Assembly (NCBI RefSeq): GCF_016859125.1
Contig: NZ_CP069338.1
Span: 3,436,501 to 3,500,500 of the forward strand
DNA: 64,000 nt
DNA from: Archangium violaceum
GTDB lineage: Bacteria > Myxococcota > Myxococcia > Myxococcales > Myxococcaceae
Direction: 5' to 3'
In this document: one piece after another, positions 1 to 64,000 of the stretch
Layout of the letters: every line of letters starts with the position of its first letter
Numbering within the stretch: position 1 is the stretch's first letter
Position numbers and translations under genes: made by a program
Notes under the pieces: generated by a model
Databases searched by the model: none
Told to the model about the DNA's origin: nothing
Seen by the model: only the letters and a program-made list of their open reading frames with translations

Positions 1-470
1 AGGGCCTCGCTCCAGCCCAGGGGGGAGCCGGGGACGCCGACGGACAGGCCACTGGTGACGAACGCGTCGAAGGGAATGGGCGCGCCGTCCTCGTACAGGC
101 GCGAGCGCTCCAGCGCCCGGGGTGCCGTCTCCCGGTGGTCCAGGGTGACGACGCGCTTGTCCTTCGCGATGTAGGCCACCAGGAAGCCGCCACCGCCGAT
201 GCCACAGGAGTACGGGTCCGTGACGCCGAGCACGCTGGCGGCGGCCACGGCGGCGTCCACGGCGTTGCCTCCGGACGCGAGGAGCTCGATGGCGGCGGCG
301 GTGGCGCGCACGTCCACGGTGGCGGCGGCGCCTCCGCGTCCGGTGGCGGTGGGCGTGGGGGCTGGGGAGGCGAGCGGCCGGGCGTCCGACACGGGCGCCG
401 GAGCGGTGGCGCAACCCGTGCCCATCGCCAGACACAGCGAGGCACTGACGGAGAAGAGGAGTCTTCGCAT
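1..470 (-). CDS. ggt: Gamma-glutamyltranspeptidase, N-terminal part (runs off left edge)
   Basis: Gamma-glutamyltransferases are Ntn-hydrolases that cleave glutathione and other gamma-glutamyl compounds outside the cytoplasm. About 156 residues are visible. The protein opens with a lipoprotein signal (MRRLLFSVSA, then Cys20 after MGTG), so it is probably tethered to a membrane. After a Pro/Ala linker come the family hallmarks: ASGGNAVDAAVAAASVLGV, then GIGGGGFLVAY and LDHRETAPRAL. The autocatalytic Thr and small subunit lie beyond the window. The ATG at 470 is divergent from the gene starting at 680, and 209 bases separate them. Family assignment is firm; substrate preference cannot be read from this part. 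Confidence 0.9.
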   Translation of the reverse strand, partial: MRRLLFSVSASLCLAMGTGCATAPAPVSDARPLASPAPTPTATGRGGAAATVDVRATAAAIELLASGGNAVDAAVAAASVLGVTDPYSCGIGGGGFLVAYIAKDKRVVTLDHRETAPRALERSRLYEDGAPIPFDAFVTSGLSVGVPGSPLGWSEA

Positions 471-679
471 GAGGGCGAAGGCTATCAGCCTCCCCGCTCG
501 TACGCGGGTGATGCGCACCGCACACGTGTCCCTCCCATGTGTCGGGTTTCTGGCGGGGCGCGAGGGGGGTGGATGTTTCGGAGGGATGTGGGTTCCTACC
601 ATGCATGCCCATGTAGGCATGGGCGGGGAGGTGGCCGAGGCCCCGGGCGCGTGTGCGCGGTTTTTCGCCGGGAGGACGC

Positions 680-1228
680 ATGAACCCTTCGCTCTGGACA
701 GTCCGCGACGGACCTCGAGACCTGGCGCCGCTCGTCCTGGACGAGGAGCGCGAGGCGTCCCAGGCGGTGGCGCGCGCCTTCTCGCGGTGCGGCTTCTCCG
801 CGGACGAGTGGCGGGCGCTCCACGACTCGCCCCTGCGGGCCTTCCTCTGGGTGGCCACCGCGGATGGCCCGGTGCGCCCGCGTGAGCGCGAGGCCTGCCG
901 GCGGGTGCTCGGGGCGGGGCGCTTCTCCCTCAGTCCGCTGGTGGGCCGCATCTGCGGCGAGGCCCTGCTCCAGCTCGACGTGCTCGGGCCGGAGCGCCTG
1001 GGCGAGGCGCCGGACCTGGACGTCCTGCGTCCGCTGTGTCAGCGCGTGGCGGACCGGCTGGGGCTCGGCGAGGCCGCGCGTCTCCAACAGTTCCTCCTGG
1101 ACGTGGGCTGGCGCGTGGCGAGGGCCTCCAACGGATTGCTCGGCGTCGTGGGGTGTGTGCGCCGGGAGGAGCGCCAGGCGCTCGCGTCGCTCGAGGAGGC
1201 GCTGGGGCCGCTGCACGGGGGCGGCTGA
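680..1228 (+). CDS. Conserved hypothetical protein, possibly TerB-like
   Basis: A 182-residue soluble protein without signal peptide or membrane segment. It is predicted to be mostly helical and is rich in Arg, Leu and Glu. The stretch FLWVATADGPVRPREREAC (from about residue 55) resembles the helix-turn-acidic segment of TerB-like proteins, in which an acidic residue follows a D-G pair. This is only a weak resemblance and no function is assigned. The ATG at 680 is preceded by GGGAGGA; an in-frame GTG at 653 lacks such a site. It sits alone between the divergent ggt gene and the convergent site-2 protease gene. Confidence 0.6.
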   Translation: MNPSLWTVRDGPRDLAPLVLDEEREASQAVARAFSRCGFSADEWRALHDSPLRAFLWVATADGPVRPREREACRRVLGAGRFSLSPLVGRICGEALLQLDVLGPERLGEAPDLDVLRPLCQRVADRLGLGEAARLQQFLLDVGWRVARASNGLLGVVGCVRREERQALASLEEALGPLHGGG

Positions 1229-1261
1229 GGGCGGGCCGGGTGCTCGAGCCGCCCGAGGTGC

Positions 1262-2413
1262 TCAGGTGGGCGACTCGCGCTCGCGGGGACCGAGCCCCCA
1301 CGGGCCCCGGGTGTTGGTGTCCTCCAACTCGCGCAGCTCCATGCCCCGCATCACGTCCTCCTGGGTGACGGTGCCCACCAGCACGCCCTCGTGCACCACG
1401 GGCAGCTGTGGCAGCCGGCGCTGGCCCATCTCCTTCAAGGCCTCCCAGGCGGTGGCGTCCGGGGAGAGCTCGGGCACGGGCACGGCCAGCTCGCGCGCCC
1501 GCACCTGGGCTCGCCGTGGCACGGGCACCTGCCGCACGCTCGCCAGCGTCACCAGCCCCACCACGCGCCCCTCCTCCACCACGGGCAGGGCCCTCCGCCG
1601 CTCCGTCCGCATGCGCTCGGCCACCTCCTCCAGCGTCGCCCCCGCCTCCACCACCGCCGTGCGCGCCACCATCAGCTCGCGCACGTGCACCCGGTTGAGC
1701 AGGGATTGCACCAGCACCTCGCGCGACTCGCCCTCCGCCCCCATGAAGACGAAGAAGGCGATGATGATCAGGATGAAGTTGCCGCCGAGCAGGCCCACCA
1801 GCCCGAAGAGCACGGCGAAGCCCTTGCCCACCGCTCCCGCCACCCGCGTGGCACGCACGCGGCCGAGCCTCCCGGTGAGCAGCGCGCGCAGGATGCGGCC
1901 CCCGTCCATGGGGAAGGCCGGCAGCAGGTTGAAGACGCCGAGGAAGACGTTGAGGTAGCCCAGGTAGAAGACGGCGAATTGCAGGTTGAAGGAGCGTGCC
2001 CCCTCCAGCAGCACGTAGCTGGCCAGGAAGAGCCCGCCCAGCACGAGGCTGGTGACGGGGCCCGCCAGCGCCATGAGCGCCTCGTGCCGCGAGCCCTGGG
2101 GCATCCGGCTGATGCGCGACACGCCTCCAATCATCAACAGGGTGATGTCGGAGACCTCGCCTCCCTTGCGCAGGGCGTAGATGGAGTGGGCCAGCTCGTG
2201 CACGAGCACGGCGAGGAAGAGCGCCACCGCGAGCCCCAACCCCCATATCAGGGGATGGCCCACGAGCCGCTCGGGGGGCACCTCGGCCGCCTCGGCGGCG
2301 CTGCGGAAGGCCTGTCCGAAGAGCCAGGCCAGGAAGGGCAGCACCAACAGGAAGGAGTAGTGCACCCGGATGGGAATGCCCCGCAGGGTGGCGATTTTGA
2401 AGGCTCCGCGCAC
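1262..2413 (-). CDS. Site-2 protease family (M50) membrane metalloprotease with CBS pair
   Basis: An intramembrane zinc metalloprotease of the M50B/S2P-like class with a C-terminal regulatory CBS pair, about 383 residues. HELAH at residues 72-76 is the HExxH zinc site, and NLLPAFPMDGGR at 162-173 supplies the third ligand Asp and the second active-site helix. Four to six hydrophobic segments lie in residues 18-215. Two CBS repeats follow (about 228-285 and 305-360), suggesting control by a nucleotide ligand as in other S2P-CBS proteins. I chose the GTG at 2413 because AGAGG lies six bases upstream; an in-frame ATG at 2461 would add 16 residues. It is followed upstream by another CBS gene (2540-2974) on the same strand, so the two may share regulation. 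Confidence 0.85.
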   Translation of the reverse strand: MRGAFKIATLRGIPIRVHYSFLLVLPFLAWLFGQAFRSAAEAAEVPPERLVGHPLIWGLGLAVALFLAVLVHELAHSIYALRKGGEVSDITLLMIGGVSRISRMPQGSRHEALMALAGPVTSLVLGGLFLASYVLLEGARSFNLQFAVFYLGYLNVFLGVFNLLPAFPMDGGRILRALLTGRLGRVRATRVAGAVGKGFAVLFGLVGLLGGNFILIIIAFFVFMGAEGESREVLVQSLLNRVHVRELMVARTAVVEAGATLEEVAERMRTERRRALPVVEEGRVVGLVTLASVRQVPVPRRAQVRARELAVPVPELSPDATAWEALKEMGQRRLPQLPVVHEGVLVGTVTQEDVMRGMELRELEDTNTRGPWGLGPRERESPT

Positions 2414-2539
2414 GTGACACCTCTTTGAGGGAAAGGTGGGGTTCCTGGTGGGCGGAACCATCCAGCCGGAGGGCGATGGGATGGCCCCTGGCCGGAGGGC
2501 GGGCTGGCCTCGGGAACGGACGGGGCCCGCCCGTCACCT

Positions 2540-2974
2540 TCAGATGGAGGAGCTGGCGGGCTCGGAGATGCCCTCGAGGGCCTCGCCCACCTTCTTCTCG
2601 CTCGTCTCGCCGGACAGGTCTCCCAGTGCGACGATGCCCACCAGCTTCTTGTCGTGGTCCACCACGATGAAGCGGCGGATCTGCTTCTCCTTCATCCGGT
2701 TGAGGATGTCGTCGGCGTCATCGTCGTCGAAGCAGTACTGGATGCCGGAGGTCATCACGTCGGACACCTGGGTGGTGTTGGGGTCCTTCCCCAGGGCAAT
2801 CGCCCGCACGACGATGTCGCGGTCGGTAATCATCCCCAGCACGCGCTGGCCGTCACACACGGGGATGGGACCCACGTTGAGGCTGCGCATCTTCTCCGCG
2901 GCGTCGCGGAGGGTGTCGTTGGGGTTGATGACCTCCACGTCGCGCGTCATCACTTCACGAATCATCTTGGCCAT
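2540..2974 (-). CDS. CBS domain protein (stand-alone pair)
   Basis: A 144-residue cytoplasmic protein made of two CBS motifs (about residues 7-60 and 72-125) and a short acidic/Ser tail. Stand-alone CBS pairs bind adenine nucleotides and act as energy sensors or modulators of partner proteins. Typical features are VMTRDVEVINPNDTLRDAAE, then ITDRDIVVRAIA in repeat 1 and VMTSGIQYCFDDDDADDIL in repeat 2. A clean AAGGAGC precedes the ATG. It lies upstream of the CBS-containing protease on the same strand with 126 bases between them, so a functional link is plausible but not shown. Confidence 0.85.
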   Translation of the reverse strand: MAKMIREVMTRDVEVINPNDTLRDAAEKMRSLNVGPIPVCDGQRVLGMITDRDIVVRAIALGKDPNTTQVSDVMTSGIQYCFDDDDADDILNRMKEKQIRRFIVVDHDKKLVGIVALGDLSGETSEKKVGEALEGISEPASSSI

Positions 2975-3242
2975 GGCCGCTCCTTGGGTTGGGGGCCGCG
3001 GGGTGTCGGCTCCCCTTCCGCCAAACCGTGGGGAGCATCCCGGCGGGGGGCAACGCGGGTCGGGGCCGTCCTCCCGGAGAGCGTCCGAGCGGTCGCGGAG
3101 CCCCGGCCCGTTCCGGTGCGGAGGCGGGTCCCCCTGGGGGCCGGCGCGCGAGTGCCCCTCATGAAGGTGGGCGGGCCCGACGGGGGCCCGAGGAGGGGAG
3201 CGGCGCCTGCCTGGACGCTCGCGGGTTCCCCGTCCCCGGGAC

Positions 3243-3653
3243 TCAGGCCGGGGCCACCCACTGGCCCGGCTTGGGCGCGTCGCGCCAGACGTGACGGCCG
3301 GTGTCCGGATCCTTGTGGAAGCGCATGAAGTCCCCCAGGCCGGTGTCGAGCGCGCGCGCGTCGAGCACCTCGGCCACCTTGCCGATGAGATGGAGCACCT
3401 CGTCCCCCTCGCCGTGGACGAGCAGCTTCACGCGGGGCGTCGGCTCCCAGGGGCCGAGCTCGAAGGTGATGGAGAAGCCGTCACCGTGGAAGAAGCCCTC
3501 GGCGAGCGTGGGGAAGACGATGGAGGGCAGGGCCTCGTGCAGCCGGCGGATGACGACCTCGCGCGGGCCGAGCGGCGGAGGTGACCAACCCTCGGGGAAG
3601 TCCCTCACCGAGTCGAAGCCAGCGGCGCCCATCAAATAGATGATCCAGCTCAT
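3243..3653 (-). CDS. Hypothetical protein
   Basis: A 136-residue protein that I do not recognise. It has no clear signal peptide; the N-terminus MSWIIYLMGAAGF is hydrophobic but short. The body is mixed alpha/beta with several aromatic residues (FHGDGFSITFELGPWEPTP; DFMRFHKDPDTGRHVWRDA). It looks like a folded cytoplasmic protein of the kind common and unannotated in myxobacteria. GAGGTG stands seven bases before the ATG. It is divergent from the propeller lipoprotein gene; 221 bases separate them. Confidence 0.6.
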   Translation of the reverse strand: MSWIIYLMGAAGFDSVRDFPEGWSPPPLGPREVVIRRLHEALPSIVFPTLAEGFFHGDGFSITFELGPWEPTPRVKLLVHGEGDEVLHLIGKVAEVLDARALDTGLGDFMRFHKDPDTGRHVWRDAPKPGQWVAPA

Positions 3654-3835
3654 GCGACACCTCGTGATTCATCATCTTCGGAAGGACACCCTACGCGAGG
3701 TGTCTGACATTGAGGGGCGTCGTCCGGACGCGGGGATGTGGTGTCCACCACCCGGCGGTCGACCCGGACGGGGGGCGCACGGGGCCGCGAGCGGAATGGG
3801 GACGGAAATCCGGTTCAAAAAAACGGCGGGGTCCT

Positions 3836-3867
3836 CCCATTCAGGGGGTGTCGGACACCTGAATGGG
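3836..3867. promoter_or_regulatory. Inverted repeat ahead of propeller lipoprotein gene
   Basis: CCCATTCAGG (3836-3845) is mirrored by CCTGAATGGG (3858-3867). The inner bases TGTC/GACA can extend the stem if three G are bulged. The right arm overlaps an in-frame ATG at 3863 and ends just before the GGGAGAG Shine-Dalgarno. It may be an operator for the divergent promoters or a leader hairpin. There is no T-run, so it is a poor terminator. Confidence 0.4.
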
Positions 3868-3874
3868 AGAGAAC

Positions 3875-4852
3875 TTGAACCTGTTGAATGTGATTCGTGT
3901 TGGATGCCTGGCCCTGCTGACGGCCAGTGGCGTGCTCACCGCGTGTGGCGGGCGGGGAGTCGAGTGGGTACGCGCGGACAGCAAGACCACGCAGTCGCTC
4001 ACGGCGATCCACGGTAGCGGTGCCAGCGATATCTGGGCGGTGGGGGAGCTGGGGACCACCATCCACTGGGATGGAAGGAGCTGGAGCGCGGTGGAGTCGG
4101 GAACGAGCGTGGACCTGAGCGCGGTGTGGACCGTGGGGCCCCGGGACGCGTGGGCGGTGGGCCAGCAGGGCGTGGTGTTGCACTGGGATGGAAGCCGCTG
4201 GTCCCGGGTGGACGTCGGGTCCTCCAATCGTCTCACGGGAGTCTGGGCCAGCGGTCCGGACGATGTCTGGGTGACGCTGGATACCGGCGTCATGATTCGC
4301 GGGGCCCTGCACTTCGATGGGAAGACCTGGGCGGTGCGAGTCTTTCCCGGCTCGTCGATGTGGGCGGCGAACCAGGTGTGGGGCTCGGGGCCGGGGGATG
4401 TCTGGGTTTCCCAGACGGAGGGCGACAAGCTGATGCACTGGACGGGCTCGGCGTGGAGTGCCGTGCCCCTGGAGATCGGCTCGTATCCGGATGTCCTGGA
4501 CCTGACGGGAACGGCGTCCGGCGAGATGTGGATGCTCTGTGAGTTGGTCGGGGACCGGAGGGTGGTCCGCAAGGACGGGAACGGCTGGACGCTGCTGCCC
4601 GCGGAGGAGACGGACTTCCCGCTGCTCGGCAACGGGTGGATCGGTGTGTGGGGCTCGGGAGCTCAGGCGTGGACGGTGGGCGAGCTCGGCACCATCTTCC
4701 ACTTCGACGGAGAGACGTGGCTCGAGGAGCGCGAGGAGGACCTGTACGGGGGACTCACGTTCCGCGATGTCTGGGGCGCGAGCGAGACGGATGTCTGGGC
4801 CGTCGGCGAGGAGGGCGTCGTGATGCGGAGGACTCCGCCCTCGTCGTCTTGA
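3875..4852 (+). CDS. Secreted beta-propeller-type lipoprotein
   Basis: A lipoprotein of about 325 residues with an uncleaved N-terminal core LALLTASGVLTAC, where the Cys is the lipidation site. The rest is built of repeats of about 40-45 residues with the signature (V/I)WGSGxxDxWAVG...(L/I)HWDGxxW. Clear copies start near IHGSGASDIWAVG, VWTVGPRDAWAVG, VWASGPDDVWV, VWGSGPGDVWV, VWGSGAQAWTVG and VWGASETDVWAVG. Such W-rich repeats are very common in myxobacterial surface lipoproteins and predict a six- or seven-bladed propeller. The TTG at 3875 follows GGGAGAG and gives a normal lipoprotein leader; an ATG at 3863 lies inside a hairpin arm. Function is unknown; binding at the cell surface is inferred. 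Confidence 0.75.
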   Translation: MNLLNVIRVGCLALLTASGVLTACGGRGVEWVRADSKTTQSLTAIHGSGASDIWAVGELGTTIHWDGRSWSAVESGTSVDLSAVWTVGPRDAWAVGQQGVVLHWDGSRWSRVDVGSSNRLTGVWASGPDDVWVTLDTGVMIRGALHFDGKTWAVRVFPGSSMWAANQVWGSGPGDVWVSQTEGDKLMHWTGSAWSAVPLEIGSYPDVLDLTGTASGEMWMLCELVGDRRVVRKDGNGWTLLPAEETDFPLLGNGWIGVWGSGAQAWTVGELGTIFHFDGETWLEEREEDLYGGLTFRDVWGASETDVWAVGEEGVVMRRTPPSSS

Positions 4853-4879
4853 GACACTCCGCGTGGTTTAACGCCGCGC

Positions 4880-5959
4880 ATGGGTGTGATGCTCCGGTGT
4901 GCGTTCTTCCTGTTGCTCGTCGGTGGTCCGGCGCTCGCCGGGCCACGGCCCGAGTCCCGTTGGGGCCTGCGCTGGAATGGCGCGCCCGGGTGCATCCAGG
5001 CGGCGCCGCTCGCCCGGGCGGTGGAGGCGCGGCTGGGGCGCCCGGTGTTCGGGCCCGAGCCCGGGTTCCTCATCGACGGGGTGCTCGAGCGCGGCGGGCC
5101 CTCGGGGTGGAAGGCGAGGCTGTCGCTCGTGGACGCGCGGGGCAACGTGCTCGGCAGCCGCGAGGTCTCCACGCCGGAGGCGGCCTGCACCGCCATCGAG
5201 CCCCGCCTGCTGCTGGTGATCGCCGTGATGATCGATCCCTCGGCGGCGTTCGCGCGCCCCGCTCCCGCGAGCCCGCCGGAGCCGGAGCGCGCGCCCGAGC
5301 CGGAGCGTCCGCAGGAGCCCATGGCCTCCGAGCCTCCGCCACCCTCCGCGCCCGCCGTCCCCCGGGTCGCGCCTCCGCCGGAGACCGCGCGGAGTCGCAT
5401 TCAACCGGGGCCACCGGCGCCACGCGGCTCGGGCACGGTGCTCACGGCGGCGGCCACGGGCTCGGTGGGAGGGGGTTTCGGGGTGGCGCCCGGCATCTCC
5501 GGCACCGCCTGGTTCTCTCCTGGTGGATGGCCGTGGCTGCTCCGGCTGGCCCTGGCGCCCTACGCCGGCTACGAGAAGGACGGGGGCCGCCTGGCCCTGG
5601 TGACGTCCGTGGCGGAGGGAGGCGTGTGCCCGGTGTCCTGGGCGGACGGGGCGTGGTCCGCGTCCGGCTGCGCCACGGCCACGTTCTCGCTGGTGTTCGC
5701 CTACAGCGTGGGCTTCGAGCAGGGCCGGCTCGAGCCAATCATTCGAGGAGACCTGGGCCCGCGCGCCCGGCTGGAGAGGAGGCTGGGCGAGCGCACGGCG
5801 CTCCACGTGGGCCTGGGGGCGGGGTTCGGCTGGCTGCGTCCGACGGTGCGGCTGCTCAAGCCGGACGGGACGGCGGAGGATCTGCGGTTGGGCCTGCCGG
5901 TGCAGGTGACGCTGGACGTGGGCGTTTCGTTTCTCGGGCCCTGGGGAGGGATGGGGTAG
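4880..5959 (+). CDS. Secreted hypothetical protein of the sigma-factor locus, probable outer-membrane barrel
   Basis: A 359-residue protein with a Sec signal peptide (LRCAFFLLLVGGPALAG). An N-terminal domain (about residues 25-120) contains a pair of Cys and ends in a region rich in Val/Ile. A Pro/Glu-rich linker follows (about 125-180), then a C-terminal Gly-rich domain with alternating hydrophobic residues that could form a beta barrel (about 185-359). It is followed 24 bases later by an ECF sigma factor and its partner. The same three-gene order is often seen in myxobacteria, which suggests that this protein belongs to the envelope function controlled by the sigma factor. No catalytic motif is seen. 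Confidence 0.6.
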   Translation: MGVMLRCAFFLLLVGGPALAGPRPESRWGLRWNGAPGCIQAAPLARAVEARLGRPVFGPEPGFLIDGVLERGGPSGWKARLSLVDARGNVLGSREVSTPEAACTAIEPRLLLVIAVMIDPSAAFARPAPASPPEPERAPEPERPQEPMASEPPPPSAPAVPRVAPPPETARSRIQPGPPAPRGSGTVLTAAATGSVGGGFGVAPGISGTAWFSPGGWPWLLRLALAPYAGYEKDGGRLALVTSVAEGGVCPVSWADGAWSASGCATATFSLVFAYSVGFEQGRLEPIIRGDLGPRARLERRLGERTALHVGLGAGFGWLRPTVRLLKPDGTAEDLRLGLPVQVTLDVGVSFLGPWGGMG

Positions 5960-5983
5960 GGTCGGGCGCTGGTTCCCCTGCCG

Positions 5984-6502
5984 ATGATGCCGCGCCCCGA
6001 CTTCCAACGGGTGTACGCCGAGAACGCGCCGTTCATGTGGCGCACGCTGCGCCGGCTGGGCGTGCGGGACGCGGACCTGGAGGACGTGTGCCAGGAGGCG
6101 TTCGTGGTGGTGCACCGGCGCCTGTCGGACTTCGATGGGAGCGCGGCGGTGCGCACGTGGCTGTTCGGCATCTGCCGGCGCGTGGCATCGGACTACCGGA
6201 GGCGGGCGCACATCCGCCGGGAGACGGCCGCCGAGGAGCTGCCGGAAGGAGCGCAGGCGCCGGAGCAGGTGGAGGTGGTGGCGCGCAAGCAGGCGAGGGT
6301 GCTGCTGGATCGGATCCTCGACGAGCTGGACGAGGACAAGCGGGCGGTGTTCGTGCTCTTCGAGCTCGAGCAATGGCCGATGGCGGAGGTGGCGCGGGCG
6401 GTGGGGTGTCCGTTGCAGACGGCGTACTCGCGGCTGTACGCGGGGCGCGAGCACGTGAAGCAGGCGGTGGCCCGGGCCCGGGCGGAAGGAGGCGAGTCAT
6501 GA
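5984..6502 (+). CDS. RNA polymerase sigma factor, sigma-70 family (ECF)
   Basis: A 172-residue ECF sigma factor. Region 2 is at about residues 10-75 (RLGVRDADLEDVCQEAFVVV, then SAAVRTWLFGICRRVASDYR). Region 4 is at about 108-160 (LDELDEDKRAVFVLFELEQW, then ARAVGCPLQTAYSRLYAGRE), a normal helix-turn-helix for the -35 element. There is no extra C-terminal domain. Start is the first of two adjacent ATG codons; no strong Shine-Dalgarno is seen. Its TGA overlaps the next ATG by four bases (ATGA), so the sigma factor and the following membrane protein are translationally coupled, as expected for a sigma/anti-sigma pair. Confidence 0.9.
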   Translation: MMPRPDFQRVYAENAPFMWRTLRRLGVRDADLEDVCQEAFVVVHRRLSDFDGSAAVRTWLFGICRRVASDYRRRAHIRRETAAEELPEGAQAPEQVEVVARKQARVLLDRILDELDEDKRAVFVLFELEQWPMAEVARAVGCPLQTAYSRLYAGREHVKQAVARARAEGGES

Positions 6503-7275
6503 ATCCACGCGAGCCCGTGCGCCTGCTGGAGCAGGACTCCGAGGCCTCGGACGAGCTGCGCGAGTTGCTCGGTGCGGCGCGCCTGGACGAGCCCTCGGCC
6601 GAGCAGCTCGCCTCGCTGGCGGGGAAGCTGGGGCCGCTGCTCGGACCGCCGGGGGGAGCACCGCCGACGGCGCCTCCATCGGGAGGGACGTCCTCCGCCT
6701 CGGGGAGCGTGGTGCCGGCGGCAGCGCCCGGAGTGAAGGGGAAGGTGCTCGCGGGAGTGGCGGTGGCGGTGCTCGCGGGAGGCAGCTTCCAGGCGGGCCG
6801 TCTCTTCGAGCGGGAGCGAGCGGAGACCCGCGCGGTGGAGCCCGTGGCGGCGCTCACCCGGCCCACGCCCGAGCCGGCGCGAGTGGAAGCCGCTCCGCCC
6901 GAGCCCGCTCCGCCCGAGCCCGCTCCGCCCGAGCCCGTGACGCCGAGGGCGTCCGCCGCGCCCACGCCCCGGGTCCCGCGCGCACGAGCGCCCGAGGCTC
7001 CACCCCTGGACGAGGAGCTCGCGCTGCTGGAGGGGGCCTATCAGGCACTCCAGAGAGGGGAGGCGGCGGAGGCGCTCGCGGAGGCGGAGCGGCATGCGGT
7101 GCGCTTCCCCTCGGGGGCACTGGCGCAGGAGCGGGAGGTGCTGGCCATCGACGCGCTGGTGAGGATGGGACGCCGCGCGGAGGCGGGGGCGCGCGCCGGG
7201 GCCTTCCGGGCCCGCTACCCGACGTCCACGCATTGGGTGCGTATCCAGGGCCTGCTGTCCGGCACGAAGCCCTGA
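6499..7275 (+). CDS. Single-pass membrane protein coupled to the sigma factor, probable anti-sigma factor
   Basis: A 258-residue protein. The N-terminal 70 residues are acidic and could bind the sigma factor. One transmembrane segment (KVLAGVAVAVLAGGSFQAG, about residues 83-101) follows. The periplasmic part has a Pro-rich linker containing three repeats of PEPAPPE, and a C-terminal helical domain (EELALLEGAYQALQRGEAAE and following) like a short TPR pair. No zinc-binding anti-sigma HxxxCxxC motif is present, so the anti-sigma role is inferred from topology, the four-base overlap with the sigma gene, and the common occurrence of this order in myxobacteria. Confidence 0.65.
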   Translation: MNPREPVRLLEQDSEASDELRELLGAARLDEPSAEQLASLAGKLGPLLGPPGGAPPTAPPSGGTSSASGSVVPAAAPGVKGKVLAGVAVAVLAGGSFQAGRLFERERAETRAVEPVAALTRPTPEPARVEAAPPEPAPPEPAPPEPVTPRASAAPTPRVPRARAPEAPPLDEELALLEGAYQALQRGEAAEALAEAERHAVRFPSGALAQEREVLAIDALVRMGRRAEAGARAGAFRARYPTSTHWVRIQGLLSGTKP

Positions 7276-7315
7276 GCGCTGTTGAACGCGGAGTGGGCGC
7301 GCTGAGCGACGCCAT

Positions 7316-7352
7316 CCCCTCTCCCTCCGGGAGAGGGCCGGGGTGAGGGTAT
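7316..7352 (+). repeat. 37-base REP-like repeat, copy 1
   Basis: CCCTCTCCC and GGGAGAGGG form a nine-base stem around TCC, followed by a G-rich tail ending GGTGAGGGTAT. It lies between the putative anti-sigma gene and the AraC-type gene. Other copies are at 8340-8376, 31604-31640 and 63159-63195, all in the same orientation. Confidence 0.85.
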
Positions 7353-7440
7353 TGCGAGCCTGGAGCTCCACAATCGCAATATCTGTCAGGTCATCAGTGG
7401 ATGAGGCCGGTACCTTGAGGAGCGTCAAGGGGACACTTCA

Positions 7441-8325
7441 TTGAGTGCGGCGAACGCGGACGAATACCTCGCCAGATTCCGAAGGGTGCTCGAGTACATC
7501 GACGCGCACCTGGAGGAGGAGCTGAGCGTGGAGCGGCTCGGCCGCGTGGCGGCCTTCTCGAAGTTCCACTTCCACCGGCAGTTCTCCGAGCTCTTCGGGA
7601 TGGGCGTATACGAGTACGTCCAGATGCAGCGCCTGAAGAGGGCCGCGTACCAGCTCGCCTTCCGGGCGCAGCAGTCGATCCTCGAGGTCGCGTTGGCGAG
7701 CGGCTACGAGGGCCCGGAGGCGTTCGCACGTGCCTTCAAGAAGCGGGTGGGGCAGACGCCCTCGGAGTTCAGGAAGCAGCCGCGGTGGGAGCCCTGGCGC
7801 ACGACGTACCAACCGTTGAGCGAGCTGAGGAACCATCACATGAAACCCACACATCAGGCGGAGCAGGTGAAGGTCGTCGTCTTCCCGGACACGAAGGTCG
7901 CGGCGCTCGAGCATCGAGGAGAGCCGCGGCGGGTGGGAGACTCCGTGCGGACATTCATCGCCTGGCGCAAGCAGCACGGGTTGCCGCCGAGACTCAGCGC
8001 CACCTTCAACATCCTCCACGACAACCCGGAGGAGGTGGCACCGGAGGACTACCGCTTCGACATCTGCGCGGCCACGGAGCGCGAGGTGAAGGAGAACACG
8101 TTCGGGGTGGTGGAAAAGAGCATCCCGGGAGGGCGGTGCGCGGTGCTGAGGCACGCGGGCTCGGACGAGACGCTGGGGGCGAGCATCCGGTACCTGTACG
8201 CGGAGTGGCTGCCGGGGAGCGGCGAGGAGCCGCGGGACTTCCCACTGTTCCTCCAGCGCGTCCGCTTCTTCCCGGACGTGCCGGAGCACGAGGCCGTCAC
8301 GGACATATTCCTGCCGCTGAAGTAG
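7441..8325 (+). CDS. AraC-family regulator with GyrI-like effector domain
   Basis: A 294-residue transcription regulator of the Rob/SoxS-with-GyrI layout. The AraC-type double helix-turn-helix is N-terminal (about residues 10-110): SVERLGRVAAFSKFHFHRQF is HTH1 and ILEVALASGYEGPEAFARAF is HTH2, followed by the usual PSEFR. A GyrI-like small-molecule-binding domain fills residues about 135-290. These proteins typically respond to hydrophobic drugs or quinone-like ligands. TTG at 7441 is the start: AAGGGG is eight bases upstream and no ATG is available at the domain boundary. Targets are unknown; the gene stands alone between two copies of the 37-base repeat. Confidence 0.88.
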   Translation: MSAANADEYLARFRRVLEYIDAHLEEELSVERLGRVAAFSKFHFHRQFSELFGMGVYEYVQMQRLKRAAYQLAFRAQQSILEVALASGYEGPEAFARAFKKRVGQTPSEFRKQPRWEPWRTTYQPLSELRNHHMKPTHQAEQVKVVVFPDTKVAALEHRGEPRRVGDSVRTFIAWRKQHGLPPRLSATFNILHDNPEEVAPEDYRFDICAATEREVKENTFGVVEKSIPGGRCAVLRHAGSDETLGASIRYLYAEWLPGSGEEPRDFPLFLQRVRFFPDVPEHEAVTDIFLPLK

Positions 8326-8339
8326 CTCGTTGAGTTGCT

Positions 8340-8376
8340 CCCTCTCCCCCTGGGAGAGGGCGGGGGGTGAGGGTAT
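8340..8376 (+). repeat. 37-base REP-like repeat, copy 2
   Basis: Same element as at 7316-7352 with a slightly different loop: CCCTCTCCC, CCT, GGGAGAGGG, then the GGTGAGGGTAT tail. It lies between two convergent genes (the AraC-type gene ending at 8325 and the minus-strand gene ending at 8424), where its hairpin could end transcripts. Confidence 0.85.
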
Positions 8377-8423
8377 GCATCTCCGTGCTCCTGGCCGTGT
8401 CCAAGAACCGCGCGGACCGGCCC

Positions 8424-9431
8424 CTAGAGCTCGGGAGGCGAGCCGCCGCCATACCGCGCCTCGATGGCGCGGATCCGCTCGGGAGAGGTGGCGGGGATGA
8501 GGCCCCGGGCCTGGAGGGCCTCGAGGGCGGGAGCCGGGCCCGCGGCGACGACACAGGCCTCTCCGTCGGTGTCGAAGAGCACCCAGCGCACGTCACTGCC
8601 CCGAGCGCGAGCCAGGGCATTGAGGAAGTCGAGCAGTGCACCGGGGTCGATGAATCCGTCGTCCTGGTCGAGGGCGAACTCGCCGCGGGCGGGAGCCTCG
8701 TAGCGTTTGCCGGCACCGTGCGCGACGAGACGCCCGGCGGGTGCGTACTCGAGGAAATCCTCCTCCTCGGCGTCGTCGGTCTCCAGGCCCTCGCCGTCGA
8801 GCTTCGACTCGGCCGGGGGGAGCTGCTCGAGGAGAAGGCCGTCGAGGACGCCGGGAGCGAGCGAGGCGAGCTCCCGAAGCAGCCTGTCGGGGCGGACGGA
8901 ATCCTCTTCGGGACGAAGGGGGAAGACGTGCGCGCGGCCGCGCTGGAGGAGCAGCTCCTCGAGGGAGATGGGGCGCTCCTCGGTGTCGGCGAGGTCCAGG
9001 GAGAGCTGATCCGTCAGGCCGAGGCCGTCCAGGAAGGACTCCAGGGAGCCGGGGGAGGGGAACTGGAGGAGGGCGGTGACGAGGGGCTGGGCCATTTCAG
9101 GGAGCTCGGACTGGCTCCACTGGCGGGCGATCTCCACGGCGGCGGCCCTGTCGAGCGCGGCGAGGTGAGCGAGGCAGCGTTCGGCGTGGGGGCTGGGGCC
9201 TTCCCTGGAGCAGGAGGCGAGACGTTGCAGGCGCTCGGCGAGCGGCGGGTAGCGCACCTCGTCGCCGGGGCCGAACTCGACGCCCTCGTCCTCGAGGTGC
9301 AGCTCGTGGCGCGGGTCGGGGAGCAGCTCGCGCGGGAGGTAGCGCGTGGCATGCGCGGGGGAGGGCTCCGGGTCGGTGCGCTCCTCGAGGGGGGCGTAGG
9401 TCCAGAGGACCACGGGTTTCGGCGTCGTCAT
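8424..9431 (-). CDS. Hypothetical protein
   Basis: A protein of about 335 residues that I do not recognise. It is acidic, cytoplasmic and without membrane segments. The middle part is rich in Leu and helix-forming residues (LAHLAALDRAAAVEIARQW and onwards), while the C-terminal 100 residues contain an alpha/beta stretch (RWVLFDTDGEACVVAAGPAP). The open frame extends further upstream into the toxin gene on the other strand, but codon pattern and the ATG at 9431 support ending the gene there. No good Shine-Dalgarno is visible. It is divergent from the toxin gene starting at 9514. Confidence 0.6.
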   Translation of the reverse strand: MTTPKPVVLWTYAPLEERTDPEPSPAHATRYLPRELLPDPRHELHLEDEGVEFGPGDEVRYPPLAERLQRLASCSREGPSPHAERCLAHLAALDRAAAVEIARQWSQSELPEMAQPLVTALLQFPSPGSLESFLDGLGLTDQLSLDLADTEERPISLEELLLQRGRAHVFPLRPEEDSVRPDRLLRELASLAPGVLDGLLLEQLPPAESKLDGEGLETDDAEEEDFLEYAPAGRLVAHGAGKRYEAPARGEFALDQDDGFIDPGALLDFLNALARARGSDVRWVLFDTDGEACVVAAGPAPALEALQARGLIPATSPERIRAIEARYGGGSPPEL

Positions 9432-9513
9432 CCCGGGGAGCGTAGGGCCAGAGCGCGGGGGGATTCCTCCTTTATCCTCCGGGCAGGTTTCCATTCGGGG
9501 GGAGGCACCAGGT

Positions 9514-11220
9514 TTGGAGAAATCGCACCGCCGTACTGTCGAGAGGGAGGGCGCTGGTGGACGAGGGCGACCGTGGTGGGCGGCGGCTGGAGGCCTCTGG
9601 CTGATCGCCCTGGTCCTCCAGACGGCGTGCGCGACACGTGCGCCCATGGCTGGCACTGCGGGTGGGGGCGGTTCCGGCTCATGGGGGCTGGCGAAGGACG
9701 AGAGGACCGGAGCGGGCGCGGCGACGGAGCGTGGGCTCGAGGGGAGGGAGGTTCTCGACGTGGTGGTGGTCGAGCCGGGGCGAGTGGGTACCCGGCCCGT
9801 GCCCATCAACCAGGCGGAGTTTCGGGTCCAGGTGGAGCGCCTCGCGCGAGGTCTCCAAGCGCACGGCACGCCGCGGGAGGTGGCTGCGGCGTTGCTCGAG
9901 GAGCGAGAGTGGCTGCGCGAGGCCCAGGAGGCGCGGCCCGTCTCGGACGTCGAGGCGGCAGGTCGATTCGCGGCGGAACTGGACCCGTGGGCAGAGGGGG
10001 GCCGAGGCAGGGTGGATTCCCTGCTCCCAGAGGAGCAGTGGGGGCCTGTTCGCCTCGAGCCCCAAGCCGAGGCCGCGCTGCGGGCGAGGTACGAGCGATT
10101 CTGCATCGTCCGAGGGGGTGGTGATTGTCTCGGACTCCTGGAGGATGGGCCCTACCTGCGCTCGGATGACCGGAGCACGATGGCGCTGGCGCTGGCCTTC
10201 GGCTCGGTCCTGGACGAGACGTATGCGGCGCTCGGGCGGGAGTTGAGTCCCAAGGCGATTCTCGCCTCGGTCATGTGGGCGGTCGGTCTCTACCTGGGCC
10301 TGTGGCTATTGCCGGAACCGGCGACGAAGGGGATCGCCGCGGTGCTCACCGTTGTGCTGGTGGCCTGGCTTGGCATCGACACGGTGTGGGGCCTCATGGA
10401 CGGTTGGGCGGAGCTCGTCATGAAGGCGCGCGTGGCCAGCACCTTCGACGAGCTGCGCGAGGCCGGGGCGGGGTTCGCCAGGGTGCTGGGGACGGACGCG
10501 GCCCGGGCCCTCGTTCTGGCGGTGACGGCGCTCTCGGGGCGGGCGCTGGGGGATGTGCCCACGGCCCTGCGCTCGCTGCCGGGCTTCCGTCTCGCGCAGT
10601 CACAGTTCGTGGGGCAGGGCGGGCCGGGCTGGGTTCTGTCGCGGGTGGAGCGGGTGCGGGCGGTTGAGGCCTCGGCGCAGGGGGCTCTGGCGTTCACCGT
10701 GGCGCCCGAAGGGGCCCTGGCTGGCGCGATGATGAGCCACAACAGCGGGGCGGGCTCCAGCGCGGGCGGGTCCCCGGCCAAAGAGGTGTATCGGCACCGC
10801 GGTGGCAACAGGCAGGTCGAGAGAAACGGCGAGCGCTGGCACCTGCCGCGAGGCGTGTCCGTCAACGACATTCCCGCGTCGGACCCCTTGGGTGATCAAC
10901 TCCAGGCGGCGGCGCGGCAGGTGGCGGCACGGTGGGGACCCTCTCGCTACCCGCCGCGCGTGAGGGCAGCCATCGACCGAATGCTCAAGAGAGGGCTCGT
11001 GCACCGCGCAACGCTGCTGGAGCGTCAGGCGCGGGGACGGTGGGTGGAGCGGGAAGTCGAGAAGCTCTTTCCCTCGTTGGATTGGAAACGCCAGGGGGTT
11101 GATGTAGTGGGCCCAGCGGGCCAGCGGTACCACTACGAACTTCTCTCCGGGACGCAATCGAACTTCGAGCTTCACGGGCGGCGGATGGAGGGCGTGTTCT
11201 TTCGTATGATCTTCTTCTGA
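9514..11220 (+). CDS. SitA-like lipoprotein polymorphic toxin
   Basis: A 568-residue protein with the layout of myxobacterial lipoprotein toxins that spread by outer-membrane exchange. The leader RGRPWW...LQTACAT contains the lipobox LQTAC (Cys39), and it matches the leader of the second toxin at 13914-15737. A long middle region contains two hydrophobic segments (about residues 250-300). The last 140 residues, after a Gly/Ser-rich hinge, are basic and probably form the toxic domain. Its core LDWKRQGVDVVGPAGQRYHY and the following E look like a restriction-endonuclease-fold nuclease, but the usual ExK is not obvious. TTG start with GGGGGGAGG upstream. The immunity candidate begins seven bases after the stop. 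Toxin class is by analogy; the nuclease idea is a guess. Confidence 0.75.
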   Translation: MEKSHRRTVEREGAGGRGRPWWAAAGGLWLIALVLQTACATRAPMAGTAGGGGSGSWGLAKDERTGAGAATERGLEGREVLDVVVVEPGRVGTRPVPINQAEFRVQVERLARGLQAHGTPREVAAALLEEREWLREAQEARPVSDVEAAGRFAAELDPWAEGGRGRVDSLLPEEQWGPVRLEPQAEAALRARYERFCIVRGGGDCLGLLEDGPYLRSDDRSTMALALAFGSVLDETYAALGRELSPKAILASVMWAVGLYLGLWLLPEPATKGIAAVLTVVLVAWLGIDTVWGLMDGWAELVMKARVASTFDELREAGAGFARVLGTDAARALVLAVTALSGRALGDVPTALRSLPGFRLAQSQFVGQGGPGWVLSRVERVRAVEASAQGALAFTVAPEGALAGAMMSHNSGAGSSAGGSPAKEVYRHRGGNRQVERNGERWHLPRGVSVNDIPASDPLGDQLQAAARQVAARWGPSRYPPRVRAAIDRMLKRGLVHRATLLERQARGRWVEREVEKLFPSLDWKRQGVDVVGPAGQRYHYELLSGTQSNFELHGRRMEGVFFRMIFF

Positions 11221-11227
11221 GGTCCGC

Positions 11228-11845
11228 GTGAGTCCGAACATCCACTACGAGAATCGAGAATTAGAGGGCGAGCGGCTCGAGCTGACGGACAAGGATGCAA
11301 ACTACTGGCTCGGGCCCAATCTCACACTCCGGGGCTGCACCGTGGTCATCGGCGTGGGGGAACGGCAGGTCATTCCCATGTGGGGGAAGCTGATCGATTG
11401 CACCATTCATGCGAAGCGCGAGCTCGTGGACGCACGCTTGACGACGATGAGCTTCAAGGGCTGTCGCTTCAAGGGCCGCTTCTTGGGCGTGGATTTTGGT
11501 CAGCGTGCTGGAGACGAGCGATGGTGGGAGCACGGAGGAGTGGAGGATTGTGACTTCTCCGAGGCCCGGTTGGACCTGTGCCGGTTTCAGGGCTGCGACA
11601 TGGGGACGATCCGGCTTCCGAAGTGGCCATGCTTCACCATCGTGGACCCCCTCCAGCACGGGCTGGAACTGCTGAGCGTGCCGTGGCCTGGCGACTTCAC
11701 CCCGGTCACCCTCAAGGGGCCGCTCAAGGAACTGCCCACGACGGTCGCGCTGACGTTCTACGCGCCAGCCGAGGCGAAGCGCTCGGGCGCGACGCTGGAG
11801 GAACTCAAGGCGGCCGTGGAGCGGTTCGACTTCATCGTGCGCTGA
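11228..11845 (+). CDS. Probable immunity protein for the toxin at 9514
   Basis: A 205-residue cytoplasmic protein starting with GTG, seven bases after the toxin stop, with GAGG in front. It has a short repeat feel: LTLRGCTVVIG, GKLIDCTIHA, TMSFKGCRFKG, GVEDCDFSEARLDLCRFQGC. This resembles a right-handed beta-helix/pentapeptide type protein, with a Cys at similar positions in each turn. Immunity proteins are normally encoded directly after the toxin, and the base composition is lower in GC than neighbouring core genes, as usual for these cassettes. I know no named family for it; the immunity role is inferred from position. Confidence 0.65.
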   Translation: MSPNIHYENRELEGERLELTDKDANYWLGPNLTLRGCTVVIGVGERQVIPMWGKLIDCTIHAKRELVDARLTTMSFKGCRFKGRFLGVDFGQRAGDERWWEHGGVEDCDFSEARLDLCRFQGCDMGTIRLPKWPCFTIVDPLQHGLELLSVPWPGDFTPVTLKGPLKELPTTVALTFYAPAEAKRSGATLEELKAAVERFDFIVR

Positions 11846-11970
11846 GCCGCTCGGCCACGGCGTGCACCGCGTGTCCTCCCCTGTGCAACGGCCGTACAAC
11901 CGGCTACACACCGCGCGGCGCGGCTCTCTGTGTCCAGGTGTTGGCGCGGACCCTGCAAAGCGGCGCGCCC

Positions 11971-12666
11971 ATGAAAAAGCGCATGCTGTTGCTGGCCCTG
12001 GCTGTCACCGCCTGCGGACGCGAGCCGCTCCACCGGGAGCTGCGAGACATTCCAGGCCTGAGGCTCTTCGTTCCGCAGGCGAGTGAAGAAGAGTCGGCCG
12101 TGCTCCACTTCGACTGGAGCATGGGCGGAGATTGCTACCGGGTTCCCTCCGACACCCGAGTCACCATCAACGGGGAGGCCACCCGTGTGTGGAGCCGGGG
12201 AGATACGCACCTGAGCTTCGATGGGGCCTTCAGCTGCGAGTACCCCAGCTTCGATGGCCCGCCGCGCCCGGCCGACGAGCCGCGCACCGAGTTTCTCGTC
12301 ACGGAGGGCCGCACGAGGATGCGCGCTGTCTTCCAGGCGCTCCGCGCGCCCCGGCGCATCCGTGTGAATGGCCAGGAGCAGGCCACCCTCCGCGGTGGGG
12401 CAATGGTCGACATCGAGTGGCTTCCGGCGACCGACCAACTCGAGAAGGTGGAGGTGAAGGTGATGGGCGGAACGGACTCGCGGCAGGTGGATGCCTTCCA
12501 GGTGGATGGCAACCACATCCGAATGACCCTGCCCACGCTGAAGGCCGGCAGCTATGTCCTGAGGGTGTATGGCCAGGGGGGCGCCGGCGTGGAGGCGTGC
12601 GAAGGCTTCAACTCCTGCCATGCCGAGTTCTATAAGTGGATCGAGGTGCCCATCGTCATCGAGTAG
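11971..12666 (+). CDS. Hypothetical lipoprotein
   Basis: A 231-residue lipoprotein (MKKRMLLLALAVTAC, lipobox VTAC). The mature part is predicted to be beta-rich. It has four further Cys (GDCYRV, FSCEYP, VEACEG, NSCHAE) that could form two disulfides, and an Ig-like rhythm (VRVNGEATRVW; RIRVNGQEQATLRGG; LKAGSYVLRVYG). No known family is recognised. It stands 125 bases after the immunity gene, and an inverted repeat that may stop transcription starts 17 bases past its end. Confidence 0.65.
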   Translation: MKKRMLLLALAVTACGREPLHRELRDIPGLRLFVPQASEEESAVLHFDWSMGGDCYRVPSDTRVTINGEATRVWSRGDTHLSFDGAFSCEYPSFDGPPRPADEPRTEFLVTEGRTRMRAVFQALRAPRRIRVNGQEQATLRGGAMVDIEWLPATDQLEKVEVKVMGGTDSRQVDAFQVDGNHIRMTLPTLKAGSYVLRVYGQGGAGVEACEGFNSCHAEFYKWIEVPIVIE

Positions 12667-12683
12667 CGGGCCCGGGACTTCGA

Positions 12684-12720
12684 GGACACTCCCCTCACGG
12701 CTTCAATGAAGGGAGTGTCC
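12684..12720. terminator. Hairpin after lipoprotein gene (possible terminator)
   Basis: GGACACTCCC (12684-12693) and GGGAGTGTCC (12711-12720) are a perfect ten-base inverted repeat with a 17-base loop, shortly after the stop at 12666. There is no T-run, so a rho-independent terminator is uncertain. The same motif recurs at 12896-12907 and may instead belong to a small repeat element. Confidence 0.4.
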
Positions 12721-12904
12721 GAGCGTGTCGAGGAAGGGGCGGCGGGTGGGGAGGGTGTGGAGGGAGTGGTCGTAGAAGCACTCGGGGCCGAGCAGGGAGA
12801 TGAGCTCGTGCTCGCGGGCGATGCCGGCCTCGGTGCCAGCGTCGGTGGGTAAGGGGTAGGGCTGGACGAGGACGAGGTCCTCACCGAGCCGTTGAAGACA
12901 CTCC
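12711..12904. repeat. MITE-like stretch bounded by GGGAGTGTC inverted repeats
   Basis: GGGAGTGTC at 12711-12719 is mirrored by GACACTCCC at 12896-12904. The 194-base unit carries a minus-strand reading frame without start that ends in LLGPECFYDHSLHTLPTR and a short tail, with no recognisable family. It may be a small non-autonomous element or a fragment of a decayed gene. The whole stretch 12667-13166 has no intact gene. Confidence 0.35.
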
Positions 12905-13166
12905 CCTCGCTGTAGTCGCGCACGGTGACGACGCGCCTCTCGCTCAATGTGGGCCGTGCGCCAGGACGCCTTGGCTGCTGAGCGGACGGAGGTAGTCCAG
13001 GAGATTTCGCCTAGGTGTGGTGACTCGTCACGGCGAGAGGGGACGCACCAGATGAGGTCCCGCTCCGTCCTGGCTGAGATGCACAGCTAGCTGTGCTCCT
13101 CGAAGTAGGCGATCAGGGGATTGAGGTCGAGGCAAGCCGCCCTGTCTGGCGCACGCGGACCTCACC
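12905..13166. other. Intergenic stretch with decayed coding remnants
   Basis: No full gene fits here. On the minus strand two short frames look like ends of proteins: one ends DLNPLIAYFEEHS with a stop near 13089, another ends DYLRPLSSQGVLAHGPH with a stop near 12945. Both lack starts and are interrupted. The tail of each could come from old transposase or toxin-cassette genes, but neither can be assigned. The stretch separates the two toxin loci. Confidence 0.3.
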
Positions 13167-13901
13167 TCAATCAGGGTGCATGGGCCGTGGCTCAACGACG
13201 AGCCGGAGCAGACCTCGTTCCTCAAGCAGTTTCTGGACATGCCAGGCGAGAGCGATGTGCTCGGGGTTGTTCGGGGTGAGGCGCTCGGGAGTCAGAATGA
13301 CGAGCGTGCCCTTGTCGCCTACCGGCTCCACCCGCACCGGCGCGGGCAGGGCAGGCACCTCCCCACGCTCTCGCGAGAAATACGTCATCCACCCCAGGAA
13401 GCAGCCGATGCGACTGCCGCCGGAGAGCTGGTTCCAGAGTCCGTCCGCCGTCGCGAGCGCCCACTCCGGTTCCCAGGCCAACGCAATGGCATGCATGACG
13501 CCCGCGACAACGGGCGCGCTGAGCATCCGCTCGTGACCCAGGGCCTCCTCGGGGTAGAAGAGCCACAGGAAGTTCGGCGCAACCTCAGCCTTCGACCCAC
13601 ACCTGAGCATGACCATACCGCCTTGGTCCTGCTTCACGTGCCCCGTCCACGCACCAAATGAAAAACCGTCCGAGCCGCTCTGATACTTCTTCTTTCCGAA
13701 GAAGCTCAGGAAGCTCTCATGCGTGGGCTCGAATCCGAGCTGAAGCGCCTTCCGGCTGGAATTGTTCTGCTCATACCAGCGCGTGTAGCTCGGATGGCAC
13801 TTCGCCAGCAGCCGGAAGAATGTCTCCGCTCGCCGAGCACACTCCTCAGCCGAGTCTGGCCGCGCTCCCCAATAAGCTTTGATACCGTAAGACTCGCTCA
13901 T
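13167..13901 (-). CDS. Immunity protein, Imm52 family
   Basis: A 244-residue cytoplasmic protein matching the Imm52 type found beside Tox-REase-5 toxins. Features are the N-terminal ESYGIKAYWGARPDSAEECA, a central NFLWLFYPEEALGHERMLS, and WEPEWALATADGLW. It would bind and neutralise the nuclease domain of the toxin encoded just upstream: the toxin stop at 13914 is 12 bases from this ATG. The C-terminal GDKGTLVILTPERLTPNNPE is also characteristic of the family. Confidence in the pairing is high because both members of a known toxin-immunity pair are seen side by side. Confidence 0.8.
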   Translation of the reverse strand: MSESYGIKAYWGARPDSAEECARRAETFFRLLAKCHPSYTRWYEQNNSSRKALQLGFEPTHESFLSFFGKKKYQSGSDGFSFGAWTGHVKQDQGGMVMLRCGSKAEVAPNFLWLFYPEEALGHERMLSAPVVAGVMHAIALAWEPEWALATADGLWNQLSGGSRIGCFLGWMTYFSRERGEVPALPAPVRVEPVGDKGTLVILTPERLTPNNPEHIALAWHVQKLLEERGLLRLVVEPRPMHPD

Positions 13902-13913
13902 GCGTGACGGCTC

Positions 13914-15737
13914 TCATAGCACTGGCTGCGTGTACACGACCTCAATCGCATGGAGGCCGCGAGCGTCGAAATGCTTCCGAAGAACCGCGACCATCCTCTC
14001 CTCCGCGACGTGCCACCGCAGGCGCATTCCTCTCGCAACCCGGAGCTGCCGCTCCGCCTGTTCGAGCATGCCGTTGAGCCCCTGGTAGTTCCACTGGGGG
14101 TCGAGCTTCTTATCGAACCACTTCTGATACTCGCGGGCCTTCGCTTCAAGCAGTGTTCCTGTCTTCGGATCAAAGCCGTCGTACTCCGCGCAGTCTGTTC
14201 CGCGGCAGACCTTGTAGCACCACTTCTTGGGGGCACCCGTTACCTGGGCCTGGTAGGCCCGGGCCTGCTCCGACATGTTGGAGGTGTCCTCCACCCACTG
14301 CCCGGGCCCGCCTACTGGAGGCCACCCACCACCGCCCCCCGCGCCCTGGGCGCTCGTGTTGGCCATGTGCAGGACGTAGGTGGCACTCAGCGCTGGCGCC
14401 GCCGCCGTGGCAACACTCCCCACGGGTACGGCCACCAGGCGCACCGCCAGGAGCCCGTCGCCCGAGAGCGACAGCAGGGGCACCGTGAGGCTCCCCAGCT
14501 TGCCGCCCCAGGCCGCCACCTTCGCGGTTCCAGCACCGGCCGTGCCCACCGTCAGCACCGCGCCCATCGCTATCCTCGATACGGTGCGCACCTTCTCGGC
14601 GTAGGGCTTGTGGCGGAACTCCTCCCACAGTTGCGGCGAGTGCTCGTAGAGCTGCCTCACCGCCCCCGGAAGCTGCGCCAGCCCCTCGAGCGTCTCGCCC
14701 GTGTAGAAGACCAGCCGGTAGAGGCCTTCCACCATGTCCACTACTGCGAGCACCGCCCCCTCGGCCACTGCCAGCGCCGGGTTGTCGTCGGGCTTGTAGA
14801 GGCCCGCCGGGCGCGCCCCTTTCGGAACCTCGAGCGCCTGGTCCACCGGGAAGAGGCGCTCGCCGTCGCTGGCGTAGAATGGGCCCACCTCGAAGCGCCC
14901 GGCCCGTAGGGTCCCGTTCTCGGCGAGCACGACCTGACCGATCTTCTGGACCGCCACTCCCGAGGTGGCCTTCACCAGATAGCCGTCTGGACGAAGCACC
15001 AGCAGCCGCGAGAAGCGCCGCATCCGCGTGTATAGCTCGTCCCTCGTCACGACCTCGCCCCCAACGGCCACCTCCAGGAGCAGGTGTGCCGCCATGCGGC
15101 GGAGCCCGAAGTTGTCCGGTGTCAGCGGCGTGGAGAGCAGATGGGGCACCAGCTCCAATGCCTGCTGAGGCGCCAACGTGCGCCCGTCCCTGGGCAACGC
15201 GGTGCTGGGCACACCCGCTCGCGCGAGGAACCCCTGGAAGTAGTCGAGCGTCATGGGCACCTCGAAGGGCCGCCCGTCGCCCACGCCATCCGGCCATCCA
15301 ACGCCCTTCCCCTCCAGGTCCTCCTCCTCGTCCGCCGCGCTCGCGCCGCGCGGTCGCTGCCGCGCCCGCTCCGGCGCCCCGGCAGCCTCAGCCGCGCCCA
15401 CCACCACCGGGACACCGGCCTCGCGCTCCTCGGCTCCCGCGTCAGTGCCCTCCGGGTTCTCGTTGGCCTCCCCGGTCGTCTGTGCAGACACCTCCTGGGC
15501 CCGGCCAGCGATCTCCTGTGGCCTGGAACTCGTGTGCTGTACCCGCCACCGATGGCGAGCGCCGCCAACCAGCATCCCGCCCATGGGGTAGCCCGTCGCG
15601 CACGCCGTCTGCAGCCCGAGGAGCACCAGCTCCACTACACGCGAGGTCCACCACGGCCTGCCCCGCGAGCTCCGCCGAACCTTGAGATTCGTACCGCCGC
15701 CCTCCCCCGCCCCGGGACTCGGGTATTCACTCGACAT
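13914..15737 (-). CDS. Lipoprotein polymorphic toxin with Tox-REase-5 nuclease domain
   Basis: A 607-residue toxin. The N-terminus has a basic region then RGRPWWTSRVVELVLLGLQTAC, a lipobox leader like that of the other toxin in this window. Residues about 75-480 form the long carrier region with two hydrophobic stretches (about 400-470). The C-terminal 110 residues are a Tox-REase-5 fold: CAEYDGFDPKTGTLLEAKAR provides the Asp and the E-x-K pair (LLEAKA) of restriction-endonuclease-like enzymes, followed by helix LDPQWNYQGLNGMLEQAERQ. Target is expected to be DNA. ATG 15737 has GGGGGGAGG eight bases upstream and overlaps the end of a small upstream frame by 11 bases. The cognate Imm52 gene follows. 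Confidence 0.8.
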   Translation of the reverse strand: MSSEYPSPGAGEGGGTNLKVRRSSRGRPWWTSRVVELVLLGLQTACATGYPMGGMLVGGARHRWRVQHTSSRPQEIAGRAQEVSAQTTGEANENPEGTDAGAEEREAGVPVVVGAAEAAGAPERARQRPRGASAADEEEDLEGKGVGWPDGVGDGRPFEVPMTLDYFQGFLARAGVPSTALPRDGRTLAPQQALELVPHLLSTPLTPDNFGLRRMAAHLLLEVAVGGEVVTRDELYTRMRRFSRLLVLRPDGYLVKATSGVAVQKIGQVVLAENGTLRAGRFEVGPFYASDGERLFPVDQALEVPKGARPAGLYKPDDNPALAVAEGAVLAVVDMVEGLYRLVFYTGETLEGLAQLPGAVRQLYEHSPQLWEEFRHKPYAEKVRTVSRIAMGAVLTVGTAGAGTAKVAAWGGKLGSLTVPLLSLSGDGLLAVRLVAVPVGSVATAAAPALSATYVLHMANTSAQGAGGGGGWPPVGGPGQWVEDTSNMSEQARAYQAQVTGAPKKWCYKVCRGTDCAEYDGFDPKTGTLLEAKAREYQKWFDKKLDPQWNYQGLNGMLEQAERQLRVARGMRLRWHVAEERMVAVLRKHFDARGLHAIEVVYTQPVL

Positions 15738-15915
15738 GGCGCTGGCCTCCCCCCAGGTAGAACAACCCTGAAGGCGGGTGCGGCAGCAAGCGCGCCCACT
15801 CCAGCAACTGGCGGAAGCCCTCCGCGCCAACGGCCTCCACCTCTGCGCCCGTCCCCTCGTGCTGACGGAGACCGAGCAGCCGCACCCGTCTGTCCTCCAC
15901 GGCGGGCGTCCTCAC
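15727..15915 (-). CDS. Small unknown frame coupled to the toxin gene
   Basis: A 62-residue frame beginning with GTG three bases after the P450 stop and ending 11 bases inside the toxin gene, so it bridges the two. The sequence (FRQLLEWARLLPHPPSGLFY, ending GGGQRHVE) looks like a folded-protein C-terminus more than a free peptide. It may be the remaining tail of a gene that once stood upstream of the toxin, or a translated coupling peptide. It contains the toxin Shine-Dalgarno. No family is recognised. Confidence 0.35.
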   Translation of the reverse strand: MRTPAVEDRRVRLLGLRQHEGTGAEVEAVGAEGFRQLLEWARLLPHPPSGLFYLGGGQRHVE

Positions 15916-15918
15916 CGG

Positions 15919-17154
15919 CTAGGCGTCCCATTCCACCAGGAGCTGGCGGGGCACGCGGTGCACGAGGTTGGGCAGGTAGGTGACGGGCTCTCCGGGCGCG
16001 AGCCGCAGTCCCGGCAGGCGCTCGAGCAGGGCCTCCAGGGTGAGCTGCGCCTCGAGCCTCCCGAGCGACGCGCCCACGCAGTAGTGGAGGCCGTGGCCGA
16101 AGCCCAGGTGCCTCACGGCGCTGGCGCGGTGGATGTTGAAGCGCTCGCCCTGCTCGAAGACGGACTCGTCCCGGTTGGCCGAGGCGAAGAGGAGGAACAG
16201 GCGCGCGCCCTCGGGCAGCGAGGTGCCTCCGAGCTGGAGGGGCTCCGTCGTCGTGCGCATCATCCCCACCACCGGCGAGTCGTAGCGCAGCGACTCCTCG
16301 ATGGCGTTGCGCACGAGGTAGGTGTCCTTGCGCAGCTCGCCCCAGACGCCGGGGTGGCGCAGCAGGTGGTGGAGCGCGGTGGCCAGCAGGTTGGTGGACG
16401 TCTCGTGGCCGGCGAACACGAGCACGCACGTCAGCGCCACGAGCTCCTCGGTGTCCAGGGGCCTGTCCCCCTCGGTGCGCGCCTGGAGCAGCGAGGAGAT
16501 GAGGTCATCGCGGGGCGACTTGCGGCGGTCCTCGACGAGCTCGCGCAGGTAGCGGCGGAAGTCGGCCACGCCGCGGGCCGCGCGCAGGTGCTGGTCGAGG
16601 GGGATGGGCACGAAGAAGAGCTTCTCGTCGTCGCACCACTGCTTGATGCGCTTGCCGCTCGAGGTGGGCAGGCCGAGCAGCTCCGTCATCACGGCCATGG
16701 CCAGGGGGGAGATCAGCTGGGAGATGAGCTCGGCGCGGGGCTCCCCGTCCCGGAGCGTGTCGAGGTGCGCTCCGACGAGCTGCCGGAGGCGCGGCTCGAG
16801 GGCATTCACGCGCGCCTGGTTGAAGGCCTTGCCCACCAGGGCGCGCAGGCGCGTATGGGCGGGCGGATCATCTCCGAGCAGGGGGTAGTCGGCCCTGTAG
16901 CCGGCGGGCTCGAGGATGGCCATCACCTCGCGAGGCAGCGCCACGGGAGGGCGGAGCGTGTCGCGTGAGCTGAAGTGGCGCGCGTCCTTGAGGGCGGTCA
17001 TCACGTCCGCGTAGCGGCTGACGACCCAGAAGTGGAAGGCGGGGGCGAAGGTGACGGGCGCCTCGCGGCGCAGCCGTGCGTAGAAGGGGAACGGGTCGTT
17101 GAGGAAGTGGGGCTCGAGCGGGGTGAACTCGAGTCCGAGCTGGGAGGGGGTCAT
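15919..17154 (-). CDS. Cytochrome P450
   Basis: A 411-residue soluble bacterial P450 (heme-thiolate monooxygenase). The I-helix oxygen-binding motif AGHETS is near residue 248, the K-helix ExxR is EESLR near 290, and the heme-ligand loop FGHGLHYCVG is near 350-360 with the axial Cys. Length and sequence type are those of class I enzymes that take electrons from ferredoxin; no redox partner is encoded nearby. The substrate cannot be read from the sequence. A UbiA-like prenyltransferase gene starts 180 bases away on the other strand, so the P450 could act on an isoprenoid product (inference). Confidence 0.92.
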   Translation of the reverse strand: MTPSQLGLEFTPLEPHFLNDPFPFYARLRREAPVTFAPAFHFWVVSRYADVMTALKDARHFSSRDTLRPPVALPREVMAILEPAGYRADYPLLGDDPPAHTRLRALVGKAFNQARVNALEPRLRQLVGAHLDTLRDGEPRAELISQLISPLAMAVMTELLGLPTSSGKRIKQWCDDEKLFFVPIPLDQHLRAARGVADFRRYLRELVEDRRKSPRDDLISSLLQARTEGDRPLDTEELVALTCVLVFAGHETSTNLLATALHHLLRHPGVWGELRKDTYLVRNAIEESLRYDSPVVGMMRTTTEPLQLGGTSLPEGARLFLLFASANRDESVFEQGERFNIHRASAVRHLGFGHGLHYCVGASLGRLEAQLTLEALLERLPGLRLAPGEPVTYLPNLVHRVPRQLLVEWDA

Positions 17155-17334
17155 GGCGCCATTGTGTCAGTTTTCGATGAGGCGGAACGCGCTTCCCGGG
17201 CCCGGCACAAGGTGCCTGTAAAGTCCTTGCTCGGCTGCACGCGAGGACGATTCCGGGCAATCCGGAAGTTCCGTTGTCTCCGTTTGGCGTTAGGCTTTGA
17301 GCCTGGCGCGCATGGAGCGAGCCGGGGGGTGGAG

Positions 17335-18264
17335 ATGATGCAGCCCAGAGGGATGATGGAGACCTCGCTGGAGGGGGCGCACTCCGGGGACGCGGGAGCC
17401 TGGCCACGGCTCGTCCTGCGGGAGCTCAGGCTGAGTTGGAGGTTCACCGGAGGGGACTCGTCGTCCGCGGTGGTGCCGGCGATGCTGTTCCTCGGGGCGG
17501 CGTGCGCGCATGCTCGGCTGCCGGTGGGCGAGCTGCTCGGCACGCTGGGCCGGGGCGCGCTCTACTTCTGGTTGTTCGCCTACGTGTTCTGTCTGTCCAA
17601 TCAGCTGGTGGGGCTGGAGGAGGACAGGCTGAACAAGCCGCACCGGCCGCTGGTGAGCGGAGAGGCGTCGGTGCGCGGGACGCGCTGGCGGTTGGTTGTG
17701 TGCGCGGGGCTCTTCGCGCTGGTGGGGTGGGGGTTCGGCGTGTGGCGGTGGGCGCTCCTGTGGCTGCTCATCACCGTGCTGCACAACGAGGGCGGCGGGG
17801 CGCGGCGGTGGTGGGCCAAGAACCTGTCCATCGCGGTGGGGGTGGTGGCGCAGCTCGCGGCGGCGTGGGAGCTGGCGGCGCCGCTGACGCTGGCGGTGTG
17901 GCGGTGGATTGGCGTGCTCGCGTGCGTGGTGTTCTGCCTCGTGTCGCTGCAGGACCTGCGGGACGTGGAGGGGGACAGGGCGAGCGGGCGCAAGACGTTC
18001 CCCCTCGTGTTCGGGGAGACGCGGACGCGCTACGTGCTGGCGGGGCTCTTCGGGCTGCTGCCGTGGGTCATCCACCGGGTGTTGATGGTGCCGCTGGGGC
18101 TGACGCCGGCGGTGGTGGCGTTCGACGCGGGCCTGGCGCTGCTCAGCTGGGTCATCGCCGCGCGCGTGGTGGGCTGGCGGACGCCGGCCGCGGACCACCG
18201 CACGTACCTGCTGTTCACCTACTGGTACTGCCTGGCGCTGCTGAGCACCTTCATCCTGCTGTGA
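17335..18264 (+). CDS. UbiA-family prenyltransferase-like membrane protein
   Basis: A 309-residue integral membrane protein with about eight hydrophobic segments. UbiA enzymes transfer prenyl groups to aromatic or other acceptors, using two Asp-rich motifs to bind Mg-diphosphate. The second motif is intact (LQDLRDVEGDRASGRKTFPL, about residues 205-225). The first, NQLVGLEEDRLNKPHRPLVSG (about 90-110, two pieces), has Gly where the first Asp of NxxxDxxxD is expected, leaving E-D. This deviation is also seen in atypical UbiA relatives, so the acceptor or reaction could be unusual. The ATG at 17335 sits after a G-rich Shine-Dalgarno. It is divergent from the P450 gene. Confidence 0.8.
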   Translation: MMQPRGMMETSLEGAHSGDAGAWPRLVLRELRLSWRFTGGDSSSAVVPAMLFLGAACAHARLPVGELLGTLGRGALYFWLFAYVFCLSNQLVGLEEDRLNKPHRPLVSGEASVRGTRWRLVVCAGLFALVGWGFGVWRWALLWLLITVLHNEGGGARRWWAKNLSIAVGVVAQLAAAWELAAPLTLAVWRWIGVLACVVFCLVSLQDLRDVEGDRASGRKTFPLVFGETRTRYVLAGLFGLLPWVIHRVLMVPLGLTPAVVAFDAGLALLSWVIAARVVGWRTPAADHRTYLLFTYWYCLALLSTFILL

Positions 18265-18279
18265 GGCCCCGGGGGCCCC

Positions 18280-18648
18280 TCAGCGGGTGCTGCCCCGTTC
18301 GCGCAGCAGCCGGGTGACGGCCTCGAGCATCTGCTCGATTTCGAAGGGCTTGGGCACGAAGCGGAGATCCGGCGCGAGGAGGCTCTTGTCCAGGAGGCCG
18401 GCGCTCATCACCACGATGGGGATGTGCCGGAAGGCCTCGTTGCCCCGCATCTCTCGAATGAGCGCGTGCCCGTCCATCCGGGGCATCATCAGGTCGGTGA
18501 TGAGCAGGTCCGGGAGCTTCTCCGCCATGGCGGCCAGGGCCTGCCGGCCGTCGTGCACGACGCGCACGTCGAATCCCTCGTCGCCGAGGATCTCCGCCAG
18601 CACCGTCGCGATATCCGGCTCGTCGTCGACGATGAGCACGTGACTCAT
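18280..18648 (-). CDS. Single-domain response regulator
   Basis: A 122-residue CheY-like receiver domain with no output domain. The acidic pocket VDDE (residues 7-10), the phosphoacceptor Asp in LLITDLMMPRMDG (about residue 52), the conserved Ser in VVMSAG and the Lys of FVPKPF are all present, so it should be phosphorylated. Its ATG overlaps the stop of the KaiC-like gene (18645-20171) by four bases, so both are made from one transcript and probably work together. No histidine kinase is nearby. Confidence 0.92.
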   Translation of the reverse strand: MSHVLIVDDEPDIATVLAEILGDEGFDVRVVHDGRQALAAMAEKLPDLLITDLMMPRMDGHALIREMRGNEAFRHIPIVVMSAGLLDKSLLAPDLRFVPKPFEIEQMLEAVTRLLRERGSTR

Positions 18649-20171
18649 GCGTCTTCTCCGGAGTCTTCCGGGGGAGGACGGTGGGACATGCGAGGTGGGC
18701 TGGAGCCGCGCGTGGGAGCTCCCGCCTTCCCCTGGGTCATCTGGTCGAGCACCTCCTCGGCGCTCTCGAACGTCCTCGCCACTTCGAGACCCCGTGAGGT
18801 GATGTGGAACTCGCGGATGGACGGGTCATAGCCGCTCTCGCGGACCTTGAGGATGGAAATGAGGCGGTGGAGCTGCGAACGGAGCTCCACATAACGGAGG
18901 AAGAGGATGTTCTCCACGGAGGAGGACAGGCCCACGGGGGGAATGTCGAGCTTGGCGCCGGAGATGGACGTCTCCATGGACACGGCGGTGGTCAACCGCA
19001 GCGCGCGCAGCTCGCTGCTGAGCGCGGTGAAGAAGGTGGTGATGCGCTCCGGGTGCGCCACGGCCTGCATCAGTCCGTCGATGCCGTCGAGGAACAGCCG
19101 CTGCGCCTTGTGGCGATGGAGCGCCTCCAGGAGCTGCTCGGCGAGGGGGTCGAGGAACTGCTCGGTGGGTTGGTGCCACTGCACCTCCAGCCGGCCAGCC
19201 TCCACGTGCTCCCGCAGCCGCAGGCCCACGCCCTCGGCCTTGGCGATGAGCCGGGAGGGTGTTTCGTAGAAGCCGAAGTAGAGACAGTTCTGCCCGGCAT
19301 TCAGGCCCTCGGCCAGCAGGTGCAGTCCGAGCAGCGTCTTGCCGCTGCCGGGCGCCCCCATCAGCGCCGTCACGGAGGCCGGGGGCACGCCGCCCTCCAG
19401 CATGTCGTCGAGGCCGGGGACGCCGAAGCGGCTCTTGTGCGAGAGGGTGGGGGGGACCTGCTCCTGCGTGAGCGGGAGCGACTCGCGGCGCGGGTGGACG
19501 GTGAGGCCCGAGGGGGTGATGTCGAAGAGGTGCCGGCCCTCCAGGTGCGAGCTGCCCCGGAACTTGTGGATGACCAGCTCGCGCGCCTGCCGCATGCCCA
19601 CCGCGTGCTGGCCGAGCTCGAGGATGCCGTCGGCGATGAACTCCTCGAAGCTCCCCGTGCCTTGTTGCTTGGAGGAGATGAGCAGCGCCGTGCAGCCCAG
19701 GAGGGTGAAGAGGGCGCCGAGCTCCCGCAGGAACTTGCGGTAGGCGAAGGGCGACGTGGCCAGCTCGGAGATGGCCGCCATCGAATCGATGACGAGCAGG
19801 GAGGGGCGGTGGGTGCGCACGGCCTGGCTGAGCATGGACTGGAACCGTTCGAGCCCGCCCTCCTCGAGCGCCGACACCCCGCTCAACAGGGTGATGCGGC
19901 TCTGGACGAACGAGCGGTCGAAGAAGGGGAAGCTCTCGAGGTTGGAGAGCAGGCGCCCATGGGATTCGGAGAAGGTGGTGACGTAGAGGACGCTCTCGCC
20001 CCTGGCCGCGCGGTGGAAGGCCAGCTGGGAGCAGAGGACCGTCTTGCCCGTGCCCGGCCCGCCCGTGACGAGGTAGATGGCGCCTCGCAACAGCCCGCCG
20101 TGGAGCACCGCATCCAGTCCGCCCACGCCCGTCCGCAGGCGGGGGTTCTTCTCTCCAGTCGTGTTTCCCAC
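18645..20171 (-). CDS. Double-domain KaiC-like ATPase (RecA superfamily)
   Basis: A 508-residue protein with two KaiC-type RecA-fold domains (about residues 8-240 and 248-470). Each has a Walker A: GGPGTGKT near residue 38 and GAPGSGKT near 268. The first domain has Walker B LLVIDSMAAIS; the second RLFLDGIDGLMQ. KaiC relatives hydrolyse ATP as hexamers and outside cyanobacteria often act in signalling with receiver or histidine-kinase partners. The extra C-terminal 40 residues are Pro/Ser-rich. GTG start at 20171 with AGGAGGA ahead. No KaiA or KaiB is present, so a clock role is not suggested. The four-base overlap with the receiver gene implies a two-component-like signalling unit. Confidence 0.9.
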   Translation of the reverse strand: MGNTTGEKNPRLRTGVGGLDAVLHGGLLRGAIYLVTGGPGTGKTVLCSQLAFHRAARGESVLYVTTFSESHGRLLSNLESFPFFDRSFVQSRITLLSGVSALEEGGLERFQSMLSQAVRTHRPSLLVIDSMAAISELATSPFAYRKFLRELGALFTLLGCTALLISSKQQGTGSFEEFIADGILELGQHAVGMRQARELVIHKFRGSSHLEGRHLFDITPSGLTVHPRRESLPLTQEQVPPTLSHKSRFGVPGLDDMLEGGVPPASVTALMGAPGSGKTLLGLHLLAEGLNAGQNCLYFGFYETPSRLIAKAEGVGLRLREHVEAGRLEVQWHQPTEQFLDPLAEQLLEALHRHKAQRLFLDGIDGLMQAVAHPERITTFFTALSSELRALRLTTAVSMETSISGAKLDIPPVGLSSSVENILFLRYVELRSQLHRLISILKVRESGYDPSIREFHITSRGLEVARTFESAEEVLDQMTQGKAGAPTRGSSPPRMSHRPPPEDSGEDA

Positions 20172-20514
20172 CGTGGATGATTCCTCCTGGGAGCCCCGTG
20201 TCCGGGAACTCTCCCCTGACCTCCGGGCAATATGGGGATGGGGAGGAGGAACTCAGGACCCCATTCCCCACCGGTCCACCGCTCGGCCGGTCGCCAGGTC
20301 CACGGGGGGCCGCGGGTCGCCACCCGCTTCCGGGCCATGCGTGGGGAGGCTGCCCTCGTCGCTCCGAGGGGCACGCCGTGGTGCTGGCGCCGGACAGGCG
20401 CACGGAAGTCGGGGCACCGTCCGATGTAAGCGTGTATATGCTCGGCGGGACGTACGAACCCTCGTGCTGGCGGCGCTTGGATGAGCCTCCCAGATGAGGG
20501 AGCCGGAGAGCGCG
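20172..20514. other. Divergent promoter region between KaiC-like and ATPase genes
   Basis: No gene is seen in this 343-base stretch. The minus-strand end holds the Shine-Dalgarno AGGAGGA of the KaiC-like gene. Near 20433-20440 there is an AT-rich TGTATATG that might be part of a -10 element for the rightward module, but no matching -35 is convincing. No clear inverted repeat was found. Confidence 0.3.
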
Positions 20515-21648
20515 ATGGGCCTGCCGTTCGACACGTTGACGATTCACCGCCTGCGGGGTCTCCAGGATGTGGAACTGGCGGGACTCGGGCGGGTGAATCT
20601 GCTCGTGGGCGGCAATGATTCGGGCAAGACGTCGGTGTTGGAGGCCCTGTCACTCTACTGCAATCCGCTGGACCCGATGCAGTGGGTTCACGTGGCACTT
20701 GGACGCGATCCCCTGATGTCCCCCTCGGACCCCCTTCCGGTTTCGGAGGTCACGAGGTGGTTGTTTCCACAACGTCCGGCTCCGGGTACCCACGAATCAG
20801 GGGAAGCCCGTATCCGGTTGACGGCAACCGGGAGGAGCGCCGTCCGCGGTGTCCAGGCGAGCTACCTCGGATTGACGGGGCTTCCGTCGAGACGGATGGA
20901 GCCACGACGCATCATCCGGATGGGCTCCGGAGCGGGAGAGCAGGAGTTGGAGCCGACCAGGGAGCGCCACGGGGCCAGGCTCGAGGGCCTCATCGAGACG
21001 GAAGAGGCGCAGCCCATGCGTTTCACGTTCTCCGTCTGGGATGATGGACAGGTGGAGCCACTGGGCGGCGCGGTTGCCGCGCGCTTGCGTGTGCCCGTCA
21101 GGCTCGTGAGCCCTCCGGACCATTGGCTGGGCTCCTTGACGGTCAGGAGCTTCTCCGAACTGCGCCTGAGTGGGCTCGAGGAGTCCGTTCGCGTGCTCCT
21201 GAAGGCCATCGACCCACGCATCGACGGCCTGGAGGTTCTGGCACCCAGCGGCGAGGCGGTCTTGTATGTGAGGGACGCGGCCGCCGGGCTCATCCCCTTG
21301 AGCATGTTCGGAGACGGTATTCGCCGCACGCTCCTCCTGGCGCTCGTCCTACCGCAGGTCAAGGGCGGCGTGCTCTTGATCGATGAGTTGGAGACGGCCA
21401 TCCACGTCTCGGCGCTCGGCAAGGTGTTCCGTTGGATGCTCGAGGCCTGCAAGCAGCACGACGTCCAACTCTTCGCCACGACCCACAGCCTGGAGGTGGT
21501 GGATGCCATCCTCGGCGCCGATGACACCCGGGAAGAGGACATCGTCGGCTTCCGGCTGGAACGTGGAGAGGGCCGTACGTCGGCCCGGCGCTTTGGCGAG
21601 GATCTGCTCAAGCGCATGCGCTACGAGCGCGGGCTCGACGTGAGGTGA
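20515..21648 (+). CDS. AAA/ABC-type ATPase of a two-gene candidate defence module
   Basis: A 377-residue ATP-binding protein of the AAA_15/AAA_21 (OLD-like, SMC-like) group. Walker A GGNDSGKT lies at residues 32-39, directly after a short N-terminal strand as in OLD and RecF ATPases. The Walker B is VLLIDELETAIH near residue 289, and the following LFATTHSLEVVDA provides the conserved His switch. There is no C-terminal TOPRIM; that function is carried by the next gene, which overlaps this stop by four bases. ATPase plus separate TOPRIM-like partner is the architecture of several anti-phage systems (for example PARIS). I chose ATG 20515 because GGAGAG precedes it; ATG 20494 is an alternative. 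Confidence 0.82.
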   Translation: MGLPFDTLTIHRLRGLQDVELAGLGRVNLLVGGNDSGKTSVLEALSLYCNPLDPMQWVHVALGRDPLMSPSDPLPVSEVTRWLFPQRPAPGTHESGEARIRLTATGRSAVRGVQASYLGLTGLPSRRMEPRRIIRMGSGAGEQELEPTRERHGARLEGLIETEEAQPMRFTFSVWDDGQVEPLGGAVAARLRVPVRLVSPPDHWLGSLTVRSFSELRLSGLEESVRVLLKAIDPRIDGLEVLAPSGEAVLYVRDAAAGLIPLSMFGDGIRRTLLLALVLPQVKGGVLLIDELETAIHVSALGKVFRWMLEACKQHDVQLFATTHSLEVVDAILGADDTREEDIVGFRLERGEGRTSARRFGEDLLKRMRYERGLDVR

Positions 21649-22427
21649 GCATGCGGTATGCCTACCTGGTGGTCGAGGGCCCTCACGATGTCGAATTCGT
21701 CGGGCGCCTGCTGAAGCCTCATCGCTTCAAGCGTGAGAACAATGAGTCGCGCTTGGACCCATATTGGAGGCCGCTGGTACCCACGAGATTCCCCTACGGC
21801 GGAGACCTGAGCCGACGTGTCCCGGTGCCGACGTTCTTCGTGTCCGATACCGTCTCGGTCGCGGTGCATGCCTCCGGCGGTGACTCGGAGATTGCGAACC
21901 GGGTGGAAGAGACGCTTCAAGCCGCTCTCGTCGCTCCTCCAGATGCTGTCGGGGTATTGCTGGATGCCGATCGGGCCCTGCCGCCGGTGGAGCGTTTCGG
22001 CGAGGTCCGCCATGCGTTGCAAGCCAGGGTGAACCTCGTCGTGCCCGAGCAGCCAGGGCAGGTGTCCGCCGCCTCGCCCCGGTGTGGAATCTTCGTCCTG
22101 CCGGACAACGTGAATCCCGGAACCCTGGAGTCCCTCCTGTTGGAATGCGCGGACATTCCCTATCCGGACCTCCTCTCGGATGTTCGCTCGTTGGTGTCCA
22201 GGGTGCGGGCGGGCGCGTATTCGCTGACTCCCGATGACTTGAAGGACTTCAACAAGCCCGCCGGGGCACACAAGGCCATGGTGGCCTGTATGGCGGGCAT
22301 CCTGAGGCCGGGCAAGGCCATCCAGGTGTCCATCCAGGACAACCGGTGGTTGGAGGGCGCGGCGCTGGACCTCCCGCGCATCGCGGCCCTGAGGGAGTTC
22401 CTCCGGGTTCTCTTGATGCTGCCTTGA
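21645..22427 (+). CDS. DUF3226 / TOPRIM-like protein coupled to the ATPase
   Basis: A 260-residue protein (258 if ATG 21651 is used). It matches the DUF3226 pattern: an N-terminal VVEGPHDVEF with the TOPRIM Glu, a central GVLLDADRALPP with the Asp-x-Asp, and IFVLPDNVNPGTLESLLLEC with D and E in the last motif. A late Lys-rich helix (AGAHKAMVACMAGILRPGKA) is typical. TOPRIM proteins of this kind are Mg-dependent nucleases or nucleotide hydrolases. The GTG start at 21645 lies within the last codon of the ATPase (GTGA overlap). It would be the effector of the pair, with the ATPase as sensor or controller; this is inferred from architecture. Confidence 0.75.
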   Translation: MSMRYAYLVVEGPHDVEFVGRLLKPHRFKRENNESRLDPYWRPLVPTRFPYGGDLSRRVPVPTFFVSDTVSVAVHASGGDSEIANRVEETLQAALVAPPDAVGVLLDADRALPPVERFGEVRHALQARVNLVVPEQPGQVSAASPRCGIFVLPDNVNPGTLESLLLECADIPYPDLLSDVRSLVSRVRAGAYSLTPDDLKDFNKPAGAHKAMVACMAGILRPGKAIQVSIQDNRWLEGAALDLPRIAALREFLRVLLMLP

Positions 22428-22431
22428 GGGC

Positions 22432-22986
22432 TCAGCGCAGCTCCAGCGTCCGCACCATGTCGTCGAGGATGGCCTTGTTGCCCTCGTAGTCGAGCCCGCG
22501 CACCGCCAGGGTGCTGGCCCGGACGACGGTGTCCCCATCCCCGATGGCGTAGAGGTACTCGCGGGTACCCGGGGGGAGCAGGGGGGAGTCCGCGGTGGCG
22601 CGCAGCTCCAGGCGCACGGCGGGGCGGCCGGCCAGGGTGAGCCGCTCCTGTTGGAGGACCTCGGCGCTGGAGCCGGTGCTTCCCTCGACGAACGTCTCGA
22701 GCGGCACGGGCTCGCGCTTCACGGAGACGGCCACGAGCGGCTCCTCGGTACCGGCCTGAACCTCGAAGGGCGTGGGGTGGAAGAAGCGGCAGGGCTCCAC
22801 GCCGCCGCCGGTGTTCGTCTTCCATGCGGAGGGATGGGCAATCGAGTACCGGCCCGCGGGGTTGGTACACCGGGTGAGCGAGGGCTTCGAGGGACGCGCC
22901 GCCTCCACGCCCTGGCGCGCGCACCCGCCGGCCGTGAGCACGGCGAGGGCGAGGGGAAGGAGCCGTTTCGAGAGCATCATCCGCAT
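22432..22986 (-). CDS. Hypothetical lipoprotein, PsbP/Mog1-like fold possible
   Basis: A 184-residue lipoprotein with leader RLLPLALAVLTAGGC. The mature domain starts AGRYSIAHPSAWKTNTGG and continues with alternating strands, like the PsbP/Mog1 fold (F/Y-S-I-x-x-P-x-x-W start). It contains two Cys (LTRCTNP, EPCRFF). Its end is five bases from the stop of the TOPRIM-like gene on the other strand, so the two are convergent. ATG 22986 has AGGAGGT seven bases upstream. Function unknown; nothing ties it to the defence module. Confidence 0.65.
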   Translation of the reverse strand: MRMMLSKRLLPLALAVLTAGGCARQGVEAARPSKPSLTRCTNPAGRYSIAHPSAWKTNTGGGVEPCRFFHPTPFEVQAGTEEPLVAVSVKREPVPLETFVEGSTGSSAEVLQQERLTLAGRPAVRLELRATADSPLLPPGTREYLYAIGDGDTVVRASTLAVRGLDYEGNKAILDDMVRTLELR

Positions 22987-23108
22987 TGCCATACCTCCTG
23001 CCCGAGGGGGCGACCGGGAGAACGCGCACGGCCTTTCCTGTGGTTGACACATTCTCCGGGCAGGCGGGGGCGCCGAGTGCTCGCCCATCCGCCCGCTCCT
23101 CTCCGGGG

Positions 23109-23267
23109 CTCATCGCGGGCACCCTGGCCGTGGCGGCGGGGGCCATCCTCGCGATGATCTCCGACACGATGATTCCGGAGGCCGTCGAGGGAAGTCACGG
23201 CCTCACGGGGCTCATCACCGTGCTCGGCTTCCTGGCGGCCTTCTTCCTCGGACAGATGGGGGGCTGA
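23109..23267 (+). pseudogene. C-terminal fragment of a ZIP-family metal transporter
   Basis: In the + frame, GTLAVAAGAILAMISDTMIP and then GLTGLITVLGFLAAFFLG match the last two helices of ZIP zinc/iron transporters (the family end reads GxLxAMxxDTMIPEA, then TGLxTVLGFLxAF). Everything before about residue 40 of the frame is unrelated. Only about 52 of some 250 residues remain, and the histidine loop and earlier helices are missing. It has lost its promoter side and cannot transport. It stands before the copper-binding gene. Confidence 0.65.
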
Positions 23268-23344
23268 GCGCCTCCGGCGGGATGCCCAGGTTGACTCCTT
23301 GAAGGATGAGTCCGAGGCCGAGAACCCCTCGAGAGGAGACCCAG

Positions 23345-23743
23345 ATGGCACAGATAGAGACGCAGCGAGGCGTGCTACAGCCCTTTCTTCCCGCCGACGC
23401 CGGCCAGCTCACGGAGGAGCTGAAGGGCTGCATCAACAACTGCCTGTCGTGCTCGGCGGTGTGTCTGCAGACGGTGACGTACTGCCTCCAGAAGGGGGGC
23501 CGGCACGCGGCGTCCGACCATATCCGCCTGCTCCAGGACTGCGTGCAGATCTGCAAGACGAGCGCGGACTTCATGCTGCGCGGCTCGCCGCTGCACACCC
23601 GCACCTGTGGCGTCTGCGCCGAGGTGTGTGACCGGTGCGCGGCCGAGTGCGAGAAGATGGGGGATGACGCGGTGATGAAGGCGTGCGCCGAGGCGTGCCG
23701 CCGCTGCGCGGAGTCCTGCCGGAAGATGAGCGCGCAGGCCTGA
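23345..23743 (+). CDS. Four-helix bundle copper-binding protein (Csp-type)
   Basis: A 132-residue Cys-rich protein of the Csp/DUF326 family, which stores Cu(I) inside a four-helix bundle. The Cys are placed along the helices: KGCINNCLSCSAVCLQTVTYC, then DCVQICKTS, TCGVCAEVCDRCAAECE and ACAEACRRCAESCRK, about 17 in all. There is no signal peptide, so it is the cytosolic (Csp3-like) form that buffers copper. ATG 23345 has GAGGAG upstream. It lies between fragments of a ZIP transporter and a DUF421 protein, so it may be the survivor of a reduced metal or stress island. Confidence 0.9.
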   Translation: MAQIETQRGVLQPFLPADAGQLTEELKGCINNCLSCSAVCLQTVTYCLQKGGRHAASDHIRLLQDCVQICKTSADFMLRGSPLHTRTCGVCAEVCDRCAAECEKMGDDAVMKACAEACRRCAESCRKMSAQA

Positions 23744-23774
23744 GTCCTCCGGGGGCGCCTCGGTGCGACGAGGC

Positions 23775-23893
23775 GCTCTCGCTCTCGCGGAAGAGGAACG
23801 TGATGCGGCCATTGGGCTCGAGGAAGGCCTTGCGGACGGTGCGCAGGTCGTCCCGGCCCTGGCCGCGCAGGTGGCTGAGCAGCTCCTCCCAGG
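23775..23893 (-). pseudogene. C-terminal fragment of a DUF421 membrane protein
   Basis: On the minus strand, WEELLSHLRGQGRDDLRTVR followed by KAFLEPNGRITFLFRE matches the C-terminal domain of DUF421 (YetF-type) proteins, whose end reads ELxxxLRxxGxxDLxxVRxAxLExxGxxS. The membrane N-terminus is missing upstream, and the frame runs on past the match into the antisense of the copper gene. A remnant. Confidence 0.6.
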
Positions 23894-24004
23894 AACTGCG
23901 CGTCTTGCCTCCTCTTCCGCCAGGCTGTCCGGCGGGCACGGGCGTTCCCCGGGTGGCCGCGAGAGCGCGGGCGTTCCTACGGTGAGGAGCGGACGGAGGC
24001 GAGC

Positions 24005-24385
24005 ATGGACGAGCGGAACGAGCGGGGAGCGAGCAGCTCCATCCTGTCGGAGCTGATGACGCAGGGCCGGCGGGTGGCGCGGGCGGGGATGACGCGGGCG
24101 CGGGTGGAGATGAAGGAAGACGCGCGCGACATGGGGAAGGGCGGCCTGTTGTTGGGGGCGAGCGCGTGGATGGGGATGACGGGTTTGAGCGCGCTGGTGC
24201 TGGCGGCGGCGATGGCGATGCCGAGGAACCCGGTGCGGGGTGTGCTGCTGGCGGGACTGGGGTTGCTCGGGGGCTCGGTGGCGTTGGGGCTGGTGGGGCT
24301 GCGGACGCTGCCGAAGGAGCCGCTGTCGCAGACGAAGCAGGCGCTGAAGGAGGGGGCGGCGGTGCTCGAGGAGAGCCTGAGCTGA
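24005..24385 (+). CDS. Small membrane protein, phage-holin-III (Holin-X) superfamily
   Basis: A 126-residue protein with an amphipathic N-terminal helix (about residues 10-45), two transmembrane segments (GGLLLGASAWMGMTGLSALV and NPVRGVLLAGLGLLGGSVAL) and a charged tail. This is the layout of the Holin-X/superfamily III proteins, which in non-phage chromosomes are widespread membrane proteins of unknown role. GGAGGCG stands just before the ATG. Nothing else in the neighbourhood is phage-like, so I would not treat it as a lysis gene. Confidence 0.7.
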   Translation: MDERNERGASSSILSELMTQGRRVARAGMTRARVEMKEDARDMGKGGLLLGASAWMGMTGLSALVLAAAMAMPRNPVRGVLLAGLGLLGGSVALGLVGLRTLPKEPLSQTKQALKEGAAVLEESLS

Positions 24386-24401
24386 GCCACCCCCACCGCG
24401 C

Positions 24402-25322
24402 TCAGCGCACGAGCAGCGGACGGAGGGTGCGGTGGGCGATCTCCAGGCCCGTCTTCACCTTGTCCTCGGTGCCGCCCCAGACGGGGTCCTCGTGCTCGAC
24501 GGAGAGGACGCCGTCGAAGCCGCCCTCGTACATGGCGTCGATGAGGCGCACCCAGTCCACCTGCCCGAGCCCGGGGACGCGGTAGCGCCACCAGCCCACG
24601 TCCCAGGGGTTGTCGCGCTCGCGCGTCTTGCCGAAGAAGCCGTAGCGGTTGCGGCGCTCGGGGAAGAGCTGCACGTCCTTGGCCTGCGCGTGGGGGATGC
24701 GGTGCAGGTAGGGCCGCACGGCCTCCACGGGGTCGACGCCGATCCACATCAGGTGGGACGGGTCGAAGTTCAGGTACAGGCCAATGGAGAACATCCACTC
24801 CCAGAGCTCGGGGGAGTAGGCCAGGTTCCCCGGGTAGCCATCCGGGTGCCAGCCCTCCATCACGCAGTTCTCGATGATGACCTTGACGCCCTTCTCTCCG
24901 GCCCGGTCGACGAGGGGCTTGAACACCTCCTCGGCCACCCGGAGGTTCTCCTTCACCGACTTCGTTGGATCCCTCCCGACGAACGTCCCCACGGTGGGGC
25001 AGCCCAGGAGGCTGGCGGCGTCGATGCAGCGCAGCACGTGCTGGTTGATGGCCCTCCGCTCGGTCGGATCCGGGTGCAGGTTGTTGTCGTAGTAGGCGAG
25101 CGACGACAGGGTGAGGCCGTTGCGGCGGAACAGCGTCTGGACGGCCTCCACGTCGGCGGAGCCGAAGGACTCGGCCTTGAGGTGGGTGGCGGTGAAGGGC
25201 CGGTTGCCCAGGGCGGGCCAGGCGGCCACTTCCAGCGCCTCGTAGCCCTGGGCCCTGGCCCAGGTGGCGATCTCCTCGAGGGACCTCTGCGGCAGACACG
25301 CGGTCAGGAAACCGAGCTTCAT
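24402..25322 (-). CDS. Sugar phosphate isomerase/epimerase (xylose-isomerase-like TIM barrel)
   Basis: A 306-residue AP-endonuclease-2/IolE-type TIM-barrel protein. The divalent-metal ligands are visible as KVIIENCVME (Glu), NFDPSHLMW (Asp and His), AKDVQ and SVEHEDP (Glu at the last strand). Members isomerise or epimerise keto-sugars and inosose derivatives. Its ATG overlaps the stop of the Gfo/Idh/MocA gene by four bases (ATGA), and this pair is a standard step in the catabolism of sugars or inositols. An ROK regulator and an ABC importer next door suggest that the imported sugar is the substrate. Which sugar is not clear. Confidence 0.88.
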   Translation of the reverse strand: MKLGFLTACLPQRSLEEIATWARAQGYEALEVAAWPALGNRPFTATHLKAESFGSADVEAVQTLFRRNGLTLSSLAYYDNNLHPDPTERRAINQHVLRCIDAASLLGCPTVGTFVGRDPTKSVKENLRVAEEVFKPLVDRAGEKGVKVIIENCVMEGWHPDGYPGNLAYSPELWEWMFSIGLYLNFDPSHLMWIGVDPVEAVRPYLHRIPHAQAKDVQLFPERRNRYGFFGKTRERDNPWDVGWWRYRVPGLGQVDWVRLIDAMYEGGFDGVLSVEHEDPVWGGTEDKVKTGLEIAHRTLRPLLVR

Positions 25323-26449
25323 GCGGGCACCTCCACCCAGGACTGGGTACGAGCGGACGCCAGGACGGCGTCGGTGATGCGGGCGGCGCGGACTCCATCC
25401 TCGAAACGGGGGAGACCGTCGGGCTCGGCGCCCGCGATGGCGGCGTAGGTATCGGCGACGAACAGATCGAAGCAGTCGTGGTAGCCCTGCGGATGGCCGG
25501 CGGGCAGCGGCGACAGGCGGGCGGCGGGGGCGGACAGGTGGCCCGGGTCGCGCAGGACGAGCGACGGGCCGGAGCGGCGGCCGACCCACAGCGACTCGGG
25601 CTGCTCCTGGTCGAAGGCGAGGGCGGCGTCGGCACCATCCAGCTCGAACCAGAGCCGGTTCTTCCGGCCGGGGGACACCTGGCTGATGACGAGCGAGCCC
25701 ACCGCGCCCAGGTGCGTCTCGAAGTGCACGAGCGCCACGTCCTCGGTGCTGACGGTGACGGGGCGCCCCGAGCCCTGGCCGGAGGCGAACGCGTTGACGG
25801 ACTGGCGGGCGAGCCGCTGGGCCACGGTGGTGGACAGCCGGGCGGAGACGCGGGTGATGCGGTGGCCGGAGACGAACTCGACCAGGTCGCACCAGTGGGA
25901 GCCGATGTCGGCGAAGGCGCGCGAGTCGCCGCCGCGCTCGGGGTCCACCCGCCAGTTCCAGTCATCGGGCGAGGCCAGCCAGTCCTGCAGATAGGTGCCG
26001 TGCAGGAGGCGGAGGGGCCCGGTGGTGCCGGCGACGACCTGGGCGCGGGCCTCGCGGACCGTCGGGTAGAAGCGGTAGACGAAGGGCACGGTGGCCACGC
26101 GGCCGTGGGCCCGGGCGGCGTCGAGCAGCCGCTGGGCGCCAGCGAGCCCCATGGCGAGCGGCTTCTCGCACACCACGTGCTTGCCCGCCTTCAGGGCCGC
26201 GAGCGCCAACGGCTCGTGGAGCGCATTGGGCGTGCAGATGTGCACGACGTCCACGTCCGGCGCGGTGACGAGCGCCTCGGCCGACTCGAAGTGCCGCTCG
26301 GCGCCCAGCTCCCCGGCGGCCTTCCGGGCCGACTCCGCGCTCGAGGAGGCCACCCCCACGAGGTGGGCTCCGGCCAGCCGCGCCGACCTGGCGTGCACCC
26401 GCCCGATGAACCCGGTCCCCGCGATCGCTACCCGTAGCTGCTTGGACAT
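25319..26449 (-). CDS. Gfo/Idh/MocA-family NAD(P)-dependent oxidoreductase
   Basis: A 376-residue dehydrogenase. The N-terminal Rossmann fold opens with AIAGTGFIGRVHARS (GxGxxG at about residues 10-15). The catalytic region CEKPLAMG (EKP, about residues 93-95) and the C-terminal beta-sheet domain with HWCDLVEFVSG and a later GHPQGYHDCFDLF His pair are normal for the family. It would oxidise a sugar or inositol hydroxyl, and the coupled TIM-barrel enzyme would act next. It is the first gene of a two-gene minus-strand unit and is divergent from the ROK regulator, with 111 bases between them. Confidence 0.9.
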   Translation of the reverse strand: MSKQLRVAIAGTGFIGRVHARSARLAGAHLVGVASSSAESARKAAGELGAERHFESAEALVTAPDVDVVHICTPNALHEPLALAALKAGKHVVCEKPLAMGLAGAQRLLDAARAHGRVATVPFVYRFYPTVREARAQVVAGTTGPLRLLHGTYLQDWLASPDDWNWRVDPERGGDSRAFADIGSHWCDLVEFVSGHRITRVSARLSTTVAQRLARQSVNAFASGQGSGRPVTVSTEDVALVHFETHLGAVGSLVISQVSPGRKNRLWFELDGADAALAFDQEQPESLWVGRRSGPSLVLRDPGHLSAPAARLSPLPAGHPQGYHDCFDLFVADTYAAIAGAEPDGLPRFEDGVRAARITDAVLASARTQSWVEVPA

Positions 26450-26463
26450 ACGCCGGATGGTAG

Positions 26464-26497
26464 GGGGACTTTGCTCGGCGAACAAGCAGAAGTCCCC
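26464..26497. promoter_or_regulatory. Dyad between oxidoreductase and ROK regulator genes
   Basis: GGGGACTT (26464-26471) and AAGTCCCC (26490-26497) form a perfect inverted repeat in the 111-base divergent region. Inside lies TTTGCTC-GGC-GAACAAG, which resembles the half-sites found at 31507-31529. It is a plausible operator for the ROK protein acting on both divergent promoters. Confidence 0.45.
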
Positions 26498-26560
26498 TTG
26501 CTCCAGGCCCTCCATTCTTGCTCGGTGTATGAGAAAGCGCGGACTTTCATCGCTTTTCAA

Positions 26561-27802
26561 ATGAAGCCCGGGGTCTCTATTCTGCCGGGGGTGAAGACTT
26601 CCACGCGTCATGTTTTTTCGTCGAGCCCCGCCACGACGGGTGAGCTCCTCCAGCTGGTGCGCGAGGGCCGGGCGATGTCCCGAGCCGACCTGGCGCGAGC
26701 GACGGGGCTGGCGCGCTCCACGATTTCGCAGCGTGTCGAGGCGCTCATTGCCCACAAGTTGCTCACCGAGTCGGGCGAGGGTCCGAGCACGGGCGGGCGT
26801 CCGCCGATGCGGCTGGCGTTCAACGCGCGAGGAGGCGTGGTGCTGGCGGCGGACCTGGGGGCCACGCACTGCCGGCTGGCGGTGACGGACCTGGCGGGCG
26901 AGGTGCTGGCAGAGCAGGCCGCGGAGCTCGCCATCGCGCGAGGGCCCGACGAGGTGCTCCCGTGGATGCTGGACCGCTTCGACGAGCTGCTCCATGCGGC
27001 GGGCCGGACGGGGGCGGAGGTGAGGGGCGTGGGAATCGGGGTACCGGGTCCCGTCGAGTTCGACGAGGGGCGGGCCGTGAGTCCACCCATCATGCCGGGG
27101 TGGGACGGCATCCGGATTCCCGAGCGGGTGCGTCCCCGGTTCCCGGTGCCGGTGCTGGTGGACAACGACGTGAACCTGATGGCGCTGGGCGAGTACGGGG
27201 CGGTGTGGCGCGATCAGGTGGAGGACCTGCTGTTCGTGAAGGTGGGGACGGGGATCGGCTGCGGCATCATCGCGAGCGGGCGGGTCCACCGGGGGGCGCA
27301 GGGGACGGCGGGGGACGTGGGGCACATCCAGGTCAGCGACCACTCGGGCGAGGTCTGCCAGTGCGGCAACGTGGGCTGCGTGGAGGCGCTGGCGTCGGGC
27401 TCGGCGCTGGCGGGCCAGCTGCGGGCGCTCGGCCTGAGCGCGGCTCACAGCCGGGACGTGGTGGAGCTGGCCCGAGCGGGACAGCGCGACGCCGTGCGGC
27501 TGATACGGGCCGCGGGGCGCCGGCTGGGCGAGGTGTTGGCGGGGGCGGTCAATCTCTTCAACCCCGCGGTGATAGTGATTGGCGGCGACATGGCGCACGC
27601 GCACGAGCACCTCTTCGCGGGGGTGCTCGAGGTGGTGCACCGGCGCTCCACCCCGCTGGCCGCGCGCCACCTGCGGCTGGTGGCGAGCAGCCTGGACGAC
27701 CGGGCGGGCATCATGGGGTGTGCCCTCGGGGTGGTGGATCAGGTGCTCGCGCCGTCGGCCATCGACGCGTCGCTGGCTCAGTACACGGAGTCGGGGAAGT
27801 AG
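26561..27802 (+). CDS. ROK-family transcriptional regulator
   Basis: A protein of about 413 residues of the XylR/NagC class. The N-terminal winged helix (about residues 20-75: LARATGLARSTISQRVEALI) binds DNA. The ROK domain follows, with LAADLGATHCRLAV (phosphate loop), VGIGVPGPV, LVDNDVNLMALGEYGA and VKVGTGIGCGII. The structural zinc site CxCGxxGCxE is CQCGNVGCVE. Such repressors release DNA on binding a sugar. The gene is divergent from the sugar oxidoreductase gene and convergent with the ABC importer, its probable target. ATG 26561 lacks a clear Shine-Dalgarno; GTG at 26591 is an alternative. The end overlaps the binding-protein gene by 25 bases on the other strand. Confidence 0.9.
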   Translation: MKPGVSILPGVKTSTRHVFSSSPATTGELLQLVREGRAMSRADLARATGLARSTISQRVEALIAHKLLTESGEGPSTGGRPPMRLAFNARGGVVLAADLGATHCRLAVTDLAGEVLAEQAAELAIARGPDEVLPWMLDRFDELLHAAGRTGAEVRGVGIGVPGPVEFDEGRAVSPPIMPGWDGIRIPERVRPRFPVPVLVDNDVNLMALGEYGAVWRDQVEDLLFVKVGTGIGCGIIASGRVHRGAQGTAGDVGHIQVSDHSGEVCQCGNVGCVEALASGSALAGQLRALGLSAAHSRDVVELARAGQRDAVRLIRAAGRRLGEVLAGAVNLFNPAVIVIGGDMAHAHEHLFAGVLEVVHRRSTPLAARHLRLVASSLDDRAGIMGCALGVVDQVLAPSAIDASLAQYTESGK

Positions 27803-28824
27803 AACTCCCTGGCGTTCTCCGGCGTGATGAGGTGGACGTCGAGCTTGAGCAGCCGCTGCGTCTGGCCGGCGGCGCGCTTCTCCTGGAGCTGGCTCTTGTC
27901 GATGCGCAGGTGGGCGGGGAGCTTGTCGGCGATGGCCTTCTCGTTGCCGTCGCGCAGGTTGGCCACGGCCAGGTCGATGCTGGCGGCGATCATCGCGGGC
28001 GGGTAGGTGATGTCGGCGGGGTAGAGGGGATCCTTGTCCATGACGCGCTTGACGATGTCCTTCATGCCGCCGCCGCCGAAGAGCCACATCTCGTTCTGAC
28101 GCCCGGCCTCCTTGATGGCCTTCTCCGCGCCCAGGGCCATGTCGTCATCGCTGGCCCAGACGGCGTCTATCTTCTGGAACTGGGAGAGGTAGCTCTGCAT
28201 GACCTCGAGCGCCTTCTGCTGGTTCCACATGCCGGGCTGGGCCGCGAGCACCTGGATGCCGGGGTTCTGCTTGAAGACCTCCATGGCGGCCTCGTAGCGG
28301 TCGGTGTCCACGGTGGAGGGGATGCCGCGGAGGATGACGACGTTGCCCTTGCCGCCGAGCTTCTGGACGATGAACTCGGCGCTCTTGCGGCCGAAGGCCT
28401 TGTTGTCGCCCTCGAGGAAGACATCGGCCACGGGCTTGAGGAAGCCGCGGTCCACGTTGACGATGAAGATGCCGCGCGCCTTGGCCTTCTCGGCCACGGG
28501 GGTGATGGGGGCGGACTCGGTGGCGAGCACCACCAGCCCGTCGACCTGCTGCGCCATCATGTCCTCGATGTCGGACGTCTGCTTGCCGGGCTCGTTGGCG
28601 GTGGCGAGCACCCACTCGACGTCCGGGTACTCGGCCATCTTCTTCTTCGCCCACCAGCCGACGCCCGCCGCCCAACCGTGGTCCGCGGCCGGGATGGAGA
28701 TACCAATCTTCAGCTTCTTCGCCGTGGGTGCCCGCGCGGCCTCACTCTTCTCCTCGCTCTTCTTGCAGCCCGGCAGGACCAGGACGAGGGACAGCGCCGC
28801 GAGCATCGTGAACAGCCGCTTCAT
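27778..28824 (-). CDS. Sugar ABC transporter substrate-binding lipoprotein
   Basis: A 348-residue periplasmic binding protein of the RbsB/XylF type (Peripla_BP_4). The leader MLAALSLVLVLPGC gives a lipid-anchored Cys. The mature protein starts KIGISIPAADHGWAAGVGWW, typical of this group, and has VDGLVVLATESAPITP and WASDDDMALGAEKAI in the hinge and ligand regions. It delivers a sugar to the permease encoded just upstream. Shine-Dalgarno GGAGGAG precedes the ATG. Unusually, the gene order is ATPase, permease, binding protein. The 3-prime end overlaps the ROK gene tail by 25 bases. Confidence 0.93.
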   Translation of the reverse strand: MKRLFTMLAALSLVLVLPGCKKSEEKSEAARAPTAKKLKIGISIPAADHGWAAGVGWWAKKKMAEYPDVEWVLATANEPGKQTSDIEDMMAQQVDGLVVLATESAPITPVAEKAKARGIFIVNVDRGFLKPVADVFLEGDNKAFGRKSAEFIVQKLGGKGNVVILRGIPSTVDTDRYEAAMEVFKQNPGIQVLAAQPGMWNQQKALEVMQSYLSQFQKIDAVWASDDDMALGAEKAIKEAGRQNEMWLFGGGGMKDIVKRVMDKDPLYPADITYPPAMIAASIDLAVANLRDGNEKAIADKLPAHLRIDKSQLQEKRAAGQTQRLLKLDVHLITPENAREFYFPDSVY

Positions 28825-28851
28825 GCGTGACTCCTCCGTTGCGTTGTTTCG

Positions 28852-29934
28852 TTACAGCCGCTCGGCGCGCTGGAGCAGGACCGCGCCGATGATGATGACG
28901 CCCTTGACCAGACCTTGCAGGTACACGGAGACCTGCAAGAGGTTGAGCATGTTTCCGACCACGCCGAGGATGAGCACGCCAATCACGGTGCCGGCGATGG
29001 TGCCGGCGCCGCCGCGCATCCGCGTGCCACCGATGACGACGGCGGCGATGACATCCAATTCGTAGAGGAGCCCCGTGCCCGAGCTGCTCACCGAGTTCAT
29101 CCGGGACGACAGCAGGGCGCCGGAGATGCCGACGCACAGTCCCAGGAGCGAGTAGGTGAGCAGCTTGACGCGGTTGACGGGGATGGCGGAGTAGACGGCC
29201 GCGCGCTCGTTGCTGCCAATGGCAATCACATACCGGCCGTAGCGGGTGAGGTTGAGCAGGACCCAGGCGGAGGCGGCGAGCACGAAGAAGATGACGACGG
29301 GCCAGGGGAAGAGCAGGGGGATGGGCTCGGGGGCGCGGGGGGCGATGTTGGTGCCCGGGATGGCGAGTCCACCGGTGCCGAGCGCCTTGAACCACTCGGC
29401 GCTGGCGGACCGGAACTCCCCGCCGTCGGCCAGGGCGAGCGCGAGGGAGCGATAGGCGGCCAGCCCCCCGAGCGTGGCGATGAAGGGCGCGAGCTTCCCG
29501 CGGGTGATGAGGGTCCCGTTGAGGACTCCGGCCACGGCGCCCAGGGAGATCATCACGACGAAGGCCACGGAGGCCGCGGAGAGCTCGCCCCAGCCCTGGC
29601 CCATGAGGTGGTTCATCAGCAGGATGCCGAGGCCCCCGAGGAACGCCACGAGCGAACCCACGGACAGGTCGATGCCCCCGAGGATGATCACGAAGGTCAT
29701 CCCGACGGCGATGATGCCGACGAAGGACCACTGCCGCAGGATGTTGAGCAGGTTCTCGGGGCTGATGAAGGTGCTGGAGCCCTTGGTGCTCCACTCGATG
29801 AGGATGGTGCCCACGATGAGGACGAGCAGCGCCACCGCTGGCACCCACCACGAGGGCAGCGTTGCCATCCACTCGCGCGGCGTCGGCCTTGCCTGTCCTT
29901 GAACCAGCGCTCCGGTGTCGTTCGTGTCGCTCAT
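28852..29934 (-). CDS. Sugar ABC transporter permease (RbsC type)
   Basis: A 360-residue inner-membrane permease with about ten hydrophobic segments. The family motif GGIDLSVGSLVAFLGGLGI (about residues 86-104) and the second GGTRMRGGAGTIAGTVIG (about 305-322) are the EAA-like coupling region of the ribose/xylose/galactose importer group. It forms the membrane channel with the ATPase and binding lipoprotein encoded on either side. Intergenic gaps are 27 and 43 bases, so the three genes form one operon on the minus strand. Confidence 0.94.
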   Translation of the reverse strand: MSDTNDTGALVQGQARPTPREWMATLPSWWVPAVALLVLIVGTILIEWSTKGSSTFISPENLLNILRQWSFVGIIAVGMTFVIILGGIDLSVGSLVAFLGGLGILLMNHLMGQGWGELSAASVAFVVMISLGAVAGVLNGTLITRGKLAPFIATLGGLAAYRSLALALADGGEFRSASAEWFKALGTGGLAIPGTNIAPRAPEPIPLLFPWPVVIFFVLAASAWVLLNLTRYGRYVIAIGSNERAAVYSAIPVNRVKLLTYSLLGLCVGISGALLSSRMNSVSSSGTGLLYELDVIAAVVIGGTRMRGGAGTIAGTVIGVLILGVVGNMLNLLQVSVYLQGLVKGVIIIGAVLLQRAERL

Positions 29935-29977
29935 GGTGTTGTCTCGGCCTCTGTTGCGTGCGTACTGGCTGCTCGGC

Positions 29978-31516
29978 TCACGCGATGCCCGCGGCGGCGT
30001 GCATGAGCTGCTCCTCGGTCGCGGTGGCTCCGTCGAAGGTGGCCACCAGGCGTCCCTTGTGGAGCACGGCGAGCCGGTGACACATGCCGAGCAGCTCGTT
30101 CATCTCGGAGGAGATCATGATGCAGGCCATGCCCTGCGCCGCGAGCGCCTGGAGCAGCCGATAGATTTCCTCCTTCGCGCCGATGTCCACGCCACGCGTG
30201 GGCTCGTCGACGATCAGCACCTTCGGAGCCATCTCGAGCCATCTGGCCAGCGCGACCTTCTGCTGATTGCCGCCGGAGAGGGTCTCGACCGCGCGTCTGG
30301 GCGTGGCGACCTTGATGCGGAGCGTCTCGATGTGTTCGCGCGTCGCCCGGTCCTCCGCCGGGAGATCGATCAGGGCGAGGGGCGTGCGGCAGTACTTGCG
30401 GAGCGACACGAGGGTGGTGTTCTCGGTCACGCCCATGCCGAGGACGAGGCCGGTGCCCTTGCGGTCTTCCGACACGTAGGCGAGACCCGCGGTGGCGGCC
30501 TCCCGGACGTCTCGGATGGACAGGGGAGCGCCATCGACGAGCAACTCGCCGCGTCCCCGCCGGAGTCCCATGATGGCCTCGGCCATCTCGGTGCGGCCCG
30601 CGCCGATCAACCCGGCGAAGCCGAGAATCTCACCCTCGCGGACCTCGAAGCTCACGTCGTGCACGAGCCCGGGAACACTCAGGCCGCGCACCGCGAGCCG
30701 CACCTGCGAGCCATGGGGCCGGCGAGGGGGGAAGTGCTCGCTCATGGGCCGGCCGACCATCATGCTGGCCAGCTCGCGCTCGCCGAGTGTCTTGATGCTC
30801 GGCCCCTCCACGGAGGCCACCGCGCGCCCGTCACGCAGGACGGTGATGCGATCGCAGATGTGAAGGACCTCGGGCAGGAGGTGGGAGATATAGACGATGG
30901 CCACGCCCTGCTGCTTGAGGCGCTGGATGAGCGCGAGCAGGGCGCGAGTCTCGCGCTGGGTGAGCACCGCGGTGGGCTCGTCCATGATGAGCACGCGGGC
31001 GTCGGTGGACAGGGCCTTGGCGATCTCCACCATCTGCTTCTGGGCGAGCGAGAGGGAGCGCACCATCCGCTCCGGGTCGATCGGGCAGTCGAGCGCCTTC
31101 AACAACTCGACCGAGCGCTCGCGGGTGACCTTCCGGTCGATGAGTCCGCGCCGGACGTGCTCGCGGCCGAGGAAGATGTTGTCGGCGACGCTGAGCTCGT
31201 CCACGAGGTTGAGCTCCTGGTGGATCATGGCGATGCCATGGCGTTGGGCATCGCTGGGGCCGCGGAGGGTGACCTCACGGCCGCGGATGAGCACCCGTCC
31301 CGAGGAGGGCGTGTACACACCCGAGAGGATCTTCATGAGGGTGCTCTTGCCGGCCCCGTTCTCGCCGACGATTCCATGAACCTCGCCGGCCATGAGGGAC
31401 AAGCTCACACCGGCGAGCGCCTGAACACCGGGGAAGACCCTGGTCAGCGCCTCGACGCGGACGAGCGGTGTGTCTCTTCCCTCCGGCGCGTGCTGTGTCC
31501 CGACCAGTTTGTTCAT
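29978..31516 (-). CDS. Sugar ABC transporter ATP-binding protein (RbsA/XylG type, double ABC)
   Basis: A 512-residue protein with two fused ABC ATPase domains. Domain 1: Walker A GENGAGKST (near residue 47), signature-like SLAQKQ and Walker B VLIMDEPT. Domain 2: degenerate Walker A GLIGAGRTE (as in all RbsA proteins), signature LSGGNQQ and Walker B VLIVDEPT. It powers import through the permease at 28852. ATG 31516 is the start and lies inside a GTTTGTTC/GAACAAAC dyad, so a bound repressor would block transcription or translation initiation directly. This is the first gene of the importer operon. Confidence 0.94.
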   Translation of the reverse strand: MNKLVGTQHAPEGRDTPLVRVEALTRVFPGVQALAGVSLSLMAGEVHGIVGENGAGKSTLMKILSGVYTPSSGRVLIRGREVTLRGPSDAQRHGIAMIHQELNLVDELSVADNIFLGREHVRRGLIDRKVTRERSVELLKALDCPIDPERMVRSLSLAQKQMVEIAKALSTDARVLIMDEPTAVLTQRETRALLALIQRLKQQGVAIVYISHLLPEVLHICDRITVLRDGRAVASVEGPSIKTLGERELASMMVGRPMSEHFPPRRPHGSQVRLAVRGLSVPGLVHDVSFEVREGEILGFAGLIGAGRTEMAEAIMGLRRGRGELLVDGAPLSIRDVREAATAGLAYVSEDRKGTGLVLGMGVTENTTLVSLRKYCRTPLALIDLPAEDRATREHIETLRIKVATPRRAVETLSGGNQQKVALARWLEMAPKVLIVDEPTRGVDIGAKEEIYRLLQALAAQGMACIMISSEMNELLGMCHRLAVLHKGRLVATFDGATATEEQLMHAAAGIA

Positions 31517-31529
31517 GGTTCGAACAAAC
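31507..31529. promoter_or_regulatory. XylR/ROK-like operator at the importer start
   Basis: GTTTGTTC (31507-31514), seven spacer bases, GAACAAAC (31522-31529): a perfect eight-base dyad. The half-sites equal the core of known XylR (ROK family) operators, which read AGTTTGTT...AACAAACT. It overlaps the start codon of the ATPase gene, the first gene of the importer operon. The ROK gene at 26561 is the likely binder. Confidence 0.6.
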
Positions 31530-31603
31530 CTATCGCGACTGACGAGAGAACCCCGCCAGTCCAGACATCTCACGAGAATAGAGTGTCGACCACAAGACAA
31601 TCT

Positions 31604-31640
31604 CCCCTCTCCCTCCGGGAGAGGGTCAGGGTGAGGGTAT
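31604..31640 (+). repeat. 37-base REP-like repeat, copy 3
   Basis: CCCTCTCCC-TCC-GGGAGAGGG hairpin followed by TCA and the GGTGAGGGTAT tail. It lies between the start of the importer operon and the end of the secreted CxxCH gene, in the same orientation as the other three copies. Confidence 0.85.
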
Positions 31641-31666
31641 GTGCCACTCGGGATGCACCCCCGGAC

Positions 31667-33955
31667 CTACTGACGAGCCTCCGTGCTGCAGACGAAGTAG
31701 TGCTGATGGGGACGGCACCGTGCGTTCACGACGTCGCTCCAGTTCTTCTGGGGCCAGATGGTCTGGGCCCAGTGGGCGACCTTCTTCACGAGCTCGGGGC
31801 TGACGCCGTGGTGTTTGAATTGGGGTAGCAGATACCAGAGCTTGTCACCGGCGGAGCCGTCGTAGTTGCCGGTGAGCTTCTCCCGGGTATTGGCGACGGT
31901 GCTGTTCTTCCACCAGAGGGAGGGGGGGAAGTCGTTGGACTTCTCCCACCACGCGTAGAGGAGGGCCTCGAGGATGCCGCGACGCTCCTCCTGGGAGATG
32001 TCGGCCCATCCCTTCATGAAGCTTGGAGCCACGAGCCGGCTGATATCCGCGACGGTTTTGGTGGCCCACCCGGGAGAAGGAGTGTGAGGGCTGATGGGAG
32101 AGGCCTTGAGGGAGGGACGGATGCGCTGTCCATCGGTGCCGATGGAGTTGTCGGCGATCTGCATGGCCTTGACCAACCAGAGGGTCAGCAGACCATTCAA
32201 GGGGACGTAGGGCTTGGGGGTGTTCTGGAGCTCGCCGAGGAAGGCATAGGCGTAGGGCCAGTCGATGGGGCGCTGTCCGTCACGATGAGCACCATCGGCG
32301 TGGTTGCCATTGTAGAGGATGAACGAGAGTTGGTACCAGGCGGCGGAGAAGTAGACGAACATCAGAGGGGAGTTGTTGTTGATGCCCGTCCTGTCGCGAT
32401 GAAGGCCCAGCAGGTGGGGGGAGGTGTCGAAGCTGTAATTGGTCATCCAGCCCCAGTCCTCGCGGGACTCGGAGAACAGCTGCTTCTGGTGACCCTCGAG
32501 TCCGAACTCCTGCATGATCTCCCACATCTTGACCATGGCCCAGAGGGCGGTGGAGTACATCTTCTGGCCGTACACCGAGTCATGGCCGATGAGTGAGTCG
32601 GGGAGCTTCTGCTTCTTGCCGGAGGACGTGTTGCACCGTTGGGAGTTGGGGTACCTCGGGCAGAGGAACTGGTAGAGGGCGAGATTCCACTGCTGACTCG
32701 CGAAGTGCAGGCGGGTGAAGTAGGGCGAGTACCCGTTCTCCCGGACGTAGCGTGCGCGGGCGCGCATGGTCGAGGCGTCTTCGGCGCGGCCACCGGACTT
32801 CCCGTTGTAGAGCGTGTAGGCCGGGGACTCGAGGAAGTTGCTCCCCCACGCGTCCATGGGGTGGATGGTGGGAAGCCAGTGATTCCAGTCGGGGAGCTGG
32901 AGGGGGATGGGCGTGGTGCGGGTATTGAGGTAGCCCGTGGTGCGCACGTCGCCCTGTTTGATGTGGGGGAAGCGGGGGAAGATGTACGGGAGGATGTCGC
33001 GGTCCTTCTCGAGGACCTGGTCGATACCGGCGCCCGCGGCCCAGTGCGCGACGGGCTGGGAGCCAACGCGAGGGCCGGGTTGGTAGGGAGGGTTCCAGGG
33101 GCGGCCGGGATTGGGGACGCCCTGGAGGGTGCGGATATAGGAGGCGATCTGCTTGCCCTCCTTCTCGGACAGCCCGTGGAACCTGGAGCGCTCGATGATG
33201 GCCTGGTTCGAGTAGTTGAAGTATTTGAGATCCCTGCCGTCCTGGGTGTGGCAATCCATGCAGTGGGCCTTGATGCGGACGGGCCGCTTGCTGGATTGAA
33301 CCAGGGCCGCGGTGCGCCAGAGCGCTTCGCCGGCCTTGATGGATTTCTTGTCTGGGAAGGGAGGCCGCCAGGTGTTGGGATCCTCCTGGGTGAACTGGCT
33401 CTCGGCGAAGACGCGGCTGCCATCGGGGCGGATGAAATTGAGCTTCAGCACGCGGAAGCCGATGGAGCGCCCATCGGTGTGGTTGAGCCGGAAGTGGATC
33501 GTGTTGTTCCCGGGCGAGAGGACACCGGCGGGGAGCTGGATGCGCAATGGGAGCGTGGCGAAGGCGCCCCCAATCCCACCGAAGTTCTTCCCGAGTCCCT
33601 CGACGGAGGCGGTCGAGTTGTTGAGGGAAATCCAGGTGCCGGTGTTGAAGCGGATGCTGGCCTTGTTCTCGTAGCTGAGGTTGTGGACCTGGAGCCAGAG
33701 CTCGAGGGGGGAGTGGGCATCCCGCTCCGAGATGGGCAGGGTGACGGAGCTCTTGGTTCCATCCTTGCCGATGACCTCGATGGGCAGGGTGATGCCGAGA
33801 GACGGGGCGCGTGGGGCGGCGGCCAGGGCCCGTGGCGCGTGGATGCAGAAGGCGAGCGTGGCCAGGGAGAAGAACGTGAGGAGGGCCGCACGCGACACCG
33901 GCGACGGTGGCGAGTCGCGATGGGGAGTGGGCCGCTCTACCTGGTGGGGGCGCAT
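31667..33955 (-). CDS. Large secreted protein with a single CxxCH motif
   Basis: A 762-residue exported protein (hydrophobic leader RAALLTFFSLATLAFCIHAP, then APRALAA). The first 170 mature residues are beta-rich, like a jelly-roll (LQVHNLSYENKASIRFNTGT; GNNTIHFRLNHTDGRSIGF). AHCMDCHTQDGRDLKYFNYS near residue 236 is a CxxCH heme-c-binding motif followed by helices like a small cytochrome c (IASYIRTLQGVPNPGRPW). The remaining 450 residues are unfamiliar, rich in Trp, Tyr and His (NHWLPTIHPMDAWGSN). I recognise no family for the whole. It could be a secreted c-type redox enzyme. No coupled gene is present. Confidence 0.7.
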   Translation of the reverse strand: MRPHQVERPTPHRDSPPSPVSRAALLTFFSLATLAFCIHAPRALAAAPRAPSLGITLPIEVIGKDGTKSSVTLPISERDAHSPLELWLQVHNLSYENKASIRFNTGTWISLNNSTASVEGLGKNFGGIGGAFATLPLRIQLPAGVLSPGNNTIHFRLNHTDGRSIGFRVLKLNFIRPDGSRVFAESQFTQEDPNTWRPPFPDKKSIKAGEALWRTAALVQSSKRPVRIKAHCMDCHTQDGRDLKYFNYSNQAIIERSRFHGLSEKEGKQIASYIRTLQGVPNPGRPWNPPYQPGPRVGSQPVAHWAAGAGIDQVLEKDRDILPYIFPRFPHIKQGDVRTTGYLNTRTTPIPLQLPDWNHWLPTIHPMDAWGSNFLESPAYTLYNGKSGGRAEDASTMRARARYVRENGYSPYFTRLHFASQQWNLALYQFLCPRYPNSQRCNTSSGKKQKLPDSLIGHDSVYGQKMYSTALWAMVKMWEIMQEFGLEGHQKQLFSESREDWGWMTNYSFDTSPHLLGLHRDRTGINNNSPLMFVYFSAAWYQLSFILYNGNHADGAHRDGQRPIDWPYAYAFLGELQNTPKPYVPLNGLLTLWLVKAMQIADNSIGTDGQRIRPSLKASPISPHTPSPGWATKTVADISRLVAPSFMKGWADISQEERRGILEALLYAWWEKSNDFPPSLWWKNSTVANTREKLTGNYDGSAGDKLWYLLPQFKHHGVSPELVKKVAHWAQTIWPQKNWSDVVNARCRPHQHYFVCSTEARQ

Positions 33956-34166
33956 GCCCTGAATCTACCGCGAGCCACGCGGCGGTAACGGGGACCGGTG
34001 CATGAACCCGCGCCTTCCTGCTCGGTACAGTTCCCGTGCATTTTTCGTACTCCCTGTTCCAGAGAGGAAGAGGGGGCACCCGTCACGGTCCTGGACACCC
34101 AGGGGCCGGCACGTATTCTCGGCGTTCCCCTCCGTGGGCGCGCATTGCACCCAAACCAGGTGTCCG

Positions 34167-35465
34167 ATGGTCAAGCTCAACTGGCTCCAGGTGAACAGGT
34201 TCCGCTCGGTGAAACCGGGAACGCGGCTGACCTTCAACCCGGGCTACAACGTGCTGCTCGGGCAGAACGGCACCGGGAAGACCACGTTGCTCAACCTGGT
34301 GGCGGCGGCCGTCAAGTCGGACTTCAGTGAGTACAAGGAAGAAGAATTCGACCTTTCGTACGAGCTCGCCTCGGACAAGGGAACGGTCACCTTTTCGGTG
34401 CGCAATGAGAACCGTGCTTTCTCTGGGGCCGAAGGTGCTTCGTTTCGGAAACTGGGAGAGCTGTCGCCCGAGGGAATGATATTCTCCCCGGTGCTCTCCG
34501 TCACAGCGGTCGTTTCCATCAAACAGACGGGACTTCAAATCAAGCTCGATACCGAAGGCAAACGCGGCTCGCTGCTGCGTATGGATGGGCCAACTCCAGG
34601 AGAACCTTTCGAGATCGACCTGTCTGACCTCGCTGAGTTGACGCCAGGGTTTGCGCTCTTCTACGGATTGTCGCAATGGGAAGCCAATGCGTCTGTTGTA
34701 CCGAAGCCATCTTCCGAAATCGCCGAACTCGGCGAGCTCATCCTCTCCGGGGTTGAACGCTTCGATGAGTCACTCGAGTATTTCAATAACCTGGGACGAC
34801 TTCATGTCACTTTCTACCGAAGGACGGATGGGTCCGTTTTCCCCGGTCGCGGCACCTTCGATATCCCCACGGGGATGCAGTTACGTGGTCTGGCGCAAAA
34901 GAAGTGGGGAGCAGACCGGTATGTCCTGACCGATGCCCAGATTCATTTCCTGAACCGCACAATTCAGCTTCTTGACATTGAGTCCGCTGAAGCAATCATC
35001 GAGCTGCAGGACTCGAGCAAACAAGGGCAGTTCGCCTTCATGCGTCTTGGCGGCATGCGATTCTATTTCAGCCACCGGGGCGGCTGGAAGATCTCGGAGA
35101 AGATGCTCAGCTATGGCCAGAAGCGCATGCTCGCATTCATGCACTACCTGGACACGGCCCGGTCGGTCGTCATCGCCGACGAACTCGTGAATGGCCTCCA
35201 CCATCGCTGGATTCGCTCCTGTTTCGAGGCCATCGAGCAACGACAGGCCTTCCTCACCAGCCAGAATCCCCTCCTGCTCGACTATCTGAATTTCCAGTCT
35301 CCCGAGGAGGTTCGCTCCGCCTTCGTCCTCTGCGGGTGGGAAAAGGGCCCCGAGCAGATGGTCTGGGAGAACATGTCCGAGGAGGCCGCACGGGACTTCT
35401 TCGACTCCTACAAGGTCGGGTTCCAACAGGTCGGCGAGCTGCTTCAATCCAAGGGGCTCTGGTGA
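34167..35465 (+). CDS. AAA/ABC-type ATPase of a second two-gene module
   Basis: A 432-residue ATP-binding protein of the same broad class as the one at 20515. Walker A GQNGTGKT is at residues 32-39, the same position as in the first module. The signature-like stretch KMLSYGQKRMLAFMHYLDTA precedes Walker B VVIADELVNGLHH (about residues 334-346), and FLTSQNPLLLDYL replaces the usual switch His with Asn. Sequence identity to the first ATPase looks low. The codon use is visibly more AT-rich than the neighbours, pointing to transfer. ATG 34167 follows CAGGTG. The next gene starts inside the stop codon (GTGA). Confidence 0.78.
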   Translation: MVKLNWLQVNRFRSVKPGTRLTFNPGYNVLLGQNGTGKTTLLNLVAAAVKSDFSEYKEEEFDLSYELASDKGTVTFSVRNENRAFSGAEGASFRKLGELSPEGMIFSPVLSVTAVVSIKQTGLQIKLDTEGKRGSLLRMDGPTPGEPFEIDLSDLAELTPGFALFYGLSQWEANASVVPKPSSEIAELGELILSGVERFDESLEYFNNLGRLHVTFYRRTDGSVFPGRGTFDIPTGMQLRGLAQKKWGADRYVLTDAQIHFLNRTIQLLDIESAEAIIELQDSSKQGQFAFMRLGGMRFYFSHRGGWKISEKMLSYGQKRMLAFMHYLDTARSVVIADELVNGLHHRWIRSCFEAIEQRQAFLTSQNPLLLDYLNFQSPEEVRSAFVLCGWEKGPEQMVWENMSEEAARDFFDSYKVGFQQVGELLQSKGLW

Positions 35466-36074
35466 GCGGCCATCTCTCTCGTCCCTCGGTCATGGTGCTG
35501 ACCGAGGACTCCGGCACGGGCGCTCATGACACCGTGCGCGCCCTCGTGAAGGAGATGCTCAAGCTGCTCGTTCCCGGTGTGCGGACCCACTGCATCGACT
35601 TCAAGCCCCTGGCAATCGAGCGAGAACGAGCGCGAATTCAAATCGCGCATGCTTCCTCCCATCGAAGCCGGTGTGCGTGCCTTCATGAAGCAGCCTCCGG
35701 ACTCCAACGCTCCCAGCGAGCGCATGAAGAGGCTCCGCCTGCTCGTCCCCTTCTACAGCATCGAGGCCTGGGTCTATCAGAACACCCGGGAAGCCAGACA
35801 CCTGTGCGAGGAAGAAGGCTGCAAGCAGTGCCATGTGAAGATCGCGGAGTGGGAGAAGAACCGCGCGAGCCTCGACGAGGTCACCCATCCCAAAGGAGCG
35901 CTCTGCTTCCAGGACAAGTACAACGCGCATCTGGCCTCCTCGGGATTTCCGGCCCGGGAGGTCTTCGATGCCAAGGCGTCCTTCTCTCGCACCGTCATGG
36001 GCCTCCTGGAATGTGACGAGCTGACCACCGCACTGGAGCAGACCTACGCCGCCCCTGATTCACAGGCTCCCTGA
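35462..36074 (+). pseudogene. TOPRIM/DUF4276-like partner gene, frameshifted
   Basis: Start GTG overlaps the ATPase stop. The first frame reads VMVLTEDSGTGAHDTVRALV and on to HCIDFKPLA, then near 35615-35640 the coding shifts by one base into NEREFKSRMLPPIEAGVRAF and continues through PFYSIEAWVYQNTREARHLC and CKQCHVKIAEWE to the stop at 36074. Joined, it is about 203 residues. VLTEDSG and YSIEAW resemble the first and last motifs of TOPRIM-type DUF4276 proteins; the Asp-x-Asp motif expected between them is absent, as if that part were deleted. CxxxxxCxxCH may bind a metal. Either the partner is dead or the base count is wrong in this sequence. Confidence 0.6.
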
Positions 36075-36120
36075 TACAGGGACCCGAAGCAGGGGCGCCA
36101 CCTTCCCGAGGAGCACCGAC

Positions 36121-37002
36121 GTGACCATTGCCGTGCCAGCCGAGGCCCACCATGCCCGAGCCTTCATCTCCGCCGACATACGCGGCGGCAACTCCACCTG
36201 GGTGTTGCCGGTGGGACGGGAGCCAGGTGCGGTCGGAGCGGCGATCGACATGGCCCGGGTGCTGGCGCGCGAGACCGGAGTGGAGGTGACGCTCGAGGTG
36301 GAGGGCCGGGACTTCCGGTTCATCGCGCCGGAGGGGGAGCTGAGCCTGTGCCTCCACGGCCTGTTGGGTGGACTGGCGCTCGCCCGACGCGAGGGGCGCA
36401 TCGCTGGGGAGGGGCGGGCCGTGACGGTGACGACCCCCTCCGGGGAGTTCACGGCGCGGGTCGAGGCGGTGGACGCCCACACCTTCGAGGTCTCGGTGGA
36501 GTTGGGACGGCAGCTCCTGGTTCCGGTGGAGGCGGGACGGGAGTTGCGAGCGGCACTGGCCGCGGCGCTCGGGCTCACGCTGGAGGACCTGCCCGAACGA
36601 CTGTGGAACGCGGGCGGGGCGCGCCTGAAGACGCTGGTTCCGTTGGAGTCGCGCGAGCGATTGGCGGCGATACACGTCGAGCCCGGGTCCATCGCTCGCA
36701 TCGCTTCTGAACTGGGCTGCACCGGCTTCTACGCCTTCGTGGTCGAACGTGCGGATGCGATGGGTGCGCACCTCGCCGCGCGGCAGTTCCCGGCCGGGAT
36801 CGGCATTGTCGAGGATCCGGCCACGGGAGGCTCCGCCGCCGCACCCGCCTTGTGGCTCAGGCGGGTCGGGGGACATCCCGGGCTCGAGCGTCTGACCATC
36901 ACTCAAGGCGAGGACATGGGACGTCCGTGCCGCCTGGTGGTGGGACGGTCGGGCGAGGACGACGCGAGGGGCTGGTGGGTAGGCGGTCGCGTCGTGCTGT
37001 GA
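36121..37002 (+). CDS. PhzF-family isomerase-like protein
   Basis: A 293-residue protein of the PhzF/diaminopimelate-epimerase fold, made of two similar halves. GGNSTWVLPVG corresponds to the GNxxxV start, ARETGVEVTLE carries the catalytic Glu region, and EDPATGGSAAAPALWLRR near residue 222 is the family signature. Family members isomerise phenazine precursors, but most homologues have unknown substrates. The second cysteine pair typical of the epimerases is absent, as normal for PhzF. GTG start with GAGGAG upstream, 46 bases after the frameshifted gene. No phenazine genes are near, so phenazine synthesis is not implied. Confidence 0.82.
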   Translation: MTIAVPAEAHHARAFISADIRGGNSTWVLPVGREPGAVGAAIDMARVLARETGVEVTLEVEGRDFRFIAPEGELSLCLHGLLGGLALARREGRIAGEGRAVTVTTPSGEFTARVEAVDAHTFEVSVELGRQLLVPVEAGRELRAALAAALGLTLEDLPERLWNAGGARLKTLVPLESRERLAAIHVEPGSIARIASELGCTGFYAFVVERADAMGAHLAARQFPAGIGIVEDPATGGSAAAPALWLRRVGGHPGLERLTITQGEDMGRPCRLVVGRSGEDDARGWWVGGRVVL

Positions 37003-37109
37003 GTCCGCCCCGATGGCGTATCTGGAGGACGGGGGCATATCCCGAAGGATGCAAGCTGTATCAACCGCATGGACAGCGCTTCCCGCTCTCCTCCGGGCTG
37101 GGGCTTCAA

Positions 37110-37136
37110 CAACTTGTCCGATTGTCGGGCAAGTTG
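37110..37136. promoter_or_regulatory. 27-base dyad (possible operator)
   Basis: CAACTTGTCCGA, TTG, TCGGGCAAGTTG: twelve paired positions with one G-T wobble around a three-base centre. It lies 108 bases before the immunity-like gene, in a 241-base gap that holds no gene. It has no T-run, so a protein-binding site is more likely than a terminator. Confidence 0.4.
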
Positions 37137-37243
37137 GATAAAAGAGTGGCAGGAACTCGAGGCATTCGAGTGGCGGGTGGGCTGGGAGTTGGACCCGGAC
37201 CTGCGGCTTCCGGGTTCTGCCCATCACGTGAGGGAGGCGAAGG

Positions 37244-37777
37244 ATGGAGCGCGAAACCAGTCGGATGACGCTGAGTGACGAAGACCGCCGCCTCGTCGGA
37301 CTTTGGGCTGCCGATTGCGCCGAGCGGGTGCTGCCGCTGTTCGAGGCGCAGGCTCCCTCCGACACCCGTCCGCGCGAGGCAATCGAGGGGATCCGGGCCT
37401 TCTCGCGCGGGGGAAAGCGGACAGCGCGGCTGCGCTCCGTTGCCTGGGCGGCTTACGCAGCCGCACGCGAGGTCGGCAATCCGGCTGCCACAGCCGCCGC
37501 TCGCGCCGCGGGTCTCGCGGCGGCAACCGCTTACCTCCACGCATTGGCAACCCCTCACCAGGCGAAACACGTCCTTGGGCCTGCTGTGTACGGGGCGCGG
37601 GCCCGCGAGCTCGCGGCGGGCGACGAGCCCAGCGTCGGTGACGAGGAGATCCGATGGGCGATCGAGCACGCCTCGCCGGTAGTTCGCGAGGTTCTGCGGC
37701 GGATGCCGGTTCGCGGCGCTGGTCGCGGTCGGCTGGACGACCTCTTCTACCAGCTCGACGCGGGCCTTCGCCGCTGA
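37244..37777 (+). CDS. Putative immunity protein, Imm-5-like
   Basis: A 177-residue helical protein. It has the pattern of the Imm-5-like putative immunity family: LVGLWAADCAERVLPLFEAQ, then DTRPREAIEGIRAFSRGGKR and a run of Ala-rich helices (AWAAYAAAREVGNPAATAAA; AGLAAATAYLHALATPHQA). These proteins are usually found near toxins or as orphans that protect against neighbours. No toxin is adjacent here, so it is an orphan. ATG 37244 is preceded by GGGAGG. A fragment of another immunity-like gene follows at 37816. Confidence 0.7.
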   Translation: MERETSRMTLSDEDRRLVGLWAADCAERVLPLFEAQAPSDTRPREAIEGIRAFSRGGKRTARLRSVAWAAYAAAREVGNPAATAAARAAGLAAATAYLHALATPHQAKHVLGPAVYGARARELAAGDEPSVGDEEIRWAIEHASPVVREVLRRMPVRGAGRGRLDDLFYQLDAGLRR

Positions 37778-37815
37778 CGAGCCATCCGCGCCGCTGCGGA
37801 GCGCGCTACGCGCGG

Positions 37816-37961
37816 GGGACTATTACGCCCGTGAATGGGCGTTCCCCGCCTGCGCGTATTAGCCAGATCCGGCCTACTGCAAGCAGATCGCCAGGTCCTT
37901 CTCGGATTTCTTGGAGCAGGTCGTGCGCACCCGGCGCAGTCTCTACTGGATACCAGACTGA
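37816..37961 (+). pseudogene. Fragment of a small protein, possibly SMI1/KNR4-like
   Basis: In the + frame GDYYAREWAFPACAY is followed by a TAG stop, then PDPAYCKQIARSFSDFLEQV and RTRRSLYWIPD, and a stop at 37959-37961. The frame-preserving stop and the missing N-terminus show decay. The ending (aromatic-rich, Ser-Phe-x-x-Phe-Leu helix) resembles C-termini of SMI1/KNR4 (SUKH) immunity proteins, but this is only a weak resemblance. Confidence 0.4.
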
Positions 37962-38018
37962 CGCCGCGCCTCACCGTGATGCGGAGGCGGGGCTCGGCCC
38001 ACGTGCCCCGCGTCACTC

Positions 38019-38807
38019 TCACTGACCGACCGACTGGGGCGGCGGCTTGGCACTGAAGACGGGCGCGTAGCACTCTCCCTGGTACTCGAAGATGGCATCC
38101 GGGCACGGTGCCTTCAGCTTGTGAGGCATCCAGCAGGCGCCCACCAACTCGACCTCCGTGTAGCGTGTGCAGGGGGGACGCTTCTGCCCCTTGAAAGGCT
38201 CGCGTGGCAGGGGCCGGGCGAGAAAGGGGAGTCCCGGGGGCGTGGTGTCCCCGAGGCCGCTGGTGAACGAGTCCGACACCACCGTGTCCGTGGGCGCCTC
38301 CTGGTCCATGGGCGCTGGCGCGCTCGCCAGGGAGTCCGGCTCGCTCGGCGGTGGGGACGCGAAGTCCATGCGCGCCAGGGCGAAGCCCAGGGCGCACGCC
38401 AGGGCAACGCCCGTCATCACCCATCCCAGGTGCCGCCAGTGACGAGGCTCGTCAGCACCGGAGACGGCCTGGGACATGCGACGCACTCCGGCGAGCACAT
38501 CCGCCAACGTGCACACCAGCGTCTCCGTGGATTGCTTGTCGGGGGCCACGGACCAGGGTGTCTGCTCCACCTCCATCGCCAGGTAGCCCGGCGAGGCCGA
38601 GCTGACGCAGCGCACCCGCCAGTCCGTCAGCGGCTCCGAGCCGTCCGCTTCGGCGGGCTTGAACAGCAGGGCCGCCGCCCCGTTCGTCTCGTTCCTGGCT
38701 CGGAAGAGCTCACCCCGGCTGTGCTCGTCCAGCGGCACCTGCTCGCGCAGTTGGTAGGGCCCCAGCCGCTCCACTTCCTCCCAATTCGACTCGTCGCTCT
38801 CGTCCAC
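38019..38807 (-). CDS. Membrane protein with truncated kinase-like N-terminus (myxobacterial)
   Basis: A 262-residue protein. The N-terminal 110 residues start with VERLGPYQLREQVPLDEHSR, which copies the first strands of a Ser/Thr kinase lobe (Y-x-L-x-x), but there is no Lys/HRD/DFG, so it cannot be a kinase. One transmembrane helix follows (LGWVMTGVALACALGFALAR, about residues 125-145). The outer part ends with two Cys pairs (PPCTRYTEVELVGACWMP; APCPDAIFEYQGECYAP) which is a repeated ending in myxobacterial kinase-associated proteins. GTG 38807 has GAGGAGC in front. Function unknown; regulation at the envelope is inferred. Confidence 0.6.
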   Translation of the reverse strand: MDESDESNWEEVERLGPYQLREQVPLDEHSRGELFRARNETNGAAALLFKPAEADGSEPLTDWRVRCVSSASPGYLAMEVEQTPWSVAPDKQSTETLVCTLADVLAGVRRMSQAVSGADEPRHWRHLGWVMTGVALACALGFALARMDFASPPPSEPDSLASAPAPMDQEAPTDTVVSDSFTSGLGDTTPPGLPFLARPLPREPFKGQKRPPCTRYTEVELVGACWMPHKLKAPCPDAIFEYQGECYAPVFSAKPPPQSVGQ

Positions 38808-39268
38808 GCGTGCTCCTCGCCGGCCCCGAGCACTCAAGGCCCGGTGCCCTCCTTTGCACCGAGCCGTGCTCCCGCTCCAGGAGGTGCGTGGTGGCTCCGG
38901 GCTGGCCTACTCCACAAGTGCCCTCACCATGGGCGCCCGGTCTGGTTCCGACTCGCTTCAAGGCACACAGGGGTTCCCGCTTCGCCAGGCCGCGGGCCTC
39001 AGGCCGCCCTGGCGCCCGCCACGTACTCCCGCTCGTGGATGGCGTGTACCCTCTCCAGGACCTTCCGGCCTCCAACGGCTGATGTGCGGCATCGAGCACG
39101 CGGTGCGCATCGGAGGCGAGCGGCAGGTGTTCGCCGAGCGCTACCTGACCATCCTGCTGGACGGCCTACGACCCCCGGCGGGGTGAGCGCTCAGGGCTCG
39201 GGGTGGCGTGGGGTGTGCCCCGCTCGGTAGGCGCGTGCTACACCTCGGAGGAGTCCGGGAGGTCGCTC
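38808..39268. other. Intergenic stretch containing a TetR fragment
   Basis: No intact gene is seen. The right part (39082-39186) encodes a short TetR-like C-terminus, listed separately. The remainder is non-coding DNA ahead of the AraC-type gene; I see no clear promoter elements. Confidence 0.4.
39082..39186 (+). pseudogene. C-terminal fragment of a TetR-type regulator
   Basis: MCGIEHAVRIGGERQVFAER and then YLTILLDGLRPP form the last helix of a TetR-family ligand domain, whose usual end is RYLxxLLxGLRP. No DNA-binding HTH precedes it in any frame. Only 34 residues are left. It lies 82 bases before the AraC-type gene. Confidence 0.4.
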
Positions 39269-40141
39269 ATGGCGATGCATGTCCCTCGGGTCCGTGTCGT
39301 GCGGCATGCGTCGGACCTGGGGAACTGGGAGATGGTGAACGGCGACCCGGACCCGCGGCTGGCTCCCTACGTGCGCGAGTATTGCGGCTTCGTGGAGAGC
39401 ACCCCGGGGCCCATGCGGCGACGTGAGTTCCCCTCGGCGCAGGTGGTGCTCATCATCGACTTCGGTCCCACCTTGCGCATCCTCGACCCGCGCCAGGAGA
39501 CGGTGGTCGCGCGGCACCGGGCCGGCTTCGTGGCGGGCCTGCACGACTCCTTCGCCCTCACCGAGACGCCCGGCTCCTCCTCGGGGGTACAGGTGAACTT
39601 CACGCCCCTGGGCGCGCGCCGCTTCTTCGGGTTGCCCATGGAGGAGCTCGCGTGCCGGGTGGTGGGCCTGGAGGACGTGCTGGGCGCGGAGGGCCGCCTG
39701 CTGACGGAGCGGCTCCAGGATGCGCCCGGATGGGAGGAGCGCTTCTCCCTCCTGGACGAGTACCTCGCCGCGCGCCTCACCGCCGCGCGTGGTGTGCCCG
39801 AGTGGGTGGCCTGGGCCTTTCGCCGCATCGAGGAGAGTGGCGGCCTGGTGGAGGTGGGCACGCTGGCGGATTCGCTCGGCTTCAGCCACCGCCACCTCAT
39901 CGCCCGCTTTCGCGAGCACGTGGGGTTACCGCCCAAGCTGCTCGCGCGCATCGTGCGCTTCGAGCGCCTCCTGGAGCAGGTGAAGTCCGGCGGCCGGCCG
40001 GCCTGGGGAGAGCTCGCGCTGGAGCACGGGTACTACGACCAGGCGCACCTCATCCGGGACTTCCGCCAGTTCACCGGGAGCAGTCCCCGCGAGTTCCTCC
40101 TCCGCCAGCTGCCGGACAACGGTGGGGTGAGTGGGGGCTGA
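39269..40141 (+). CDS. AraC-family transcriptional regulator
   Basis: A 290-residue regulator. The N-terminal part (about residues 10-150) resembles the ligand domain of DUF6597/PobR-like AraC proteins (YVREYCGFVESTPGPMRRRE; VNFTPLGARRFFGLPMEELA). The C-terminal double HTH (about 195-285) has LADSLGFSHRHLIARFREHV and the second helix with EHGYYDQAHLIRDFRQFTG followed by SPREFL. Start at ATG 39269 after GGGAGG. The VOC-family gene 95 bases downstream is probably under its control, as this pair is seen repeatedly (AraC regulator followed by a glyoxalase-fold protein). Confidence 0.88.
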   Translation: MAMHVPRVRVVRHASDLGNWEMVNGDPDPRLAPYVREYCGFVESTPGPMRRREFPSAQVVLIIDFGPTLRILDPRQETVVARHRAGFVAGLHDSFALTETPGSSSGVQVNFTPLGARRFFGLPMEELACRVVGLEDVLGAEGRLLTERLQDAPGWEERFSLLDEYLAARLTAARGVPEWVAWAFRRIEESGGLVEVGTLADSLGFSHRHLIARFREHVGLPPKLLARIVRFERLLEQVKSGGRPAWGELALEHGYYDQAHLIRDFRQFTGSSPREFLLRQLPDNGGVSGG

Positions 40142-40236
40142 GTCCCGCGCGCCCAGGTCAAATCCGTCCAATACGGGGGATGTCTCCCCGCCTATATCTC
40201 CTGGCGGATACTCGCTGAACCCCAGGAGAGACACAG

Positions 40237-40629
40237 ATGACCACCGATACCGCGCCGACCCTCTACCCCAACCTGCGCTACCGCGACGCGGCCGCTGCCC
40301 TGAAGTGGCTGGCCGCCGCCTTTGGCTTCGAGGAGCAGCTGGTGGTGCCCGGTCCGGACAACACCATCGCCCACGCCGAGCTGCGCTTCGGGACGAGCAT
40401 CCTCATGCTGGGCAGCGTCCGGGACGATGTGTTCGGCGCCCAGGGCGTCATGGCCCCCTACGTCTACGTGCGGGACATCGACGCCCACTGCGCTCGGGCC
40501 AGGGCCGCGGGGGCGACCATCGTGATGGAGCCCCGCGATACCGACTACGGCTCCCGGGACTACTCCGCGCGTGACCCGGAAGGGTACGTCTGGAGCTTCG
40601 GCACCTACCGGCCCTCGCCGTCCCGGTAG
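40237..40629 (+). CDS. VOC-family (glyoxalase-fold) protein
   Basis: A 130-residue protein of the vicinal-oxygen-chelate superfamily, the type that follows AraC-family regulators. TLYPNLRYRDAAAALKWLAA opens the first beta-alpha-beta unit, and RDYSARDPEGYVWSFGTYRP closes the second with the metal-ligand Glu. Members are dioxygenases, isomerases or antibiotic-binding proteins; which applies is not clear. AGGAGAG precedes the ATG. The gap to the regulator is 95 bases. Confidence 0.88.
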   Translation: MTTDTAPTLYPNLRYRDAAAALKWLAAAFGFEEQLVVPGPDNTIAHAELRFGTSILMLGSVRDDVFGAQGVMAPYVYVRDIDAHCARARAAGATIVMEPRDTDYGSRDYSARDPEGYVWSFGTYRPSPSR

Positions 40630-40656
40630 CGTGCCGAGGCTCGGGCAGCGCCCTGG

Positions 40657-41070
40657 CTACTGGGCCGCCTTGGGGTCCATCCACATGACTTCCCAGTGGT
40701 GGCCGTCGATGTCGTAGAAGCTCCAGGCGTACATGAAGCCATGGTCCTGCGAGTCCATGGCGTGCTTGCCGCCCGCGGCGATGGCCTTCTTGACGAGCTC
40801 GTCCACCTCGGCCCGGCTGCTGCACGACAGCGCGAACAGTCCTTCCGAGTACCGGCTCGTATCGCAGATCTCCCGCTTGGTGAACGTCTTGAAGAAGGGC
40901 TCCGTGATGAGCATCGCGAAGGCCTGCTCGCTGATGATCATGCAGGCCGCCTTGTCGTCCGTGAACTTGGGATTGAACTCGAAGCCGAGCTTCGAGAAGA
41001 ACTCCATGGACTTCTTCAGGTCACGCACGGGCAGGTTGACGAAGAGCATTCGGGACTGGGTGGCTGCCAT
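40657..41070 (-). CDS. VOC-family protein (lactoylglutathione-lyase-like fold)
   Basis: A 137-residue VOC protein, of another subgroup. LFVNLPVRDLKKSMEFFSKL begins the fold, and MYAWSFYDIDGHHWEVMWMD gives the terminal strand with His-His and Glu. This close set (predicted lactoylglutathione lyase type) often exists as single-gene cytoplasmic enzymes of unknown substrate. It is convergent with the VOC gene ending at 40629, so the two are not an operon. ATG 41070 has a GAGGAGAA upstream. Confidence 0.88.
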   Translation of the reverse strand: MAATQSRMLFVNLPVRDLKKSMEFFSKLGFEFNPKFTDDKAACMIISEQAFAMLITEPFFKTFTKREICDTSRYSEGLFALSCSSRAEVDELVKKAIAAGGKHAMDSQDHGFMYAWSFYDIDGHHWEVMWMDPKAAQ

Positions 41071-41177
41071 GTTCTTCTCCTCGGAGTGAGTGGGTTGCTG
41101 CTTCGAAAATAGGGTTCCTGCTTCATTGACGGCGCGCGCGGCCCGGAATCATCGGTCGTGCCGCGCGCTATCTCGTA

Positions 41178-41633
41178 TTACTTCGTGGCCCGGACCGGAA
41201 GGACGGCGCGGAGCCGTTCATCCCGCAGCCAGAGCCCGAGCCAGAGCAGCGTCGCGATATAGACGGGGAAGAGCGTGTGGGTGAAGAGCGGGTTGCCGAC
41301 CCGGACGTGGGTGGCGACCGCGCCTCCGAGGTAGCCCGTCCACAGGACGGCCCCCAGCACCGAGAGCCGCGGAACGAGGTACACGGCCAGGCACGCCAGT
41401 TGAACGAGCCCGAGGCCGAAGAGCACGCTCACGGGGTAGCCGAGCTCCATCGTCCCCTGCTGCGCCTCGGGAATCTGGAGCAACTTTCCAGTGGCGTCGA
41501 ACAGCAGGAAGAGGACGGCGAGGCCGCTGAGGATGCGTCCCGTCCACAGCGCCTTCTTGGCGGGCTGGGTGCCCGTCCGCGTGCGGGTCTCTGGGGCGGA
41601 GTGCTGGAGCTCGGTGTGGGTCGTCGTGGTCAT
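41178..41633 (-). CDS. DoxX-family membrane protein
   Basis: A 151-residue inner-membrane protein with four hydrophobic segments: ILSGLAVLFLLFDATGKLL, GLGLVQLACLAVYLVP, LSVLGAVLWTGYLGGAVA and VYIATLLWLGLWL. DoxX relatives are membrane proteins linked with redox or resistance to thiol stress. The first 40 residues are Thr/Gln-rich and probably cytoplasmic. ATG 41633 follows GGAGG. It is upstream of the VOC gene on the same strand (107 bases away), so they may be cotranscribed. Confidence 0.82.
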   Translation of the reverse strand: MTTTTHTELQHSAPETRTRTGTQPAKKALWTGRILSGLAVLFLLFDATGKLLQIPEAQQGTMELGYPVSVLFGLGLVQLACLAVYLVPRLSVLGAVLWTGYLGGAVATHVRVGNPLFTHTLFPVYIATLLWLGLWLRDERLRAVLPVRATK

Positions 41634-41741
41634 GGGTCCTCCGTGGAGTGGATTCGACGGTTGGACCGCCACGATCGACGAAAGTCATCGGTCGGCCGAA
41701 AAAAAGATCGCGGGCCCCCCCCATGCCCGCCAGGCCGCCGC

Positions 41742-42914
41742 TCAGTTGGGCGGGCAGAAGACGATGTCGAAGTCCTCGGCGTTGCAGGCCGCCATCACCG
41801 TGTCATCGCCGGACCACGAGTAGGACTGGGAGCAGGCCGCGTCGAAGTACCGGGCCACGACGCTGTTGGGGTTGTCGCGGTCGCGGCTCACGCAGGAGAT
41901 GACCTTGCCGGCGGCGTTGCGGAACTGGCCCTCCGCGGGGCAGCCCGGGAGCAGGTCCATGGGGCAGCTGCGGGTCTGCCCCGAGCAGGTCGTCCCCCCA
42001 CCCAGCTCATAGGGAACGATCTTCAGGGGGAGGTTGTGGGCATCCACGTGGCTGAGGTTGAACCAGTCCCAGCTGGTGTAGGAGTAGAACACCTCGTTGA
42101 AGCCGAACTCCGCCAGGGAGTGCTTCTCGAAGCCCGGGTCCTCGCCCTTGCGGAAGCCCCAGTAGCGCTTGGTCGGCATGTACGCCGTGACGGAGCCGAT
42201 GGTCCGGCACGCTTCCTGGCCCGAGCCCAGGGTGCCTCCGGTGATGTTGTTGCCGGCGAACTCGACTTCGAAGGAGCACCTGTTGATGAAGCGCAGGGTG
42301 GTCTGCCCATCGGCGACGGCGCATCCGCGGCCCGGGTTGTCCGAGCCGCCGCCGCTCACCTTGTCGAGCGTGTAGAGCTGGTTGGTGGTGCCGGTGTACG
42401 GGTACTGGACGTACTCCGTGCCGTTGGCCGCCGAGCCCCAATACAGGTCGATGACCATGTCCGTGTGGCGCGCGTGGATGCTGAACTGGTTGTTGCCCCG
42501 GGCCACGAACCTGAACTGCTGGTTGTTCCCGCCTACGTACGTCCACTGATGCACCTTGGCGTTCTGCGCGGTGCTGTTTTCGGAGATGTCGAGCGCCTTG
42601 TTGCTGTTGACGTTGATGATCTTCCAGTACCCATCCGACGTCGGGGAGATGTGGAACTTCTGCGCGTTGCTGCCGTTGCAGTCGTACTGCTGCACCTTGG
42701 CTCCGTCCGCGGTGCTGCCCGAGGCGATGTCGATGCACTTGTTGGTCGCGACGGAGCGGATGACGTAGTCACCCTCCGAGATGCTCGACACGATGGCCTC
42801 GCTCTGGAGCTGCCCGCTCTCCTCGGCGGTCTTCGGCTCGATGACACCGCATCCCACCAGGCCACCCAGAACGCCCAACAACGACAGACAGCGGTACACC
42901 CTCCTATACGTCAT
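41742..42914 (-). CDS. Lipoprotein with ricin-type lectin and thaumatin-like domains
   Basis: A 390-residue lipoprotein (leader LLGVLGGLVGC). Residues about 45-190 form a ricin-B-type lectin domain with three QxW-like repeats (NAQKFHISPTSDGYWKIINV; NNQQFRFVARGNNQFSIHAR). After a Gly/Ser linker, residues about 205-390 match thaumatin-like proteins: LRFINRCSFEVEF, EFGFNEVFYSYTSWDWFNLS, HVDAHNLPLKIVP and the Cys-rich CPMDLLPGCP, CSQSYSWSGDDTVM, DFDIVFCPPN. Thaumatin-like proteins bind or cleave beta-glucans, so the protein may attack or bind fungal or other glycans, which fits predation. AAGGAGA lies ahead of ATG 42914. Two direct repeats lie 135 bases upstream. Confidence 0.85.
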   Translation of the reverse strand: MTYRRVYRCLSLLGVLGGLVGCGVIEPKTAEESGQLQSEAIVSSISEGDYVIRSVATNKCIDIASGSTADGAKVQQYDCNGSNAQKFHISPTSDGYWKIINVNSNKALDISENSTAQNAKVHQWTYVGGNNQQFRFVARGNNQFSIHARHTDMVIDLYWGSAANGTEYVQYPYTGTTNQLYTLDKVSGGGSDNPGRGCAVADGQTTLRFINRCSFEVEFAGNNITGGTLGSGQEACRTIGSVTAYMPTKRYWGFRKGEDPGFEKHSLAEFGFNEVFYSYTSWDWFNLSHVDAHNLPLKIVPYELGGGTTCSGQTRSCPMDLLPGCPAEGQFRNAAGKVISCVSRDRDNPNSVVARYFDAACSQSYSWSGDDTVMAACNAEDFDIVFCPPN

Positions 42915-43050
42915 GATGCTCTCCTTGCGATTGGCTGAGAGGTGGGGGACCCACCTCTCTCTTGGTCGGAGCAATCGGTATGCCAGGAGCCGCTTCCCAT
43001 GGAAGAACTTGATTCCATGGAATTGAAGGCGGTGCGGTCCAAATGACGTG

Positions 43051-43088
43051 GTGACAACAGTTACCACCCCGGGACAACAGTCATCACC
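43051..43088. promoter_or_regulatory. Tandem near-palindromic sites ahead of lectin-thaumatin gene
   Basis: GTGACAACAGTTAC (43051-43064) is a near-dyad with a four-base centre. The related sequence GACAACAGTCATCACC (43073-43088) repeats it with a 20-base period and two changes. They stand 137-174 bases upstream of the ATG at 42914. A similar GTGACAGGAGTCAC lies 141 bases ahead of the ADYC gene. They may bind the same regulator. Confidence 0.4.
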
Positions 43089-44562
43089 CTCGAGGCGCGC
43101 TCCGGGCGATGGAGGTCCCCGCGAGCTTCAGGATGTTGAACTCGACGCGGCGGTTGTTCTCCCGGCCCTTCGCCGTCTTGTTCGTGTCCACGGGCCGCGT
43201 CTCGCCGTAGCCCACCGACTCCAGCCGGTTCGCGGCGATGCCCTCGTTGATGAGGAAGGCGCGCACGTTGTCCGCCCTGCGCTGCGACAGGTCCCTGTTG
43301 CTGGCGTCATCGCCCTGGTCGTCCGTGTGGCCCTCCACGCGCAGCAGGTGGATCTCCGGGTGGGCCTTCAGCACCGCCGCCACCTGCTTCAGCGTGTCGA
43401 AGGACTCGAGCAGGATGACGTCCTTCGCCGTGTCGAAGTAGACCTCGTCCACGACGATGCTCGTGCTCCCCAGGCGGGCCTTGCTCCCGGCCACGTCGCG
43501 GCAGTCGTTCTGGACCTTCGTCACGAGGAGGTCCTCGGGCCGCGAGGAGGGCGCGAGGGGCGCCACGGGAGCGGGCGTCATGGCGAGGGGCGCGGGAGGA
43601 GGCAGCGGCCGGGAGAGCCGAGCGCGCTCGCCGGGTTGGGTCCAGTCGATACCCGCGAAGAGGCGGAAGCCGGGAGTGCCGTAACCGCGCGTGAGGCCCG
43701 GGCCTCCGCCCACGTGCGCCAGCAGTCCGTCACGCACGCGGTATTGCACCGAGGCGAGCACCTCCAGCGGAGCCTCCGTGGAACCGCGCGCCAGCCCGAG
43801 CGCGCCCGCGACCTGGGCCTGCACGGCGAGCCGCTCGCCCACGGGCACCCGGGCTCCGACCGACAGGGACAGCTCGGTGCCGGCGCGCAGGTTGAAGAGT
43901 CGCAGCTCGTCGCGCACCTGGGCGCCCAGGTTGGCCACCACGCGCACGCCGCTCGCGGGGGCCCACTCCCCCACCACCTGGGGCCGCACGGCCACGCCCG
44001 CGCCGCCACGGAAACCCTGGCCGCCCGCGGTGGGCAGCAGCACGGGGAGGGCGAGGCCCAGGTGCAGCGCGCCCCTCGAGTACAGGTGCGCCTTGGGCAC
44101 CAGCCGCAGGTCTCCCACGCCCGCGCCGCTCACGCCCTCCGCGAAGGCGGGGGTGATGGCGGCGCCCCGCTCGGAGGACTGGTAGGTGATGGGCAGCGCC
44201 ACGCCCAGCTCGAAGCGGTTCCACAGCGACAGCGAGCCCATCAGGTCCACCGTCACCTGGTGGGCCACCACCTGGTAGACGAAGTCATCCTGCCGCACGT
44301 CGAGGAAGCCCAGCGGGTTGCTCGCGTAGTCGAGCGAGGCGCCCAGGTGCCAGCCGAGGTGTCCCTCCACCCGCGCACCGTGCACGCCGAGGATGTCCGT
44401 GGCGCCAGGGCCGGGTTTGTAGCGCTGCACGTCGATGGCTTGAGTCAGGGGGGCGGCGGAGTCCTGGGCCCGGGCCACGGGAGCGGACAGCACTCCCAGG
44501 GCCGCCAGTCCGGCGGCGGAGGACGCCCGGCGGGTGGAGGAGCCCATGCGCCGCGAGCGCAT
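43084..44562 (-). CDS. OmpA-family outer-membrane protein with beta-barrel
   Basis: A 492-residue protein with a signal peptide (SAAGLAALGVLSAPVARA). The first 320 residues look like an outer-membrane barrel with alternating strands (DFVYQVVAHQVTVDLMGSLS; LGVALPITYQSS; GFRLFAGIDW). A Pro-rich linker and then an OmpA C-terminal domain follow (about residues 375-480): VYFDTAKDVILLESFDTLKQ, LLRVEGHTDDQGDDASNRDL, SQRRADNVRAFLI and ENNRRVEFNIL, the peptidoglycan-binding NTD/R set. ATG 44562 overlaps the TGA of the preceding gene (TGATG); GTG 44571 is an alternative. This gene and its DUF11 partner form a cell-envelope pair, as often in myxobacteria. Confidence 0.9.
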   Translation of the reverse strand: MRSRRMGSSTRRASSAAGLAALGVLSAPVARAQDSAAPLTQAIDVQRYKPGPGATDILGVHGARVEGHLGWHLGASLDYASNPLGFLDVRQDDFVYQVVAHQVTVDLMGSLSLWNRFELGVALPITYQSSERGAAITPAFAEGVSGAGVGDLRLVPKAHLYSRGALHLGLALPVLLPTAGGQGFRGGAGVAVRPQVVGEWAPASGVRVVANLGAQVRDELRLFNLRAGTELSLSVGARVPVGERLAVQAQVAGALGLARGSTEAPLEVLASVQYRVRDGLLAHVGGGPGLTRGYGTPGFRLFAGIDWTQPGERARLSRPLPPPAPLAMTPAPVAPLAPSSRPEDLLVTKVQNDCRDVAGSKARLGSTSIVVDEVYFDTAKDVILLESFDTLKQVAAVLKAHPEIHLLRVEGHTDDQGDDASNRDLSQRRADNVRAFLINEGIAANRLESVGYGETRPVDTNKTAKGRENNRRVEFNILKLAGTSIARSAPRG

Positions 44563-45035
44563 CAGCGACACGCCTCGAACGTGAATGTGACCGACTCACC
44601 GATGGCCATCTTCCCGCCCTGGGTCGGCGTGGCGTCCCTACCCAGGTAGAGGGTGAGGGTGCGCGTGGCGTCGTTGAACCACGCCACGTCATCCCCCGGT
44701 TGGTCGGTCACGCTCCGGTCGTTCAACATCATGGTGCCGGGGACGTACTGGAGCTGGGCGGGCAGCCGATCCGTGAGCTTCGTGTCCCGGGAGACGTCGT
44801 CGCCCGTGTTGGTGGTCGTGATGGTGTAGCGGAGACGATCGCCCGGCCATGCCATGTCGGCGGTGCGCGAGCGGTTCTCCACCGACTTGTACGTCTCCCG
44901 GAAGTCCGGGCGCTGGCTCATGCCCAGGGCCTGGCCGGAGCCAGCCAGCAGCAGGGGCAGGGAGAGCAGCAGGGTCATCGCCCAGGACATCGGCGCGAAC
45001 CACTGCCGCGAGAAGGATGAGGATTGGGTTCGCAT
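44562..45035 (-). CDS. DUF11-domain secreted protein
   Basis: A 157-residue protein with a signal peptide (MTLLLSLPLLLAGSGQALG) and one DUF11 Ig-like repeat: DMAWPGDRLRYTITTTNTGD, then LTDRLPAQLQYVPGTMML and SVTFTFEACR. These repeats are found in large bacterial surface proteins; here a single repeat forms the whole mature protein. The TGA overlaps the start of the OmpA-type gene (TGATG), so the pair is co-translated. ATG 45035 has no strong Shine-Dalgarno; GTG 45074 is possible. A 14-base palindrome lies 101 bases upstream. Confidence 0.78.
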   Translation of the reverse strand: MRTQSSSFSRQWFAPMSWAMTLLLSLPLLLAGSGQALGMSQRPDFRETYKSVENRSRTADMAWPGDRLRYTITTTNTGDDVSRDTKLTDRLPAQLQYVPGTMMLNDRSVTDQPGDDVAWFNDATRTLTLYLGRDATPTQGGKMAIGESVTFTFEACR

Positions 45036-45135
45036 GGGTCGCTCGCGGGAAGGTGTTGTCCTGACATCCACCAAGGTGCCAGTGATTGCCTTCCAGCTCT
45101 GTGCGCGGACTCACGGCCGGGGTGTGAATGCCGTC

Positions 45136-45149
45136 ACGACCCGGGTCGT
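45136..45149. promoter_or_regulatory. 14-base palindrome upstream of DUF11 gene
   Basis: ACGACCCGGGTCGT is a perfect palindrome in the 227-base gap between the ADYC and DUF11 genes. It is a candidate operator for the DUF11/OmpA pair. Confidence 0.35.
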
Positions 45150-45202
45150 CTCATGCCGGCCAGCGGTGGCGTCGTTGGCCAGGGGTCGTTCCGAAAACGC
45201 CT

Positions 45203-45236
45203 CCGGGCAGGCAGGTGACATGACCTGCCTGCCCGG
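45203..45236 (-). terminator. Strong hairpin terminating the ADYC gene
   Basis: CCGGGCAGGCAGGT (45203-45216) pairs perfectly with ACCTGCCTGCCCGG (45223-45236) around a six-base loop. Reading on the minus strand, it follows the ADYC stop by 27 bases and is followed by AGGCGTTTTCGG, so it probably ends that transcript, though the T-run is short. Confidence 0.7.
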
Positions 45237-45262
45237 CTCGTTCCAGAAACGAACGTTGCTTC

Positions 45263-46366
45263 TCAAGGGGCCGCTGCCTGGGCCGAGGCGCCCTGCAGGC
45301 GTTCGTACGACTGGTTTCGCAGCAGCGTCGTCCCCTTGTTCATGTCCACGCGCTGCACGGTGCAGCGGTCCCCCTGTCCCAGATCCACCGGCTCGCCCAC
45401 GTGGAAGCGCTCCGGGCACTCCTGGAGGATCTTCTCCATCGCTTGCCCATCCCGGGTTCGCGACAGGCACGTGGCTCCGTCAGGCGCCCAGGCCGCCTCG
45501 AAGGTGGCGCGCGAGGGCTCCCAGCTCGCAGAGGACTCCGTCGTCCGTGAGAGCACGCCCAGCCCGTCGTAGATGTCGATGACGGTGCCTTCGCGGGTGT
45601 GGCTCTGGCCGTTGCCGCAGTAGTCGGCGCGGGCCATGCGGGTGCAGGCCTGATGCAACTCCGCCAGGGATTGCCCGTTCCAGCTGGCCCAGGGCTTGTA
45701 GCCCCAGCTGATGCACTTGGAGATGACGCCGGTCTCGCACGCCAGGGTGAACTTGCCCGGCACGTCGTGGTGCGCTCCGCTGGCATCCCAGACGCCGCTC
45801 ACCGCCAGCGCCCGCGGATCGGAGACGGTGCCGATGGCCGCGCAGGGGTTCTCCCACTCCTGGGCCACCGGGTTCCAGGCCTCGATGCGGTACCAGACCA
45901 CGTCGGGGTCCGTGGGCGAGGGCTCGGCGCCGCACAGGGCGACCTCCACGGGTTTGCCCTGACTGGAGGTGCCCCGGAGCACGGTGCCCACCAGGCTGGT
46001 GGCGGTCTGGGAGGAGCCCACCAGGCGCCCCTTCTCCAATCGCGGACTCCCCACCTGGGCATCGCTGCGGAGCGGCGCTTCCAGGTCGACCGAGACGAGC
46101 ACGCTGCGTCGCTCGTCACCCTGGTGCCTGGCGCTCCACTCCTTCCGGGTGCCCCACAGGAGCGTGCCCTGAGGCTTGTTGCCGCGGTCAGGCGCGTGGC
46201 TCTGGCAGCGGCGCGCGTACCGCTCGGTCTCGGACACCGGGGCCACCGTGCTGACCGCCGCGCTCGCCGGGCTCTGGGATCGAGAGGACGCCGGGCTCGC
46301 GGAGAACGCGGGCGTGGTGAACAGCAGACACATCGAGGCAATAAGGGATTTGTTCCACGTCTTCAT
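45263..46366 (-). CDS. ADYC-domain secreted protein
   Basis: A 367-residue protein with a signal peptide (NKSLIASMCLLFTTPAFS). Residues about 195-300 contain the ADYC domain named for its motif ARADYCGNGQSHT; CETGVISKCISWGYKPWASW precedes it, and the Cys/His pattern suggests a disulfide-linked extracellular fold. The ADYC family is largely restricted to myxobacteria and has no known activity. ATG 46366 is used because GGAGAGG is seven bases upstream; ATG 46372 is an alternative. A GTGAC-N4-GTCAC dyad lies 141 bases ahead of the start. Confidence 0.8.
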   Translation of the reverse strand: MKTWNKSLIASMCLLFTTPAFSASPASSRSQSPASAAVSTVAPVSETERYARRCQSHAPDRGNKPQGTLLWGTRKEWSARHQGDERRSVLVSVDLEAPLRSDAQVGSPRLEKGRLVGSSQTATSLVGTVLRGTSSQGKPVEVALCGAEPSPTDPDVVWYRIEAWNPVAQEWENPCAAIGTVSDPRALAVSGVWDASGAHHDVPGKFTLACETGVISKCISWGYKPWASWNGQSLAELHQACTRMARADYCGNGQSHTREGTVIDIYDGLGVLSRTTESSASWEPSRATFEAAWAPDGATCLSRTRDGQAMEKILQECPERFHVGEPVDLGQGDRCTVQRVDMNKGTTLLRNQSYERLQGASAQAAAP

Positions 46367-46506
46367 GGACATACCTCTCCGTTGGGGTGGGGACGACATG
46401 CCCGGCGCGGCCCTTCCCCGTCCCTTTGACCGTGAAGGGCTGCACCGTGGATGAAGAATTACCCACGTGCTTCCGGTGGGGATGTGCGCGCCCTCACACG
46501 CTTCGT

Positions 46507-46520
46507 GTGACAGGAGTCAC
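46507..46520. promoter_or_regulatory. GTGAC-N4-GTCAC dyad ahead of ADYC gene
   Basis: A perfect GTGAC/GTCAC inverted repeat with a four-base centre, 141 bases upstream of the ADYC ATG. It resembles GTGACAACAGTTAC ahead of the lectin-thaumatin gene at a similar distance, so one regulator could control both. Confidence 0.4.
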
Positions 46521-46534
46521 GCCTGCCGCGGGCA

Positions 46535-49500
46535 CTACCGGGAGGAGACGGACGCGCAGACGCGCACGCCAATCTCGGGGTCGCGTTGGGTGGGGTCGCC
46601 AGCCGAGCGGTTGGCGGCGAGCGCCATGATGATGTCGTAGTACCAGCCCCCTCCTCGCAGGACGATACGCCCGAGGTCCGGTGTCACGGGCCGCGTGAGC
46701 TCGTACGCGTTGCCGGTCATGTCGACGAGTCCGAAGGGGCTCGTCGAGATGGGATGGGAGCCGACCATGTCGGGCCCGTAGGCCATGGGCTGCCGGGCGT
46801 AGGTCACGTCGATGTTGGCGTCATCGGGCAGGAGCCGCTCCCCATGCGGGTACTCGCGGCCGTCGGCGCCACGGGCGGCGCGCTCCCATTCGAACTCGCT
46901 GCACAGGCGCGCTCCAGGCAGACGCCCCGAGTGGTCCAGCCAGTAGAAATAGCCCGCGAGATCCTCGGCGGAGACGCCGGACAGGGGGAACTGGCGCCAG
47001 TCGGCGGTATCGCGGCGGGTACGGTCCGGGTAGCGAAACGGCTCTCCGTCCCGTGCGGAGAGGACGCCTTCACGCGAACGATGGAAGGAGAAGACCCAGC
47101 CGGTGCCGGGCTGATGCCGCAGCGTGATGGCTCTGGCGTGGCTGAAGTGCGGTTGCTCGAGGATGCGTCGGGCCGCCGCGTTCGGGGGGAGGGTGTCGAG
47201 GTAGGTCACCCAGTCACCGAACGTCACCTCCGTGCGGCCGATGAGATAGGCCTCGTTGAGACAGGTCCGGTGGAGGGGCGCGCTGCTCATGAACTCCCGG
47301 AGTTCCTCCGGCTTGGCGGTGCCCTGGAGGAAGCAACCGGGAGGGATGTAGACGTAGCCAGGAGGCACGCGGGTGGGGAGCTCGAGGTGGCGCCGCTCGG
47401 TTTCGCCCCGCGTGAGGAGCAGGGGCAGGTCGACCGGCGCGTGGCCGGGCGCGGTGATGTGGAGGAGATAGGAGCCCGCGGGCAGCAGCGCGCGGGTGAT
47501 GGGCGTCTGGCCGAGCTCCTGGACGTACTGGGGGCGCAGCACGCCCCGCTCATCGGGGACGTAGCGCTCGAGCCGGACGCGTGCTCCGGGAGGGGATGTC
47601 ACGAGCTGGAGCTCGGCCGGTGCCGAGAGCCGCCGCCGCCATTCGGAGCCGTCGTCCGCGCCTTCGAGCAACTGCTCCAGGCGCTGTCCCTGCTCGTCCA
47701 GAATGCGCTGCTGGTGGAAGTGCTCGGCCAGGAGCATGCGCTCATGGGTGACCTCGAGGAGGAGCCGCCGCGCCTCCGCGTGGCCGCGCTCACGCTCCAG
47801 CGCCCTCTCGAGGAACATGGTGGCGCGGAGATGGGCCGCATCGCTCTTCTCGAGCAATCCGAGCGCTTCGTCCCATCGCCGTTCGGCGGTTGGCCGGAGG
47901 TCATGGGGGCCGGGTGGGTTGTCCGGGCCGGAGGACGGAGGAGCCCGGCCGTCGAACAGCGCGAGCGCCTCCTCGCGGCGGGCACGGGCTTCCTGTCCCA
48001 GGGTGCGGCCCTCGGCGAGCGCTTTGCGCGCGGTGTCCATCGCGTCGGCGACGAAGCGCGCATCCTCGAGGTACGCCTGCAGGCGCAGCCCCCCATAGAG
48101 GGCGGCGAGGGCGAGCACCCCGAGGAGCAGGGCCGCGGTCTGCCCCCACCGCTGGAAGCTCAGGGCGCGGCGCGAGGCCTGGAGGAAGGCGTGCTCGCGG
48201 GGCCCCAGCGTCGTGGAGTCCAACGGGCGTGTCTCGTCGAGCTGACGCTGTCCCCACAGGGCATCCCGGGCGCGGCCCAGGCGCTCCCACTCGGCGCTCG
48301 CCACCTCGACGCGCTGGCGCACCGCGCGGTGGCCGATGTCGTCATCGAGCCAGTTGCGCAACGTGCCCCAGCTCGTGATGAGCGAGTCATGGGCAATGCC
48401 ATACCGGGCCTTGCCTCCCGTGCTCCTCGCGTGGAGGAGCCGGCCCTCGATGAGCGCGTGGAGGGCGGCGCGGGAGTCGGCATCCGACGCCGCGACGAGC
48501 TCCTCCTCGCTCCGCTCCCCGCGCGTGCCCTCCGCCGTCACGAGCTGGAGCAGGAGCCGCCGCGCCGCCTGCTGCTCGGCCGGGCTCAACCTCGCGAGCA
48601 CCCCGTCGGCATGCCGCGACAGCGCTCCGGCCACGCCGCCCATCTCGTCGAGCGCCGCGCGGGTGATGCGGCCGTGCGCCGGGTTGTGCCGCTCCCACAG
48701 CTCGGCGAGCGCGAACTGGAGCAGGGGCAGGCTGCCCGCGCCGTTCGCCGTGGAGTCGACGAGCGTCTGGATGAGCTCCCTGGACTCGAAGACCACGCCG
48801 CGGCTGCGCGCCGGGCCGACGATGGCCTCGCGCACGCCCTCGGGCGACATGGGCCGGAGGATGTAGAGCGCGCGCTCGGCCTCGTCGCCCAGGCCGGGTA
48901 GCGCGCACACGCGCGTGAGGAAGTCGCCGCGCACCGCCAGGAGCACGCGCACTCCCGCCGAGGGCAGGGCGAGCTCACCGAGCACGGCGGCGAAGCGCAG
49001 CGCCTGGACGGGCTCGGCGAGCGTGATGAGCTCCTCGAGCTGGTCGACGAAGAGGAGCAGGCCGCGCTTTCCCGAGTACGCCTCGCGCAGGGCCTGACCG
49101 AGCCAAGCCGGGGTGTCCGTGAGGGCGGTGACGACCTCCGCCTCCCTCCTGCCGAGCAGGGGCGCGAGCGCGGCGGCGAGCGCCTGGAGCGGCCGGTGAC
49201 CGGGGTAGAGCGTGACCGTGTAGATTTCACGGCCCTCGTCCACGGCGCTGGCGGACACGCGGGGGAGCACACCGGCACGGCACAGCGAGGACTTGCCCAC
49301 GCCGGAGTCCCCCGCGACGAGTGCCAGGGATTGGTGGCGCAGGCGCTCGAGCACGGCGCGGATGTCGGCGTCGCGTCCGAAGAAGAGCGCGCGGTGCTCG
49401 GCCTCGAAGGGGGCCAGACCGCGGTAGGGATTGCCCGCGGCGAGCGGCGTGGAGGCGTGGCGCTGCTCGAGGCGCTCCAGGTCCTCGCGGAGCTGGTCGG

Positions 49501-50401
49501 CGGAGGCGAAGCGCTCGGCGGGGTCGGGCGCGAGGCACCGCAGGATGAGGGCGGCGAAGTCGGCGTCGATGTCCCCTCCGAGCCCGCGCGAGAGTGCCTT
49601 CTCCTGCTCCAGGGCGCTGACGGCCGCCCCCTTCGGGGACGGGCGCGATGGGAGATGGCCCGTGCACAACTTGTAGAGGGTGAGGCCGAGCGAATAGATG
49701 TCGCTCTGGGGGCTCGCCGGCACGCCGAGGAGGAGCTCGGGCGCCATGTAGTTCGGCGTACCCGCCGGCTCGTGCGTACCGGGGGGCCGCGAGGACTCGC
49801 TCGGATCGAACTGCTCGGCCAGGCCGAAGTCGAGCAGCTTCACCTCGCCATCGGCGGTGACCAGGGCGTTGGAGGGCTTGATGTCCCGGTGGAGCACGCC
49901 CTGCCGGTGGGCCGCCGCGAGGCCCCGGGCGAGCCCCACGCCGATGGTGAGGGCGCGCCGCCAGGGGAGGGGGTGGGGAAGCTCCGAGAGGCTTCGGCCG
50001 ACGACGTACTCGGAGACGATGTACGGGTGCTCGCCGACCGAGCCGACGCGGAACACGGTGACGACGTTGGGGTGCTGCAGGCGGGCGATGGCGCGTGCCT
50101 CCGTCTCGAAGTACGCGCGCACCTGGGGCTCGGGCTGGCCGGGGGCGATGAACTTCACCGCGACGGGGCGGCCCAGGGAGGTGTCGTGGGCGAGGTAGAC
50201 GATGCCCATGCCGCCGCGGCCGAGCAGGCGCTCCAGGCGGAACTCGTTGAACTCGGTGGGAGGAGTCCAGGCGGGACCGGGCTTCGGGCGCGCGAGAGCG
50301 GCCTTCGGAGCGGGCCCGGCGATTGTCTGGGTTCGATCCTCCGGACGACCCGGGCCCCCGAGCCCCCCCGTTCCCTCCTCATTCGCGTCTGGCGGACCCA
50401 T
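46535..50401 (-). CDS. Ser/Thr kinase - nSTAND ATPase - PEGA - sulfatase-modifying-factor fusion
   Basis: A 1288-residue multidomain protein. Residues about 54-310 are a Hanks-type kinase with all catalytic motifs (GRGGMG at 61-66, Lys83, HRDIKPSN at 171-178, DFG at 191-193, APE). About 325-720 is an nSTAND NTPase (Walker A GDSGVGKS near 363-370, Walker B LLLFVDQLEE). A transmembrane segment near 755-775 (QTAALLLGVLALAALYGGL) is followed by a helical part, then a PEGA-like beta domain (about 960-1030, PPGARVRLE...APGHAPVDL). A FGE-sulfatase/SUMF1-like domain ends the protein (about 1040-1285: GYVYIPPGCF, GARLCSEFEWERAARG, DMTGNAYELTRPV). It is a membrane sensor-kinase with extracytoplasmic sensor, on architecture alone. 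Confidence 0.92.
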   Translation of the reverse strand: MGPPDANEEGTGGLGGPGRPEDRTQTIAGPAPKAALARPKPGPAWTPPTEFNEFRLERLLGRGGMGIVYLAHDTSLGRPVAVKFIAPGQPEPQVRAYFETEARAIARLQHPNVVTVFRVGSVGEHPYIVSEYVVGRSLSELPHPLPWRRALTIGVGLARGLAAAHRQGVLHRDIKPSNALVTADGEVKLLDFGLAEQFDPSESSRPPGTHEPAGTPNYMAPELLLGVPASPQSDIYSLGLTLYKLCTGHLPSRPSPKGAAVSALEQEKALSRGLGGDIDADFAALILRCLAPDPAERFASADQLREDLERLEQRHASTPLAAGNPYRGLAPFEAEHRALFFGRDADIRAVLERLRHQSLALVAGDSGVGKSSLCRAGVLPRVSASAVDEGREIYTVTLYPGHRPLQALAAALAPLLGRREAEVVTALTDTPAWLGQALREAYSGKRGLLLFVDQLEELITLAEPVQALRFAAVLGELALPSAGVRVLLAVRGDFLTRVCALPGLGDEAERALYILRPMSPEGVREAIVGPARSRGVVFESRELIQTLVDSTANGAGSLPLLQFALAELWERHNPAHGRITRAALDEMGGVAGALSRHADGVLARLSPAEQQAARRLLLQLVTAEGTRGERSEEELVAASDADSRAALHALIEGRLLHARSTGGKARYGIAHDSLITSWGTLRNWLDDDIGHRAVRQRVEVASAEWERLGRARDALWGQRQLDETRPLDSTTLGPREHAFLQASRRALSFQRWGQTAALLLGVLALAALYGGLRLQAYLEDARFVADAMDTARKALAEGRTLGQEARARREEALALFDGRAPPSSGPDNPPGPHDLRPTAERRWDEALGLLEKSDAAHLRATMFLERALERERGHAEARRLLLEVTHERMLLAEHFHQQRILDEQGQRLEQLLEGADDGSEWRRRLSAPAELQLVTSPPGARVRLERYVPDERGVLRPQYVQELGQTPITRALLPAGSYLLHITAPGHAPVDLPLLLTRGETERRHLELPTRVPPGYVYIPPGCFLQGTAKPEELREFMSSAPLHRTCLNEAYLIGRTEVTFGDWVTYLDTLPPNAAARRILEQPHFSHARAITLRHQPGTGWVFSFHRSREGVLSARDGEPFRYPDRTRRDTADWRQFPLSGVSAEDLAGYFYWLDHSGRLPGARLCSEFEWERAARGADGREYPHGERLLPDDANIDVTYARQPMAYGPDMVGSHPISTSPFGLVDMTGNAYELTRPVTPDLGRIVLRGGGWYYDIIMALAANRSAGDPTQRDPEIGVRVCASVSSR

Positions 50402-50567
50402 GGATTCGAGGGTCTCAGTCTCTCAGAGTCCGCCGAGTCAGGTCGAGTGCTCCCTTCCGTCCCGCCTGCATCGTTCACTGACGATCGCTAGCCCCACTCG
50501 GCTCTTGAAAAAGCGGGTCCGCGCGATCTTCATCCGCGCAATCCACGTCTGAGGAGAGGAACGGGAA

Positions 50568-51389
50568 ATGGCCACGCTGAAGACGAAGTCCGGAGTGGAA
50601 ATCTATTACAAGGACTGGGGCAAGGGGCAGCCCGTGGTCTTCAGCCATGGCTGGCCGCTGAACTCGGACATGTGGGAATACCAGATGATGTTCCTCGCCG
50701 AGCGGGGCTATCGCGTCATCGCCCATGACCGCCGGGGATTCGGCCGCTCGAGCCAGCCGTGGGAGGGTTATGACTACGGCCACTTCGCCGATGACCTGGC
50801 GGAGTTGATCAACGCGCTCGACCTTCGCGACATCGTCCTCGTGGGCTTCTCGATGGGCGGTGGCGAGGTCGCTCGCTATCTGGCCCGCCATGGCAAGAGC
50901 CGCGTCGCCAAGGCGGCGTTGATTGGCGCGGTGACGCCCTTCCTGCTGAAGACGGAGGCGCATCCGGTCGGCGCGCCGAAGGATCTGTTCGACGGGCTTC
51001 GCGCGGGCATCCTCGCCGACCGCCCGCAGTTCTTCACCGACTTCGGCAAGCTCTTCACCGGGGCCAACCGCCCGGATGCGAAGGTTTCGCAGGGGCTCCT
51101 CACCTGGACCCTGTCCATGGCGCTGATGGCGTCGTTGAAGGGCACCCATGACTGCGTCGCCGCCTTCAGCGAGACCGACTTCCGCGAGGACCTGGCGGCC
51201 TTCACCCTGCCCACGCTCGTCGTTCACGGCGACGATGATCAAATCGTCCCGCTCGACTTCAGCGGCAAGCTCGCGGCGGAGATGATTCCGGGCGCGCGCC
51301 TCGAGGTCTATCCGGGCGCGCCGCACGCGCTGTACTTCACGCACAAGGACCGGCTGAACGCGGACCTGCTGTCCTTCATCCGGGGCTGA
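50568..51389 (+). CDS. Alpha/beta hydrolase of the haloperoxidase type
   Basis: A 273-residue enzyme close to the cofactor-free non-heme chloroperoxidases/arylesterases. [13 protein letters not shown] gives the oxyanion region, and [18 protein letters not shown] has the nucleophile Ser in G-x-S-x-G (Ser97). The acid is Asp in [17 protein letters not shown] (about 225), and the catalytic His is in APHALYFTH near 253. It hydrolyses esters and may have perhydrolase activity. GAGGAGAGGAACGG lies before the ATG. It stands between the giant kinase (divergent) and the respiratory operon. Confidence 0.93.
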
Positions 51390-51455
51390 ACGCGCGATTC
51401 CCGACAGTTCCCGTGCGGCCTCGGTTCACAACTGGAAGCGCACGGAACGTGGTGA

Positions 51456-51484
51456 TTGTTGCACCGGGTGCCTCTCTCTAGGGT
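51456..51484 (+). promoter_or_regulatory. Possible promoter of the respiratory operon
   Basis: TTGTTG (51456-51461), 17 bases, TAGGGT (51479-51484) is the best sigma-70-like pair in the 146-base gap before actA. Both boxes match consensus at only three positions, so this is tentative. Confidence 0.25.
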
Positions 51485-51535
51485 CGAAGGCCCTCGGAGC
51501 CGCGCGTGAGCGCGCGGAGTCCTCCGAGGCGCCCT

Positions 51536-52183
51536 ATGGCCTGGATCTTCACACGACGTGCGAACACGGTGGCCCGGGTGGCCGCCGCGGGGCTGCTGGG
51601 CACTCCGGTGCTCGTTGTGTTCCTGCTCTGGCTCTACGCCTGGAGCCCGCTGGCGCAGAACATGCGTTACCCGGTTCCGCAGCCGGTGCAGTTCGATCAC
51701 CGCCACCACGCGGGCGACGAGGCCATCGACTGCCGCTACTGCCACAGCACCGTCGAGGTCTCCTCCAGCGCCGGCTACCCCTCGGTGTCCACCTGCCTCA
51801 ACTGCCACTCGCAGATCTGGACGCAGAGCCCGCTGCTGGAGCCCGTACGCCAGTACTACTTCGCCGACCGGCCCATTCCATGGAACCGCGTCCACAACCT
51901 GCCGGACTTCGTCTACTTCAACCACTCCATCCACGTGGCCAAGGGCGTGGGGTGCGTCACCTGCCACGGGCGGGTGGACCTGATGCCGGCGGTGATGCAG
52001 GCGCAACCGCTGTCCATGGGCTGGTGCCTGGAGTGCCACCGGGACCCGGCCCCGCACCTGCGCCCGCTGGAGGCCATCACCTCCATGCGCTGGCGGCCTC
52101 GCCCGGGTGACCCGGCGGCCGAGGAGCTGGCGCGCCGCTACGACGTCCACCCGCGAACGAACTGCACGACATGCCACCGCTGA
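51536..52183 (+). CDS. actA: ActA, pentaheme cytochrome c subunit of alternative complex III
   Basis: A 215-residue membrane-anchored multiheme cytochrome. One N-terminal transmembrane helix (LGTPVLVVFLLWLYAWSPL) is followed by five CxxCH motifs (near residues 66 CRYCH, 87 CLNCH, 140 CVTCH, 164 CLECH and 210 CTTCH), as in ActA of other ACIII complexes. It collects electrons from the complex and passes them to the monoheme subunit or the oxidase. Start ATG 51536; GTG 51506 would add ten residues. Its end overlaps the actB start by 13 bases. First gene of an operon that runs to 63151. Confidence 0.92.
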   Translation: MAWIFTRRANTVARVAAAGLLGTPVLVVFLLWLYAWSPLAQNMRYPVPQPVQFDHRHHAGDEAIDCRYCHSTVEVSSSAGYPSVSTCLNCHSQIWTQSPLLEPVRQYYFADRPIPWNRVHNLPDFVYFNHSIHVAKGVGCVTCHGRVDLMPAVMQAQPLSMGWCLECHRDPAPHLRPLEAITSMRWRPRPGDPAAEELARRYDVHPRTNCTTCHR

Positions 52184-55100
52184 CCGACCGCTATCCGCTG
52201 CCCGTGCTCCAGGACTCGTCCGGGACCGGAGCCTCCCGTGAGGACGGGGATGCTGAACGCCCGCGCGCGTGGCGCAGCCTGGAGGAGCTGCACGGCTCGC
52301 CCGAGCTGGCTCGCGCCGCCGGGCGCGAGTTCCCTCCCGGTGCCGCCGAGCCCCCCCGGGGGTTGGACCGGCGCCGCTTCCTCCAGCTCGCGGGCACCAC
52401 GGCGGCGCTGGCCGGGCTCACCGCGTGCAAGGAGCCGGCGGAGAAGGTGATGCCGTACACGCACCGGCCCCCGGACGTCATCCCCGGAGTGCCCAACGCC
52501 TACGCCACGGCCTGGGCCCATGAGGGCTACGCGGCGGGCCTGGTGGTGACGAGCTGGGAGGGGCGGCCCACGAAGGTGGATGGCAACCCGGATCATCCGG
52601 CGAGCCTCGGTGCCACCAACCACATCGCCCAGGCGCTGCCGGTGGACCTCTACGACACCACGCGGGTGCGAGGGGTGAAGTTGCGCGGCACCCTGGTCTC
52701 CTTCCGGACGTACCTCCAGGAGCAGGTGGAGCGCGCGCGCGTGCTGGAGGCCACGGGCGGCGAGGGGCTGTGGTTCCTCCTGGAGCCCTCGTCCTCGCCC
52801 ACGCGGCGGGAGATGGTGGAGCGCATCCGCCAGCGCTTCCCGAGGGCGCGCGTGGAGACGTACCACGCGCTCTCGCGGGACAACGTGTACGAGGGGGCGA
52901 GGCTCGCGTTCGGCCGGCCGCTGGAGACGCGGGTGCGCTACGACGAGGCGCGCGTGGTGCTCTCCCTGGACGCGGACTTCCTCACCCAGGGCCCGTTCGC
53001 CCTGCGCGAGGCGCGCGAGTTCTCCCGCACACGGCTGCCCGAGCGAGGGGAGATGAGCCGGCTGTACGTGGCGGAGGGCCACTACAGCGTGACGGGGATG
53101 AACGCGGACCACCGCTTCCGGATGAAGCCCTCGGAGGTGGAGCGCTTCGCCCTGGCGGTGTTGGGCGAGCTGGCGCGCACGCACCGCCTGGCCGGGCTCG
53201 AGCCCTTCCAGGAGCTGGCGCTCGGCTGGCCGGAGAAGGCGAAGGAGGTGCGCGTGGTGGCCGGGGAGCTGGCACGCCACGCGGAGCGCGCGGTGGTGGT
53301 GGTGGGCGAGCGGCAGCCGGCGCGGGTGCACGCGGTGGCGCACGTGCTCAACGCGGCGCTGGGCAGCCAGAAGCGGCTCATCACGCACCACGAGCCTGGA
53401 GTGGACGCGGTGCGCGGCGGACCCGAGGTGCTGCGCGAGCTGGCCGAGGCGGCGAGCGCGGGCCGGGTGGACACGCTGGTGGTGACGGCGTTCAACCCCG
53501 TCTACACGGCGCCGGTGGGCGTGGCGTTGGGGGCGGCGCTGAGCGCGGTGCCCCACTCGGTCTACCTGGCGTTCCGCGAGGACGACACGGCGAAGCACAG
53601 CGCGTGGGTCCTGCCCGCGGCCCATGTGCTCGAGTCCTGGGGCGACACGCGGGCGCTGGACGGGACGGCGAGCATCATCCAACCGCTCATCCAGCCGCTC
53701 TTCATGGGGGTGACGGAGCTGGACGTGCTCTCCCCCTTCGCGGGCGTGGCGGACCTGACGGCCCACCAGCTGGTGAAGGCCCACTGGGCGCGGCGGCGGG
53801 GGGGCCCGGGCCTCGCCTTCGACGACGCGTGGGACCAGTGGCTGGCGGTGGGGACCATTCCGGGCACCGAGGCCCCGGCCCTCGCGCCCGCGGTGGACAC
53901 GGGCGCGGTGGTGGCGAGCGTCCGCGCCTTCTCGCCCGGCCCCGCCCAGGGCCTCGAGCTCAACCTGCTGCCCGGCTACAAGGTCCGCGACGGACGCTAC
54001 TTCCACAACGCCTGGCTGCAGGAGCTGCCGGAGCCCCTTACCCAGCTGTCCTGGGGGAACGCGGCGCTCGTCAGTCCGCGCACGGCCGAGCGCCTGAAGG
54101 TGTCGCCCCGGGACAAGGTGAAGCTGACACTCCGCGGGCGCTGGCTGGAGGCCCCGGTGTACGTGCTGCCCGGCCACGCGGACGACACGGTGTCGCTGGA
54201 GCTCGGCTGGGGACTCGAGTGGCTCGACGACAGCATCGGGGACATGGGCGAGCTGGGCGTCAATGCCTACCTGCTGCGCTTCCCGGACGCTCCGTGGTTC
54301 ACCGGCGGGCTCCAGGTGGACAAGGCGGAGGGACACGGGCGCTACGCCACCACGCAGGACCACTGGTCCATGCACGGCCGGGAGATCGCCGTCCAGGACG
54401 AGCTGGAGACGTTCGAGAAGAAGAAGCCCCACTACCTGCACCACCTCAAGGGCCCGGTGGCGTCCCTGTACAGCCCCTTCGAGTACGAGGAGCCCTACCA
54501 GTGGGCCATGGCGGTGGACCTGAGCCTCTGCATCGGCTGCACGGCCTGCATGGTGGCCTGCCAGGCGGAGAACAACATCCCCGTGGTGGGGCGCGCCCAG
54601 GTGGAGAACGGGCGGGAGATGTACTGGCTGCGGGTGGACCGCTACTTCGAGGGCGCGCCGGAGGGGCCCCACGCCATTCCCCAGCCGATGATGTGCCAGC
54701 ACTGCGAGGCCGCGCCGTGCGAGTACGTGTGCCCGGTGAACGCCACCGTCCACTCGGACGAGGGCCTCAACGAGATGGTCTACAACCGCTGCATCGGCAC
54801 GCGCTACTGCAGCAACAACTGCCCGTACAAGGTCCGGCGCTTCAACTACCTCGACTACAACCCGCGGGTGAGCGAGCTGGAGAAGCTGCGCTTCAACCCG
54901 GAAGTCACCGTGCGCATGCGCGGGGTGATGGAGAAGTGCACGTACTGCGTGCAGCGGATAGAGCGGGCCCGCATCGAGGCGCGCCGGCAGCGCGAGCCCA
55001 TCAACACCGAGGCGCTCCAGACGGCCTGCGCCGAGGTGTGTCCCACGGAGGCCATCACCTTCGGCTCGCTGCACGTGCCGGACTCGACGGTGGCCCGGCT

Positions 55101-55201
55101 GCACCGCGAGCCGCGCCACTACAAGGTGCTGCACGAGCTGGGGACGAAGCCGCGCACGGCCTACCTGGCGCGCATCAAGAACCCGAACCCGGAGCTCGAG
55201 C

Positions 55202-55209
<8 letters not shown>
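52171..55209 (+). CDS. actB: ActB, iron-sulfur and molybdopterin-oxidoreductase-like subunit of ACIII
   Basis: A 1012-residue fused subunit. A twin-arginine motif DRRRFLQ (residues 66-72) with a lipobox-like LTAC shows that it crosses the membrane folded. The first 700 residues resemble a molybdopterin oxidoreductase that carries no cofactor in ACIII. The last 270 residues hold ferredoxin-type clusters: [15 protein letters not shown] near 787, [13 protein letters not shown] near 841, [11 protein letters not shown] near 874 and CTYC near 924. It takes electrons from quinol through the ActC subunit. Overlaps actA by 13 and actC by eight bases. Confidence 0.93.
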
Positions 55210-56638
<1,429 letters not shown>

Positions 56639-56641
56639 GCC

Positions 56642-57175
56642 ATGCGCTATTGGGTGGTGGGAGAGTTCGGCTCGGGCGACGAGGCGAAGAAGGCGCTGAG
56701 GCGGCTGCGCGAGCTGGGCTACGCGAAGGACGCGCTGGATGCCTTCTCACCCTATCCGGTGGAGGGGCTCGACGAGGTGCTGGAGCTGAAGCCCTCGCCC
56801 GTGCGCTGGCTGGCCCTCCTGGCGGGGCTGGGCGGGGCGGCGTTCGCGTACGTGGTGCAGTGGTGGACCAATGCGGTGGACTACCCGCTCAACGTGGGCA
56901 ACCGCCCGCCGCACGCGTGGCCGGCCTTCGTGCCCATCACCTTCGAGACGATGGTGCTGTTCGCCGCGCTGACCATCTTCTTCGCCCTGATGTTCCTCTA
57001 CCGCTTCCCCAGGCCCCACCACCCGCTCTTCGAGCTCGAGTCCTTCCGCACCGCGTCCACCGGAGGCTTCTGGGTGAGCATCACCACGGAGACGCGCGAG
57101 GAGACGGAGCCGGTGCTGGGCCACCTGCGCGAGCTGGCGGCGAAGAAGACGTCCGTGGTGGAGGAGGAGTCATGA
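56642..57175 (+). CDS. actD: ActD, DUF3341 membrane subunit of ACIII
   Basis: A 177-residue protein of the DUF3341 family. An N-terminal ferredoxin-like fold (VGEFGSGDEAKKALRRLREL) is followed by two membrane helices (WLALLAGLGGAAFAYVVQWW and TMVLFAALTIFFALMFLYRF) and a soluble C-terminus. It is a structural subunit of alternative complex III. It starts three bases after the actC stop, and its own stop overlaps the next ATG by four bases (ATGA). Confidence 0.92.
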   Translation: MRYWVVGEFGSGDEAKKALRRLRELGYAKDALDAFSPYPVEGLDEVLELKPSPVRWLALLAGLGGAAFAYVVQWWTNAVDYPLNVGNRPPHAWPAFVPITFETMVLFAALTIFFALMFLYRFPRPHHPLFELESFRTASTGGFWVSITTETREETEPVLGHLRELAAKKTSVVEEES

Positions 57176-57780
57176 GGCGCCTGCTCCTGTGTGTGCCGCT
57201 GGTGGCGGTGCTGGCCGGCTGTCCCGTGGACTTGCAGGGCTGGGCGGGGATGGACCATCAACCCAAGGCGCTGCCCTACCGCGACAGCCCGTTCTTCGCG
57301 GATGACCGGGTCATGCGCCAGCCTCCGCCGGGCACGGTGCCAAGGAGCCGCAGGGGGCAGAGCCGGCTCTTCCTCACGGGCCGGGAGGTCCCGGATGCGG
57401 GCTCTCCGGACGCGGGCTACCTCGACGGGGTACCCCTCCCGCTCACGCGGGACGTCGTGGAAGGCGGAGGGCGGTTCTACGAAATCTACTGCGCCACCTG
57501 CCACGGAATCCTCGGGGACGGGGTGAGCCAGGTGGCTCGCAACATGGCGTTGCGCCCGCCGCCCTCGCTGTTGGATCTGCCGCCCTACCCGGACGGCTAC
57601 TACTACGCGGTCATCAGCGAGGGGTACGGGTTGATGCCGGCCTACGCGGAGAAGCTGACGCCCGCGCAGCGGTGGGCGGTGGTGGCCTACGTGCGGGCGC
57701 TGCAGGTGAGCCAGCGGGCGAGGCTCGAGGACGTGCCGCCCGAGGCCCGGCCGCTGCTGCTGAAGGAGGGGACACCGTGA
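57172..57780 (+). CDS. actE: ActE, monoheme cytochrome c subunit of ACIII
   Basis: A 202-residue lipoprotein cytochrome (leader LLLCVPLVAVLAGC). A single CxxCH (IYCATCHGILGDG, near residue 107) and the following GLMPAYAEKLTPAQRWAVVA, with the axial Met in LMP, complete the cytochrome c fold. It passes electrons from the ACIII core to the next carrier. The ATG overlaps the actD stop, and its stop overlaps the GTG of actF (GTGA). Residues 20-90 hold a proline-rich linker that allows the domain to move. Confidence 0.92.
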   Translation: MRRLLLCVPLVAVLAGCPVDLQGWAGMDHQPKALPYRDSPFFADDRVMRQPPPGTVPRSRRGQSRLFLTGREVPDAGSPDAGYLDGVPLPLTRDVVEGGGRFYEIYCATCHGILGDGVSQVARNMALRPPPSLLDLPPYPDGYYYAVISEGYGLMPAYAEKLTPAQRWAVVAYVRALQVSQRARLEDVPPEARPLLLKEGTP

Positions 57781-58958
57781 GGGTGATGGAGCGCTTCACG
57801 GGAGGGCGTACGCCCATGCTGGCCTCCGCGGCGGTGGGCGCGGTGGGCCTCGGGGTGACGGGCCTGGGCTTCGCGGTGGACACCCGGCGCGCGCTCTTCT
57901 CGTACCTGTTCGCCTTCGCGTACTGGGCGGGAATCGCGGTGGCTTCCCTGGTGCTGCTGGAAGTGTGGCACGCCTCGAAGGCGCGCTGGCCGGTGGTGCT
58001 GCGCCGCATGCTGGAGACGATGGCGGCCTCGCTCCCGCTCTTCCTCGTCCTCTTCCTCCCCCTCCTCGCGGGCGCCAGCCAGCTCTACCTGTGGATGGAC
58101 CCGCATCCGCCGCTGTCCGAGAAGGAGCTGCACAGGCTCGACCACAAGCGGCCCTACCTCAACCTGCCCTTCTGGGGGGTGCGCTCGGCCGTCTACTTCG
58201 GGGTGTGGATCGCCGTGGGCGAGCTGCTGCTGCGCTGGTCCCGCCGCCAGGACGAGACGGGCGAGCTGAAGCTCACCAAGTGGCAGTGGTGGCTGGGGGC
58301 GGGCGCGCTGCCGGTGGTGGCGCTGGCCATGTCCTTCGCGTCGCTGGACTGGTTGATGTCCCTGGAGCCGCTCTTCGTGTCCACGGTGTATGGGCTGTAT
58401 TGGTTCTCCGGGGCCTTCGTGGGGGCGCTGGCGGTGCTGACGCTGGCGACGACGCTGGCGCGCGGGCCGAACCTCTATGGCGAGCTCGTCAATGACTCGC
58501 ACCGCGCGAGCCTGGGCAAGTTCCTGTTCGCCTTCAGCGTCTTCTGGGCCTACATGGCCTACAGCCAGTTCTTCCTCATCTGGATAGCGGACCTGCCGCA
58601 CGAGGTGCCCTGGTACATCCTGCGCGCGCGGGGCGCGTGGGCGCCGGTGGCGTTGTTCGTCGTGTTCGCGCGCTTCGTCTTCCCGTTCTTCGTGTTGCTC
58701 TCGAGGCCCTTCAAGCGGCACCGCCGGATGATGGCGGCGATGGCGGTGTGGCTGCTGGCGGCGCACGGGGTGGACACGTGGTGGCTGGTGGTGCCGGTGG
58801 TGAGCCCGGACGCGGTGCGGGTGCACTGGGCGGACGTGTCGGCGTTCCTGGGCGTGGGCGGCGCCGCGGTGGCCTTCACCCTGTGGCGGATGCGGGGACA
58901 TGCCACCGTGCCGGTGGGAGACCCCTATCTGCACGAATCCCTGGGGTACGACGAATGA
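57777..58958 (+). CDS. actF: ActF, NrfD-like membrane subunit of ACIII
   Basis: A 393-residue membrane protein with ten hydrophobic segments, the paralogue of ActC that may bind a second quinol or move protons. Typical segments are TMAASLPLFLVLFLPLLAGA, ALPVVALAMSFASLDWLM and LFSTVYGLYWFSGAFVGALA (close match). The C-terminal HTWWLVVPVVSPDAV region ends before the last helix. GTG 57777 is the start (AAGGAGGG lies six bases upstream; ATG 57786 is an alternative). The stop overlaps the next ATG by four bases. Confidence 0.9.
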   Translation: MRVMERFTGGRTPMLASAAVGAVGLGVTGLGFAVDTRRALFSYLFAFAYWAGIAVASLVLLEVWHASKARWPVVLRRMLETMAASLPLFLVLFLPLLAGASQLYLWMDPHPPLSEKELHRLDHKRPYLNLPFWGVRSAVYFGVWIAVGELLLRWSRRQDETGELKLTKWQWWLGAGALPVVALAMSFASLDWLMSLEPLFVSTVYGLYWFSGAFVGALAVLTLATTLARGPNLYGELVNDSHRASLGKFLFAFSVFWAYMAYSQFFLIWIADLPHEVPWYILRARGAWAPVALFVVFARFVFPFFVLLSRPFKRHRRMMAAMAVWLLAAHGVDTWWLVVPVVSPDAVRVHWADVSAFLGVGGAAVAFTLWRMRGHATVPVGDPYLHESLGYDE

Positions 58959-59349
58959 GCGGCGATGGGTCCAGGGTGGAGTGGAAGACGCCCGAGCGCG
59001 ACAATCGGCCGGTGAGTGGCTGGTTCATCAGCGCGGTCATCGCCGGTGCGCTCATCGTCTTCACCTTCTTCGTGGTGGGCACCTGGGCGCAGCTCCAGGC
59101 GCGGGAGGCGCACCTCAACCCCGCCGGCCCCACCACGCCCCAGGTGCTGGGCCAGGCGGAAATCAACCTCGTCAACACGGGGCTCATGCAGCTCGACACC
59201 CGGGCGTACGAGGAGAAGAACCAGCAACTCGGGAAGCTGCACGGCTACGGCTGGGTGGACCGGGACGCGGGCGTGGTGCACATCCCCATCGAGCGGGCCA
59301 TCGAGCGCATCGTGAGCGGGCAACCCCCCCAGCGCGACGGAGGCGAGCC

Positions 59350-59353
<4 letters not shown>
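58955..59353 (+). CDS. Small single-helix protein between ActF and COX2
   Basis: A 132-residue protein with one transmembrane helix (GWFISAVIAGALIVFTFFVV) and a soluble C-terminal part that contains no Cys. It has four-base overlaps with both neighbours (actF stop and the COX2 start), so it is made in step with them. Similar proteins sit at this position in other ACIII/caa3 operons, where they may help assembly or contact the two complexes. No enzyme motif is seen, and I do not name it. HGYGWVDRDAGVVHIPIERA is a conserved-looking C-terminal motif, like the end of quinol:cytochrome c oxidoreductase accessory proteins. Confidence 0.75.
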
Positions 59354-60502
<1,149 letters not shown>

Positions 60503-60525
<23 letters not shown>

Positions 60526-62125
60526 TCAGCCGGCCATCACCTACCTCAACCACGAGACCTCGGTGATGTCGTGGTTGCTCACGCGTGACCACAAGCGGAT
60601 CGGCGTGATGTTCCTGGTGGGCGTCATCTTCTCGCTGCTGCTGGGGGGCATCTTCGCGATGGTGCTGCGGCTGGAGCTGCTCACGCCGGGGCCCACCCTC
60701 ATCAGCCCGATGACGTACAACCGCATGTTCACCCTGCACGGGGTGATCATGGTGTGGCTCTTCATGATTCCGGCGATTCCGTCCGCGTTCGGCAACTTCG
60801 TGTTGCCCATCATGCTGGGAGCCAAGGACGTGGCCTTCCCGAGGCTGAACCTGGCCTCGTTCTACATCTACCTGGCGGGCGCGCTGCTGACGGTGTTCGG
60901 CATGCTGTGGAGCGGGGCGGATACGGGGTGGACGTTCTACACGCCGTACAGCACGGTCTCTCCCTCGGCGCTGACGCCCATCCTGCTGGGCGTCTTCATC
61001 ATTGGCTTCTCCACCATCATCACGGGGCTCAACTTCATCACGACGGTGCACACGATGCGGGCGCCGGGAATGCACTGGACGCGCATTCCGCTCTTCGTCT
61101 GGGCCATCTACGGCACGTCCGTCATCCAGGTGGTGGCCACGCCGGTGCTGGGCATGGTGCTGCTGCTGGTGTCCATGGAGCGCCTGCTGGGCGCGGGCAT
61201 CTTCGACCCGTCGCGAGGGGGGGATCCGGTGCTCTTCCAGCACATGTTCTGGTTCTACTCGCACCCGGCCGTCTACATCATGGTGCTGCCGGCCATGGGC
61301 GTCATCACCGAGGTGGTGTGTGCCTTCAGCCGGAAGAACATCTTCGGCTACAGGATGATCGCCGCGTCCACGTTTGGCATTGCCTTCGTGGGGTTCTTCT
61401 CGTGGGGCCACCACATGTTCGTGTCGGGGCAGTCCACGTTCACCTCGGGCATCTTCGGGGTGCTGAGCATGCTGGTGGCCATCTTCACGGCGATCAAGAT
61501 ATTCAACTGGGTGGCCACGATGTATGGGGGCTCCATCGACCTGAGGGTGCCGCTGCTGTACGTGCTGGGCTTCATCTTCCTGCTGATGTTCGGCGGGATG
61601 ACGGGCGTGGCGGTGGCGACCACGTCACTGGACGTGCACTGGCACGACACGTACTTCGTCGTGGCCCACTTCCACTACATCATGGTGGGGGCGGTGTTGA
61701 TGGCCTTCCTGGCGGCGCTGCACTACTGGTGGCCGAAGATGTTCGGGCGGGTGTACCCGGAGCGCTGGTCCTTCCTGGCGGCGATGACCATCATCTTCGG
61801 CTTCATCGTGACGTTCCTGCCGCAGTTCCTGTTGGGGAACCTGGGGATGCCGCGGCGCTACTACCAGTACCCCCAGGAGATGCAGTGGCTGCACGTGTTG
61901 AGCACGGCGGGGGCGTCGCTGCTGGCGTTCGGCTTCGGGCTCATCGCGGTGTACCTGCTGTGGTCGCTGCGGTATGGCCCGGTGAGCGCGCCGAACCCGT
62001 GGGGTTCGCGGGGGTACGAGTGGTTCAGCGGCTCGCCACCGGCGCCGCACAACTTCACACGAGCACCGAGCTTCGAGCGCGAGGTGCACGACTACACCGT
62101 TCCCGAGGCGCCCCGTGTCTACTGA
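60503..62125 (+). CDS. ctaD: Cytochrome c oxidase subunit I, A2 type
   Basis: A 540-residue subunit I with twelve transmembrane segments. The CuB/heme a3 ligands HHMF (residues about 308-311) and HFHYIMVG (about 389) are present. The proton-gating region reads FWFYSHPAVYIMVLPAMG: the Glu of SHPEVY is Ala, and the YS pair takes over, which places it in the A2 subfamily like the caa3 oxidases of Rhodothermus and Thermus. It reduces oxygen to water and pumps protons. Overlaps COX2 by 23 bases and COX3 by 11 bases. Confidence 0.96.
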
Positions 62126-62753
62126 GACGTCCCCCTGGGAAGACCATTTCAGCGGTCCGGAGAACCAGAGCCACGCGGCGCAGCTCGGGATGTGGATATT
62201 CCTGGGCTCGGAGGTGCTGCTCTTCACGAACCTGTTCGTGGGGTACGGGGTGTACCGGTACTACTACCCGGAGGTCTTCGCGGAGGCGAGCAGGCACCTG
62301 AAGGCGGACTGGGCGCTGGTGCAGACGCTGCTGCTGGTGACGAGCAGCCTGATGGTGGTGCTGGCGGTGCACTACATCCGGCAGGGGCGGCAGTTCCTGA
62401 CAGCGCTGGTGTTGCTGCTGGCGATCCTGATGGGAGTGGGGTTCCTGGGCATCAAGGGATGGGAGTACTGGGAGCACTGGAAGGAGGGAGCGCTGCCGGG
62501 GGAGTACTACCACTTCGAGGAGATACCGGAGCAGGGAGGGTCGCTCTTCTACACGCTGTATTTCCTGCTCACGGGGCTGCATGCCATCCACATGCTGGTG
62601 GCGTTGGGGCTATTGGGATGGCTGGCCTTCGGGGCCGTGGCGGGGAAGTACACGGCCGGGTACCACATCCCGGTGGAGGTAGGAGGGCTGTACTGGCACC
62701 TGGTGGACGTCTTCTGGCTGTTCATCTACCCACTGCTGTACCTGGTGGAGTGA
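62115..62753 (+). CDS. ctaE: Cytochrome c oxidase subunit III
   Basis: A 212-residue subunit III with five predicted membrane helices and the family ends SHAAQLGMWIFLGSEVLLFT and GLYWHLVDVFWLFIYPLLYL. It stabilises the subunit I core. The start is GTG 62115 inside the COX1 end; the overlap of 11 bases shows coupling. The N-terminal two helices of the seven-helix form are absent, as is common in bacterial A2 oxidases. Confidence 0.94.
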   Translation: MSTETSPWEDHFSGPENQSHAAQLGMWIFLGSEVLLFTNLFVGYGVYRYYYPEVFAEASRHLKADWALVQTLLLVTSSLMVVLAVHYIRQGRQFLTALVLLLAILMGVGFLGIKGWEYWEHWKEGALPGEYYHFEEIPEQGGSLFYTLYFLLTGLHAIHMLVALGLLGWLAFGAVAGKYTAGYHIPVEVGGLYWHLVDVFWLFIYPLLYLVE

Positions 62754-62764
62754 AGGAGGGAACC

Positions 62765-63151
62765 ATGGCGGAGGAGAAGAAGAAGTCCGCATGGGGGTAC
62801 GTGGGGGTGTGGGCGGTGCTGGCGGTGCTGACGGTGCTGACGTGGGTATTGGGGACGAAGCTGAAGCTGGGGCCGATGGGCCTGCCGGTGGCACTGCTCA
62901 TCGCGGTGGCGAAGACGGTGCTGGTGGCGATGTTCTTCATGCACCTGGTGGAGCAGCCCGGAGCGAGGCGGGTGGTGTTTCCGGTATCGGTGCTATTCCT
63001 GGCGTTGCTGATGGGAGGGACGCTCATTGATGCGATGACACGCATCCGGATGGCGAGGCCCGACGGCATCGAGGACGAGCTGGAGCCGAAGAGGCCGGCC
63101 TCGACGAGGACGGAGCCACCGGGCTCACCGAACCGCTGGATGGGCAATTGA
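62765..63151 (+). CDS. ctaF: Cytochrome c oxidase subunit IV
   Basis: A 128-residue small subunit with three transmembrane segments (WGYVGVWAVLAVLTVLTWVL; MGLPVALLIAVAKTVLVAMF; VVFPVSVLFLALLMGGTLID), matching the prokaryotic subunit IV (COX4_pro). The MFFMHLVEQ motif after helix 2 is characteristic. The 26-residue tail is hydrophilic. GAAGGAGGG precedes ATG 62765, 11 bases after subunit III. It is the last gene of the respiratory operon, followed by the 37-base repeat. Confidence 0.92.
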   Translation: MAEEKKKSAWGYVGVWAVLAVLTVLTWVLGTKLKLGPMGLPVALLIAVAKTVLVAMFFMHLVEQPGARRVVFPVSVLFLALLMGGTLIDAMTRIRMARPDGIEDELEPKRPASTRTEPPGSPNRWMGN

Positions 63152-63158
63152 AGACCCA

Positions 63159-63195
63159 CCCCTCTCCCTCTGGGAGAGGGACGGGGTGAGGGTAT
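63159..63195 (+). repeat. 37-base REP-like repeat, copy 4
   Basis: CCCTCTCCC-TCT-GGGAGAGGG hairpin and the GGTGAGGGTAT tail, seven bases after the last oxidase gene. It directly abuts the tmRNA fragment. Its stem may act as an end signal or 3-prime stabiliser for the operon mRNA. Confidence 0.85.
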
Positions 63196-63198
63196 GGA

Positions 63199-63230
63199 GG
63201 GGACGCGGGTTCGATTCCCGCCGCCTCCAC
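63199..63230 (+). ncRNA. ssrA: 3-prime fragment of tmRNA gene (ssrA), likely attachment site
   Basis: The T-arm GCGGG-TTCGATT-CCCGC (63205-63221) is followed by CGCCTCC and A, the 3-prime strand of the tmRNA acceptor stem and discriminator. GGGGACGCGGG at the front also fits the tmRNA end. The remaining 300-plus bases of the gene are absent. The bases after the discriminator are CACTGAG, so CCA is not encoded. tmRNA 3-prime ends are classic integration sites, so this is probably an att core left by a genomic island; an integrase fragment is 70 bases away. Confidence 0.75.
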
Positions 63231-63239
63231 ACTGAGAAG

Positions 63240-63274
63240 CCCAGCAACTTCAAGGGGTTGCTGGGTTTTTCTTT
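63240..63274 (+). terminator. Rho-independent terminator of the tmRNA-type transcript
   Basis: CCCAGCAAC (63240-63248) pairs with GTTGCTGGG (63257-63265), then TTTTTCTTTG. It stands ten bases past the tmRNA fragment, where the native terminator of ssrA would be, suggesting that the DNA to the right of the fragment is the original 3-prime flank or a copy carried by the element. Confidence 0.85.
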
Positions 63275-63298
63275 GCCCTCGTTTTCCTCTATGTGCCC

Positions 63299-63412
63299 TC
63301 AGTGTGCCCCTTCGGCGCTTCTGGCCGGAGCGGCGTGGAGCTGGGGCACAGGCCGGTCGAGCTGCTGCACTGCGCTCGCGAGCATCTCGGGGGACAGGTG
63401 GGCGTAACGCTT
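63299..63412 (-). pseudogene. C-terminal fragment of a tyrosine recombinase (integrase)
   Basis: Minus-strand frame KKRYAHLSPEMLASAVQQLD and RPVPQLHAAPARSAEGAH, then stop at 63299-63301. YAHL is the catalytic-Tyr tail of phage-type integrases (family: Tyr-x-His-Leu with the active-site Tyr just before the end of the protein). The catalytic Arg-His-Arg core is missing. It stops 69 bases from the tmRNA fragment, as expected for an int gene next to its attachment site. Confidence 0.7.
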
Positions 63413-63422
63413 TTTCGGGTCG

Positions 63423-63785
63423 GTGAGAGAGCAGCCGGGAAACGCGCTCGGGTTGGAGGAGAAGAAGAGCCGCAGCTACACGCTCAGCGACGAGACCCGC
63501 CCGGTGAGCGTGGCTGTGCGACTGGCCCTCAAGAACCCCGGTGCCGAGCCCTGGACGCTCGCGGGGGCGGCGCTGGTGGACAAGGCGGGGGAAGAGGTGG
63601 AGCTTTCCCGGTGGCAAGAGGCGCCCATTCCCGCGAATGGGGCCGGTGCCGTCGTGGTGGGCATCGAGGGGGAGCGCGCGCAGCTCGGCTGCCCCTGCAC
63701 ACTCAAGCTATGGGAAGCACATGGGCCACGCACCTTCACCCTCGGGAACGTCGAGTTCCCCGAGGGGAAAGCGAAGGGGCCCTGA
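63423..63785 (+). pseudogene. C-terminal part of a DUF2381-family protein, N-terminus lost
   Basis: About 120 residues in one open frame from GTG 63423: RPVSVAVRLALKNPGAEPWT, then GAALVDKAGEEVELSRW, and KLWEAHGPRTFTLGNVEFPE at the end. This matches the second half of DUF2381, a secreted family abundant in myxobacteria next to kinases and toxins. No signal peptide or first domain is present, and a TAA stands 24 bases upstream in frame; the break falls right at the integrase fragment, so the gene was cut by a recombination event. Confidence 0.65.
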
Positions 63786-63813
63786 GCACGGCCACCGCGA
63801 GCCGCGCCGAGTC

Positions 63814-64000
63814 TCAAGAGGCTGCGCGCCCGCCAATCTCCGGGAAGCGCTCGTAGGCCCGTTTGAGCGCGTCCAGGTGGGCCGGGTTGTCCAGGTCGAG
63901 CGGCGCATCGGTGAGCTGTACAACCCACCCGCCCGACGCGGTACGCCGTGAGCGCGAGAGCAGGTCCGCATCGCGGGCGGGGTCTGGAAAGCCGATGGCA
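63814..64000 (-). CDS. C-terminal end of an unknown protein (runs off right edge)
   Basis: A minus-strand frame of about 61 codons with stop at 63814-63816. The peptide includes WVVQLTDAPLDLDNPAHLDA and then LKRAYERFPEIGGRAAS, which looks like the end of a DUF5953-type myxobacterial protein (a family thought to contain immunity proteins). The identification rests on a short tail and is uncertain. It is convergent with the DUF2381 remnant. Confidence 0.45.
   Translation of the reverse strand, partial: AIGFPDPARDADLLSRSRRTASGGWVVQLTDAPLDLDNPAHLDALKRAYERFPEIGGRAAS

Follow-up and report, generated by a model that had tools for sequence, protein, structure and literature searches.

The stretch of DNA analysed here (the window: 64,000 nucleotides of Archangium violaceum, positions 3436501-3500500 of a genome assembled as one contig of 12,677,854 bases) carries a pair of overlapping genes that is, in the reading we favour with fair though not high confidence, a recently inactivated two-gene module, composed of a sensor or regulator ABC ATPase and a putative OLD-like TOPRIM metal-dependent nuclease, that would bring about triggered growth arrest. 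The role of such a module is probably either defence or that of a toxin-antitoxin pair, and defence is suggested by the relatives of the two genes and by the pattern of evolutionary rates along the ATPase.

The first-pass annotation of this DNA had described an ATPase and partner module with a Walker A motif at residues 32-39 and a GTGA overlap between the genes, and the open reading frames and the sequence itself confirm this (Table 1). The Walker A motif reads GQNGTGKT, the signature LSYGQKR, and the DE of Walker B is followed by LVNGLHHRWI. The lower-GC codon use claimed for the module is borne out by local composition: the ATPase, with a GC content of 0.577 and a GC3 of 0.739, is the lowest among the 57 genes that a simple gene caller finds there, itself included, over the whole window (gene GC mean 0.687, sd 0.039), a composition that agrees with horizontal transfer, short of proof. 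When positions 20000-50000 of the window were compared by blastn with the closest intact pairs, found in the genomes G031, G032 and G033, positions 34091-34410 were 82-85% identical to them and there was no further match to these pairs upstream of 34091.

Table 1. Features of the ATPase/partner module, in window coordinates
Feature	Position	Strand	Basis
Upstream stretch that accompanies the module in relatives; probably promoter and leader	34091..34166	+	blastn
ABC-type ATPase (Rad50/RecF/AriA-like), 432 aa, motifs intact	34167..35465	+	ORF from ATG to TGA, Pfam, structural model
GTGA overlap of ATPase stop and partner start	35462..35465	+	Sequence; the -4 overlap recurs in relatives of the window type
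Partner N-terminal fragment with EDSG (TOPRIM Glu) motif	35462..35612	+	Start GTG at 35462
Deletion junction: about 167 bp missing relative to intact relatives, frame shifted, HxDxDxxW core gone	35612..35625	+	Alignment
Partner C-terminal fragment, out of frame with its own start, YSIEAW motif	35613..36074	+	Alignment; coding pattern still conserved

The ATPase matches the Pfam families AAA_21 (50.6 bits) and AAA_23 (36.5 bits) against a cut-off of 27 bits and is also above the cut-off for ABC_tran. Among PADLOC models AriA (51.2 bits) comes ahead of AbiLi (36.8 bits), with PtuA and others just below; PDC-M38A is not among the 25 of 108 PADLOC matches listed. The best PDB sequence match of a profile built from 20 ATPases is AriA (E 2e-10, over profile positions 20-89 only), and the predicted structure of the window ATPase (pLDDT 86.2) resembles Rad50/SMC heads with Z up to 18.8 and AriA with Z 16.6 at about 15% identity. 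Given these fold matches and the rank of AriA in the profile search, we assign the protein to the Rad50/RecF/OLD-type ABC ATPases.

Intact versions of the partner, which the first-pass annotation had thought worth seeking elsewhere, do exist, both in the same genome, where an intact ATPase/partner pair lies at about 3.262 Mb, and in relatives such as G031, G032 and G033, which hold the closest intact pairs of the window type, their ATPases being 58-59% identical to that of the window. The partner is matched in 16 of the 96 genomes of the taxonomic family, remnants included, with two places in the window genome, and in 18 of the 195 genomes of the phylum. One scan of 84,980 species genomes with a profile of 16 aligned partners gave 21 loci, which belong to Archangium, Corallococcus, Sorangium, Polyangium and other Myxococcota or deltaproteobacterial metagenome-assembled genomes (MAGs), with a few in MAGs outside this set, one of them from Planctomycetota. 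An ATPase of the same family stands directly upstream of the partner in 20 of the 21 loci, separated by the GTGA overlap (the window type) or by a gap of 6 bases (the type of partner P0005), and in a few cases spaced otherwise. The exception is a short ORF of Polyangium fumosum (L126:5977-6489), 171 aa long and partner-like with an HxDxDxxW core, in whose locus no ATPase was found.

The ATPase is far more widespread than the partner, the window ATPase finding matches in 65 of the 96 family genomes as against 16 for the partner. We examined 59 distinct ATPases, 35 of them paired (the window, with its broken partner, counted as paired) and 24 with no partner in the nearby DNA, and the two groups differ at several motifs. 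After Walker B, H-H or H-Y is found in 34 of 35 paired and 0 of 24 solo proteins, with HHxW in 30 of the paired ones; a serine precedes the signature [YFW]G in 34 of 35 paired sequences and in one of 24 solo sequences, 23 of which have LG; and the Walker A lysine is replaced by arginine in five of the 24 solo ATPases and in none of the paired rows (L034, its start cut, being unreadable there). One of these arginine-bearing proteins is a solo ATPase of the window genome itself (6860658-6861947; L008:5656-6948), with a Walker A of GENGTGRT, and the arginine is common to this solo ATPase in all three genus genomes examined. Another solo ATPase, in G033 (L095:6597-7842; 2378597), combines a paired-type LSYGQKR with an altered sequence after Walker B, NGLPHPW, and is perhaps a decaying former pair; ATPase matches of similar identity to it also occur in G031 and G032.

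In a quick ATPase tree of 57 rows, computed with no bootstrap and leaving out L034 and the distant L127, the label paired or solo changes three times, and the starred branches force at least two changes, from which it follows that there was more than one loss, or gain, of the partner; several paired rows are long-branched in this tree and their joins were flagged by the program. The window ATPase joins the three paired rows closest to it (support 95), and these lie inside a group of 23 that holds 19 solo rows.

Paired and solo ATPases also differ in where they vary. In comparisons of pairs with 70-93% identity in residues 257-432 (L034 and L127 dropped, and the segments picked after viewing the alignment), residues 85-195 reach 0.17-0.79 of the identity seen in 257-432 for paired ATPases (median 0.39, 52 pairs) and 0.87-1.19 for solo ones (median 1.04, 62 pairs), two disjoint ranges from comparisons that share branches and are non-independent. 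Where dN/dS was computable, dS being saturated or not computable in some segments, paired ATPases gave 0.31-0.58 in residues 85-195 and 0.07-0.18 in 257-432, and solo ATPases 0.16-0.77 and 0.17-0.62, the two segments lying closer together. The solo pairs vary among themselves, some with a relaxed core and others with a slow middle, and point to no single cause. The fast middle of the paired ATPases would be expected of a sensor region whose triggers keep changing; repeated exchange of the region of residues 85-195 would explain it too, and is a possible cause because dS is often raised there.

These observations bear directly on the alternative that survives best, that of domestication, in which the ATPase has or gains a role of its own, the partner is dispensable, and the window represents an early step towards the solo ATPases. 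Besides the repeated changes of label on the tree, it is favoured by the finding of an ATPase match of the size and identity range of the own-genome solo in each of the six genus genomes searched, the three examined all being without a partner and having common neighbours, and by a report that the ATPase domain of YbjD acted without its Toprim domain (PMC13261556). The window ATPase, however, retains every paired-type motif, and its dN/dS of 0.18 in residues 257-432 is close to the values from six other paired comparisons (0.07-0.16; solo, 0.17-0.62), although it may simply not have decayed yet. We regard domestication as possible but rather unlikely for the window gene.

For the favoured module of sensor ATPase and nuclease, we propose a mechanism modelled on PARIS, in which AriB is reported to cut tRNA once AriA senses a trigger (PMC12409363). 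The ATPase and the separately encoded nuclease would be made together by translational coupling, and in intact copies the two proteins would most likely form a complex in which the ATPase keeps the nuclease inactive. The fast-evolving middle region of the ATPase (residues about 85-256) would meet a trigger, perhaps a phage protein, and ATP binding or hydrolysis, relayed via the HHxWI motif, would free or activate the nuclease, which would then cut tRNA, other RNA or DNA, so that growth stops. In the window copy the nuclease has lost its DxD core, so that the effector arm would be dead, with the ATPase still intact. A different arrangement, somewhat less probable again than domestication, is a plain toxin-antitoxin pair with no phage sensing: the partner would be a TOPRIM nuclease with constitutive toxicity, countered directly by the ATPase as antitoxin; losing the toxin would do no harm, and the antitoxin would linger. 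Such a pair has precedent in AAA antitoxins and TOPRIM_OLD toxins that were put through toxicity-neutralisation assays, according to PMC10440598, and it accords with a window locus in which the ATPase is intact and the partner alone is broken; a plain antitoxin, on the other hand, would not be expected to show a fast middle between very constrained ends, and deletion of ariA is reported in PMC9122126 to be non-toxic for PARIS.

To the right of the module lies a PhzC-PhzF-family gene and to its left, on the minus strand, a gene (31667-33898) with no Pfam match. Homologous DNA for the latter is present in all six genus genomes (67-88% in pieces), and it has a second place in the window genome near 8644 kb. 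Elsewhere in the window (13167-15635) are a Tox-REase-5 toxin gene (5.6e-17) and an Imm52 immunity gene (4.3e-67). Homologues of these two genes, 77-79% identical, adjoin the intact pair in G033 (L091:8637-10737) and were not seen beside the pair in the DNA compared from G031 and G032; the arrangement in G033 may reflect a common insertion hot-spot for conflict genes, or chance. No repeats convincingly bound the module. Around the 21 loci, 151 genes shorter than 900 aa were called within 5 kb and 150 of them scanned against PADLOC at E<=1e-15, with matches to 63 families. In the 25 of these 63 families listed, each with 3-4 members (PD-T4-6, mad6, MkoA, DpdF and PsyrT among them), no clear defence-island signal was seen; we take PD-T4-6, mad6, MkoA, DpdF and PsyrT to be kinase- or helicase-type models that match housekeeping genes too. 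The neighbours are common mainly to close relatives, with a few broad families found at more of the loci. A profile search of viral contigs gave zero partner matches, as did 50,697 phage and 72,556 plasmid records queried with the partner L107. The absence of phage, plasmid and clear defence-island association counts mildly against a defence role.

The partner belongs to none of the family models that we could bring to bear on it. Searches of Pfam, NCBIfam and PADLOC at E<=10 gave nothing for partner P0005, and among the 19 intact partners DUF4276 is touched by three (best E 4.3e-4), any one HEC-01B model of PADLOC is matched weakly by at most two (best E 0.0057) and Csx19, also of PADLOC, is touched by one (E 0.0042). 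OLD-like_TOPRIM (PF20469) and DUF4435 (PF14491) are outside the 14 Pfam families that the 19 match at E<=10, and DUF3226 and PDC-M38B are likewise outside the families matched at that level. In the reverse direction, the DUF4276 model recovered none of this family's partner places in 96 genomes and OLD-like_TOPRIM found zero places in the window genome. Profile-profile comparison did not bear out kinship with DUF4276, OLD-like_TOPRIM or DUF3226, the partner coming out without significance against OLD, DUF4276 and DUF3226 (P 0.72, 0.066 and 0.092); the references compared with each other gave better values (OLD with DUF4276, P 9e-4; DUF3226 with DUF4276, P 1.5e-4), so that the method is able to see a moderate tie.

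In the numbering of L107, residues E15, D16, D98, D100, W103, E164 and W166 are invariant in all 19 intact partners, S162 is present in 15 and K207 in 14. The AlphaFold model of L107 (mean pLDDT 94.9) runs in the order strand, helix, strand, helices, strand, helices, strand, helices, with E15 and D98/D100 adjoining predicted strands 8-14 and 91-96, the positions of the TOPRIM Glu and DxD; the glycine that TOPRIM domains retain after strand 2 has no conserved counterpart after predicted strand 45-48 of the partner family, a point against the TOPRIM reading. The top four PDB structures for the model are all OLD C-terminal TOPRIM regions, aligned over 170-177 residues (rmsd 4.1-4.3) with Z of 6.7-7.3, where according to the comparison tool a Z below 8 can merely reflect a common arrangement. 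Foldseek gave a best match with probability 0.92 and E 0.035. Lower matches include topoisomerase I and GajA, mixed with unrelated entries; AriB, AbiLii and RloB are absent among the matches listed in the structure searches, and a viral structure library gave no convincing match. On the strength of the model and the motifs the partner is very likely a TOPRIM protein, and the predicted fold of the intact partner resembles TOPRIM, not the clearly metabolic, non-TOPRIM fold that had been named beforehand as the outcome to watch for. It could instead be another Rossmann-like metal-binding protein, no nuclease, with its acidic motifs serving a different reaction. The low structural scores, the flavin reductases and azoreductases among the structural matches, and the failure of profile comparison to reach significance with any TOPRIM family tried all lean that way, but a single family, that of the OLD TOPRIM region, supplies the top four structural matches, and the acidic motifs come after predicted strands in TOPRIM order; we think this alternative improbable.

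The first-pass annotation had also drawn attention to a CxxxxxCxxCH group in the partner. The group is indeed present in the window partner, in a remnant in G006 and in two of the three closest intact relatives, the third having Q in place of H. As a zinc-binding hallmark of the family it was rejected, being confined to these closest relatives, with just its first Cys recurring more widely (17 of the 19 intact partners). A match of the partner C-terminal fragment to Fer2 (E 0.0081) was likewise discarded, as it lies under the cut-off and none of the 19 intact relatives matches Fer2.

The first frame of the window partner, from GTG 35462, enters out-of-frame sequence after about 35612, and the remainder continues in another frame to 36074. 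Against the intact copies of G031, G032 and G033 the window partner is without 167 alignment columns, not a multiple of three, that hold the H-x-D-x-D-x-x-W core; the remaining internal length differences, +16, -1 and -3, total a multiple of three, and the breakpoints are ambiguous, the nearest relatives being just 73-78% identical there. The 258-aa intact partner of the same genome matches the window copy with residues 4-59 and 108-256, in different frames. The window gene thus keeps the E and SxE-W motifs and has lost the central DxD, so that its description as having TOPRIM-like ends was right in substance, as was the view of it as damaged. Smaller 3' remnants of a window-type partner, without the rest of the gene, are found in two more genus genomes, G006 and G004, at one locus common to both; orthology of that locus with the window locus was rejected, the flanks of L087 mapping to scattered places in the window genome (G000). 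A sequencing or assembly error that hides an intact partner in the living strain is very improbable: although there is one assembly of this genome and conservation is good over the remainder of the gene, a coding gap of about 167 bp in a single-contig genome is no slip of 1-2 bases, and with truncated remnants of the same gene in two related genomes a small assembly slip is a poor explanation. From the sequence comparisons the damage is very probably real. In a Byssovorax MAG (L110:5980-6093) a full-length ATPase is followed by a partner whose first frame has 38 aa, either a broken partner or a MAG frameshift.

The loss may also be recent. Compared pairwise with the three intact relatives, the window ATPase gives a dN/dS of 0.26-0.29 and the partner 3' piece one of 0.20-0.23 (0.27 for the latter against the G006 remnant), values that cannot isolate the window branch and come with dS up to 1.3, near saturation in some comparisons; no stop interrupts the frame of the 3' piece. 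Because both genes still look constrained, we lean softly towards a young loss.

A second ATPase and partner pair, module 1, lies at 20494-22427 of the window. Its ATPase matches PDC-M38A (2.9e-58) and its partner DUF3226 (2.1e-18), a family matched in 25 of the 96 family genomes, and its genes overlap by 4 nt (21645-21648). The first-pass annotation had said that the module studied here copies this one in layout, with different sequences. The likeness of layout holds, the 4-nt overlap included, but a copy or close kin it is not: a close tie was rejected, since 16 residues around the P-loop are the whole alignable stretch of the two ATPases and the two partners have no detectable alignment, and PDC-M38A and DUF3226 mark module 1 as different. 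Nor did the suggestion of repeated gain of related systems hold up: the two modules are, at most, dissimilar representatives of a broad ABC-ATPase/TOPRIM kind. A search of the window genome for four families gave DUF4276 at one place, DUF3226 at one, OLD-like_TOPRIM at none and the present partner at two, and by a rough reckoning the chance that two among four such modules lie within 14 kb is about 1 in 75; as the closeness was also noticed before it was reckoned, it is weak evidence of clustering.

Taken more broadly, and as a tentative proposal to which we give somewhat less than even weight, these modules would form an undescribed class of split OLD-like immune modules, mostly of Myxococcota, with an ATPase that carries a fast sensor region and HHxWI coupling and with repeated loss of the nuclease, after which the coupling motif and the fast middle disappear from some of the ATPases so freed, which become long-lived chromosomal genes; the window would then capture a loss soon after the event. 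If so, predatory multicellular bacteria hold a new ATPase/TOPRIM module whose effector is without a family model in the libraries searched, and the contrast between paired and solo ATPases names residues for nuclease coupling or trigger sensing (HHxW after Walker B, LS[YF]G and region 85-256), a question common to PARIS, AbiL and OLD systems.

Among known systems, PARIS (called class 4 OLD) and AbiL are described as combining an ATPase of this type with a separately encoded TOPRIM protein (PMC10568477, PMC10440598). PARIS, whose defence is set off by an anti-restriction protein and works by tRNA cleavage, has the gene order of the present module, an ABC ATPase followed by an adjacent gene for a separate TOPRIM-like protein. 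Its detection rule as given in PMC9122126 asks for an ATPase with AAA_15 or AAA_21 over the Pfam threshold, and the window ATPase scores 50.6 bits for AAA_21 against 27. AriA is moreover its best PDB profile match and close in fold (Z 16.6), yet over positions 20-89 only and at about 15% identity, and AriB carries DUF4435, unlike the 19 intact partners, which have no DUF4435 match at E<=10. AbiL, RloAB and HEC-01 combine an AAA_21 ATPase with a DUF4276 or RloB-like TOPRIM, and the AbiLi model matches the window ATPase at 36.8 bits, behind AriA at 51.2; on the partner side three of 19 touch DUF4276 and two of 19 HEC-01B weakly (one Csx19 match being equally good), and an E-x-W-L pattern aligns, but the profile comparison is not significant and the DUF4276 model misses all partner places in 96 genomes. 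The PDC-M38-type pair of module 1 has the same gene order, the ABC ATPase first, and the same 4-nt overlap, with just the P-loop common to the ATPases and nothing detectable between the partners. OLD of classes 1 and 2 and GajA of Gabija, which have a Rad50-like ATPase, a TOPRIM and a helical domain, supply the best structural matches of the partner model. The catalytic residues given for the Burkholderia OLD in PMC6755086 are E400, E404, D455, D457, T506, E508 and K562, and E15, D98xD100, S162xE164 and K207 of the partner follow the order of E400, D455xD457, T506xE508 and K562, with no counterpart of E404 seen; this likeness is one of order, no residue-level structural alignment lying behind it. 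In OLD the ATPase and TOPRIM form one chain, whereas here each has a gene of its own, both in the window and at the 20 of 21 loci with an ATPase, and the PF20469 model finds none of the partners. The module thus fits none of the named families tested (PARIS, AbiL/DUF4276, OLD or PDC-M38), and is likely an OLD-like ATPase/TOPRIM module split over two genes, of the same kind as PARIS and AbiL, that has lost its nuclease by deletion.
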